Made by a program: the position numbers and the translations under genes
NCBI RefSeq assembly: GCF_019649055.1
Contig: NW_026570250.1
Location: 868,001 to 932,000 of the forward strand
From: Paramacrobiotus metropolitanus
Taxonomy: Eukaryota; Tardigrada; Eutardigrada; Parachela; Macrobiotidae
Direction: 5' to 3'
DNA: 64,000 bases
The notes under the pieces: generated by a model
The model's input: the letters and a program-made list of their open reading frames with translations, nothing else
Told to the model about the DNA's origin: nothing
Databases searched by the model: none
In this document: positions 1 to 64,000 of the stretch, one piece after another
Layout: every line of letters begins with the position of its first letter
How positions within the stretch are numbered: the first letter of the stretch is position 1

Positions 1-1135
1 AGGTCACGGCTAGATAGGAAACAGCAACACAGTGCCTACTTTACTCGTACCTATTCATGACAATTGACAAAAAACTCCTTCGGAACGCTTCCTACGGAAG
101 CCTTACGCAGGCGCGTGGATTGATTAAGAATAAATGCGAAAAAAACCAAAATACTGCAGCCGTGCAAGAGAATTTCGGTGTGCGTAATGAAAATTTGAAT
201 TTCATTAAGCTAGTCAAATCGGAACAATGCGTTATCTCCCACTCTGCGTACGAGTTGTCCAGTTCTAACGTGGAATTTCTAGAATTTGCGAATGTCTGAA
301 CTATTTTGATGCACAGCAAAACGTTTTCTTGACCTGCATTCCTTTTCATTTCATATTCTCCTGCTCAGCCTGGACATACATTCTTGTCCTGGGAAACGAG
401 AAATTAAGTGTTCTAGTTCAGCGGTTTTTTTCTGAGCGCCGATACATAGAATGGAGTCATTCACTGATACTATCGTATTACAGTACGAATGCAAGCCTGC
501 TGCCCTACGATTGTGTGATTGCTGTTGGAATACCGACAGTCTATATAGTTCAGCTTTGCGATACATGTACAGCATCTCTTCGGATGGGAATCCGACAGAG
601 AATCGGCAGCTGAACAGGCAGGATTAAGGCTAACCTTTAGTGTCCTTTACTTTCCATCTTTTCCCCGTTAGAGGATAGACAGACGCAAAAGCTCAGAACA
701 GACAGAATCATCCTGACCTTTCAGTAACCTTTCAGTTACACGTTGGATCCTATACTAATATAATATATAGACAGACTACGTCTGCCATATGTTATATTAG
801 GCTTGCCCGTTTCACCCGTGCAGCGCCTGCGTAATAATACCGATTAGCCATCAAAAGCTATATGCAACTCGCAACAAAACATGAAACACAGTGATATTCA
901 AAATTCAGTTAGTACTGTAAATCGCGTTCACATTACTCGAGACGTAGGTATAATCGTAATTTTAGTTTGACGCAATTTGACGCAATAATCGGCTTGTTTA
1001 AGTTTAAAAGCGAGAACATTCTCGCTGAAAAGACTGCCGAACACCGTGAATGCAAAAAAGTTACTTATATGGATCGGCTCATTATTTTGGGATTTGTTAT
1101 AAGAAAATCGTACTGGAATTAGGTATTTTGCTTAC

Positions 1136-3066
1136 CGCCAAAGTTGTGGTTATCAAGTTTTTAAAGAATGTAGATGAATGGACATGGGAAGAGATATCAA
1201 GAGCAAGATCCTTATCATAAACTGTAACAAACGGTTTTGTGGTTAATTGTAGTGCCATAATTACGCAAGCAAATGTGCAATACTACATGTTTATATATAA
1301 AGGTCAACTTACGGTTTGTGTAAGCCTTTTTGATTGCGTTGAGCTCCACATTGTTTCGAGTACAGACAATATTGATGACCATGTCTTCGTCCGTAAGTGG
1401 TAGCTGCACAGCAAAAAGTGTCAATGTAATTGATCACATTCTACGTTCAGCAAAACGTTCAGTGCGTTTATTATTTGCTCATCAGTACTGCGTCATATGG
1501 AAACTATCTGGATAAAGACGATGGTCGTCTCAACTTAATGCAAGTAAAACGTACATGAATAGCATGGTGAATTTGTTCGGCGTCATAAACTTCCGGTGGT
1601 TTAAGGAGAGCGATAAGAACATCCTCGAAATGTCCGCTTATGAGAATCTTCAGCTCGCCTTTCATTGCATTTATTAGTTCCTGATGGTAGCATAATTAGC
1701 GCAAGATTAAGCGTGACTATGTACTTCACACATTCAATCAAACATTTCAAGCATGTGTTACAATAAGCACCTTTCCGTAGAGCTTTTTGTAGGCTCCAGC
1801 AATATTTCGGCGTTGTTGACTGGAGCGATGCGTCAACAGATCGATAATCGCTTTTTCTCTTGTACCTGCAACAGCAGCAATGCTTTCGTGATCCCTGCAT
1901 AACCTTTCATGCTTTTCATCGACATTTACTGTGTCGCATGCATTGCAAAGTGAAACGTATGATTAGTGCGTGCACTGTTGGTAAATACAAAATTCCCGAT
2001 GTTAGGGATGTTTAAGCATGACTGCGCGCCGACGCTGTTGAAGATAATCAAGCACAATTAATTACTGCACTTGAAGTACCTATGGTGTATTAGCGAACAA
2101 TAGTATCGTACAGGCTCGGCAGGTGTATAAATAACGAGTACGTCACTGGCAGTTCTTCACATGCTTATAAAAGCCAGCAAAAAAATCAAAAGACATAGAA
2201 GGCAAAAGTAACGTACGTAACGTAAAGTAACGTACAGTAGTAACTGTCTTTATAGATGTAAATGTTGCCTACAGAAAGCACTCCACTTATTCATAGCTAG
2301 AATAACCAATACAGTCGATCCTGTTTATTGTGCTTTGTACTCGCATTAAAATAGTAGCTTCGTTATAGCCTCATTGAGGAAAGTTTCGTTTTTGCGTGCA
2401 GCAAAAGTGTGAAAAACGGAAATAACTAAAATCTTGATTTATCGTCCCGGAGACCAGCTAGTGTCATGCTTCTGGTAACCTGAAATAAGACTATGAGTGC
2501 CCTTAATTCGGCAAACATTTTTATTCTTAATATGATTTTGTGCATATTGCAGTTTGTATTGTAGTTGTACTCTTATGGTTAATGTTTTAGAGAATGTTGC
2601 ATTTAGGGTTGTTTATTTTATGAGAATATCAGCGAATGTGGTCGTATGGACAGCAAATTCAATATCATCAGTTGATAAACATTTATTTGCTTTGACAAAT
2701 GCACGAATATTATGTAGAAATGTATGAATGTTAATTGTTTTTGATATGGACAAATTAAATCAACTTAACTTTTAAGTCAGTTTAACTTATAAAAATTAAA
2801 AATTATAATCTTATTAAAAAATGTCATCGTTTATGCGGTTACAGTAATTACAATATGACGTACATACTAATCACTGAATTTTGTGCTACCGTACCCAGTC
2901 CTTTCATGGCATTGTACAGCGACGAAGCATCTGCTTCAGCACTAAATTCATTATCCGGGCATCCGTAAATAGTCGGTACATCTTTGTTTTCAGACTGTAA
3001 TGACGGATCAGATAACTCCAATTTGTTTTCCATCTCCAGCAGCCTCCTAGGCTTTTCAACATCCAT
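1136..3066 (-). CDS. Annexin, 5' part (repeats 1-2)
   Basis: Annexins bind acidic phospholipids in a calcium-dependent way. Five exons on the minus strand join in phase: 3066-2895, 1865-1771, 1680-1561 (running on to a donor near 1555), 1413-1313 and 1221-1136. They give an N-terminal tail starting MDVEKPRR, then repeat 1 (AEADASSLYNAMKGLG joined to TREKAIIDLLTHRSS, ending AGAYKKLYGK), the linker ELINAMKGELK with SGHFEDVLIALLKPPEVYDA, and repeat 2 (TDEDMVINIVCTRNN, then LYDKDLALDISSH). The match to annexin repeats is seen directly. The GxGT turn is present in repeat 1, but repeat 2 has IHLPLT instead, so a calcium loop may be lost there. Repeats 3 and 4 are not convincingly found; the gene probably continues left of position 1. 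A minus-strand frame at 335-180 is a weak candidate for part of repeat 3. An earlier 5' exon is possible, because the start ATG at 3066 is chosen only as the first in frame. Confidence 0.8.
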
Positions 3067-5103
3067 GATATGGCAAACAAACAATCCCAGGGCAAATGTG
3101 AACTGAATGTGTCCAAAGGTATCAAGTGCGGTTAAACTTTAGCTTGAACATGCACAAATCAGAGGTTGCCACACTGTATTGTGTTACAGTGCTACCTCGT
3201 GGTGCTACTTTGTTTGCATTTCAACATAATTATTGTCGTTGAAACATATAATACCTGTACCGCTGTACGTAAATACATATGCAGACACGGGATTCAATTT
3301 TAAGTTATTGTGACATTGCAGTAAAGCACCATAGACGACATATTATAGTTGCATCTCGACAGTCGACTTACCTCTTACTTAATCCAAATAACCATGGAAA
3401 GGTGGATCGACATACAAAACTCCACTATGTACTGTATGTGACCGAACTTGACGTTTCCTTTATATGGCTCCGTGTTACTACGGGAATCAATTGATTGTTT
3501 TCCAGCTTGCACTTCCATTTCGAACGGCTGTTTTATACGATTCAGCATTATTATACGCACACTACCATAATCAGGCGTATCGGAACACCATTGATTTCTG
3601 ACTGGCCTCCGCATGTTGCCATCGTTTGAACCTCATGCATAGATAACAAATAATATTTTAGAATGTAAAATAATAGTCAACACTTATCGATTGAATAACG
3701 AAAAGAGCCATGTGTACTTCATATAATAACCCTGGCAAAGGTGAAGCGGGGTGATTGCTGAAGCCACCCCACCTGGCTAACATGGGGTGCTGGGAATAAT
3801 ATTGTAAAAACGTGTACAGGACCATACCTCAATGTTACCGCACTGTCGAATATGCAGTTCTACTATGTTTGTACTGTATTTACTCTGTAGCTTGCTGTAA
3901 ACCCTATTAACACGTATAATGCACGATTATTTTTCTCCCCAACTAAACATGTGCCACAGGCACGGTCTAAATTATTTAGACTAATCCAGCTTTTTGTGTT
4001 GCAGTCGTAAAGTGTGGATGTGTGATCGGGAAAACGCATGATCCAGGTATCATCTCGGTCAGAGAGTGTTGCATCACTATCGTGACCAGTATCATATTTT
4101 ATTTCGGTATCAATCTTAATTAACCGTTCAAATTTTGATCAGTAAAGAACATTACAGTTAATTTCGCTGTTTTGACTGTCGCTCATGTAGTTTCGGTTTT
4201 GTTTCGTTTTCTTTTTATTCCTCATCATCATTGCGATTTGTCGCTTGCCGCTGGGTATTGGTCTATCGGTTTTGTCTCGGTGACCATGCACCACCGCTAC
4301 CGATGCCTTCGAGCTAGAGTATTATAATAAGTTCCCGTATATATTCCGAATTAATTAGTATTTTTAAATAATAGATTTATCAAAAAACAAACTTTGAACT
4401 ACTTTTTCAATCCAAATTTTTGATTTTATTATTGCACACATTTACTGACATTTAACTATGGGCGTAATGCGTGTTTACTGCTGTTCGCAGGCATTTACTG
4501 TGTACCAATTGTATGCCGCACTCCTTTTTAAGATATTCGGCGTTATCACCTGCCAAATAGGCTCATACTCCGTTTAACGCTATTTCCTGCAGTTTTTGTG
4601 AGCGAAATTTCTCTCTACCTCGCCCATTTCCCGTGTTGTGCTGTATTGTTTATAGTCTCCTGGTTGGAAAATATAAATGTACAGGCAAATACAGATATTT
4701 GCAGTTAGTTACTCGTATTTCTGCAATGGTTCGTAATACTCAGAATAATTAAAATTATCATATAGTATAAGCCCATGCCGCCATGGTCAAAACTTTTGTG
4801 ACGACATTAGTTTTATAATTCCACACTTTTATTACATGTCAGATGGTTGTCTTATAATTACACAGCCGAACAGTTGAGATCGAGCAGGACATCAACGATA
4901 TCCAGTATCGCACAATAATTATTATTATTCGAATTTGTGGTAACAAATGGCTAAAACCAGATACCTCCATAAATTCGTCAAAACAAATTCTAGCCGGACA
5001 GGGCGCACATCGTTCAAATAAGCAGCGTTAGACTTTTCCAACAGGTACGCTGCCGTGTTTTAACAGGACCGTATTTCAAAAAAGATTGAGACACTTAACA
5101 AAT
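3067..5103. other. Intergenic, no gene seen
   Basis: Between the annexin 5' end and the 3' end of the claudin-like gene. Only short chance frames are seen. It contains AT-rich tracts near 4340-4440 and must hold the annexin promoter if 3066 is the true start. A frame at 3375-3614 on the minus strand shows no family resemblance or convincing splice borders. Confidence 0.5.
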
Positions 5104-8100
5104 TTAGACGGCGGTGTAAGGAATAAAATCTTCGCCGGACGGATAATAAACAGTTGTAATAGTAATTGGTTTTCGGACTGGAGTCAGTTTTTCCACCCTC
5201 CGCGCTTCGATGAAATAAAACACGGCACAAATAAACACCAAACCATCTGCCGCCACCGCGAGCCAAAATGACCAGTATAGTTCATTATCCGAGTAAGCAT
5301 TAATCCCAAATATCCATTCGGTATCCCTGTTAGACCACAGCACGTATTCAGTGGCTCCAAATATTATCAGCGATCCGGCGATTATTAGAGCTTCAAACAA
5401 AACCAATATCGGAATTAATCGTTAGATTTACACTCTGCTGTAGAGTTACAATAGTTATATAGTACTGCTCATGGTCATAAAGCTATGATTTTTATTTACT
5501 TACAGATACTAGGAACCAACGCCAAAAGGGACACTATTGTAAAATATAGTAAGTATTTCTTTTGTTTATAATGAGTCAGGTATTTGCAATTTTACTTTAG
5601 TTAGTGACAAAAAGAGTAACATTTGTCTCTTCTACTACGTCAGCATTGTGATGCATTTTTCATCAATCAGTGCACTGAAGCGTTTCTTTCAAAAATGCTG
5701 TTTCTTTGCCCGTCCAAAACCTTTTCTGACAATTAGCAACGGGGCCATCAGGCGAGCCGAGGGTATGTGAGGCGTAGCGCGCTCAGCGTTTGTCATTTCG
5801 GTAGAACGCATATCGCGGACCAGATGGACAGTGGCTTGCTTGCCATTTACACAGTACATACGAAAACGGGTTGATTCAATGACTTAAATCGGAACATTAC
5901 AATCTATAATAATTTTTTTCGATATTCGTCTCACAACAGTTGAACGAAATTAAAAAATATACAAATTATTAATGTTGTAGAAAATGTTCCTATATGAAAT
6001 AAGCTGCTTACAATAATGTGCGGAAAGTTACTTCTTTCAGTTGAACGTCTACCCTAGTTATACGCGAATCCGCGTTATATCGGTTACTCGGAATGATATT
6101 TTTATAATTATAATACACGTAAGTTTGCCAAAACACCGTGAAATGTATTGATTTTGGACACGGAACTGCATAATTTTTAATAACTGTGTACTTCCATGCA
6201 GAATCCATAGGGCATTCAAAGCCTGGCAAGGCTGGCATAAGGTTCAGGATAAATTTAGAGTTAATGTTATTATGTAGCTTGAACCAGTCAATTGCATTTA
6301 AAAGAAAACAGAGTGGTTTGACTAGCATATGAATAATAAAATAAACAGTTTCTCTTACTTATTTCTTATAAGATAGCAAACTCAGAAAATCGAAGGGAAA
6401 GAAGGAAAATTTTAAGACTGGGCGATTTGCGACCACCAATGCTTTGTTGGTCCAAAATTACGCGCTGTGTTTCTTACTTATCATAACAACGAATTTTTAT
6501 ATAATATATTTTATAAAATAATAAAATTTTTATTAACATTACCTTGTTATACGTTATACATGAAGTTCGACATGCGACATGACACATGATGCTGTAGCAT
6601 CTACAGCATCATCTACAGCATCACGTGCAAAGATGCTACAGTAGGTGTAGGATCGGATTCCAGCATAAGAATGTAGTCGACCTGATTAATAACAGCAGTA
6701 AAAATGTATCTGCTTTAAATATACGAAATGACACAATAATAAGTAAATATAGCTATTACAGTATGTATGTAGCTAAAGCTCATCAGTTAGTGCTAACACC
6801 AGAATACGACAACTTGACGTGAAATTTTATAGAAGCCCTGTGAAAGATTAGTATCGCCAATCTGAATAAAATTCCATTCGACAAAAAAAGAGGTTGACTA
6901 TAGTCTTATCTGTACAAAGCCCCGTCATACTGCGTAGTAGTACAGATAACAGTAAGCATGCGCACCTTTGCAGACACATATCAGCGATTGAATTGCCGCA
7001 AAGAACACCTCACTGTGCTTCAGCAGTTTATCCTAATTTTTTATAAAAAAGCATGTGCAGAAGAAAATTTAGTTTTGCACAATTGGTTTCTCTTCATGAA
7101 CGTGAAAAGTTGAACTAATAACCACATACAGTTCAAAATCTAAACTAGGGTACCATTTTTCCCATTGACGTGTATGGTATACGTGGCCACGCGGTTCTAC
7201 CGAAATGACACAAAGGAAGCCGAAATCACACCTCATTAGTGATGGCCCCGTTGCTAATTATCTATCTTCTGTGTTAACATTACCGTACATCAAAGCAGCT
7301 GTGTAGGCGGTATACTCATATTAGTACGAGCACTGAAAACAAATCATGTAGTTTATTACTTATAATTACATAAATAGGCACCTTTCGTCAGTATTCCCTT
7401 CCGGCATTTGTGTGATCTTTTTTTGCGGCATTAATTAAATAAATAATAATTTTTATGTGCAGCTATACAACTGTATATCGTATTCCCTAATTACTGCTCA
7501 CCCTTAGATCGATTGATCACTCTAGGTCTGTTACCTTACTTGGTAGCTAACATTTAATAATATAAGATAGAATTTTTTTACATACCTCCAATAAGGAAAA
7601 TCGTTCCCAGGGCGTACAAAAATCTCCGAGTGGCTCCCGCAAATAATGTTACAATCAGAATTATGAAACCAATGAAACAGACTGCCAGTCCAATTGTGTA
7701 GAGGGCTTGCGTTGCCATAAAAAATGCTAGAACAAAAAGTCCGTTCAACCACACGGTGTCGGTGAATGCTGATGCAAGTTTGTAAAAACCGCAGTATTAC
7801 TGACTTATTTTAGACTTTATACTACTTGAAGCACTGAAAATAAGTCTGGTAAAACTATGCACTTTCCACTGCAGAACAACCGAAATTACACCATTATATG
7901 ATTATACGCACCGTCAATCGAATCGAATTCATGCTTTGTTCTGCTCTGGGTAGTACAATACTTATATAAAGCATAAGTATATGTATATAAGTTAACAGTA
8001 CGGAGAGTTAAGCTTTTTAGTGGTATCTTGAGTTGTGCAGTTTTAAATGCAGAAGTGGAGGACAAATACACGCACTTTCGAAATTTTGTGGTACGGCATA

Positions 8101-8507
8101 AAAAACACCTGTACATATATGCAGTGGTGCGCCCATGTTTCTACTATTTGATGGCTATTGCCTAAAAAAGTTAACCATACAAAATGCAGGCTGATACATG
8201 GGTGAGAATTAATCTTACGCGGATAATTAATTTGGTTCCGAAAGAATGTAAAAAATGACCGGCATTCAGTGTCATATCTTCTGTATATATCGCTATTGGG
8301 ATATCCGCTCCGGTAACACAACATCCATAGTCCAAGCGAATCAAATGGCAAGGTGTTGTAGGGGAGGACAAAAATAGGTGGCCGGAAGGGATCGGATCGG
8401 TACCAATAAGGTGTGGCAAACGACACGATCAATGCGGCAACAGCCGCCGATACCAAAAATCCGATTAGATCCACGAAGACACTAATTCGATTTTTTGGGC
8501 TACACAT
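5104..8507 (-). CDS. Claudin-like four-transmembrane protein
   Basis: Three minus-strand exons (8507-8219, 7768-7586, 5390-5104) join in phase into a 252-residue protein ending in TAA at 5106-5104. Residues about 10-32 form TM1, followed by ATPYW and then an extracellular loop with GLWMLCYRSGY and a second Cys about 15 residues on (YDTEC). This is the W...GLW..C...C pattern of the PMP22/claudin superfamily. TM2 lies in exon 2 (LYTIGLAVCFIGFIILIV), TM3 starts across the exon 2-3 junction (LIGALIIAGSLIIFG) and TM4 is YWSFWLAVAADGLVFIC. A basic then polar cytoplasmic tail follows. Such proteins act in cell-cell junctions, myelin-like membranes or channel regulation; which of these applies cannot be told. 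The tail ends YTAV, a possible PDZ-binding C-terminus (inference). Intron 2 contains an inserted inverted-repeat element. Confidence 0.75.
5731..7259. mobile_element. Inverted-repeat element (putative DNA transposon remnant)
   Basis: The first 20 bases (5731-5750, AATTAGCAACGGGGCCATCA) recur as their exact reverse complement at 7240-7259. A second inner pair follows: GTCATTTCGGTAGAAC near 5792-5807 and its complement near 7193-7208. The 1.53-kb interior has no transposase that I recognise; the longest frame is 106 codons on the minus strand at 6008-6328. This arrangement fits a non-autonomous DNA transposon inserted in intron 2 of the claudin-like gene. The exact element ends and target duplication are not resolved. 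Confidence 0.6.
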
Positions 8508-9098
8508 GGCGAATACTGTAGATGTCCCGCAGTCTACATTTCACTTTTACACCTGCAGCGGCTAACTTCAATGACGCTTAACCATGTGCTGACCTGTAAA
8601 GTGAATTAAAAACATTGCCGTTTATGTCTGACGACTCCGGAATACGAACTCCATTAATGACATGCGAGCGCACTCAACGTACAGTACAGTTTACTTGTTA
8701 GAGCTCTATCCGCCGCGGTGCCATAAACATTTTTCCGACCGCTAATGACAAGTTCGAAAAAACCATGCGTCGAGTGTTATTTTCATACTTATCGGCTTCT
8801 GTGTATGGGCAATCATATTTGGCAATAGTGACATAATGGCTTATCAAACCGGCTGCTGTCGGTGCGATATAGAAGGAACTAAAAAAACAACAACTCTACA
8901 TGCAGCCCTTATGCAGCGCCGTTACCGGTGAAGTTTGCCGTGGAAATCACGGGCATTGCATCTATGCGATTGTATTCGACAATAACTGATGAATACGAGT
9001 TGCGCTTTTTTGGCAGTACCGACACAAGTTTTAATAGCCACGATTAAACGTTCAAGCATTTGGCTGCTGTTGTGCAGATTGATTCATAAACGTAAAAA

Positions 9099-9431
9099 TC
9101 AGGCAAAAAACGTAACAGTGAATACGCCGGAATATACAAGGAATATTGATATTTTGATTAGTGAAAGAATTATGCAGGAGGAGACAGTGTATGCAATTAA
9201 TAAGATGTAAATTTTGGTAAAAGAACAACGGGTTAATTGTTTTAATTCGTCTTCCACAATGAAGGTCCATACGTCGTAGAGCGTGTACCGTAATATACCG
9301 TATGTTCGTTCCTGGGGACTTCTCAACCTTTCTAAGAAATTCCGCATTAAAGTGCGTTTGTTATAACATGTCGGCTTTTCAAGTTGGATCGAAAATGCCT
9401 GAAGCTGCAGCACAAGAATCATGAACGTCAT
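9099..9431 (-). CDS. Possible small secreted or membrane protein
   Basis: Open frame of 110 codons on the minus strand starting at an ATG. The first 16 residues (MTFMILVLQLQAFSIQ) look like a signal peptide. The middle is charged (RNFLERLRSPQERTYG, YDVWTFIVEDELKQ). The C-terminus is hydrophobic (residues about 70-110), so it could be membrane-anchored, or the frame may run into an intron after about residue 65. No family recognised. It may be one exon of a larger gene or chance. Confidence 0.25.
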   Translation of the reverse strand: MTFMILVLQLQAFSIQLEKPTCYNKRTLMRNFLERLRSPQERTYGILRYTLYDVWTFIVEDELKQLTRCSFTKIYILLIAYTVSSCIILSLIKISIFLVYSGVFTVTFFA

Positions 9432-11009
9432 GATTGCAGGGTTACAGCTGCAAGCAGGGGTATTTACGCTTACATAATTATAATTGTTGCATAACACTCA
9501 ACTGCAGTCAATATACAATAACGCTTAGTGCGATGAAGTCTGGTAAGCAGCTGCGGTCAAGTTTATGTGCGGACAAATCAGATATCTCAAACCAGTAATT
9601 GTTCAACAAAAAATTAGATGGCTATGTTGCATAAAATAAGTATCTTTATACATTAGGAGAAGGAGTGTGTTAGGAGTCGATCATCATTTCTGATCGCGGA
9701 GTAAATATAAATATATATATAAACGGCCAGTCTAACGCGGACATATCTTTACAGAAAAAGTACAAGAAGTAACACGCCAGATTTCGTAACATTCCAGTAT
9801 TTTACCTACCCCAGAGTAATAAGATGAATATCTTCCACAATCCACATAATCCGCGGTCATGATTATTCCGAAAATTTGCATATATAGCGTGTGTTCGTTA
9901 CATATTATTTAAGTCGCAAGTGCCCAATATACCATGAAGCAAGCTGATTAGCGCTCTCCTTTCGAAAAATATAAAAAAACCTTATGCTGAAACAATGTTT
10001 TATACTATGTACGAGTATAAAAAAAACAAATATCAAAAGCTTCGCACGAACAACTCAACCAAAAGCAATGCAGAACGACGCCGGCGGATCTTGCATACCG
10101 CCACTGCAGACCGTATGCACATGCAGTATTATAGTCCATTTTCATGGACAGAAAGCCGGTACACACCGATCCACCTGCGTACGCATCATGCAGCGACAAG
10201 CTGTATTGTACATGTGCACAATACTGCATTTAAATTCATGATCCACGAAAACGCTCGACTTTCGATTTCCGATTTCCAGCGTTCCTGCTTTCTTTACGAT
10301 TCCATCCTTTACAGGCTTGTGACATTAATGGCTAAAAATGGAAAGTGAAAAATCTTCAAGAAGTGGCAAAATTCCTGGTTACTGTTGGTTACTAACATCT
10401 GGCTTTGCACCAAAGTACTGTATCTACGTAAAGCTCATTGAAATTGTGGATGATAATTTGTTTTTATTGTTAGATCGAAGTGGAGGAGAGTAAATCCTTT
10501 CGGTCCCATGCTAACGACGGAAATTTGTAGAGAACACTTCGTGAACCAACTCTTGGTTTTCCTTAAAATCCGAGCTTAAATACATGCACCTCAATAAGCT
10601 CTATTAATATGCATTTGATCAAGCAACACGAGTATTGTCTCCATACGTGAATTAGCGAATATAGGCTTATGATTTGTCCAGTTTGGTCCGAAGTTTCCAA
10701 CAAAATATAACACGCGAACCTGCAATATATGAGAATCTATATTTCAATATTGTTAAACGATAATCGAAACTTAACTAGGTCATCAATCCAGTCTCTGCCT
10801 CTCTGGAAACAGGAACTGGCCATGGGAGTGTGCAAAATAGCGTTTGTTTCACCAGTGAATCGAGTACTGTACCGATCCAGCATCGTGCACGCCGCACGCG
10901 TATCACTTTACTCGTACGTTGGCAAGGTATGCAGGTATCAGGTATACAGTTGCAGAAAAACAAAAACTGTCCGATGTTTTCGCAGTATAAAAACTTTTCT
11001 TCCATAAAA

Positions 11010-11523
11010 TTAGTAATGCTTTAGACAAGCTGCAGTTGCGAACATATGTTCTTCTATAAATTTATGCAGTGAGAAAAATGTCAAAAGCCATGGAAAATAT
11101 GCCTGCGCGCGGTTGGTCTGGCATTCCGGAGCACAGAATTGTAATTCGCACGTACAATATTTCATTTGATTTAACAAAATCAGGTGAATAGCTTCGACGT
11201 AAATATTCAAAAATATTCTTTGCGGCCTGTCGCGTAGACGTTTTGATTGTCACACTTCATCGTTTATATGTACGAGTACGATTGACTGAGTGTAAGTGAT
11301 CGCTGTAGGTCTTACGAAAATATAAAATTAGTCACAGTTACACAGTAAGCTTACATTAATTTTATGACAAAACTAGTTTTATGACAAAATTGGCCACTGG
11401 TCAGCTTGTCGGTATTCTTTTGAGCATACGCAAAAGCACTTGCATGGAAGCACCAACGGGTGACGGTTTCCATAACCTCCAGCTTCCAAAATCGGAAATC
11501 CACGGCTTCGCCTGCCTTATAAT
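11010..11523 (-). CDS. Uncharacterised 3'-terminal exons, possibly ZP-like
   Basis: Two minus-strand exons can be joined in phase: about 11523-11355 (ending AAATTAAT before a GTAAGC donor) and 11226-11010 (after a GCGACAG acceptor), ending in TAA. The second exon contains YCTCELQFCAPECQ, a Cys spacing that recalls the end of ZP domains, where C.V..C...C closes the module. The first exon has FRFWKLEVMETVTRWC. No start or signal peptide could be assigned and upstream exons were not found. The ZP link is an inference from a few cysteines only. The frame could instead be an unrelated extracellular protein. Confidence 0.3.
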
Positions 11524-13395
11524 CTCCCGCAGGCAGAGTTAAAAAACAAATTTTCCCAGATTTACCATCAAATTTCAAATCATATCATTTGGAGACAAGA
11601 GTACAAGTTAAAACCCAGGTGTTCTGTATAAAACTGAATTTATTTTGGGCTATTTAATGATAGTGATGTTTAGCAGTACCCGAAATTTACTGCGGTTCTG
11701 AGTTTCTGCTCTTGAGTTCCCCCAGCATAGTTGTCCCGTAATTTATCATCGGTTCTTCATATACACTGAGCCCTATGATTTGCAAATGGCGATTTTGGGA
11801 TAGCGTTATCCGTTTGTTTTTGAATTGCTCTGGAATTTTTCGTGGAACATGTCTCCGTTTTGTCATGTTTTTGGGGCTTTGATTCATGATTTACACATGC
11901 AGCTTGTTTCCAGGTTCCATAACTGAGTTCAGCGCATTTCATGATTTCTTTTGCAACTGGAACCAGTCTGTCTGCGGGATTTCAACTGTCATTGTGTTTG
12001 TGACCAGGTGCGAATATGTCCATTTTTTTCGGAGCCTGCATAAAGATATTTTACAATTTTTACCATTACGATCGAAAGAAATTAACTTTACAAAAGCTGC
12101 AGCATTACGGTTACGCGTGGCGTACTCTGTAGTTAGCTCAGTAGGGGTTCTTAGGAATCGTTATTTTAGGGAGATTTCAGAGATTTGATTCATAAGTACT
12201 GACTCGTATTATCGTATAATTTGAAAATTGAAATATGAATCTTTAAAATGTTAATAACTTTATTTTAATAATTTACGGTAAATAATTGTTTATTGCAATC
12301 TACTTTAACTAATCCTAAATTATGCGGTTAATCGCGTAAGCTTTACAACTTTGTTAGTACGGTACGAATACATATTCTTGGCGTTGATGAGTATTGAGTC
12401 ATTATTTGAGTGCAATCGTAACCGTGATGAATTGTTTTGATTTTTTTGAAGTTTGATATTTTACCTGTATGTGATACTGAATTTTATATGCAGATCAGCT
12501 TAAAATAGTTCGAATTACTTTCAGCTGGTTTGATGATGACGCGTTTCTCCATCCTAATTGCTGTTACATTTTTGTTATTAATTTTATTATTTTCTGTCGG
12601 TTCGGTGCTCGGATTCCAGAAGTGCAACCCAATACAAGGTGTAGATAGTTATATTTTTTTCCTTGCCAGATTCTAAAGTGCGCGTATCACTATTTTTTAC
12701 TGGTTTAGTGAGTCATCTACCTAGCAAGGTGAGTGTGTCATGGGTCCAATTAAATTGTGGAGGTAACCAGCCTCTCGATGATGGTTTCCGTAGAATGTCG
12801 TACGAATCGATATCGATAGGTTCGTGTCAGATCAGCCGTTCGTCTGCATTGCTCATCTCTTATGCGGTCAATTGCTTTGTACTTTGTATTAATCATCCCC
12901 TTGTTAAAAGCCCAGCCAGATTTTCCGTGCCGCGTTCGTGTTTTCCGACACTACTAGTTTAAACAGCGAGACGGTTGTAAAATTATGTTGTTTTAAGCTG
13001 TTGCATAACCGTTGTACCACAGGTAATAAACGTACCGTTCGGCTGGGACAACTTGATGTTGGCGTTTATTTTGCCTGTCTCTGAATTTTCATAATTGCGT
13101 TGATTAACATCCGATCGGTCTGTGAGCGCTGAAGAGTGTTTATCTTCGAGGTGCGGATCGCAGGTCAATTCCCGAAGTTGAGATAAATATTTGCCTGTTG
13201 TTTCGTTCTTGAGAAATGATGAATTATTTTTATTTTTGCAAGTTATTTTATTTGATCAGAATACGGTTTTTGTGGTGAGATGGATTTATGCGGTGATGCA
13301 ATCTAATTTTGTTATGTGATTTATATTTGCAGGAATAATACTGGTTAAATCTCCAGCGGTTATACGGTTGCTCGTTTGCATGGTTTATTGATGGG

Positions 13396-16300
13396 ATGGA
13401 TACTTTGTGGAAAAAACTCCGTGGCAAAAGCCATTCTGTGGATCAGGATGTCCGGCAAAAAGGACTGCAGCAAATGCTCCAGTACAAAAGGGTATGTTAA
13501 TTAAGCAACCAAAACACAATCATCGAATTTCGTGCCTTGAATAATTTGTTTGGTCGACTAGCTGAATCTCAAATGACAGCTTGTAAATACCGTTTGAATT
13601 TGATTCGGATTGTAGAAATATGAGAAACCGAATCACAGAGAGTTGCACGAAACAAAAAGGCCTCTACTTTTACAGATAGTTCTTATAAGTGTGATTAATA
13701 ATATTATTACTTAAGTTACACCATTATTATTTTTGGTTTTATTTGGTAAACAGATTATCCAATAATTTTAGTGACATAGTCAAAAAGTCAATACCACTCA
13801 CTTTCATGTTTTGTGCTTAATCGTGACACCCTACCGGTACTTAGTTTATGAATTGGTGATTTGTTTTCGGATTATCGAAAAGGCTATGATTATTGTTTTC
13901 TACTGTTGGATTTCGTATGCGTGACGTCAGTGCGCTTTAAATGGTGCCAGAGTGGTTGTTTTTTGTGCTACTCCAACACGAATTCAGCGATGCATTAGCA
14001 ATCGGCCGTTGTGCAACACCATGCTGCGATTAGGTCCGCATGCTACCTGTGCATGTGTGTTTAACAAAATGGACAAGCTAATGAATCATAATGGTGCATT
14101 TTGCCAAGATCACCGAAATTCTACACTGGCTGCTTTTGACGAGCAGTGAGGTGAAGCGTTGTGCATTGCACAGAAGTTACAGACCTTGGCATAAGATGGC
14201 GTAAACAGTAGCCTAGCTTCTGCTGGGTCGCACTACTCGCCGTTGCACCGAAGGAAAAGTTTTGTTGATTACAAGAAAAATGCCCATGTCCAAAACCATT
14301 TATCTGCAGTTATCATTTAATCGGGATATTAAACTGCGAACGGTCTTCAATTTTCAGACTGTGCAGCACGGATTCCCTAACCGACCGTCGGCGTTGGCTT
14401 ATGATCCGAAGCTCAGAATCATTGCGATTGGAACGCAGAGTGGGAGTATAAAAATGTAAGTTTGAGTCGTAAAATTCGGTTCTTGTTTGTCTTTCGCTGC
14501 ATGGCACTCTCTTCGTTTGTACTGTTATAAAAGGTTTATGGCGCAGTGAAGATTAGCGTGATAGTGGTTTTTGTTGATACATGGTTTCATGGGAAATTGA
14601 AAATAAGATCCTTAGTCATTTCTGCTTTCCAGAATTTTTAGTCGGCTATTTTAGATTTTTTCTTCCAAAGTAAAGTTGCTGCTTTAATGTATAATGCTGG
14701 GCATTCAATTCAGTTGCTTCAAAAGCGTATGGCGTAGATGACTGTCAATTTGCGGTCGTATTCCATTCGCAAAGAATGGAGGGGATTTGTTGCGGTATTT
14801 TGTTTGGTTAATGTTCTTTGATTTTCTTTAACACTGTCCAAACTCAAAGAATGCTTTCGGCTACGGTTAATCGGTGGCCTCATTGTTGAAAAATATAATT
14901 TTGTTTTGCGCTTATACTTTTAACGTTTTGAAAAATCTGATGCTTGTGGAATGTTATGTGTGGATTTGGCACACCGATGTGAAATTCCTGTGATAGAATT
15001 TTTCGTTCCCATTTTGGTTTTTGCTTACGCATTCTAAAAACTTCTTATAGTATTATTCTATTTATGATCTACAAACCTGGTCATTCAAGCGAAAACTGTG
15101 AGTATATGACATCGTCTGTATTCATGTTTATCACGTCTCTGGGCAATTCAGTCGTCAATCAACTCACGATGTTCGAATACAGATTGCACGCATGTTTGTG
15201 GTACGACATAAGTTCATTTAATATCATTAATCAGAAATCTCCGACATTGGCGTATGTGAATTCATTTGTGATTAATTGTTTACTGTCGTTGAGCACATCA
15301 GATGACCAGATGAAACCGACCACGGCAATTTGTGCTATTTTATGCATAATTAATGCGTCACATCACCGTTTTTATTCGTGAAAGCGCTTGATCCATCGTT
15401 TGCAACTTTGCATACTGCGCGAACTGGTTGTAATGGTGGATGTTGAACTTACAGATACGGTTCTCCTGGTGTCGAATGTTATGCACAGCATGAGACGGAT
15501 ATCGTTGTAAATCACATTGTCTTCCTACCTAATCAGGTTGGTACCATAATCTATTATTCACTCGACGAGTTTTTAAGTTACTTTACCGGTGATGCGTCAT
15601 TTACTGTTTGCTTTTTTTTCAGGGTCGATTTGTCAGCATTTGTGAGGATAACACAGTTTATCTGTGGGAGATTGCTAGCCGAGACAAGAGCATCTTTGTG
15701 GAGTGCATTAACAATGTTAAATTAGAAGGAAGGTCAGTTGATCCGTAATTCTGTCGAAAAAGAAATTAGAACACTAGATTACGGCTCGGACAAGTTCTTC
15801 TCTTACTTCGTTACTCAGCTAAAATTAGCTTCGTTTTTATGAATATTTTTGTTTTTTGACTTGTGGTTTTTTTATTACAGGTCGAAAAAGATTTCGACAG
15901 TTTGTTTGGCGTCCGTTGGCGATCAGCTGTACATTGGCACGGAAGGCGGCAACGTGCACGTTCTTAATTACAATACGTTCGAATTCACCGAAGCATCGAC
16001 AATTTATATTGATAATGCTACTCAAAAGTGGGTTTTTTATCTGTTATACTAACCGCCGTCTCTTTGTTCGTTGCAACATGAATTGTCCGGCATTGCAGTT
16101 CCGCCAGCCCATCAAGAGCCTCTCCGGGCGCTGTGGAGGCGCTTGCGGAAAACCCTGTCAACTGTGACCAGGTACGCGTAATTTGCAAACGGATAAGACG
16201 AATAAGCGGAATTTTTATGTGGTATTTGTTTTAGTTGCTGATCGGTTATAACAAAGGCCTTATGGTTATCTGGGATTTCAAGGAGCAAAAGGCTGTCCGT

Positions 16301-19300
16301 TCCTTCTGGGCTGGTCAGGTAATTCGTACGTCCTTGTCATTTTTTCAGAAGCAGTCGAGATAAAGCCAACATAATTACCTTTTATTAGCATTTGTCTTGT
16401 ACACTTTGGGTTTAATACAGCTAGATTTTAGACTCGATTTTGGTTTTGATTTCAATTGAGTTGCAATTTTCTTCACAGCAACTGGAATCATTATCTTGGT
16501 CTAGCGACGGTGCTCGCTTTTATTCTTCTCACAACGATGGCAGCTATATTGCATGGGACCCGCGAATGTCGGAACCGGCGGAAAAGCCCAATTTTCCATA
16601 CGGGCCTTTCCCATGTAAACCCATACCAAAGTTACTCTGGAAGACATCCGGAGGATCTCATCCTTTTATTGTGTTCTCGGGCGGCATGCCGAGATCGCGC
16701 TATGGAGACCACCAAACGGTCACCGTTATGCAGGGAGATAACCATGTTGTATTTGATTTTACCTCCCGAGTGGTGGATTTTTTTACTGTTGATTCCAGCG
16801 GGGTATCAGGTGAATAATGATGGTTTATAGTATTACCGTACTTTTGTTTCTCAAAAATAAGCAGACCGGTACTATAGCGGTACTAGTACTAGTTGCCACC
16901 CTTCCCAGTTTTCACTACTTTATTGTGCAGATACTGCGAATCCCGAGGCACTGGTAGTTCTTCTGGAGGAAGAACTGATAGCCGTCGATCTCACAACGGA
17001 AAAGTGGCCAATATTTCAGTTGCCTTATTTGTTCGTTATGCATTCCTCGTCTATAACATGCTCACATCATGTCAGCAGCGTATCAGAGGAGTTTTGGGAT
17101 GCTTTAACGCATGCTGGTCGCCAGCAAGAACGAGGACATTTCTCCAGCAAACCTTGGCCAATATCAGGCGGACATACGTACAAAGAGAGCAATGAGAACC
17201 GGGATATTTTTCTAACTGGACACGAAGATGGTTCAGTCCGCTTCTGGGATGTATCGGGAAACCATCTGAGAATATTATACACACTGAAAACGGCAAATTT
17301 ATTTAAAACGGATGATATGGATGGTGACGATGAAGAAATTGCTCCGGCTGAAGAAGAAGAAGCCGAAGAATGGCCGCCGTTCAGGAAGACAGGAAGTTTC
17401 GATCCGTTCAGTGATGATCCGCGGTTAGCAGTGCAGAAGGTGGAATTTTGTATGAAAACAAACGTTTTGCTAGTGGCTGGGACATCAGGACAGATTGTTG
17501 TTTTCGATTTTAAAAAGATCCCTAAGGCTGGGAAAACTATGGATGTAAGCATACTGAACATCGTAATTTCAAAGATTTCTATGTGTCGATATCTTTAGGA
17601 TATGCTGTTTTATTTGTAGCATGTAACGGTGAATTTGGTCGGCGATCGAGACGGCTTTGTATGGAAAGGACATAGTCCGCTGAAACTGAAAACTTCCGTC
17701 ATTAAGTCCGAAAGCGGATTTCAGCCCCATACAGTGGTTCAAATCATGCCACCAGCAGCTTGTACTGCGCTGACGCTTCAGTCCGAATGGCAGCTGTAAG
17801 ATTCTGTTTTTTAACATTCTGTTTGGCGCACTTCGATAGGATGGTTTTACTGTTTTTGTTGTAGATTTGGCGCCGGTACGGCGCATGGGTTTGTTTTGTT
17901 GGATTATAATCGATGGAAGGCGGTTGTAACACGCTGTACACTCCAGAATCTGGAGAGTGTTAACGGGTTGGACCCGTCAATGACCAGAAGGAAGTCGTTT
18001 AAAAAATCCTTACGGGAATCCTTTCGACGCATGCGACGGGGCCGGTCGCAAATGGCAATCAAACGTGGACCGGATGGCGACAAGTGGGTTCTGTTTTTTC
18101 GCTCTTTAAATGTTCGACGTTCAAAAAATTACGGTGTATTAAAATTTTGCTGGTTTAAAGGGAAATCAGGTTATACAATCGTAATTTTAATATTCTTTGT
18201 TTGGGGCTTTAGGGCCAGTCCTTCTCGAGATGTGACAGCTCACATCGAAACCCGCCCCGTGGAACGGGAGATCGAAGCCCGCGCAGTTGACAATGAAATG
18301 GCTTCTGTGGTCCGCTGTTTACAATTGGTGTCATGCTATATTTTGAATAGTAAGTTTCCTTGATATTGAAACTGTCATAAAAACCTACGAAAACATATCT
18401 ATTTGAATTTTTCTTAGATGTTGTTAGTTCTCCGACGTTTTGGGTTGGAACAAACAGTGGCGGAGTGCTAATTTATACACTCGTGTTACCGTTGGCGGAA
18501 AACAGACGAGAGGAGGAAGTCCATGCTAGTTTAAGCAAAGAGATTCAGTTGCAGCATCATGCACCGGTTGTGCACGTTGCTGCTATCGACGCACATGGAT
18601 GTCCGGTTAATGAGAAGCCATCGAGCAAGGACAGTAGTATTGAATCGAGTCAAAAAGTCGTGATATGTTCCGAAGAACAGTTTAAGGTGAGAGTGTTAAC
18701 ACTTATGCGGCGCACAGGTAACATGACATTTTTCTTCGCAGATATTTCATTTGCCTAGTCTGAAACCGTACACGAAATTCAAGTTGACTGCGAGCGAAGG
18801 AGCTTTAATCAGGAAAGTTCGCATTGTTAGATTCGCCAGCAGATCGGGTATGTTGTAGTTTTTAAAAATTTTGGTGCTTATTCTATATATATTTTTATGT
18901 GTTGTTTACTGGATTTATTGTAGACGATGATCCGACAATGCGAGAGTATTGCTTGGCCTGTTTGACCAATCAAGGCGATATTCACATATTCAGTCTTCCT
19001 AGTCTTCAGCGACTCCTTAAGCAAGAATGCATAAAGCGGGAAAATATCCAGTGAGTCTATAATGATAGCAGTGATAACAGCAAGGTTCTTATCGGTCTGA
19101 ATTGCCTTTACAGCGGTATAACGACTTTGACCTTTACCAAAACCGGACAGGGATTCTATCAGAAATCTCCTAGTGAATTTCAGAGGTTTACTCTGACGGC
19201 GCGAAATGTTATGGAGCCGCTGTGCGCGATTGATATTCCTGATAATATGCGGTTAGCGGAAACCCCGCGACCACCGCACAGTCCGTTAAGCCACACATCC

Positions 19301-19640
19301 AATAGTCCGAGGCTACGTTCTTTGAACAAAAGTTCCCCTGAATCTGGAATCAGTATCAATAACCATGTTTATGCCCGAAACATAAACAATTCCGGTATGC
19401 GGTCGCCGGATACATCGAATTTGAACGAATCTATCAAAAGCGAGACATCGGGAGAAGACAGCATCCGAATCTATCCGTAAGTTTTTTTTGCTACCCTTTC
19501 GGCGGTATTTGCGCCGTTTAAAAAACATTGGTACGCGATTTACACAAATTCAGTTCGATTGGTTTTACAGTGTTGATGGACATGTTACGGTAACGCAGCT
19601 ACGCTCTCCCGACAAACAAGACCGTGCACCAAGTTCCTAA
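13396..19640 (+). CDS. LLGL: Lethal giant larvae (LLGL) polarity protein
   Basis: Lgl is a WD40-repeat cortical protein that antagonises the aPKC-Par6 complex and helps define basolateral membrane. Seventeen exons join into 1,033 residues: 13396-13491, 14358-14455, 15455-15536, 15623-15732, 15881-16027, 16099-16171, 16235-16318, 16479-16809, 16931-17544, 17620-17795, 17865-18083, 18213-18349, 18418-18686, 18742-18847, 18924-19050, 19114-19476 and 19571-19640. Diagnostic stretches are [17 protein letters not shown] (residue 33 on), [51 protein letters not shown], and [15 protein letters not shown]. The aPKC target segment [19 protein letters not shown] carries serines at 648, 652 and 656, spaced four apart as in human LLGL1. 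The end lacks the R-SNARE of tomosyns, so Lgl rather than STXBP5. Two donors (exons 5 and 11) are the weaker GTGGGT. The start ATG is preceded by a tiny upstream frame. Length is close to human LLGL1 (1,064). Confidence 0.96.
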
Positions 19641-21008
19641 AATGTTTTGGCACCACTTTGTACTGATTGTATTCTTGTATGTACAATTTTTTGATAACCC
19701 GACACTTGAAAATTGTAGTTCATGTTGTGTGCGTTTCTTATGGTGATCTTCCGTGACAGCTTTCCTCTCCATTTTTGTTTTTATCGGCTTTTATGCCATT
19801 TTTATCTTCTGTAAGAGTTGCTGGGTTGTTATTTAAAGTTTCCGGTTACTGTTTTTAAATTTTCTATGGAGCAGACGAGCAGTGGTACATAAACTCATGC
19901 AAACGATACTAAAATGTCGAAAATGGTGCGTGAGGAAGTAGGACTCACGATTGGATGTTTTCCCTTTCCGTCGTAGTGCTTGTGTTGATTTTGGAAAAGC
20001 CATACGAAAAACGACTATCATAGTAAATCTTCAGATTGAGCTACAAGTATCGAAGGAAACAAGCACAGAAGGTGTCGTGTCACGTGTGTCTTCCTACAAC
20101 GGGCTCGGCATGCATGGAATTTGCTATGACCTGCGTTAAGATAAGTAATAAATAATATTATGATGATCATTTTAGCGCACCTTACATTACTTACGTGTTA
20201 AACTTTTCAAAATACGTTGGACTTGATGGCATGCAGTGTTTGCATCAAAATTTGCAACGAGTTTTGTTTAAAAAAAGTTTTTTTTTGTGCTGGCGGCTGT
20301 TCCGGTGTACGGGCAAAAATGCCGGCATCAGGAGACACACCATACAGTAAGGGTACAGTCTATGGCCGTACGCACGCGGAGTGGGCGGAAATAAGACGGA
20401 ATTAGTCACGCAGTGCATTAGCTATTGGATGTTCCCGCGCTGGCGTAGCCATACGTCTGATCGAAATGCCGCTGCGCAGTGCGCATACCGACACGTACCT
20501 GCATCTCTCGTCTGGATGCTACATTTGGCAAATTTCGCAAAGGCAACAGTTTTATACGCACCGACTGTTGTATTGGTTCCCGGCCATTTTTCCACCATAC
20601 TGCTCGGTCTGGTTGATGACGTTCCTCCTGACGAAGGTTCCGTTCCTACAACCGCAAACGGTTTGTGGTTTCCGAAATATTTTATCGGTTCTGCTTTATT
20701 GGATCTCGTGTTTGGCAGTATTTACCCGTTTTGATTCTCATTGTTTACTGTTCCCGTTGAAGAGCCACGGTGGCTGGGTTGGTCCGTTTGTGGTACAAAA
20801 CGCGACGTAATTCTGTTTCCTGGAGGTTTGTTTGCCGATGCGCCGCTTGATAAAACGTGCAGAATTTATTGTATTTTATGATGTTCTGTTTGCGATATGA
20901 GTGTTGTTGACGTGTTTATTTGTTTGGATAAACCGGGAGCGAGATTACAGTCATTGCGTTTTTACAGCAGTCGACCGTTAACACACGGATGTGACGACAA
21001 CAGCGGAA
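19641..21008. other. Lgl 3' UTR and spacer before the transporter
   Basis: Holds the Lgl 3' UTR; an AATAAA occurs at 20147-20152. Frames at 20381-20734 and 20466-20810 overlap in two phases and show no family features. The 5' UTR and promoter of the transporter should lie in the last part. Confidence 0.4.
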
Positions 21009-24000
21009 ATGGTATCAGGAAAATATGAACCAAATAAGGAGGAATTAACGCCGGCATCCAATGGACGCGACAGGGAGAATCTGCTGAAAAGCAAAGAGAC
21101 GGGCATCGGGTCCAAAACAATAACGATTGTCAAGGATGATGTTGATGCGCACGAACTAGCGCCGCTCAAGGAGCAAGGTACGTTTATGCAGGAAATTACG
21201 TATTTAGTGCAGAGATATTTCCTTTTATTTTTGACGAAATCCCCCACTAACTGATCGTGCTGTTCTCATGAATATTTTGTTATTGATATTTATTTTTAAT
21301 TTGCCGATCGAAAAGGTATATTTTCTGACGTTGTGAAGTTTAATTGGCGGGATTTTTTCCGCCCAGCATTCATTTTTACTGTTGCTATTTCTTGAGATTA
21401 GATGTTCGCCTAATTATAAAGCATGAATAGGAGAACACTTCTTTACAATCTGCCGTTATCCTTTCATTCTCTGCTTGAAAAGCGGGCTTTTGTGAAGGAG
21501 TCTGAATAGCGGCTTAGTGAAATACATTCACCTGTGATGCAATCAGACAGGGCTTGATTTATGCTCCTGAGACGGAGACTTTTGCATTTTCGATAAGATT
21601 AATGGAGTGGTGCAGTGTGGAAGCTATAAGCACTTCACGCAGACGGTGAACGGCGACTTCCCTATCACGCTGAGGCGGGAAATTGCGTCGGTGCGGTCTC
21701 TTGGGAGATGTTTAAATAAAGACAGGGTATAAATAATTATCGTGTGCAATATTCGTAGGTTGCGTCACCGTACTATTTCTGAACGTGCAAGATTGCCGGT
21801 GTTGTTTTTCGTTCTATCGTAGCTCAGTGCAAATACTGTTGCATTTTTCGGACTAGTTCAGGGATGAATAAGCAAGAAGCGATAAAAAAGAAAAATTGCT
21901 GGAGATGGAATAGTACCATGAATTTTGCCTTGAAATATTTGGAATAATTCAGCTAGAAGTTAATTGGCTCGATTAGCCTGGCAAGTGCCTTGTTTGTGCC
22001 GGTCTTTTAACAAGCGAGTCAAAATTAGATCACGACTCCTAAAGCCATAATTATGCCGAGTGCGCTCATGATCCTTATCGTATTACACAAAGTTCAATAA
22101 GTGAAAAGATGCTCCGTCGATAAAATTTTTGGAGTTTTTGGCAGGGGTTTTCTGGTGAAAATTTTTGTCGTTAACTTTTAAGCAACAGTCAGGTTTTGCA
22201 GCAAATTGTTTAGTTTGCTCATATTTGAACAGTTTTTTTTTATTTCTGGAACCAGGCCAAATTCGGGAGTAACGGCGCGGTAGCTCAGAGCTCCGAGACA
22301 AACAAGCAGCATTAACCTCTGTTGCATTACTTTTTTACAGTGATGCCTCAGGTGCCGGTTTATTATCGTGAATAAGATCCGCGTCGCAGTATAAATACAA
22401 ACAGTCCGATCTTGTTTATACGGCTACGGTACGCGCGTAGTACGACCATTCATTGCCGAGTTCAGAAGCACAAAAACTGGTGAATAGATCAACATCGGAG
22501 CAAGAGTTGTGATCAGTTGCATCATGCTGTCTGCGTCGGAGTGCGGCCGCAGCAGGATGTTAACGCAGAAGGGAACAACCTAATGTAGTCCATGTTTAAA
22601 GGAATACAATCTGTTTTTAAAGGCCTGTGTCAACATGGTGGGATGCGAAGCGTTAATTGTAACCCAGCAAACAAAAGCCGCCTCTCTTCGGCGCCTGCTA
22701 GTGATGGCATTGATACCACTGTGAATAGCGGCGAAAAAGGACAACCAGGAAACTGGGTGTGATTGAGTGTACGTATTTTAGAGCGTTCATGAGATAAACC
22801 TTGGTCTTGAGATACGCCGGCTTGCCATTAGTAAGTATTGCGGGATGCAGGGAATACAGTTCTCGCTTTTGGCGGGTGTGCACACGCGGGGAAAATCAAT
22901 TTTGAGTGGATTTTATATGACGCTGTTAGTGTATATTTTGGATATTGATGGGAAGACGTGGCGGAAATGACACGTTTGCACTGTCGTAGTCGGCCACTCA
23001 AGGGTATGAGGAGGGCTTGGACGGGCATCTCGTGTGTTCCTTGTAGCTATGCGCTTTTTTCAACAAGCTTAAATGCTGATCTGGTTAATTCGTAATAGAT
23101 GACAGGCCTGCAAATGCAGAGGTCTTCACATCCGGATTGCGATTGCGCCTTCAAGCCGAAATAAAATATGTATCTGCATTGTGTTGCGCTTATTGCAGTC
23201 TTGCAAATTGGTTTTTTTGCACCAGCTTAATATACGTGTTAATCCTCTCTTGCGTGGCTGATTTATGCCAGCCTGCCGACATGTCGTTGGAGAAAACTGA
23301 CAATTAGAAATGCTAGTGTAGATTACGAATTGTCTGGAATAAATAAAACAGTTAATGAGCATTAGTTTTTTTTAAATTTACATTATTTAGGAATACGTAT
23401 GTTGCGGATGTATAAAGCAACAGATTCACATGGTCGGTGGTGTGTTCCTGGCCACAGGATGATCGGGTAAATAATAAATAATAAATGCAATTTAGTCAAA
23501 GTGGGGCCTGGTTATACGCTAGTTTTTGAATTGACGGCTCCTGAAACTCGGCTTTAAAAGTTTGTTGCGTGCGTGCGGGAATTCAGATATGCAGTATTAT
23601 TTGTTTTTACTAATGCTCATGACGAAAGGGCACTGTCGCTAGAGACTGCCTTCGTGCTTGAGGTATTGTGTTAAAAAAGCGTTGAAATCGTACCGTGACG
23701 GCCATCGTTTACGGTATTCTGAGGAAGCGGTGACATTTTTGTCTTCAAGTTACCGCCCCTACTGTGATGTATAATATTGATGAAAACTACTTCAAATGTC
23801 AATATTTCCAAATTATGTGTGTGTTTCCAAATTTTGCCCACATTTCGTCAAATAAATAGTTACTTATTACTTACTTTATTTATTATGTAGTTACTTATTA
23901 GTTTTCGTCAAGAAGATAGTTGCTTACTTTTTACTTCTTCCGGTAGAGACAATAAAGCCATACAAAATTAATAATGCATAATTCGCAGTATGCAAGATAA

Positions 24001-26574
24001 AGGTGTAAAAAGTTAGAAATGGTATTTTAATGTCTTAGGGACCACTGGTCAGTGAAGACGTAGACGTTTGTAAATATGTATGGTTTTCCAACAGTTTTCC
24101 CGATCAGTTCTTTTGTTTCCTTCGTGTTTGGGTTCTTTTATTGGGCCGCTTAACTCAAACGTTACCTTTCAACTGATTTTTGCAGATGAAGAAAGAGAAG
24201 TGGTGACAGAGAAAGTGGTTCCTAAAGCTCCCGATGGTGGCTATGGATGGGTAAGAGGTCGTGCATGTGTCCCCGGTACCTTAATTATCTAGTCTGGACG
24301 TTGCAGGTTATCGTTGTTGCCTCCTTCTTTTGTAACTTTATCGTGGATGGTGTCGCCTATTCTTTCGCCATATATCTGACTGACTGGTCAGAAGTGTTCC
24401 CGCACGATGGAAAAGATAAAATATCTTTGGTCGGCTCACTACTCAACGGAGTGTACCTTTGCATGGGTAATTCGCAACACATCACAATGTGAAACTGATG
24501 GTTACATATCTGTGCTGTTTTTATAGGACCTATCTCCAGTGCTCTTACCAATGCCTTCGGTTTTCGAGTTGTAATATTTTCTGGTGCAATAATTGCGGCA
24601 GCGGCATTTGTCGGAAGCGCTTTCTGTACCAGTGTAAATGCGTTGATCGGTGTTTTTGGAATACTTGGAGGTGAACCGGGTGTCATAATATTATGAGAAT
24701 TTTAATACGAGTACACATTTCTAATGAGAGTTTGTATGAATGGACAGGTATTGGTTTTGGTTTGATTTACTCGCCATCCATTCTGTGCGTGTGTTATTAT
24801 TTCGAAAAGAAGAGAGCATTGGCGGTGGGAATTTGTGTATGTGGATCTGGTGTTGGGGCGTTCGCGTTTCCGCCTTTAATCGGCAGGGTGGTGGACTATT
24901 ACGGATGGGCTGGCTCCATGTTCATCTTAGCCGGACTGGTACTACAAGTTTGCATTGCTGGTGCGTTCATGAAAACGTTAGCCGTGGAAGTTACCGATAA
25001 CGTGGAAGTGCGCGAGACACCCGAGGAAGCACCTCTTCTGGAACAGACGACGGAAACGTATGTTCGAGATGCTAATCCGCCGTTAAACCGTACTTCCTCT
25101 CTCAATCAGCCGACAAATTACCGGGACTTGAAACACCTGAAACCACAACGAATGCGTAACCGAAGCGATTCGGAACCGGGTACAGATGTGGAGATCGTCC
25201 ATTCGAGGAAATATTATTCGCAACATGGTATCGACGTTCAGACTGTTGAAAAAGGTAAGGAAAGGAATATTTGGGAAAGAAAGGGAAGAAACTGTTAACA
25301 AATTTAAAGCGCAAAGCATGTTGTTTGAACTTGTTTCAGTTTGGTTGTTTAAAGAGTTAAAGAGTCTGATCTTATTTAGTTTTGTTAAAAGTAGATGCAG
25401 GATTTGCTTTTTCAAAGAACTGCAGGATTTACTTGTGATTTTCCTCTTTGGAACGAAATGTTGACTTTTGATGTCTACTTGCAGGAAAAGTAGAGCATCG
25501 CTTTGTTGCCGGAACTCATCGCCACTATTTCTCCACGCCGGACATTTCGCAGGATATCCGCAAGATTAAACGAGTGGAATTTCTTCCACCATTTGCTCGT
25601 AAAGATATCGTTGTGCAGGGAAGCTTGAAGCATTTGGACCGAGCGTCCAAGGAAAAACTGGAGCTGGACTCATTCCGACGGGACAGTCAGAGCGGCGTGT
25701 CGCGTCGCTCACAGACTAAGACTACTGAAACCATCGTGACAACGGCCCCGGCAGAACCACCAAAGAAATCTTTCCTACCTCCGGAACTCCGTCAAGCGCT
25801 GAAGGAATTGTCGGATTTTAGCATCTACACCAACGTGGTATTCCTCATTTTTAGTCTGGCTAGCTTCTTCGGCATGGTGGCTTTCTATATCCCCTTTATG
25901 TTTATTACTGATTACGCGAAGCTGAATATTGAAGGAGTTTCTAATGATCAAGCCAACCTACTCATATCGGCAATCGGGTTGACCAATATCTTTGGTCGTC
26001 TGTTCTGGGGTTGGTTATCCGACCGGCCCAACATGGATCCCCTGATCGTGCACAACTGTGCCATTACCGTTGTGGCGATCGTCTTGGCTTTCATTCCAGC
26101 TTGTTTGGATTATTACTCGCTCGCGGTGGTTTGTGGAATATTCGGATTTTTCGTTTGTGAGTAATTCTTGATTTCACTAAGAAATTTCTGGCTTTGTAAG
26201 TATAATGAAGAACGAGATTTTTTCAGCGCCATTTATATCGTTGCTGTCAATTATTTTAACAAGCCGGATTGGATTGGACCAGCTGCCCAGTGCATTCGGG
26301 CAGTCGCAGTTAGTTCGTGGAATTGCATCCATGGTTGGATCGCCCTTTGGAGGTATGATAAAAATACACGCTAGTCGATAAATTTGTCAGCAAAACTTAT
26401 TGAAATGTGTCTTAAGGTTTCCTGTACGAAAAAACGAAAAACTACTCCATGACCTTTTGGGTCAGCTCAGCGGAGTTCATCTTGGCGGTGGTCATTGCTT
26501 CCATGATCCTTGTTAAAGAGTTTTTCCAAAAACGGCGAAGTCGCGGAAGAGCTGTGAGCGAAGTGCGCGCGTAA
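21009..26574 (+). CDS. Monocarboxylate transporter-like (SLC16/MFS)
   Basis: Proton-linked or facilitative carrier of the SLC16 branch of the major facilitator superfamily; the substrate cannot be told (lactate or pyruvate, amino acids and other anions are known in the family). Eight exons (21009-21177, 24186-24250, 24307-24466, 24527-24670, 24748-25254, 25485-26156, 26227-26352, 26417-26574) give 666 residues. The family signature before TM1 reads APDGGYGWV (residues 71-79), with Tyr in place of the usual Trp. TM1-6 lie in exons 3-5. A long polar loop of about 200 residues rich in Arg, Ser and Pro follows, as in long invertebrate MCT proteins. TM7-12 start near residue 464. The TM8 Arg is present in LTNIFGRLFWGWLSD. 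The tail is short and basic. Intron 1 is 3.0 kb, far longer than the rest. ATG 21009 follows an in-frame GTG; no earlier ATG is in frame. Confidence 0.92.
21178..24185. other. Intron 1 of the transporter gene
   Basis: Three kilobases without a supported gene on either strand. It contains a run of near-duplicated words at 23860-23940 (TAGTTACTTATTA repeated) but no array or element ends that I could define. It may hold regulatory sequence or an alternative first exon. Confidence 0.5.
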
Positions 26575-27270
26575 CAGCTGCCGGAAATTCGTTCCTCTCG
26601 TCGTTGCCCGAATAGCGATTGCGATTTTTTCCTTGTATAGCTCAGGCTAAACTTCACAGTGGATTATTTATCCCGATAATATGTTGCAGTGTTCGAAAAT
26701 CATGGTGATACGATGCTTATGGTTAGGTGCTAGTTTCTTTTTGGTTTCGTTTATCATTACCAGCTGTGTGGATTGCATTTTTTCTTTGGTTATGCTGTTA
26801 ATATCACCGGGTTTTTTTGTGTCGTATTCTCACAAAGAGTGTTCGCATTTACCTCTTCTCATGCAGTGATGATTTTTTTGTTATTTGTTTGATAATTTAT
26901 TCCTTGGTGCTTTTGACCTGTATCCATTAAATAGTCTCGACCGGGAAAGATTCTGAAACGGGATTCATAAGATGATCTCCAAATTCGTTGCCAGATGCAT
27001 ATCAGAGTTACAAACGAATCTAATGTCTGACGAATCTAAACTTTATTTTGTTTTCCACTTTACTTATTAGGTGTTAGCGAGGTACTGAGGTGGTATACAG
27101 ATATCTACACTTATGGTTAGTAGCAAAAGTCGGAAATCACAAAACAGTGTTGCAAACAGCTTGGTTTGTTACTGTTAAGAAGACCAGAGTATTATGACAA
27201 AAATTTCGTATGCCATAACAGCCATGCTGTGCAATAACGGGGCTGGCGGTTGTACATCGCATGGATTCGC

Positions 27271-27295
27271 ACCGTATGCACACTGTGCATACGGT
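27271..27295. repeat. 25-base palindrome
   Basis: ACCGTATGCACA, a single C, then its exact reverse complement. It lies three bases before a larger palindrome. Confidence 0.9.
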
Positions 27296-27298
27296 TTG

Positions 27299-27359
27299 AT
27301 TATTATTATTATTATTTTATATGGCGGGGCCCGCCATATAAAATAATAATAATAATAAT
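27299..27359. repeat. 61-base near-perfect palindrome
   Basis: Two 30-base arms around one G at 27329. The core is TATGGCGGG facing CCCGCCATA, flanked by ATT/AAT triplet runs that pair with each other. Simple-sequence arms plus a GC-rich tip would make a strong cruciform or hairpin. Confidence 0.9.
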
Positions 27360-28032
27360 AATAATAATAGATTTTAAAAGTTTTAAAAGTTTTAAGACTT
27401 GGCCCACTTTGTACCTACAGTGAAAATATGTATTTAAAAATCCCGAAGTAATCCGAAAGATGGCTGTCTTTCATCCAGAAAGGCTTGTAGTGTACGTAAT
27501 AGCACAGTATCGCTGTAAGCGTAGCTGCAGAGATACAACTTTCGAAGTCAACTATATAATATTATGTCAACTGGCTAATTCTTAATTTCTTGTTTCATGA
27601 TTAATTAATGATTAAGTACTGCCTCTGACAGACTGACACAATGCTTGCCATTGCAGTCCCGCAGATCGATTTGGCAAAAACGCGTTCATGCTTCCGCCGA
27701 GCGGATAGATGCATTGTCGAAATGCGGAGAAGACAGGCGGATGGATGCATTATAACTGCGGTCGGCAATGTCCTTGTATTTAATTATTTAACTTGTAAGT
27801 TAAAAGAATCTGACTTGTCCAGAGCGGACCGGAAATGCTATTCGTGCGATAAATTAAAGACGAAAACTGCGGAAAACATTTCAGTTTCTCGTCTCTTTCG
27901 GTGCGAATCCGTTTGAAACTTGGATACACATCCGAGTCTGTCTGGCGAATCGGGTGTACGATAGGTGAATCCGTGAATGTAAATCGAGTAGCTGAATGCA
28001 CCATCCAAGGTCACTTCTATTTGTATCTGTAG

Positions 28033-31000
28033 ATTTCCATTCCCATTTATGCAACCGGCAAAGTGCTGAACTACTTATATAAACATCTGGATAACAATCA
28101 ATTCACAAAATTAATGGAAAGCCATTCTCTTTGTGCAACCAGGTAAGTTGACATCGCCTTATATATAGTGTAACGATAGAAAATCTCAGTACCGCCAGTT
28201 TGGATTGTTGATTGCTTTTCTACATCAGTTATTGGTTCATTCGTTCCTTGTCTTCCTCATTAAGATCATGTGAATCAGCATCTCATTGTCTTAACGATTT
28301 ACCGCTACAATCTCGATGCTCTTGACTTTTACTTTTGCGCACTAGATTTATTCTTGGATTTGCTTCTTGCCAGCTAGCTAACCTTGCTTTTTGCTTTCTT
28401 GCCCTGTGTACTTGCTAATAAGAATCTTGCCGTGACTGCCATGTCTTGCGTTGTTGTTTGTAATCACGTTGAGATGAATCGTCTCATCTCACACAGTGTA
28501 GTCGTGTAATTGTCACCTTACTTCCGGTCAGCATCGCTGCTGACCGTGCCAGCCTTTTGATTGTCAGTTAGCATTAACATCCGCTACATCGTGGTACGGT
28601 GGATTAACCATCCCACTAGAACAGCAGTTTAACCGGCTGCTGTTGCAATAGATATCGCCTGTTTTCTCGTGTCGAATGGCGATACCCGTGGTGATACCCG
28701 GAGGGTTGTCCGGTCTCCAAAGCTTGGCGATCATTTTGAGAGACGAAACAGGATTTTGTTTGTCTGTTGCATAAAGCCATAAACTAAAAACTTGCAATTC
28801 GTATGTACTGTAACTGTTTTTGATGGCGTCATAAAAAACTAGACGCTCTGACGATTCTTTGAATGCCGGTATAATTTTTAGCTTTGCAATTGAAAATTTC
28901 AGAAATTCGTGAGTCAAAAAAAGTGTTTTTGGTTAGTAATTTGCGATACTGACCAGTGAGCCGCAGTAAGTACCAAAGTCTTTATTGATAATTGATCGTG
29001 AGCAATACAGTACTAGCGTACCTACCTAGTGAAAGTGTCGTACATATCCGTCCAATGAGCCGATTTCGTTGCAGTACTCTGTACTCGGTTTCGATTTGTG
29101 GCATGCGGTTTATGGAGGAGGAGCTACCTGTTGCCTGAAATTATTCATATCTTTTGGCTTATGTGAGTGAGGGTAGCTGCAGAATGCGGATTGCGGATGC
29201 TTGGATGTTTTTCTCACAGGCTGAAAATTAGGTACTCCTTTCGATTTTCTTGAAGAAACGGTTTTGGGATTGAATAGTAATGTGTGTTTTATAAGGAGTA
29301 CTCAGATTGCTAACAGATTCCTTTTGCATAATTGTTATTGAAGTGGTGTATCTCCTTCTCGCCGTACGTACTGCATGGAAGGAGGTGGAGTGGATAGCGA
29401 AACGCGTATAAAATCTGGAATCACTGAATCTGGATGGTTATAATTGTGGACTAACTCAGTCTAACTAGGAACTAAAAATTTAAGTAAGTCACTGTAAGCT
29501 CAGGTCATATATTTTATAAACGTGCTTATTTTATAACTTTACATATTTATATTTTACATATCGAAATTATGAAATAACTGTGTAATGGATATACTTTGAG
29601 ATTGCAGGCGTTCGCTTCTTTCAAGTTTCACATAATACAATTATTTGAAAACTAGGAGTTACAGTTTGTTTGCCTGTTGTCTCTCTACCCGTTGAACTAA
29701 TGCAAGTAACAAGTACTTTGAAACGTAAAAATTGTTAAATGTGACTGTGTGCATAATTTTTAGGATTCGACTCAAGTGACTGGTCATCTGTGAGTTTAAA
29801 TCGTAATTACTGATTAAATCTTTGCTTTGGTATTTTGGTAGACTTTGCTTTGGTATTCTCAAAAAACATTAAGTATCGATGCATTGTTTGCGTGTGTTTA
29901 GCGTGAAACCGTAGATGCAATACGAGTAGTTAGGTTTAAATGTTGATGGTTGCACCTGATAACTGTGAACCAGATTTCTATGAATAATTATAATTTTTTT
30001 CATAAAAATCGATATTAAGTATTAATTTTGTTGCTGTGAGTGGTTGTTCGCCCCCGAGGAAGCGCAATAGTAGTGTCATTCTTCTATGCATTTTCTGTTA
30101 ATCAAATCGCATAAGTTATCTCTTTTTGACTGGCTTATGGTGATAATGAAACTCTATTGTATTGTGACAGATGGAAACATTTTATACAGTTTTATAAAGC
30201 TGCAAAATGCAGACGTATTATATTCTGCAATGGTAGAAACAGGATTATTGTAGCTACTCTGACTCATACTACGAGTAAACCATGGAGTAAGGATGCTATC
30301 GTTTTAAGATAACATTATAGATCTGTATTATTGGTTGGAGATTCAGATTACAGATCTTTTCCAGCATTTTCGATAATTTTTCTACGACACAAATAGGTAC
30401 CCAGATCAGATCTAGAATTGATTGCAATTTTACAATCAAGATTCAAGCCGCAGATCGTCTTGCATGTAATTATAGAACTCCGTCTGGCGTCTGAAATATA
30501 TCTGTTCGAAGAAATGTGCGAGTAGTTTTTTTAATTTTCGATTGATTTCACTTATACACTACTATGATAACTTGATGAATTGAAGATCAGTACTTTCAGG
30601 TTAGCGGTGATTGCGATAGATACAAGTACCTATCTGCTTTATACGCTACGCTACCTGTTATTATGACTCTTCCAAGCTTCTTATCTGTATACCACCTTTG
30701 GTATAAGAAGCTTAGAAAACGAATATTCTACCTGTTAATATTATAATTGGTGCATGGTATAAATATATGATAATTATCATATATTTATACCATGCACCAA
30801 TCACAGATGTGTTGTCATTTTTGTGAAACAGTGTGTTGTATGAGTGTACCGTATGAGTGTTAGCCGTGAATTATCATAATAATATTAAAAGTGGTGAGTA
30901 GTATTGAATTGAATTGCTGTTACAGATGCAACGACGTTAAAAAGTTTGGAGCATCAATACGGAAGCTCTAAACACCTTGAGCAAGCACCGTTTATACCCA

Positions 31001-32464
31001 GCATTTTGATATCTACAAGACTTCCAAGAAAGCATGACGGAGGCGTGCGCGTACCCGTAATGCCAGGTAAGCATCTTTGCAGTTTGCTGTTTTTCGCATT
31101 TCCGATTTAATACCGTAGATTGAGAATCGCTTTACGTAATAGGAATTCCTGAATGCGTGGTCGAACATATGTGTTTTTCAGTAAATCAGTTAAAATTTTC
31201 GACTGTGTAGTTGTACTTATAGTTGATATTTCACGTGATTATACTGTATTTTGAATAAATAAGTAGTGGAGTTATGTTTTTCATATGTAAAATTATTTTA
31301 CGTTTTGATCAGCAATTGAGGAATTTACTAAAAAGAAAACTTCAAACCCCGAACTTTTGATCATAATGCATTCTACTGAATCCGTTGAATATAATTTATA
31401 AATATCTGGCAGCGCAAAGAGCAAATGAAAACGCACCATCGCATGTTTTTTGCAGTGCGGGACATAAAAAGTTCATTTTGCTAGTGATCGACCATTCAGA
31501 TATCTAGTGGAACTAATTTGTATGTCGTTATGATGACTGAATAGGATATTAACCATTTTTTGCTGTTGCTTTTTTATAGTCTTGCGGTGCTTTTTGTGAC
31601 CAAAGCAGATAAGCAATAAACTTCTCTCGATGATGGTCAGAAATATGTGATAAAGTGCTTACCACTAACTAACTAGTACTTCGCGGTTTCTTTTACTCAT
31701 TTCGTAGATTACTTGGTTTTGCACAACTTGAAAGCGGAAATCTTCGTTGAATTGCCTACAGTCCTTTTAGACTGCTGGAGGCTGGGAAGATTATAGCACC
31801 TTTAATTACAGTTACTGATCATTTTTGTTTTTTAATTCTAGATGTATTCACTTTATACTCATACAAAGTAGTTAGTAAATGTGAAATGACCGTGCATTGT
31901 TTTTGCATTATGAGAGACTTCATTGCAGTGGAAAGATGAAGATTATTATTTTGGTTTTCTTTTGTTCTGTACGAGTAACGGGAAAATTTCTTCGACATTC
32001 ATGCACGTTCGTTGGTGCTTGTGTATTTTTCCATCCAAATAGCTGTCAACAGGTTTTGAATCGCTGATTGTACGATAGATTGATACGGTATGTGGCATCG
32101 TTTTTTTACCGCCTTGACCAGTTGTCTGCATTATCCTTCCTGCCACATATAATGAACCAGTAGCCGTGGTGGTTATTCAAGTTTGTTATGTGTTGCTGTT
32201 GCAGCCAAGGTTTTCCACGAGGTGCTTTTCCGTCGTGTAAGAAAGCACTGCGATTTAGAATGGAAATTAGAGCGTAGAGACACCGAGAGAAAAACCGCTC
32301 TCTGTCCACTTCATTTCCCTGATTTATCAACGGTACGATACTACAGAGTACAGATGGTGTTTCTACATGGAGATACAGTACCATCGTGGTCGGCTGACGA
32401 ACTTAAAGGTCTGCTGAGCGAGTTTGCCAACTCGACCCAGAATGTCTTAATTACTGTCTTTTGA
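28033..32464 (+). CDS. Unidentified protein, 3' exons
   Basis: The last two exons are firm: 30926-31066 and 32205-32464, joined in phase, ending TGA at 32462-32464 with AATAAA at 32723. They encode SLEHQYGSSKHLEQAPFIPS, LPRKHDGGVRVPVMPAKVFH, RRVRKHCDLEWKLERRDTER and a final segment LSEFANSTQNVLITVF. An upstream exon with good borders, 28033-28142, encodes IYATGKVLNYLYKHLDNNQF and MESHSLCATR. It ends two bases into a codon and cannot join directly to 30926 in the right phase, so at least one exon between is missing from this model, or it belongs to another gene. No start codon is assigned. I recognise no family. The mix of charged helices without membrane segments suggests a soluble intracellular protein. 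Confidence 0.6.
28564..28917 (-). CDS. Candidate terminal exon, unknown protein
   Basis: Minus-strand frame of about 117 codons ending in TGA at 28566-28564, with a coding-like composition (FYDAIKNSYSTYELQVFSLW, LKMIAKLWRPDNPPGITTGI). No ATG heads the frame. A possible acceptor within it gives an exon starting near 28880. It lies opposite an intron of the unidentified plus-strand gene. No family recognised; could be a nested gene or chance. Confidence 0.3.
   Translation of the reverse strand: MTHEFLKFSIAKLKIIPAFKESSERLVFYDAIKNSYSTYELQVFSLWLYATDKQNPVSSLKMIAKLWRPDNPPGITTGIAIRHEKTGDIYCNSSRLNCCSSGMVNPPYHDVADVNAN
30674..30713. repeat. Stem-loop forming inverted repeat
   Basis: AAGCTTCTTAT at 30674-30684 faces ATAAGAAGCTT at 30703-30713. 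The spacer itself contains TATACCA facing TGGTATA, so a two-step hairpin is possible. It lies 33 bases before a perfect 56-bp palindrome. Confidence 0.75.
30746..30801. repeat. Perfect 56-bp palindrome
   Basis: Twenty-eight bases from ATTGGTGCATGG to the centre at 30773/30774 are followed by their exact reverse complement with no spacer. It lies in an intron about 125 bases before the exon at 30926. Confidence 0.95.
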
Positions 32465-34439
32465 AACAAGTGGACGCTTTGTAGTCGTGCGAAGAGGTTG
32501 TTAGTTTCACTTTCGGATCTGTTAATGTCGATCTGTAAGTTTTTCCAGACTATCCGGCAGAGACACTGCCAATTATAAAATTACACTGTATGTTCTGTAA
32601 TAAGGGTATACTGCAAATGTCATAGTTGTTGTGCGCAGCCGTGGATATCTGCAGAGTAATCGTGTTTCTCACCAGTCAGTGGATGGCAGGTATTACCTGG
32701 CAGGTAATTAATGGAAAACTACAATAAATAAATATATAATTCGTGTGGTATATTTTTATAATTCGTGTGGTATATTTTTTAATTAGCAAAACGTTTTCCT
32801 GGTTCGATGTGATTAAGGATACTTTGTTATATAGTGAATAATTTATAACACACACTCAAAATTAATCCATATAATAAGAGTTCTTTCTGGATAATAATTT
32901 TATTTTACCGACAGTATTTGTCTTCGTTAGCTTTCACGGTTCCTTACTGCTAAATGTTCACTTCATATTGCACGCACTGCATAGTGTACAGTGTGGTTTG
33001 CCGATGACGGAAAGATGAAACAAGTTGGAAGGGGTTACACTTGTGTTTTTATGTAAATATCGCAAACCTGGGATTACAGCATTCGCACAAGTGTGGGTGG
33101 CAGCAGACTAGGTATGATAACCTACTCTGGATTATGTAACAATCGCACCGAAACGTGTGGCTCAATAAATTTTACTACGGCAGTTAAATTACATGTTGGG
33201 CCAGAAGCGTGAGATTTTGCATCGTTTCCGGTTGCGTATAAAACTGCACTAGCTGACAATTTGCATTGTGATTTGTGTGTAAAACGGTGGTGTGAACGCG
33301 ATTCCAATACAAAGTAAAAACACCGAAGCGATCGCGACATTCTGACAGTTATTTTCCATTTGTGTTGATAAGTTGTCGCTTCTGTTTGGCGGAGGGGGTA
33401 TTGGAAAAAGCTTTTGCACAGATGAGTTATTTTGTGTCGGCCTTTATATGAAAAATTGGTTGTATACAAAATATCTGTCGTAGCGGTCACTGTGCGCCGG
33501 ATACTGGCGGATAGTGCGGCCTAAATTTTTTTGAATGATAGACAAGACCATCTGCGGATGTGTCGAAACAGTTGATCAGTACTAAATTTTAATTTAATTT
33601 TCACGCGTCCAAATTTTTGCTGTGACTTGTTTGAGCCTGATGACTGACAGTTGAATGATCCTTATTTTATTCCTCGGAGAAGGGCTGTTTTGCGCTGATT
33701 TGGTGCAGTCGATATATAAGGCACACGCTACGGTTACGGAACCACTTGACGTGAAATGGCAATATTATTAAATTTTCACCGGTGTGTTCGGCAGTTATTG
33801 ATCTGTTTGGGATTTTCACTTGCGCTTGTAGGTTAATGGTGTGTTATTTATCGACCTTCATATGCACAGCGGACACCTGTGCCGGTTATGCATAAAGCGG
33901 CCAACAACTGGAGAAAACGTCCTTGCAGCGGGGTATCGCGCAAATTTATTGATATTTTCTGGGAGAAAATCGATTTTGCGTGAAGCTGCAAAGCTCAGGA
34001 ATTTTCAGTGCTCACCGGTGAAGCGTACTTCATTTTGGTTTTATGGTTATGGCAGACTAGCAGTCTGGAAAGATTGCAGCTTATGGGGCATCGTATAAAA
34101 ATTCCCAACATTGCATAACGCTATGAATTTTGCAAAACCGAGGAACTGATATCAGATTATGATCTATAATATCTGATCTGTCGGCCTTTTTAATTGTGCT
34201 GATCGGCACGGTCGTTGTTGCGGCGCTGTAAAGTGGCATAATCTCTTCCGGAAGTAATGCTTATTGAATTATCCAGTGTGCCGTGTGTATGCAGTATGGT
34301 TGGTGTTTTTTGCAGGATTGTTGGAGAATTTGTGAAGCATTAAGAGAGCAACAGTGTTGACAGGATCATCTGATTGATATTATTGCATTCGTTACAATAA
34401 TCTTGGGTGGTCGATAATTCCAAGCCCGTTGGACCCAAA
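32465..34439. other. Spacer with a short direct repeat
   Basis: Contains the 3' UTR of the unidentified gene. AATAAA lies at 32723-32728 and a 22-base direct repeat (two copies, 32735-32756 and 32757-32778, core TTCGTGTGGTATA) follows. A 122-codon minus-strand frame at 33122-33490 has no recognised features and I do not call it. The rest is presumably promoter and 5' UTR of the Rab11-FIP gene. Confidence 0.45.
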
Positions 34440-37400
34440 ATGAGCGTGGTATACGTGAACGGGAGCAGCTTTGATCCCGTCAAGTTCCAGTCAACGCGCA
34501 CAACGAGCAATGACGAGGAAACCGATTCGGCCTTGGGCAGTTCGCACTCCAATTCCACACATTCCCCTGATATTCCCGCATTAGACAGGTCGGTGTTGGC
34601 TTATCTTACTATTGTACAATCAAGTCTGTTTTTTTTTGAAATCAAGGCGGAAATCCTCAGAATTGTTTTATCACATTCTGTTCAGTTGTTATTTTGGAAG
34701 GAAAACATTATGTGCACCAAATACGAAGCTGCATAAGCAATCTGTATTAATATTATTTGCACTTTTATCACAATAAGTTAGGATAAAACAATGTAATTAC
34801 AACAGCTTAAAATTATTTTCCGGTTGAATGATAGAACGATATACGTCGTTGGCACTGAAGTTGCACGGCGGCGTTGTAATTTGGAGATGTCGATTTTATG
34901 CATTTTCTTTTGTAGTAAATGTGTGTGTTATGCAGAAAGCATATACATAAACTGAAATGTTATGTTTTGTTAACAGAAATTTAATATCGAAATGAATTAA
35001 CTGGTCTTTCGCTCGCCTTTGTAACTTGTGTTATATTTCTGGCTGCATTGTATTTTGGCGCTTTCCGATTAACGCCGTTAGCATTGCACTTTATCTTGTT
35101 GATTGTAATTTGTAAAGTTTTGCAGAGATGTTCACGGAGAAGAACGGTTCGAAGATTACGGCGCAGCCGAAGAAGCGGAGCCGGAGCTTCTGGCACCCTT
35201 CGGCGAGAAAAAATCAGTCCTGTAAGCGATTGTTACACTAGACTGGCTTATTTTTGCGTGTCATCAAACTGGCGATGATGTATAAATTGGCTCATTTAAC
35301 TGGTTATTGAAACGATTAAATTATATAGTGATCCAATTTGTTTTGACAGTAATACGGTCAACGGTGGTGGAGCTGGATTTAACCGTACAGCCTCGGTTCG
35401 ACGCTCATTCCGCCGTCCCTCGCCGGCGTAAGTTACTTCGCTGACCATCGGCATTCTGCGCCGCCATCTGTCTGATGCGGCCTTGTTGTTGTCGCACATG
35501 CAAAGAGATCTCTGACCAGATTGTGTTTTTGTTTGGGTACATTATAGCACTGTCAGACGGACGCCATCGTTCGGCATCTCAAAGTAAGCGCTTGACATGT
35601 ACACACAATGGACATGATAGGCGGTATTTTGATATTTTTTCTGATGTAATGGTTTACGCAATGCATTCAGTCAAAACTGTACATTGACAAGAGTAACCGC
35701 TCTGCCTAAAGTGGGGGCAGAAAGAGCATATGCATTTTTGATTTCCATAATAATTATAAATATATGTATATCATGAGCGGCAATAACAACCTCACTGCTT
35801 TTAATTTTTGAAGAAAGGTAAATCTTATTGCGCAAATTTGTACTGCAAAGTGTATTACAATACTTATTTACTGCGTAAAAATTAGTTACCAATAAATTTG
35901 TAACATTGATTACTCTATACTAAAATGGAACTATGCCATAGCGGAACAGCACTAGTATCAGTGTTCAAGAAGTGTTGACGATGATTATTGCCTTTTACCA
36001 AAAACTTTCGTTGTGTAAATCGTTGATGTCGTAATATTCTTTGAAATTTGTTTGCATGTATTGACTATCTGTATGGTTATTTAAATTTACTAAAAATTTC
36101 CGTTGTGTATATTGTAAATATCGTATTTTATTGTACAGTATGTAAGACGATACGTATTGCGTAATAATAATAACCATTAACATGTTATGCCAACGAGGCA
36201 AAAGTCAACAGTAAATGGCTTATTTTGTGTACAGTTCGAGCATGAAAGGTTCACCGGGCACCCACCCTCACGCCCATCATGACGATCCGGATGCCGATGA
36301 CTGGAACAGTGTGGACAGTTTCCAGCGCGACGACGATGTCTACCACTTGACCCAACAAATGGAGAAACTGCAGAATCAAGTGTCGGTCCTGGTACAAAGT
36401 CAAGCTAACCAGGAAGACAACGTCAGCAAATTACGCCAGGATAATGCCGGGTTAACAGAACGGTACGATATGGAAGATGTATTGCGTAGACAGCCTACCG
36501 CCTTATCGCTGAGATAATTTACATAGCTTCCCATCGTATTTATCTTTCGCTGGTCATATTTTGACACGGAAATATGATATGACAAAATGTACGAGTAACT
36601 CACTTACTTATGTTGGTGGTCTTTAGGTGCACTTTACTAGAGGAACAGCTGAGAGAACAAGAGATGAAATATGAGGAGCGACTGAAAAATGAACACAGGA
36701 AAAACATGGATTTATTGGTATGTATTTCGCAGCTGTTTTCTAAAGTTTATATCGCCAGTTTTGGAGTCAAAAATTTATTTGATGTAAAGTAATGCACGCA
36801 CTGTTTTCAGCAACGTCTGGAACGGGATAAAAATAACGAACTGGAGAACCGTAATAATAGGTAAAAGCATGGTTTATCGAGTAGATTTTTTGTTGGATCA
36901 GTTTATTACTGTAATTATATCTTTGTAGAATAACTACCTTGGAAGTGGAAGTCAATCAGCTACGAAACGAGTCACTCCTGGTGAAAGCACAAGCAGAAAA
37001 GTTTAAGCTGGTATGCGTAACTCTTTACTGGGGTTGCAAAAAACCACCTACAGTTATTTAATGATTAATCACTATTGGCAGATAAACGAGATTAATGTTT
37101 GTCAATTTTTGTGCAGGAAAAAGCGCATTACCAAGATAAACTCATTGAAGCTGAACGGCAGATGAGTGAACTGAGTGAGGAAGCGGGTCGACTCAAGGAA
37201 ACTCTACGTCGAGAACGCGAAGATATCGCCAAGAAAACCACAGCGCATGATCAGGTAAGGTTAATCTGCTTCGCTTGGGCAGCGTGTGTGCTTTATTCAA
37301 CACCCACTTGATACTGTGATAGCGATGCACTCGTAAGTGCCGGCCACGCTATCGTAATTTTAGTATGGTAATAGCGCGTTCAACAGTTCATTTTTTGTTA

Positions 37401-38254
37401 GGAGCTAATTGAGTTACAGCTCGAGCTGGAGCAATTGCGCAGTTATAAAATCGAAAATGAACGCTACACTTCCACCCATAACCGCATCGCACCGGAACGC
37501 GTACGTGAACTGGAAAGCGAGTTACAACGAGTTAAACAGGTACAGATTTTATGGTGTTATGCTCTGCTAGTTTACAATTAGCATACTAATGGTCAAACTA
37601 TAACCATGCTTGCAGAGAAAATAATCGGTAGCGATACTAGCTAGATCTGTTGTGGATTATGATTGTAAACCGGCATGGCTGGCACTGTCTTTTCACTTTG
37701 CTTTGTTTTTAAGAATGGTTTATTGCTTTTGAATATTTTGTGTATTTTATTGATTTTTGTATTTTTTGGTTTTGGGTATTTTTTATTGTGTATTTATGTA
37801 TTTTGTTTTTGCTTACGAATAAATGCGTACAACGTGCTTACGAATGAATGCATTTGGATGCATTTTACTCTGATTTTAGGAAAACGTTAAACTGGAAGAG
37901 TCGAATCAGGAGCTCAACACCCACCTTCTGCATAATCAAGTTGAGCAAGGACGCGCACTGCTCAGAACTGACATGGGCAGTTTGTTTTCCGAATTTTCTG
38001 ACACGACACGAGACGAAGTAAGTGATATAATAATTATTTGGAAACTTAGCCTTCGTGAGTGTGTACTTATTTGCGATTATGACTGGCCATTATAGTGAAT
38101 GTATATTTGACATTCGGGTGTTTTCTCAATTGCATAGGCCGTTGAAGCACTCAAGGAGTACAATCGTCAACTGAAAGAATATGTTGACCGGATTCTGGCC
38201 GGTGTACTCGAGAGAGCACCGGAACTGTTGGAAATCAGATGGCCAACTAAATAA
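34440..38254 (+). CDS. Class II Rab11 family-interacting protein (FIP3/4, Nuf-like)
   Basis: Effector that links Rab11 recycling endosomes to motors and Arf6; in flies (Nuf) and humans (FIP3/4) it serves cytokinesis and furrow membrane delivery. Eleven exons give 434 residues: 34440-34588, 35126-35221, 35350-35427, 36235-36462, 36627-36717, 36811-36860, 36929-37010, 37117-37254, 37402-37539, 37880-38017 and 38138-38254. The N-terminal 130 residues are polar and low-complexity (Ser/Thr, acidic, then RRSFRRPSPA). From about residue 150 to the end is coiled coil. The C-terminus EALKEYNRQLKEYVDRILAG with VLERAPELLEI is the Rab11-binding domain pattern. No EF-hands are seen, as in Drosophila Nuf. 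Three successive exons are each exactly 138 nt. The next gene is convergent, 1.07 kb downstream. Confidence 0.9.
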
Positions 38255-39326
38255 TTTGACTCTGCTGCCTGTGTGATAGACCAGTGTTAAGCCTGGACGC
38301 CTGTTTCGTACGGACCACTGTGATGTTATTCGGCGCGCCGGGCGCGCTTCTACCCGTTTTATCACTTTTATTTTATTAGGGATTGGAGGTGCTGTGGGGC
38401 AACCAAGGATCTCAGCTCACGCTACAGAATGGGAATATTTAGAAAAAGTTTTGCGGTGTTCCTGTTATTTGATTGACTTTTCCCATCATTGACCCGGAAA
38501 TCTTTCTCCGCGCGTATTACTGCACTTTTCTGCCGCCTTTGTCAGAGGACCTTGTATTATCGTTCACGCTCTTGTTATCCGTCGAATGGATGAATTTTTA
38601 TCATCTGGCTCAAATTGGGCACAGTTTGAGTGCTGCTAACAAAGGCATTGCGGAATGCACCAGTCTTTTCTTCCATTGTGATTTCCAAGCACCCGAATTT
38701 TAACTTAATTTTAACTTTTAGACAATATGGGGTTGTTAGACTTTATGTATACTTCGTTAGAAATGTTTGGTTCGTATCCAAATACCCCAGTTTAGTTCTT
38801 CTTTAGTGTTACTTTTTATCTCTTTTTATGGGTTGCGGCTCTTTTCTGACACATGATTTTTCGATGTTAAGTTTTGCTTACTTGTTCTTGGTTTGCTAAC
38901 TACAGAGTATTGTAGCTAGCGATTTTATGCCCTGACACTAATTTCTGTGGATTTTGTAATTACTGGACTTTGATATATGCGCTTATTTTGGCAAAACATT
39001 AAAAGTGTATCAAAGAAAATTAAAGAAAGCAAATGATCAATCATGAATCCAGCACAATCTGCGAATGCGATGCACACTTTGTTATCCGTTTAGTTTCGTC
39101 AGCTTTTAATGCATACAATTCTGAAACCAGTTACTGCTACAGTTTGAAAAAAGCCGAAACCAAATATGCTGTATATTGTGGTGGTATGTTACTGATCAAT
39201 TCAATGGCTTAATCATCAGTGTATGTAACACAAAACTTTCGAAACACCACACAATCAACAAATCCATTAAATGACCCGCAACACACGATCACACTCCCTT
39301 ATGCTAGGAAAGAGCGATCCCAAACG
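38255..39326. other. Convergent 3' region
   Basis: Space between the ends of the Rab11-FIP gene (+) and the Gdown1-like gene (-). No gene seen. It probably holds both 3' UTRs. Confidence 0.5.
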
Positions 39327-41267
39327 TTATTCCTCCTCTTCTTCATCTGTTAGAATATCATCACTTTCGTTATCCATTTCCTCTTGCTCGTCATCGCTTA
39401 ATTTATCATCCTCTTGATCACGATACCTGGAAACCAAAGGACAGATTTAAAACTCGGCCGTAACAACTCATCGCGTAAATAAAAAGTTAACCAGATCTAA
39501 AAATCTATCGAAACCACAGAACTAGACGGATGTTTCGGTACTCATAGTCTACGACAAAACCATAACCAAAATTCCAAAACCGCCGGTAAAAATATATAAA
39601 GTGGTATACATACTGAAGGAACTGCACCGCCCGAGACTGCATTAAACGCTCGGATTCCGCACCATGACGTAAATGGGGATTCGCGGCTTGCACGCGAGCA
39701 AGAAGTTCCTGAAACGGAAAAATAGTAAGCGCGCGCAATTACAACTACTGATCCCGAAGGGTAAATGATTTTACTGTAGACTGATTCCTTTCAAATTTTT
39801 TCAACGTATTCGTACGTAACAAATCAAATTTCGATGAAATTAAAAAATCTGCACCTGTTGCGCTTTACGGTCTCTTTCAACCAAAACCATAACTTCTTCC
39901 ATGGAAAGAAGGGCAATTTTCGACTTGGCGGCCGTGCTTGGAGTTTTTGGCTGTCCTTCCCCAACGGTGCTTCCTTTGAGATTCTTCGGGGTACTCCTAA
40001 ACGATCTGAAAATAAATACATTCATGAAACACGTATACAAATACTGATGTAGAAAAAACACCAAGGGATAGTAGTCTGCAGAAAATTATTATTGTCATTA
40101 TTACACGGTATAATAAGGCCATCATTAATTTAATTTTAAATGTGGTGTCAATTATTGACACCACATATAACGAGCCGTGACCATAAGTTTAATTTTTTTG
40201 TAATCATGGATTTTTGCTGAGCTTACGCAGGTTTAGCGCGGCTTGTAACGATATCGCGACTGTCATCCTTCTGCGCATTATCCGCTGGATTTTTTACTAC
40301 TGTGATGTCAGATCCATCGTCACATGGCACCAGCGAAACCTTTGGACGGGCCAAACTATTTCCATGGATGGAAGACGATGCGTGCGGAATGGGTAAGGAT
40401 TTCGGCGCTTGATTGTTCTCTATGCAGATAAAATATCTCCTAATTCTCCTTATTTAATAAATTCGGGAACAAAGGCATGAAAAACAATTCACAATACACA
40501 ATCTCTGTACCCCTGGCATGATCCTCCGTTACAGACTGCGAAAAATCCGGATGAAGACGGGAAAACGCTTCCGTCACACTGTCCACATCGTTCAGATCGT
40601 TTTCACCTGGCACCAGGGATTTCTCTTTTGGCGATGCGAGAACTCGAAAATGGGCAGCGGTCTGCCGAAGAGACTTGGCAGATAGAGTTTCCATACCGCC
40701 GCTGGCATCTAAAAAGTATGGAGGATAAATCACCACTGGTAACCGTAAATATAATTATAATGCAACTAACAGCGACTGTGTGCATTGCAGTTTTTAGTGT
40801 ATAAATCCGTACATGCAGATTTAGTTAAGTATTATTCACTATTCACGTTAAAATTTGAAAGCGTAATTTTTTCAACCACTGAGAAGTGGCACTCAAAAAC
40901 GTTTAGCAACTATCTAAGCACGAGTGTAAACTAGAACTCCTCACCCATTCGCGAAGAATCCAGCAGGGATTTCGAAGATTTAGCTTTAGCAGATGAATTT
41001 TCCATCCGATGCTTATTAAGAAGAGATTCAATGGCTGCAACATTCTTGCGCAGCTGAAATCCATCGTCCGGTAGACCTTCAAGAATGCGTCTAACAAAAG
41101 ACAAAAGCCTGACGATGATCAGGATTTAGATTAATGGTGTTCTGGGAAAATTATAACCGAGGAATGCAGCTGTACCGATCAGCAAGAAGCTTCTTCGTTC
41201 CAGCCAAAGTATGCTCCAGCTTAGCAACAGACATTTTGTCGAAAGGAGTTTTTTGGTTTGTGGCCAT
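39327..41267 (-). CDS. POLR2M: Gdown1 / POLR2M (GRINL1A)-like RNA polymerase II subunit
   Basis: Gdown1 binds RNA polymerase II in the Pol II(G) form, blocks TFIIF and makes transcription depend on Mediator. Seven minus-strand exons (41267-41176, 41090-40945, 40708-40511, 40419-40227, 40005-39855, 39708-39614, 39426-39327) join into 324 residues; human is 368. Three regions match the family by eye. The first is the N-terminal helix with SVAKLEHTLAGTKKLLADRR followed by ILEGLPDDGFQLRKN (human has LPDKGKK here). The second is ALLSMEEVMVLVERDRKAQQ near residue 230, matching human LLSIEESLALQKQQKQ. The third is a C-terminal QYRDQEDD leading into a long acidic tail, like human RYREVRDEDDD. The middle is Ser/Pro-rich and probably disordered. 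The promoter side carries two MITEs, the nearer only about 110 bp from the ATG. Confidence 0.8.
40140..40166. repeat. 27-base palindrome
   Basis: ATGTGGTGTCAAT, one T, then ATTGACACCACAT. It lies in the intron between the fourth and fifth coding exons of the Gdown1-like gene. Confidence 0.9.
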
Positions 41268-41378
41268 TTATCCCCTAAATCTGATAAAGCCTATGAGATC
41301 AACAGCCTAGGAGGATATAAAAAACGGTTTATGAAAATGTGACAACAAAATCTGGAAAAGTCAAGAATTAAGCATGAG

Positions 41379-41501
41379 GTATACTCCAACTGAAACTGAT
41401 GGGAACGCCCCTACTGGAGCAACTGGAGGCCCGAACTGACGAATTGAACCTGTTCATTTCATCAGTTTGACTGGAGCTCCGCCCCTCCAGTTGGAGTATA
41501 C
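41379..41501. mobile_element. Short MITE, terminal inverted repeats GTATACTCCAACTG
   Basis: GTATACTCCAACTG at 41379-41392 is mirrored by CAGTTGGAGTATAC at 41488-41501. Element length is about 120 bp. A TA at each end would fit a Tc1/mariner-type target, but the TA may be part of the repeat. The interior contains further partial complements (CAACTGGAGGC, GGAGCTCC). It lies about 110 bp upstream of the Gdown1-like start codon. Confidence 0.65.
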
Positions 41502-41518
41502 ACTATGCTTTAGAGGCT

Positions 41519-42065
41519 AAACAGACTAGAGCCCTGCGCGAGCGCCGAGCCTCGGCTCGGCTCGTGAGCGCTCGCGGCTCGCGAGCCGAATGAGCGAGCT
41601 TTTACCGCTGCTAGCGCGAGCCGAGTCGAGCCGAGCGGTCGTTTATCGATGGGCGAGCGAGCCGAGCGAGCGGCAGTCAGAGGTCACGAGCGAGCTGAGC
41701 ACTGCTTTCTGTCCCGTACTATTTTTTATAGAATTTCTAGCGATTTTTTCCAAAAATGGGCGTTGGCTTCGCGCTTCGCGCGAAATAAACTGGTTTAAAT
41801 GCATGCAGCGGTGCTGCCATAAAAATGCCAAAGTACATTTTTACAATTAATCCGCATATAACTCTTGCTCGCGAGCGGTCTGAGCAGAAAAATTTGAAAT
41901 TGTCTACGAGCCGAGCGATCCGAGCAATAAGAAATCTGGACACGAGCCGAGCGAGCGAGCAGACGATTCAGCACGCGCGAGCTGAGAAAAATTTTACAAT
42001 AGTTAAAATGACACGAGCGAGCGTGAGCCAAACATTTGACGCTCGCGCAGGGCTCTAAAACAGAC
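41519..42065. mobile_element. hAT-like non-autonomous element with 8-bp target duplication
   Basis: The 18-bp repeat TAGAGCCCTGCGCGAGCG at 41527-41544 recurs as its reverse complement at 42040-42057. The element is flanked by the direct repeat AAACAGAC at 41519-41526 and 42058-42065. Eight-bp duplications and short repeats are typical of hAT transposons. The 531-bp interior is filled at both ends with GAGC/GCTC words (subterminal motifs, a known hAT trait) and has no transposase, so it is a MITE needing an enzyme from elsewhere. Confidence 0.85.
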
Positions 42066-42644
42066 TCTAAACTGATGCTGTAAACCATCCAGAACTGAAA
42101 ACTACAAAACCGCATCTGAGGGATTTTGATGACGTCATAATAGTCGACCGGCTATGGAGCTGTTTTTCTGCGTATACACGTTAGAACTCATGACATTGAT
42201 TTTAATTTCCACTTTTGTACTCTTTCGCATATCGCGATGGATTTATAATAGAAGGTTGTGGACTTGCCTGCCATGAGTCAATTACAACCATTTCCGGTAA
42301 GTACTTGATAGCTTACATACAATATTGCATACGAGTAGTGTAAAATCAAGAATTTCGAGAATCGAGATACATAAAAACATTTCGCTTTCACCGCATTGTC
42401 AAATCTGTTACGTACTTATTTATCTTCGCCACAATACAGCGCATTCTGACTGATATCACAGCTTCAAGCGACAGAGTTACCGAGCTACTCGTAAAAGCAC
42501 AAACAATTATTTGTTCACACTCAGCCTTGTTACAAACAGTCGAAGAGGACAGAACTTAATCGTAACAATGTCACTGCTCTTCCAAAGAAGCCAAAAGCAG
42601 TTACACTTCATATACATATAGTCTACGGGCAAACACGACAATTT

Positions 42645-44419
42645 TCAGTTATTATCTCCAAACTGTGCAACAACCCATGCCAATCCCCATTTCAGGTTCG
42701 TTAACATCCACTTCAATGCCTTCGTCCACTGTTCCACCGAATTGAACTGGGCGCGAATGGAATAACTGGCGCCAGTGTGCACATCACGAATCCTCCCGTG
42801 CACGGGATCGATATCATAAGGCAAACAAAACTGCGAGCCACTCTTCTCCACTTGTATCTTAAATTGATGCAGACACTCCAGAAATGCTGCCATAGCATGG
42901 TCAAACTTGGAGTCCCAGAAGAACTTGAATCCACCATCCCCGTACAGCGGCAGTTTCTTATTCTGCTCTTCCAGACACTCAATGTATGAATGGCTTCCAA
43001 ACGGTACAAGTTTGTATTTCGTGAAGGCGAAACTCATCTTCTTGGCCAGACAGTGCAACAGTAAAACGGTTTGGCCCCAAGCGGCATTGATTTCCGGCCA
43101 TTCTACCGGTGAGCCGGGAAGTCGACCGAGGCGGAAACCGTTGATTGTGCCGAACTGGTCTTGATGCCAGATATGAAAAGCAATGTTGAATACGTTGGTC
43201 TTTTTCAGCTTGTCCAGCAGCATTTCTGCTACCCTCATTTGATAGTTCACACTTTCCTACAACCGAGATTTACATTAAAATTCAAATACCTCGCACACGG
43301 GATCAGCTTCGATTAAAACGGATAAGAAATAATAGGAGTAGTAAGCGAAAATTTGTTGTACAATACACAATATGAATACACAATAGTGCAATACACAATA
43401 TGAATTTCAAGCAACTCCGAAACCAACTGTTCGCATGCAATCGGATACAGCACCTGTAATTTTGTGTACCCACAATTGTTAGACATTTCGCTACTTTAAC
43501 TCATCTACCTCGACTGCATTTCGAAAAACGGAAAAGAATCAGCGAGCAAATGCAGCTGCTGCTAAATTAATTTTCAAGTCTACGCAATACATTCAATTAC
43601 ATCAAAAACTAATACGTAATGATACGACAAACGCAGTACCTGTTCTTCTTCTAGCTCATCGAGTTCTCGCTCGTAAGCTGCCCGCTCTCGATAATAATCT
43701 TGTTCCGCTGATTGTATCTTACTCCGCTCCTTTTTCATATCATCCAGCTTGTGCAACAACTCCTTCTTCTCCTCTTCCGACACTATGAGCTGTTCTTTCA
43801 ACATTTTCTCCTCGTCCATTAATTCGCTCAACTGCTGCTCCAAAGCAGCAACATCCCCTTCTTTCGGTCCACTCTCCCCGTCTACCAATCCTTTCTTAAA
43901 CTGTTTGAGAAAATACTCGTATTCCACGCACTCCTTTTCCACAGCCTGAATCTCCAGTTCCAGCTCCTCCATTATACTGTCGGTGCACGAACTGCAAATG
44001 GGATGGTCGACGGTGGACACTGACGAGAGCAACTCCATTAACTGCAATTTATTGCTTTTCTCTTGTGAACTCTCCGCGGAAAACACCAATTTTTTATAAC
44101 CTAGTGGCAAGGCATCTTGGTCTTTCTCTGGATTCTCCATGGAAGCTAGCTGCAGACGTTTTTGAAGATCCAGTGTTCCGCTTGGCTCATCAAACACAGG
44201 TGCATCTTTCGGCTGGAAGGAGGGTGCGCGCGACCGAGCTGGATCCGCGGATAGTTCCGCAAGGATCGCCTCTTCTAGTTGATAGAAATTAGCATCCACA
44301 TCCAGCATCTGATGGCAGCGCTGGCAGCAAACGATGCGATATTTCATATCCGCAGAACTGTTGGCTGTGTTTGTGGTATTGGGATCCGGATCGCTGGCCT
44401 CACTAGTCTTACTAGCCAT
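42645..44419 (-). CDS. BECN1: Beclin-1 (Atg6)
   Basis: Scaffold of the class III PI3-kinase (Vps34-Vps15) complex that starts autophagosome formation and endosomal sorting. Two minus-strand exons (44419-43640 and 43256-42645) give 463 residues; human has 450. The N-terminus has the paired CxxC motifs CQRC (32-35) and CSSC (142-145). Between them, [13 protein letters not shown] (about 81-93) sits where the BH3 motif is found and keeps the L...RL pattern, but lacks the usual G-D pair, so Bcl-2 binding is uncertain. Residues about 150-265 are coiled coil. The evolutionarily conserved domain starts near 275 and includes [34 protein letters not shown] and a Trp-rich end ([17 protein letters not shown]). 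The start ATG at 44419 is chosen; an upstream GTG is in frame. It shares a 735-bp divergent spacer with the ASK gene. Confidence 0.97.
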
Positions 44420-45154
44420 ATTCACTGGTCCGCACTGTGGCTGTCAAGATGAATTAATGAAGAGAAGAGCGATGTTTTTCTCCAAAAATTTAAACAAAAT
44501 GCAATAGTTTCTAATCGCTAAGATAAGAACGGTACGTATAAGTTAAATAGCATAAATTTAATTATTAATTATTAAAAACTGACTTTTGAATAAGACCCAA
44601 AACATTCGAACAGTCGTACGACCACCATTCTACAGAGAATTACAATGTTCAGCAGCGATATTGCACCCAAAGCTATACAGAAAATAAAAACAAGATGCCT
44701 AGGCGGTCATTTCCCTGTAGATTTTATTTTGTTTTCCTTTTTTGGTCTCGCGCTCTCGCTGCTCAGATTTCCTTTGACGGGAACTTGCGCACATTCTGGT
44801 TGTGCCTGGTTTCGAAATTTAGGAAACCACGGTGCCACAAAAAATGTTGACGCGTACATAATGGTTGTGGTGTCATGTTGACTTTATAATTGTTATCTTT
44901 TTTAATTTTCTTGTTTTAATCTTCTGAGTTGTTTTGCTGTGATAGGCTTGTGGCTTTTACCTAATGGGTGTATAAAGCGCTGCGCTCAGCTGATTATTAA
45001 TCTCGATCGATAACTCTGAGCGGCGATCTTTTTTTCTTTGTTGTTCAATGTTTCCTTCATTTAGTTTTGTCGTGGATTATTTTACTCGTTTTAAAGTACG
45101 TAAATGTAATGATGCGTTATTGATTGGAGCTTTTGTAGTAAGTTCCTAATCAGG
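44420..45154. promoter_or_regulatory. Divergent spacer between Beclin and ASK genes
   Basis: The 735 bp between the two opposing ATGs must hold both promoters and 5' UTRs. No clear TATA box or known site was identified. A small 78-codon frame at 44645-44881 is probably chance. Confidence 0.5.
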
Positions 45155-48100
45155 ATGAGCGGAGAAAAACCCCCAGCGGAGCGTCGCCTGACGCTGGCTT
45201 GTGTTGTGGACCTCTTGGCACCTGAAGGCCTCAATGCCCGCCAAAAGGCATACGACGATGTGGTGCGAGCGGCCAAGGACTACAAAATTAATACATATCG
45301 GATAGAATTCGACAAGCTGGAGAATTCTAAAGAGACTGCAGTGTTGGATCTGATGTATAGTGCCGATGTTGCCATTGTGGATATGTCGATAAGCAGTCAG
45401 CAGATTGCTCTGTCCGGCCAACTCGGAGCACGGGAGCGCTTCGGGATGCAGGGGAATTTTGTGATTTATAATAGTGAATCTGTCCATGGAGTCTTCAAAT
45501 CCAGCATCGGTAAGGTTTCAGATACGATATTCTGTTGAATGCGTGAACCTGGGCTCCTTGAGTCGTCCAGCTTGTTAAATTTTGCAAAACTTTCACACTA
45601 ATACATATCTATATGATAGCTAGTACATGTTTGAGGCGCATTGATAGTTTTGACACTGTTTGTAAAATGTTAGCGCTGTGCTTGTGGTATATATAACCTT
45701 ATTCTGATACTTGTGCAGTATTTGTTTTACAGTATTTCGTTCGTAATATTATTCTGCAGAGTTGTTAAGTTTGAATAATTTAAAATGTATTGGAGTTGGT
45801 TAGTTAATTTATTGATGCATTGTTGCAGGTGGATCTGGAATGAATAGCATTGGGTATTCGTTGTCGGAAGACGGTGAGCGGTGCGTTGTCACCGATTCAT
45901 GGATGGCCGACTCTGGAATTAATTTATATTCAAAGCTCAAACAGCTGCTCAAGGATGTTCAGGTTACAACATCCACTCATGCGAAGGAAAAATTTCTCGA
46001 TGATCTCCGAAAAGTGCGAGAGATGCCGCATGATCAGCTGAAACCGGAACTGGATAAACTTCGGCAGAAAATGAACTTGGATCCGGTGTTGCTGTCGCCG
46101 GAAATTGTCTTTAATCTGCTTATGTCGTACAGGTATGCGGTTATTGGGATAGTAAACAGGAAAGTGTAGATCTGTAAGAGTTGCTTTATTAGACCTGCCT
46201 AAATTTACGGTCTGCAGAACTTGCAACAAATACCTTCGTTTCACTCGTAGTCGAAGTATAATTCAAGTATTACACTATTTAATACTTACCTTTTAAACAT
46301 CTAATGTACTGGTGTACTCGGTACCGTATACCTATACCGCTAAAGAGCATTTGATGTACCTTGATAGTTCCGATTCATGATTTTCGGTTGTTTTTACTGA
46401 ATTAATCTTTTACATCATTTTTCGTTTTCTGAACAGAGACATTCAGGATCATGATACCATGATCAGTATTATGGATGGCGTGCAGTCCCGACAGGATGAA
46501 CCGAACGCTCAGCAATGCCTGCAGCCGGATTTCATGTACTGGTATTGCTTTGCTCTGAATCGCCGGAATAAGCCTGGCGATCGCGATAAAGCGCTGTTGA
46601 TTATGGAGAGAGACGCCACAGATCTCCAGTACGTTGTTCCGGATGCCCTGTGTTTATGCGGACGAATCTATAAAGACATGTTTGTGGAGAGCGAGTGTAA
46701 AAACAGGGATTATATCGCTAAAGCGATTGAATGGTACAGGAAGGGTTTTGCGGTTAGTGATATACAACTTTTCTCGTGTAATCATTTATTTTGTTGGTTT
46801 CGTTGGCTTTCAGGGTAAACCTAATGAGTTTGCTGGTATCAACCTTGCTACCCTATTGGTGGTTTCTGGAGACAAATTTGACAGTTCCAGTGAATTGCAA
46901 TCAGTTTTGATGCAGTTGAACCATATGATCAGTCGCAAAGGCAGTCTGGAGTTGCTGCAGGAATACTGGACAGTGGCGACGTTTTTCGAGATGCAGGTGC
47001 TATCGGATGATTATCGTAAAGCCTGTCAGGCAGCGGAATGCATGTACCGCTTGAAACCGCAAGGATGGATGATCCGCACTACCATGCAGAATATTAGATT
47101 GATTGAGCAATCGCGCCGGGCAATTGCGAAGGTACATATATATGTGCATCTTTTGTGAATGCCCCGTATAATTTATGGGCGAATTATGATTAGATAATTT
47201 AGATTGTTATATGTACAGTAGCACCTAAGAATATTAATTACGAGACCAAATCAACTGACCCTTCCTACATGACGTTTTCATGGTGAATACTCGTATCTCG
47301 TAATTTGGTTTAATTCAAACTTTTGCAGGGAAATGATTCTGTAGCCAGTTCTCGTAGTAGTTCCATCGCAGTGGAAGATGATGAGGATCTGTACCGGTTT
47401 TGGTTGGAATTCTTCGAGGACAGTTACGTGCCTCGTCCGGATACGGCTCACTTTCCCGTGTTAATTTTAGACGACAATCCTGAACGGCACTACATATCGT
47501 TTTATGTGACTATCAATGTCACCGAAGAAACTGCCGCTGATCGGACCATCAAGTTCTGGCAGTCAGGATGCACGGAAGGGATTGAATACTTACTGAAGCC
47601 GGAGCATGTCAAGAGCGCGGCGCTTAATCGGCAAGACGAGCGTTGTTTGTTTTTATATGTCGCCTATCCGTTCTCCGAGAATCTGCAAGTGTACTTCTCG
47701 TCTGGAAATCAGCGCGATCGGTTCCATGCATTGTGCAAGGAATTTCTCAGTTCCACTGACGATTATGTAGATCTGGATGATGATGGCCCGGCGATGATGT
47801 ACGATTATGAATATGACAAGAATGGGCAGAGAGTATTACTGGGCAGTGGCACATTTGGAAGGGTGTATGCAGCGAAGAACGCTAACACCCAGGTGAAGAT
47901 GGCAGTGAAAGAGATTCGAGTAACGAACGATGCTGCTGTACAGCTACTGCACGATGAAATCAAACTCCACTCGAAACTGCATCATAAGAATATCGTGCAG
48001 TACCATGGATCCGTGTACGAAAATGGCTTCTTTAAGATCTTCATGGAACAAGTACCTGGCGGCAGTTTATCAGATTTACTACGGGGATGGGGTCCACTAA

Positions 48101-51100
48101 AAGGCAACGAAATGGCCATCGCGTTTTATAGTCGGCAAATATTAGAGGGACTGCGATATTTGCATGACCAAAAGATTGTCCATCGTGACATTAAAGGAGG
48201 CAACGTGCTAGTGAACACTTTTAGTGGCGTCTTGAAAATCTCTGATTTCGGTACCAGCAAACGTTTGTCCGGTTTGAACTCTAATGCCAGCTCTTTCAAA
48301 GGAACGTTCCAGTATATGGCACCGGAAGTTATCGACGCCCAGGGTCAACGAGGCTACGCTGCCCCGGCGGATATTTGGTCATTCGGATGTACCGTCATTG
48401 AAATGGCTCAGGGAAAACCTCCATTTAGCGAGATACAGTCGCCGGTAGCAGCAATGTTTTTAGTGGGAAGAAATAAAAGCCATCCTATGATTCCTGAAGA
48501 ACTGGGTACTGAATGCCGAGAATTTATTCTGTCTACATTCTGTTCCAATCCGGCGGACCGGTTGACGGCAGCATGTTTATTAAAGCACCCTTTTTTGCGG
48601 GAGGCCAACAAGAAACGGCAACGCAACAACTCGGTGACTTCTCTGAACGGCAGTATGTCGAGAAGCCATTCGGTACCGCCCGCGGATTCTGTTGATGCTA
48701 GTACACTAGAAGCTCGCGAATTGGTAAGATACGATAACGAGTGAAATAGTGATTTAGAGTACTAGTACCTAATTTGAAAAGGCAAATATTTATATATTGT
48801 ACATGGTATAGTACTTCTAGCTGTCTATCCGTAAATCGCCTTCTTACAATGCGAGTTCATTCGTCCGTGTTGATAATCTTACATATTAAGCGGCAGGAGT
48901 CGTAACGCGACCGCCTCCAAATCCCTCTCATTGGTCAAAACCAAAATATATACTAAACGAAGTGAACCTACTGAACAAACTCACAACTGTAGTGAACCTG
49001 CTGAACACACTTACTAAACACAATGACAGCTGAACCCACCAAAACCTTAGTGAACCAGATGAACCCAACCGAAAAGTTGGCGAACCGACTGAACCCAACC
49101 AAAGCCTTACTGAATCAGCCGAACCCAACCTAATCCTCAGTGAACCGACTGAACCCAACCGAAAAGTTAGCGAACCGACTGAACCCAACCAAAACCGTAC
49201 TGAACCAGCCGAACCCAACCTAAAACTTAGTGACCTGACTGAACCCAACCTAAAACTTAGTGAACTGACTGAACCCGACCAAAACCTGATTGAACCAACT
49301 GAACCCAACGGAAAAAATAGCGAACCGACTGAACCCAACCAAAACCCTACTGAACCAGCCGAACCCAACCAAAAACTTAGTGAACTGACTGAACCCGACG
49401 AACCTGATTGAACCAACTGAACCCAACGGAAAAGATAGCGAACCAACTGAACCAACCAGAGCCTTAGTGAACCCGCTGAACCCAAACTAATACTTCGTTA
49501 ACTGACTGAACCCGACCAAAACCTGATTGAACCAACTGAACCCAACGGAAAAGATAGCGAACCAACTGAACCCAACCAGAACCTTAGTAAACCCGCTGAA
49601 CCCAAACTAATGCTTCGTGAACCGACTGAACCCAACCGAAAAGTTAGTGAACCCACTGAACCAAACTAAAACCTTTCTGAACCAGCCGAACCCAACCGTG
49701 AGCCGACTGAACCCAATCAAACCTTACTGAACCGAAGGGAACTGACGGAACCCAACAAGAAAGTTACTGAACCCAACCTAATCCTAACTGAACCGACTGA
49801 ACCCAATCGAAAAGTTAGTGAACCGATTAAACCATACCTTACTAAACCGACCTACGAATAAACATCTGAACTTATTTAATTAATTACTCAACAAAGTGAA
49901 CCTGCTGAAAATAATAGTAACAAAATAAACCTGCTAAATTCACTAACTAAGCGAATTAAACCTACTATACGGACTTACTAAACTTACTACAGAACGTAAC
50001 CTACTGAACATCTTACCGAATTAAACTAAATTACTTCATTAATTTCCCACTTAATAAATCGAATTCACTAAATAAATTAAATAAAATAAATTAAAATGAA
50101 ATATCTTAATTAAATAAATAATTGATAAATAATTTATTAAAGTAGTTAATTTTTTACTAACTAAATTCAAGTAAGTAACTAGATAAATTGCAATCATTAA
50201 AACAATTAAAATTAAATAAATAAAATAAATAAGTTGAATAAATAAAACAGCTAACCTAAACAAATTAAAATAAAATTAATAAAATATTTCGAATAAAATA
50301 AACTATAATTAGCTGAACCAACGAGATACTATAAAGTACGTAATTTACAACATCGTTAACCCATTGAACTAATTGAATAGACAAAGTAAATCTCCTCAAC
50401 ATACTTACTAAGCGAATTAAAATTACTAATCCAACTCATTAATGTAACTAAACCCACTGAACTAAACAAAATAAACTTACCAAACAGCTTGCCAAAGAAA
50501 AATGCTGTAACGGATATAACTTACTAAACACAGTGCACTTATTGAAACAACTGAACAAACATAGTGGACCTGCTCAATAAACTTACTAAGCGAATTAAGG
50601 GTGGGTCTAAGGTAGCACACGGGTGGGTCTCAGAAAGTAACCCCAAGAAAGTAAACGGCGTAATGTAATCACGCAAGAGTAAGCGGCGTAACGTGAGCAC
50701 ACGAGAGTAAGCGGCGCAAAGTAACCACAGGAAAGTGAACGGCGTAACGTAACCACAAGAGAGTTAGCAGCGCAAAATAACCACAAGAGAGCGAGCGGCA
50801 CAAATTAACCACAAGAGAGTAAGCGGCGAAGAGTAACCACAATAAATTGAGCAGCGCAAAGTAACCACACTAGACTGAGCGGCGTAACGTAACCACAAGA
50901 GAGTCAACGGCGCAAAGTAACCACAAGAAATCGGGCGACGTAACGTAACCACAAGAAAGTCAACGGCGCAAAATAACTACAAGAAATTGAGCGGCGTAAC
51001 GTGAGCACGGGAAAGTGAGCGACGTATAATAATCACAAGAGAGTGAGCCGCGTGACGTGAACACGGGAAAGTAAGCTACGTAACGTAACCTACGAGTGAG

Positions 51101-53440
51101 CGGCGTAACGCAACCACAAGCGAGGGAGAGGCGTAAGTTGACCACAAGAGAGTGAGCGGCGTAACGTAACCACAAGAAAGTCGACGCCGCAAAGTAACCA
51201 CAAGAATTTGAGCGGCGTAATGTGTGCACGGAAAGGGGAGCGACGTAACGTAACCACAAGAAAGTGAGCTGCGCAAAGTAAACACAAGAAGTTGGGCGGC
51301 ATAACGTAACCACAAGAGAGTGAGTGGCGTAACGTGATTGCAAGAAAGTGATCGGCGTAACGTAACCACAAGAGACTGAACGGCGTAACGTAACCGCAAG
51401 AGAGTGAGCGGCGTAACGTAACAACGAGAGAGTGAACTGCGCAATGTAACCACAAGACAGTGACTAGCAAAACGTAACCACAAGAGAGTGAACAGCGCAA
51501 CGTATCCACAAGGGAGTAAGCGCCGCAATGTATCCACAAGAGAGTAAGCGGCGCAGTGTAACCACAAGAGAGTGAACGGCGTAACGTAGCCACAAGAGAG
51601 TAGGCGGCAATGTAACCGCACTAAAGTGAGCGGGGTAACGTAACCACAAGAGGGTGAGCGGCGTAACGTAACCACAAAAGAGCAAGCGGCGTAACGTAAC
51701 CACAAAGAGTGAACGGCGCAACGTAATCGCAAGATGTTGATCGGCGTAACGTAACCACAAAAGAGTAAGCGGTGTAACATAACCCCAAGAAAGTAAGCGG
51801 CGCAACGTAACCACAAGAGTGTAAGCATACGCGATTAATTAGCGTAAGGTGCCTTAAGCACACACGAGAGTAGTGGCATAAGGTCACCACAAAAGAGCAA
51901 GCGACGAAACGTAAACCAAGAGATTGAGCGGCGTAACTTAACCACAAAACAGTGAGCGCCGTAACGTAACCGCAAAAGAGCAAGCGGCGTAACGTAACCA
52001 CAAAGAGTGAACGGCGCAACGTAATCGCAAGATGTTGATCGGCGTAACGTAACCACAAAAGAGTAAGCGGTGTAACATAACCCCAAGAAAGTAAGCGGCG
52101 CAACGTAACCACAAGAGTGTAAGCATACGCGATTAATTAGCGTAAGGTGCCTTAAGCACACGAGAGTAGTGGCATAAGGTCACCACAAAAGAGCAAGCGA
52201 TGAAACGTAAACCAAGAGATTGAGCGGCGTAACTTAACCAAAAGAGACTAAGGGCCGTAACAAAATCACGTTAAAGTAAACGATGTAATTTAACCACACG
52301 ATAGTTAACAGCGCAACGTAACCTTCGGTGGATACCGCGGCGCGTAGCGCGCCGCGGTCGTTGCTAGTACTGTATAGTGTATACTATGATGTACATGATA
52401 TTCTAGAATAAGAATCGAAGGATGTTTGTTCGTTGTGTCACTTGTATGTAAAATTGTTTGTCATAAAAATTAATTATCTGCGAATAATGTTATATCTCAA
52501 AACAATTTATAGCAAAAACGAATTTAGCTAGAAGCAAACGTTTGTGCCTTGGTGCGCAAATTGAATTTTGATGCAAAAGCAGACAGTCAGAATTATTAAT
52601 TTTTTGACTTCAATTTAGTTCTCTAAAAAATTAATCGTCTTGTCTGTGGTTGGTCACACGCATTTGTTTCAGGTGGAAAAGGGTGTCGGAACTTCTAATC
52701 CTTCATCTGCAGCCGTTCCCACCAGCCCTCAACCCGAGCAGGAAATATCCGGCTCGTACTGGAAACGTAAGCACAACGAAACCCAGATCGCTTTGCTAGC
52801 TCTCTTGGAGACGGAGCGTCCCGTGTTGATTGACCGCATGATGGAGTCTTTCGAAAACAACAATAAGGATGGCGGAGCGTTGATCGATTGTGCATCCATA
52901 GAAACTATGATTCGTTTGGTGGAGAAGTGCATTCAGAGTGAAGAGGGTGGTCGTGTTGGAGCTAAGATTGTGATTGAAGATTTTAAGGGATCCATCGCAC
53001 CTACTGAACATAATCGCTTATTGAAACAGCTGCAGTTGTTTTTGTTCCTATTGAAGCGCGAAGTGCAGGATGTGCTACGGAATCGCAGTATTAAGCCGCA
53101 TTGGATGTTTGCGTTTGATGATATGATCTCACGTAGCGTACAGATTATTCTGCAGCAAATGGGGATGAGTTTTGATGACACTGACTCGGAGCCGGAAAAG
53201 CGGGAATACACGTCACAAACATCGACTTCGCCCGGGAGTTACGGACAGGCACCGTATGAACAAGCGCTGGCCCGGTTCATCAAGATGCAGTGCGGGACAG
53301 CGGAAATTTTTGAATTGTTAATCAAAGCGGAGGAAAGGTATCAGGCGGTGTTACGACAAATGCTGGAGGAGAAAAATCGTGCAATAGCGTTAGCGGAATC
53401 GCAGCGTTTTGGCAGCACGGGATCCACAGGCTCGCAGTGA
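45155..53440 (+). CDS. ASK-type MAP kinase kinase kinase (MAP3K5/6/15)
   Basis: Stress-activated kinase acting upstream of p38 and JNK. Six exons (45155-45509, 45829-46132, 46437-46752, 46814-47131, 47329-48723, 52673-53440) give 1,151 residues. The N-terminal thioredoxin-binding and central regulatory parts are recognisable ([50 protein letters not shown]). The kinase domain has GSGTFGRV (from residue 603), Lys625, HRDIKGGN (Asp718), DFGTSKR (Asp737) and GTFQYMAPE. The position matching human Thr838 of the activation loop is Ser753. The C-terminal part after the kinase includes [16 protein letters not shown] and a coiled-coil stretch ([20 protein letters not shown]), but the chain ends at GSTGSQ without the SAM domain of human ASK1 (1,374 aa). 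Intron 5 is 3.95 kb and filled with satellite. Reading into it would add six residues and a stop, giving a protein of about 902 aa that keeps the kinase. Confidence 0.96.
48956..49860. repeat. Tandem array, about 30-bp unit
   Basis: About 30 imperfect copies of a 30-bp unit with the words GAACCCAACC, GAAAAGTTAG and TGAACCGACT, inside intron 5 of the ASK gene. The plus strand is strongly A/C-rich and T-poor. The minus strand therefore shows an open frame with a 10-residue period ([10 protein letters not shown]-like) at 49485-48928, which is a by-product of the repeat. Unit sequence drifts toward both ends. Confidence 0.93.
49861..50590. repeat. AT-rich low-complexity block
   Basis: Runs of AATTAAATAAATAA-like sequence between the two arrays, with scattered degenerate words of the 30-bp unit (CTGAACAAAC, GAACCTGCTGAA). 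It looks like decayed array sequence plus AT-rich expansion. Confidence 0.7.
50591..52330. repeat. Tandem array, 28-bp unit
   Basis: About 60 imperfect copies of a 28-bp unit with the words GTAACCACAAGAG and GAGCGGCGTAAC, still inside intron 5 of the ASK gene. It is unrelated in sequence to the 30-bp array. Because 28 is not a multiple of three, each minus-strand frame repeats every 28 residues, with words such as [17 protein letters not shown]. Overlapping long frames result, up to 250 codons at 51828-51076. These are not called as genes. Confidence 0.93.
51661..52245. repeat. 298-bp higher-order duplication in the 28-bp array
   Basis: A block containing the distinctive words GATGTTGATCGGCG (51733 and 52031) and GCATACGCGATTAATTAGCG (51826 and 52124) occurs twice at an offset of 298 bp. 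The two copies are nearly identical, with a 2-base deletion (CACACACG versus CACACG) in the second. This duplication is far younger than the unit repeats. Confidence 0.85.
52334..52358. repeat. GC-rich hairpin at the array end
   Basis: ACCGCGGCGCG, loop TAG, then CGCGCCGCGGT. It marks the right edge of the 28-bp array. Confidence 0.9.
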
Positions 53441-53764
53441 AGGCATGACGAATATTTGAGTGTGTTCTAGTTTTTGTTACGAATAGTTTGATTTGTTACT
53501 GCGACAGCTGTGATTTATTGTACGCAAGGAACGCTGGACCGTCTAGTAATAACTGGAATTATGATATTGGTTGTCAGGACTGACCTTCCTATAATTATGT
53601 TGCGGTGTATAATATTACCGTTGCGTACTTGGAGTAGCCAGAAACCGAACGGACTACAACAACGATGGTGTTAATTTTTAATTCAGGGTACGTCTACATG
53701 CTGCGCGGGCAGAACAAACGGTAGGACCAAGAATAGAAAACTTTCATGTTAACAAGCACATTTA
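53441..53764. other. Convergent 3' spacer
   Basis: The 324 bp between the stop codons of the ASK gene (+) and the small coiled-coil gene (-). No gene is seen, and both 3' UTRs must fit or overlap here. Confidence 0.5.
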
Positions 53765-54715
53765 TCAGCCGCCGGCGTGCTGTGTGCACTGCTTCTTTCC
53801 ATCCTGGAGCTTGGCCAGATTTGCTACCGTATTTGTTAGACTGCGCACCGCATTTTCCAACGTATGGACCCGCCCCATCAGATCTCGATTCTAACAACAA
53901 AAATGTTAGAAATAATTATGACAAGTTTGTTCAGCACGAGTCAGATTTCTCCATTGCTTAGCGCTCACCGAATTCTCCACCGTACGAACGCGGCGCTTCA
54001 GTTCGGTATTCTACGATTAACAAAGTTAATGAGGTAAAAGTACGCAAATTCACATTGAAATCGGTTCATTCAGATTATTAAAATTCCGATTTACACGAAC
54101 TTACTGAAACTGAAAACAGCAACCGACTTAAATTTTCATTCTGTTTTTTGTAAACCACACAATTTAAGATTATACGATGAAAACATTAAGGAATTCCAAA
54201 AAATACACTGAAATTACCATGTTTCGATTACCTCTGCTCGCAACTCTTCATTTTCTTTCTTCAAATCATCCAGAGCATGTGAGACGCCGTAAAAGCCGCG
54301 GATGATCCCTTGAGCCACGGGCGACCATTCTGGGGCACCCGCTTGCATGGATACCTGCAATTCCCAGGGGCCAAGATCGATGCTCGCGTTGTTTTATCAG
54401 TTATTAATGTTCGTGAAACTGAAGTTTACGACTGATAGAATATAGTAGTACTGTAGTAGTACTTACCATGGGAACTGCTGTTGTTTGTGGGCGAACCAGC
54501 TGCACTCTCTGCCCGCCATAAAAACCAGCCGCCAAGATGTTCGCGTGCTCGTTCAGGTTTAAGGGACCGTCGGGAACATGCTGCAGAGATGGATGGAGAT
54601 ATCGCACGATCCCGGAACAATGTAAGCGCAAGCGTTCTCCGGCTCCCACACCGCCTTCGTTTGTGGCGCTTCTACCGTCACCTCTGTTTCCAAACGCGCT
54701 TTGAATGGCGGCCAT
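53765..54715 (-). CDS. Small coiled-coil protein, function unknown
   Basis: Four minus-strand exons (54715-54467, 54354-54232, 54010-53969, 53890-53765) join in phase 0 throughout into 179 residues. Residues 1-83 are polar with LNLNEHANILAAGFYGGQRV. Exon 2 contains WSPVAQGIIRGFYGVSHALD. From about residue 110 to 160 there is a heptad-like coiled coil (LKKENEELRAE, then ELKRRVRTVEN, DLMGRVHTLENAVRSL). Exon 3 is only 14 codons, and the first 14 codons of exon 4 are a near repeat of it (NTELKRRVRTVENS against NRDLMGRVHTLENA). There is no signal or membrane segment. I do not recognise the family; a small adaptor or complex subunit is the general guess. It is divergent from LLPH. Confidence 0.85.
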
Positions 54716-55400
54716 GCTTAGTTGTAATCTCGTAGTTTTACCTACAGGATCAATTTAAAATAACACAATTTCAGTACGTCAACGAGCTTAATAAGCAAAC
54801 TCTACTAAGACGAAAGAGAATCCAGTTCAGGAAACTTGAAAAGGTATGTAGCACAGAAAATGTAACGGCGGAGTTTCCGAAGACGTTACGAATTCGACAA
54901 GGCACACAACCGAACCGTCATAGAAATGACCCGAAACGCAACAAATGTCTGTTTTGGCCATTCGCCATGACGTCATGTTGATCGTGGAGTGATGCAACTT
55001 ATCATGGGCGTTTCACCGGAACGCTTTTCAAGGCAGGACGCCATGACCTCAGCCCTTTTCACTCCACGAGGGGTGGCGGCCGGCCACGGGCGGGTGACCA
55101 CGAACGGGACCGAACGGGATCAATTACTGTTGTATAGTACTAACTAATTATCGCCGTCAGTGCGTGGTTACGTGAACAACCACTTCTATGGCTCGTGTCT
55201 CAGTGTGGCGTAGAATTGCTCCATGTGGTTGGTGTCTGGTGTGCGCTTTTTATGCTGTTGTGAGCCGCCTTATAATATATTCCCTTTTTGTCGGGTGTTG
55301 AAGTTTCATTCTCGTAAACTTGTAAAAACATATTTTGCCTTTTTAAACAGCAGTCCACCTTCCTTCTTCAGTTCTGTTTTAGTTTGTAGCTATTTGGAAA
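54716..55400. promoter_or_regulatory. Divergent spacer with a CRE-like site
   Basis: The 685 bp between the coiled-coil gene and LLPH. It holds a perfect TGACGTCA (CRE/ATF consensus) at 54968-54975 and a GC-rich patch at 55060-55110 (GTGGCGGCCGGCCACG). Whether the site is used is unknown. Confidence 0.5.
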
Positions 55401-55990
55401 ATGGCGAAGAGTATGCGAAGCAAGGTGAAACGCAAGAACCGTGCAGTGAAGCGAGAGAAGTATGCCCAGCGTGAACTAGAACGCCTGAAGAAAACCACAG
55501 CCCGAATACAGCTTCCGTCTCACCTCACTCCTGACCAGGAGATCAAGAAAGAGATGTTGGATCCAGCAGACGTGTTCCCAGGTTCGTTATCAAGCATTGA
55601 GTTTTCATTCCTTGTTAAATACTTGCTGTTTGCACTCTGCGTCATGGCGGACCTGAAGTTGATTGACGGGTTCTTCGCGTTGAAATATGAGCAGACTAGA
55701 ACCTTGGTTGCTTTTTTGGTCTTTGCATTTCTCAAATGTATGAGCTGTCATGTTTTTACTGAATAGGACTTCCGTCGGTCGATGATGACAGTATAATGGA
55801 AGTGGAATGCGTACGACCCAGGAATAAGGCCAAATTCAAGCTGAATCCTAAATCTTTGAAGAACGAGCACGGCAACTATCCCGGTTGGATGAGCCAGCGC
55901 CGTATTCAGCAGTTGAGGAATTGTGGCAAGCGGAAAGGGAAGAGCAAAGGTTTTGGCAGGAAGAAGATTGTGAAACGCTTAAGTAAATGA
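55401..55990 (+). CDS. LLPH: LLPH (LLP homolog) nucleolar protein
   Basis: Small basic protein of the LLP/LAPS18 family, linked in vertebrates to the nucleolus, pre-60S ribosome assembly and neuronal growth. Two exons (55401-55581 and 55767-55990) give 134 residues; human is 129. It starts MAKSMRSKVKRKNRAVKREK, nearly the human start. The C-terminal block has HGNYPGWMSQRRIQQL (human HGQYPIWMNQRQRKRL) followed by KRKGKSKGFGRKKIVKRLSK. The middle is variable and acidic. Intron 1 begins with GTTCGT, an uncommon donor; reading through would give a 121-residue variant. It is divergent from the coiled-coil gene upstream. Confidence 0.93.
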
Positions 55991-58900
55991 ATGTGATGTG
56001 CAGATAACTTCGCAGTAATATGTTGTTTGTAACGGTTTGAGTGCTTTGGAAGTTTCCATGGGTTGTTTCGGTTTCCTTTGTATGAGTTAGAATTTGGAAT
56101 ATCAGAGAATTTAGTAAAAGCAGTATGTTGTTAGCACAGTTTCATCGTTGTTGATTTTCGTAATTATCATTCTTCATTTTTTTCCCCTACAGTCTACATC
56201 TGTCTTCGCTTTGGAATTCCTGCTTCCCATAAACTACTCCTTAGTGAGCAGTGCTTCTGGAACACTGTTCCACATTGTTAATATTGTAACTTTATAGCTT
56301 ATAGCCTGATTTAGTCTGATATAAATACTGATGTAGTTTATGTATCTGTACTGCATAGTGCATACGTCCGAATTTATTGACGCTTATTTCGAACGTGGAT
56401 TTCTAATTTGTACGGCTCACGCCACTTCGTACTTACTTCTTACCTACCTGTAAAATTACAGTACAGTGCTATAGCCAATAAGGAAATTTTCTATGCAACT
56501 TGCTGGTGCGCTCTTCTCTAATGAAATTCATTTCGGTGTTGCCCCAGAAGGTATAATACATTTACATACAGTGTTCATGCGAACGGATTCGCAGAGGAAT
56601 GGCTGACAGCCGACAGGCACTGAAAAAGAATGTTATATTAATTTTAATAGTCAGTACCTCAGTGCACACACCCAGACGAAATCGCCGAATTGGACGAGAA
56701 AAAAATTAAGTACTTACCAAATTACTGATTTTTTAATTATAACGAAAGCCATGACAAGAGTGACTACAGCCAGGCGAACTGGTCAGTGTCAGTCTTAATT
56801 AATTGACAAAACAAATGTATTTTTGGTTGGAAAGTGTGGAAACTGATTTTTCCTTTTTTGGCGGCCGTGTGAGGTTATTAACAAGAAAAAAGTAAAACGG
56901 GCGCATTGTAATACACATAACAGGGTGCTAATTTAATTAATAAGAAGTTGCATATTGATCGGAGGAAGGAGCTTACTCGTATTTTTCAATACTGGGGTGG
57001 AAACACTGGAAAGGGGTAAGTACTGCCTACCGCGACAGGTTACACTGCTACAGTGTGATTTGTTTAACAAACTTTCGACTGCGTCCGCGCACTCGCCGGT
57101 CGCTGTCTTAACTGATGGTTCCCATGCAAGTCAAAATTCCTTAAACATCCCCACATTGATTATTTGCCCAACTTAATTCCGGTGATTTCTTTGTAGATTT
57201 GCAAGTAATTGTGCTGATAACAGTCAAGTGTATGTGGCTGCATATACAACGAATTTCATTGCCTTTTGACCCATACCAGGTTAAAGGTCAACAACAAAAT
57301 CTACGTGATAATCTACATATTAGTATGCGTAGCCTAGTTTGCAAAAGCGCGAAGTGATGATCTTTGACCAGGTGGTTTTACGGGCGATAAGCGCCAGATA
57401 GTAACTGCACTTTTTAAAATATGACAACTCCATATTAATGACCGCACGGACCGCGGTATATCACGATAGATTCGTTAACTGTGCCTGCATGTGCCGTTTC
57501 CGTTCTAGCCGTATACAGCGCAAAATTACTTTGTATAAGTAACACAGCCATAAAGTATTGCTTATTGTAATATTCTGAAGGTAAAAACCTTCGTATACAG
57601 CAATGGCACGCCATTATTTAAACAAACTTCTGTATTAGCAGCCAGAAAACAGCAAAGCAGATGCATATTAATACGGAAACCAGAATTTAACAGCGGAAAT
57701 GCATAAGTGGCTCGCTTGCCAAGAATTTACCTAAATCTACGTTAATAGTCACACATACACTGTGATAACGCTGAATAGCATAAATAACATTATGGCAAAA
57801 TAATGCCAAAATTTCTGCCGGCAGCAAAGCCGCTATTATGCGAAACATTTACAGCCACTTTTAGCGAAAATTTTCCGAAACCATCCACACTAGTGCCTGT
57901 ACCTACGTTTTATCGTTCATCACCTGAACCGAAGATTTGTTTTTGCCGGTTGTGTATACACAGTTACACAGCATGCCGGTGTCAGAGCGTATTTAATATT
58001 TATACGCACTGCGCTGTACAATATAAAGTGTAAAAGTAGTAACTACTGTGCCGCACGAAGAATCCAGCAAAGAGCTGCACTGGTACGGAAAATTTTGTGC
58101 AAATCAGCTCGGAACGATTAAGATATCATATCTCCGATTGGTGGATAAGAATTTGATTGGATTGACACAGAACTTTCATTGCCGGCATCATTTTACATTC
58201 GTTTGCATGAACATGTACCCTGAATTTAAAAGCTGCGTATGCATAGCGTGTACGATATAACTGTTCTACGTATATGTAGATTTCATGCTCAGTTTTCCTT
58301 GTAAGAAGTAATCCATTGCACGACCATTATTTTTTATGTGTACCGAGTTTTCGGTATTTCTGTAAAGGGTCGAAGTTCGTAGGCATTTCTGGCAGAACAC
58401 GCGATTTTAAAAAAGTCTGTTACTATGAGGTTCATTGAATGGAACTGTCCAGATTAACCCCTGCGGTAGCAAATTAAATTGCTGGAGATTAATTATTTGG
58501 CTAGTTATCGAGTTACATGATCACGATAAGCTGAGCTTGTTTTTTCTTCATACATTTTATTACTCCTGATTTTCATACGGCATACGCACCGCCAGCCGAG
58601 CGATCGGTCGTGTTTTACAACGGGGTGGTCCTTCGGTAGATATACCGACACTTCGACTGCACTACACACGCTGCCGAAAATACCACAAATTTGGAACATG
58701 CTGCGGTCTCCGGAAATGACGGATGAGAATTTTTTGCGACCGGCGACAAATTCGGGCTTAATGCTGGGTATGCTGCAAAGTGCAAACTAAACAGTTTACA
58801 CATACTGTACAACCGAAAATGCTTTGATTAGCGCAGAAATTTCAACAAATTTATTAAGCAAATTAATTAACAGTTCAAGATGTCCAAGTTTTGAGTGCTT

Positions 58901-61900
58901 TCAAATACAGGGGGATCATACCGATACCGGTGCAATTTGTAGGGCCGGTATAGTACTGTACTTAGTACTTGCAGTCTTGTAGCATAAAATTTTTCTGTGT
59001 GGGCAAATTTAGTCCTTTTAATTTTTACTTTTACCTAGTGGCTAGTACGCACTTCTAGCTTGCAAATAAGTTGAAACAACTGTTTCTGCTAACAACCTAA
59101 ATTAGAGACAGGTGTGAGAAATCTTAAAAATTGTCCTCTGTTCCCCGTTTTAAAGCATCATGTCACAGGGATATGATTTAAAATCTGAACTGAGTACAGA
59201 TAAGCTGATAAGGATTATCATGCGCTGCGAAAAAGAAGATCATTTACTTTTTTCGTATAAGTTTCGATTAGTTGTTCCTGACAAAACTTGTGACGTTTCG
59301 TAGAAAGTAAATTATTTTTCAGATAAGTACATGAATCCGTGGACCGTGGAGGCAAATATACGTTTATACATGTGATTCACGTACAAGTTAGAATCTTAAA
59401 ATTAGAAAGCAGTGTAGTCAGGATACGCATTTTCGTAAGGCAAAACAGCAAAATGTTTCTTTTTTTTTCTACATTTACGACCTTTTCACCATTGCCAGTT
59501 TATATTTATATAATCGCAAAACTGTAAAACGAATCTTCGAAACATTTGCATTCAGATATAATGCTGAAGGGCGTGCCTTATTCGGGCGCGATATTCCCAT
59601 GGTGAATTTCGTGAGAATGTATGCCGTTGCAGTTGGCGGTACACTAGGATCACAGATTCGCATTAAATGTGTGTTTTCCAGTCGCAGCACCATCAGCGCT
59701 ATACGACGTTTAAATTTTTAAAAATCAGTGGTTCTTTCATCATTTGCACATAACATTAAGTGTAAGATAGCACCGTCACTTGTTTAACAGCCTTTGGGGA
59801 GGATGTAATCAGAACAAGTTGAACAACTAAACACTTCTTTCAACAATTTCAAAACATATTTCGTAAAACATGAAATAATCACCGCTCATTATGTGCTAAC
59901 CCATCACTAATCCAGTTTTAAACCGATTTTGCCTTTTTTGGACATAAATACGATGTTACATGTTTAAGATTTGTTTTTTTTGTAATTTATAACTGTGCAA
60001 ATGAAACTTTTGTTGTTTGTGCTAACACGCACAGGTACCGGTCGCACAACTAAGATCTGCATTTATTTTAATACAAGTATTTGCAGATTTTCAAGGCGCT
60101 ATAAATTTGGTACACACTAAAGCTAGCTCTTAACCGCTGGTATTCAAAGCGTCGACAGGATGAAAAGAAATTATATGCGCATAGCCGGGATCTCACGTAA
60201 TAAGAAACCTGTCAGTCGAGTTTGTAACTTTCGACTTCAACATGCAAATGATCTTGTTTGTCGAAAGCGAGAAAATGTGCGGAGGCGTGCATTTACAGAT
60301 TTTATGCGGAATATTATTTCAGTCCGGCTTTGCTGGAAAACTGGTCGGCGCTTGATATTTTGCATATCGGCGGTTATGAATATGAATTTTCTCCATCTAA
60401 ACTAGCACAGCTAATCTCCGGCGCATTTCCTACATAATAATAAACGTGGATGAGATTGGCCGGTTTGAGTGTCGCCCAGGCAGTGCGCTCGCGGTGCAGT
60501 GTGCGCTACATCACATCTATACATATTTGAGAAGCATTTTGTTAATAATCACCACCGCAATTCTCAAGGAGTTGGGGTCGTCAACAACGCCAACAACGGC
60601 GAATATTCATGTGCTGTATACACTTATTATGCAAGAGAAATATGTAAAAGCTTGCTTGAAATTCGCAGAAAAAAGGTAAACAGCCTTCCAGTTGTGAAGT
60701 GTTACCTGCCAGGCTGCCATATCATGCACGCGCTCATATACATATCATAAGGAACCATATGAATAATGGAATATTCTCCACCTACTCAAGCGATTATTAA
60801 TGTCATATCCATAGTTTAGTATGCGTGATGCTGTGCATGCTTTTTCCTTTGATTTTTAAATCCAGATACGATGTTATGTGACATTTTGTGTAGCGCATCC
60901 GGTATACACAAACTGGCAGCGTGTGGTTGCCGGTAACCGTTTGGATGTCCCCATCACAAAATTTAATGTGGGAGCCACTAAAAATTGAGATAGGGTGTTA
61001 CTTCAGTATATTATTTTACCGTAAGCAAACTACCTATTTAACACAGTGAACCGGCCCATACTTAAATTTTATCCCGGAAATTGTCCAGGTTCCTGATGCA
61101 GTTTTTCTATCTTCATTATTCCAGTTTAATAGACTCGAATTCAAGTGGAGTGAAGTGTAGACATAATTGCTCGTTTGCGTATGCAATCCGTATCACGCTG
61201 TCTAGCACCTGCTGCAAGATAGCACCTGAACCGTCAATTTCGAGACTTATAAAATTAATGAATTTGTTAACGAGATGATATGACAAGCAACGCTAATAAT
61301 TATTATGCTATGCATGGGTTGCTTATGCGACATGTTCTTTAATAAGACAACTCGTATGAATTCACAACGTTTTCTGGTTTCCGTAACAAGCGACAATTTT
61401 ATTATTGCAATACTTGGGATAACAATGGTAGTTTTGATGAAAATTTCGATACAGTGATATATCCGCATGTGTTGACTGTGGTCGACTACATTTTTTGGAG
61501 AGACAGTTTCCGAAATATGCTATAAGCAGATTAAATGGATACGTGCCGACGAAACATGTTCCGAATATTCTAAGTTTATCTATAAGAAGTATTAAGAACG
61601 TTGTACAGACGAGTACGTTTGTGGTATAAGACTGCTCGTAGGTGTACGGCAACATTTTGCTACCGGGCTGTCAATATCACGGCTTATTATAGGGTGTTTT
61701 ATTGTTACCATACAGCTCCGATGGAAGACTCAAGAAGCTTTTGCCGATTTAGCGGACAAACGCGCTGTTTGGCACCACCTTTTACGCATAATCTCGGTTT
61801 CATAAAAACTTCGATGCAGAAAAGAAAACGTCATTGTTGCAAGACGGCGCATATTTAAAGCAGTTTTATGTATAGATTGTACGCGTACGCATATATGAGT

Positions 61901-64000
61901 GGCGGTAATAACAAATGTATAATAAATCGGTATTCTTACATCTGACAACCTCGCCGTTGATTTCTTAACTGATACAATAACTGCACGTACAGTCGCATGG
62001 ATTGTCAAGCCGCTGCCTTGTAATTCATATCTGCGACAGAGTTATGAAATAATTTTAAAGCCTTCTTCAGCGTGATCTGTATATTTATGGATCTGGATTA
62101 AAAAGTATTCCACAATATGCTGGAGAAAATCGCAGATTCCACCTAAAACAGTTTATTGCATTGGTAAATATTTTGAGCTAACGGTAAGTACTCATTCAGC
62201 ATATTATTGGTGAATGTTTTGAAATCTGTTAATTGACTTAATTCTGAGTATTGAAAGTTTTGTATTATGAGCGTTCAAGACCGTTTAATTATTGTCTCCC
62301 AGTGTTTTCTTTTCTAAATAATTGATTTTGTCCTGCAACTGTCTCAGTCTTTCCGCAACAATTGTATCAAACTGCGTATAAAGTAAGAGGTTAACGAATT
62401 ACAAGTGCGAATCGGAAGTTTTTTCGCTTTATGACTTCAGCCACCACATAAGTGCTCCACGTGTGTGTGAAAAGTGCCGGGTCAAGTTGTAATATTATGG
62501 CGATATGTATACGTGTATGATGTATCTGCCGCATATTGCTACGATTGCTATATAAACGAACCGACCCACTAATTCGCTTGTTACAATTATTTTTGGTATG
62601 TTTGTGTTTACGAACGTCAGTGGTGTACAAAATTAAAGCCAGAAAGTATCTTTTAAACGATAAAATACGCTAAAAGACAATAACAACCTAAAATCCGAGA
62701 ATCTTTGGTTTTTTATGCTTCCTGTTGCAGAATCTTGATTTCAGATATATTGCTAATGATACATTTTGCTCATAAAATAACAAGCTGCAGTTGTCAAGCT
62801 ACGCACTTAATTTAGAATTTTACGCCTACGTCGTACAGTAAGATAACATCAAACTTTTGTAAAACGAAAGGACGCATGATTAATTTTCCTAAATTCTAGC
62901 GTACAAGTCAAAAGTGCGCATATATTAATTATATCCACAGTAGATACTTTAGGTTAATCGTTGCCCTGAAGGACGACCGTCGATATTTTTGCGCACCATC
63001 TGACTCTTTAATGAAAGTTTCGCTACTTGTTGGGAGAAAATTTGAACTACAAAACCAAGAAAACTTGTGCTCGTGATCGTGAAGGTACAAATATTGTACC
63101 TAAATGTGCCGCAATATCAGTGAACTGTACTTTTGCCGGTAGATGAGATATACCGCGCATAATCAAGTGCAGTGAGTTCGAGATAGAATTGGATGCACCG
63201 CTGGTCCATTACGGTACTGGTCCGACAGACAGCTTGTACGGTACTTATACAAAATCGGAATGATAGTTATAATAAATATATGAAAATGCGATGAATAACA
63301 ACCGGCATGATCGAAAATTTGCCTGCCAGGCTTTGATTTTCCAACTAGCGAGCGGAAGATCTAGAAGTAAAATTGTTGAATAATGATGGCGTACATCTAA
63401 GGACAGGTTGCAAGTTTGGCGGTCAAAATAGCTGCGGCATCAACATGATTCTTTGGCCGATGCACCTGTCTTCGCGTGAAATTTTGAAAAACTCTACCCA
63501 ATTTGCATCGAATGCTTGGTTCTACAGGTTTATCTTGATACGGCTTTATGTTTTCGTCTTTATCTTACTGACTCTCTGTTAAAAACACTTAAATTTGTGC
63601 TTGGTTATTATCGTAGTCATTTTACATAAAAGCACCTGCAAGTGTGAATACAGAACATGCTCCACGTTATAGAAAGGTAAGGCATATTCACAAATTTTTT
63701 ACACTAGTTAACATGCGTTTCCTTTGAATCTTTGATTACAAAAGTTAAACTGATTAGCAGCTAATGCACAACTGCATACTGTAAACGTTTTTTGCTGTTT
63801 GCACAGTACTCCCAAAATAAACGATCTAGTAAATATACAAGTACCGCATCGAATTGTTTACGGACAGCCGGCACAACCATTGTTACAGTTAAAGGTAAAC
63901 GTTTGTGGTTTTGTTCTTGTACAGCCTTCTGGTTAAATACTTGTACTTGGTTAAATATTGGTTAAATACTGGATACTTGTAGTGTATTCTGGTTAAGTTT
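55991..64000. other. Eight kilobases without a supported gene
   Basis: After the LLPH 3' UTR only short chance frames occur on both strands (the longest about 97 codons at 61362-61655). None shows family motifs or paired splice borders. Composition is AT-rich with scattered GTACGAGTA-type words. It could be intergenic, or a long intron or regulatory region of a gene to the right. Confidence 0.45.

Follow-up and report, generated by a model that had tools for sequence, protein, structure and literature searches.

A putative Helitron filled with two unrelated minisatellite arrays in the last intron of an ASK-type kinase gene

The last intron of an ASK-type MAP3K gene holds two tandem arrays of unlike units side by side, which raises the question of how this intron was enlarged and whether it marks a special site. 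A sequence-only reading of the window (the whole stretch of DNA analysed, 64 kb long) had offered two answers, namely an expansion-prone site that gave rise to two independent minisatellites, or a transcript feature tolerated or selected on the sense strand. Our analysis indicates that intron 5 was probably enlarged by one non-autonomous Helitron of the canonical type (TC...CTRR), lying in the sense direction between A and T at about 48877-52367. This assignment, drawn from the sequence, rests on the putative 3' signature and on its position at the edge of an array. The coordinates of all features are given in Table 1.

Table 1. Positions of the gene, the arrays and the proposed mobile elements in the 64-kb window
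Feature	Position	Strand	Description
ASK-type MAP3K gene	45155..53440	+	six exons, ATG 45155 to TGA 53438-53440; spliced translation open, five GT-AG introns
Intron 5 (last)	48724..52672	+	phase 0, 3949 bp, GTAAGA donor, TTTCAG acceptor, frame continues across
Proposed non-autonomous Helitron	48877..52367	+	about 3491 bp, A/TC...CTAG/T; 5' end is one of four A/TC sites
Candidate 5' terminal region	48877..48956	+	80 bp, unrepeated, starts with TC after A
Array A	48957..49850	+	30-bp unit, about 30 copies by length; outer limits by eye
AT-rich middle	49851..50636	+	delimited by composition; degenerate A-like motifs at edges (by eye)
Array B	50637..52323	+	28-bp unit; copy number about 60, estimated from length with decayed copies counted; right-hand limit set by eye
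Near-identical duplication inside array B	51662..52261	+	51662-51965 versus 51960-52261
3' terminal hairpin	52334..52358	+	25 nt; 11-bp stem, 91% GC; 3-nt loop
CTAG 3' terminus	52364..52367	+	followed by T (52368); only CTRRT in 52300-52672
MITE-like element	41527-42057		perfect 18-bp terminal inverted repeats; perfect 8-bp flanking duplication AAACAGAC

To place the intron, we analysed the gene that contains it. When the exons were joined across the five predicted introns, the spliced translation gave one open protein, and Pfam scans of exons 1, 5 and 6 found the kinase and ASK_PH domains in exon 5, a HisK-N-like domain in exon 6 and no match in exon 1. Among the best 60 of 2768 PDB matches of exon 5, the 13 best relatives, counted as distinct sequences, are MAP3K5 chains, and for exon 6 alone the single PDB match (E 0.36) was not convincing. 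The three domains and the PDB relatives together identify the protein as a member of the ASK (MAP3K5-like) group. A search of viral contigs with the kinase exon pattern returned four matches, none of them a relative. Since ASK domains lie on both sides of intron 5 and the frame is open across it, exons 5 and 6 are parts of a single gene. The introns measure, in order, 319, 304, 61, 197 and 3949 bp, which confirms the earlier description of a compact gene with other introns of about 60-320 bp (61-319 bp by our measurement) and makes intron 5 over ten times the length of the next-longest. Pfam also found further exons in the window, of Beclin (BARA and coiled-coil), LLGL-type, MFS and LLP-homolog genes, and this gene content points to DNA of an animal. 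Among the non-coding features, the MITE-like element at 41527-42057, hAT-like by the length of its 8-bp duplication, is filled with GC-rich repeats of the GAGCCGAGCGAGC type and adjoins a short inverted-repeat element (41370-41510) whose 23-bp arms are 87% complementary. Additionally, two long perfect AT-rich palindromes are located at 27299-27359 (29-bp stem) and 30746-30801 (27-bp stem).

The composition of the intron agrees with the first description of it, in which a 30-bp unit repeated about 30 times is followed by an AT-rich block and a 28-bp unit repeated about 60 times, as judged by TRF and by reading the sequence by eye. The tandem-repeat search that had been proposed as a check recovered both arrays, the 30-bp array at 49030-49697 with 70% matches and the 28-bp array at 50637-52124 with 73% at a 56-bp period. 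The copy numbers of about 30 and about 60 were derived from array length, with decayed copies included by eye; single-unit nhmmer searches (E up to 10) gave fewer matches, 21 in A and 49 in B, all of them on the + strand and the last one in B ending at 52260. In array A the identity between positions is 0.64 at lag 30 (over 48957-49697), 0.61 at lag 60 and 0.60 at lag 90, and in array B it is 0.67 at lag 28 (over 50637-52124), 0.64 at lag 56 and 0.58 at lag 84, dropping to 0.41 at lag 28 in the right part of the array (52125-52330). The AT-rich middle shows weak periodicity at lags 9 and 31. Calling these arrays satellites was thus loose, since they are minisatellites whose neighbouring units are about 64-67% identical. 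Both also contain longer and newer-looking copies: the duplication of about 300 bp inside B has 294 identities, 8 mismatches and 2 gap columns in 304 columns, and three duplicated pairs inside A, picked by eye at offsets of about 90-120 bp, have 103/120, 114/123 and 92/101 identities. From these comparisons the arrays look like old, diverged repeats with newer multi-unit duplications. At the junction of the A-like region with array B, GGGTGGGTCT occurs twice, 22 bp apart (50599-50630).

The statement that the two units share no sequence is fair. A cyclic alignment brought AACC-A-AA and AGTGA into the same order with a score of 8 (0 for the reverse complement), and this weak co-linear resemblance was matched by 26 of 400 mononucleotide and 25 of 400 dinucleotide shuffles, so that a common origin of the units was rejected; a second consensus of unit A scored only 7. 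Strict local alignment of the units found nothing, with 405/1000 and 449/1000 shuffles equally good.

As had been claimed, the sense strand of each array is poor in T: this base makes up 13.5% of array A and 12.5% of array B, compared with 30.4% of the whole window, and the A content of the arrays is 38-39%. Outside the intron, the lower of T and A never fell below 19% in 1181 windows of 500 bp. The AT-rich middle (47.7% A, 27.7% T) is A-rich and not T-poor. C exceeds G in array A and G exceeds C in array B, and these opposite skews leave an excess of A over T as the only bias common to the arrays; the agreement in sign of two skews is worth about 1 bit. A segment fit to A over T, with an offset of our choosing, spans 48937-52283, whereas a single-segment fit to T content selects array B alone (50614-52269), and the edges of the skew therefore fit the proposed element by the A-over-T measure only. 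If a rolling-circle element is presumed, multicopy families would allow a test of the A-over-T bias that runs across its unrelated arrays.

The right edge of the block formed by the arrays and the middle provides the main evidence for a Helitron. B-type sequence continues to 52323 and is followed by TTCGGTGGAT, the hairpin at 52334-52358, CGTTG, CTAG and T, so that array B ends about 10 bp before the hairpin and the hairpin 5 nt before CTAG. Perfect hairpins with a stem of at least 10 bp and a loop of 2-8 nt gave 17 rows in the window, representing six sites, and this one alone has a stem GC above 0.55 (0.91). As single-stranded DNA it folds at -17.5 kcal/mol (z -3.85), a stability reached by 0 of 200 shuffles. 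The window has one hairpin followed by CTRRT on its + strand and none on its - strand; 60 simulated windows (3.84 Mb, + strand only) yielded 2 in all. The signature was spotted post hoc, so that its apparent rarity is somewhat exaggerated, and the analyst's estimate of the chance that CTRRT falls within 3-14 nt of a hairpin is about 5%. By another hairpin/CTRR score, the site at 52334 reached 16, compared with at most 11.5 in 20 other simulations, two of which had a match (10 and 11.5); this looser score also picked one further, weaker site in the window, at 41529 on the - strand (11.5), at the edge of the GC-rich MITE.

The left end is less sharply defined. The left flank contains four A/TC sites (48828, 48836, 48877 and 48922), of which 48877 lies 80 bp before the start of array A at 48957, and it was preferred partly on what we take to be its likeness to other Helitron starts. 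The region 48877-48956 has a DNA fold with z -2.62 (4 of 200 shuffles equally stable). In our judgement the placing of the 5' end at 48877 is uncertain and the weakest part of the model. Removal of 48877-52367 would leave an intron of 458 bp.

In published descriptions of Helitron ends (PMC4683698; PMC8969392), canonical elements begin with TC, end with CTRR, carry a GC-rich hairpin of 15-20 bp about 10-12 bp from the 3' end and lie in an A/T target. At the 3' end the intron has CTAG and then T at 52364-52368, and the hairpin ends 9 nt from the terminus, slightly nearer than published. Canonical elements are also without terminal inverted repeats, and when 48820-48960 was compared with 52300-52400 the longest inverted match was 7 bp exact, or 9 with one mismatch. 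None of the seven stop-free frames of at least 120 residues in the block has a Pfam match above the cut-off (one without a match, six sub-threshold, the best at E 0.0041 to a DUF). These frames include no Rep/Hel, which makes the putative element non-autonomous at most. A search of the window that allowed up to 3 mismatches revealed no further copy of the 5' end, and self-BLAST, after matches within 48900-52400 had been dropped, revealed no second copy of the block. Searches in collections not expected to hold animal DNA gave 0 matches for the unit A pattern (prokaryote contigs), the unit B pattern (prokaryote and viral contigs) and the hairpin-end and 5'-end patterns (viral contigs).

These data suggest a simple course of events. 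A Rep/Hel enzyme encoded elsewhere in the genome would recognise the 5' TC end, the element would be copied until copying stops at the 3' hairpin and CTAG end, and the copy would be placed in intron 5. It would have carried an interior with no recognisable gene, consisting of an AT-rich spacer between two minisatellite arrays of unrelated units. Slippage or unequal exchange would have duplicated blocks of units, either after insertion or in the parent copy, and the element would be excised with the intron, most likely being without function for the kinase. This suggests that one insertion could lengthen a compact intron to over ten times the size of its neighbours.

The strongest alternative is that slippage produced the two minisatellites where they now lie, in an intron under no constraint on its length, and that the hairpin and CTAG are a coincidence. 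Multi-unit duplications in both arrays, the greater likeness of nearer units in both and the single-copy state of the block in the window are all consistent with it, and the part of the sequence-only reading that invoked an expansion-prone site is borne out to this extent, since both arrays do lie in one intron and show real local expansion. However, slippage leaves the adjacency of two unrelated arrays unexplained, as well as the GC-rich hairpin and CTAG at the right edge, where the segment ends in a terminus of the Helitron type. Because the arrays and the middle fill a segment with such an end, a Helitron would explain the unrelated arrays lying side by side in one step. We therefore consider growth in place unlikely; the local expansion of the arrays is real but would be a secondary process.

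A second possibility, which we regard as improbable, is that the arrays belong to a mobile element of another kind, such as a TIR transposon, whose 8-bp target duplication would be TGTACATG. This exact direct repeat flanks the block at 48798-48805 and 52390-52397 and, if extended, is alike in 11 of 12 bp by eye, but about 0.25 such repeats would be expected (analyst's estimate), which is within chance. An inverted 11-nt pair (48755-48765 and 52364-52374, 10 of 11 pairing) was found among the 25 of 30 pairs listed, but it does not adjoin TGTACATG, and its left arm is outside the proposed Helitron. A hAT-like MITE whose 8-bp duplication is perfect does occur elsewhere in the window (41527-42057); the end regions of the block share at most the short inverted match given above.

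Slightly less probable still is that selection maintains the block as part of the transcript, its T-poor RNA, the AATAAA motifs of the middle and the GTRAG motifs of array B acting in regulated intronic polyadenylation or as a splicing decoy to give a kinase without its C-terminal part. AATAAA occurs 14 times on the sense and once on the antisense strand of the middle, and GTRAG 27 times against 0 in array B, but such counts follow from an A-rich, T-poor composition, and GTRAG is reversed in array A (1 sense, 5 antisense) and in the middle (1 sense, 7 antisense). Array A and the middle fold less on the sense strand, but array B folds about alike on both. Crude 3' splice sites number 0 on the sense strand of the block, compared with 1.66 per kb on the + strand elsewhere in the window, but the antisense strand also has few (1, with 0.86 per kb elsewhere). 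With a contrast of 0 sense to 1 antisense in 3.37 kb, selection against cryptic sense 3' splice sites was rejected, and the T-poor sequence accounts for the depletion on that strand. No known RNA family reached the Rfam gathering score in the block. A coding function of the arrays was rejected as well: their longest open frames (180 residues in A, 252 in B) are reached by plain shuffles in only 7/300 and 4/300 cases, but arrays simulated as diverged, with composition and period kept, reach them in 181/300 and 69/300, so that periodicity and composition suffice. The splice-site, folding, motif, frame, Rfam and Pfam tests thus revealed no convincing transcript function, and of the earlier suggestion of a feature tolerated or selected on the sense strand, selection has thin support, the signals mostly following composition. 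Least probable of all, by a little, is that the Helitron was kept in the sense direction as a T-poor, AATAAA-rich intronic polyadenylation switch that yields an ASK kinase without the C-terminal HisK-N-like region.

Comparison with known elements indicates that Helitrons filled with repeats have been described in several organisms. In the published account of the oyster Cg_HINE, a non-autonomous Helentron, satellite-like arrays lie between two short end modules, exceptionally come from two clusters in a row and are accompanied by a 3' palindrome, as in the block; being of the Helentron type, it differs in having subterminal inverted repeats of 11-12 bp and a microsatellite (PMC7492417). Repeats of that length are absent between 48820-48960 and 52300-52400 (longest match 7 bp exact, 9 with one mismatch). 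HelitronY4_CE, from the animal C. elegans, likewise carries tandem repeats of two kinds, of 15 and 40 bases, and is intronic, being located in the introns that flank alternate exons of R11A5.4 (PMC4039745); its units differ by eye from those found here, and the likeness drawn concerns the repeats. It was met in introns examined for splicing, and the author drew no splicing conclusion from it, one gene being involved (PMC4039745).

A further parallel is DHH_Mothra, a non-autonomous Helitron of rice, which has TC...CTAG ends and a 3' hairpin, with two different consecutive blocs of tandem repeats filling the interior (PMC4683698). Its bloc A starts at about position 80, just as array A starts 80 bp after 48877, and is followed by bloc B, the hairpin and CTAG; differences in repeat number were attributed by the authors to slippage or unequal crossing-over (PMC4683698). 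Mothra is a plant element of 1.25-2.7 kb with six long repeats per bloc and 1,682 elements (PMC4683698), whereas the block in intron 5 is an animal sequence of about 3.5 kb with about 30 and about 60 short repeats and one copy within the 64-kb window. Repeat-filled Helitrons are thus already known, and by analogy the block in intron 5 would be another such element. Since the kind is known, the presence of a second, unrelated array does not call for a special site: a transposon could deliver two unrelated minisatellites together, and adjacent arrays need not mark a fragile site.
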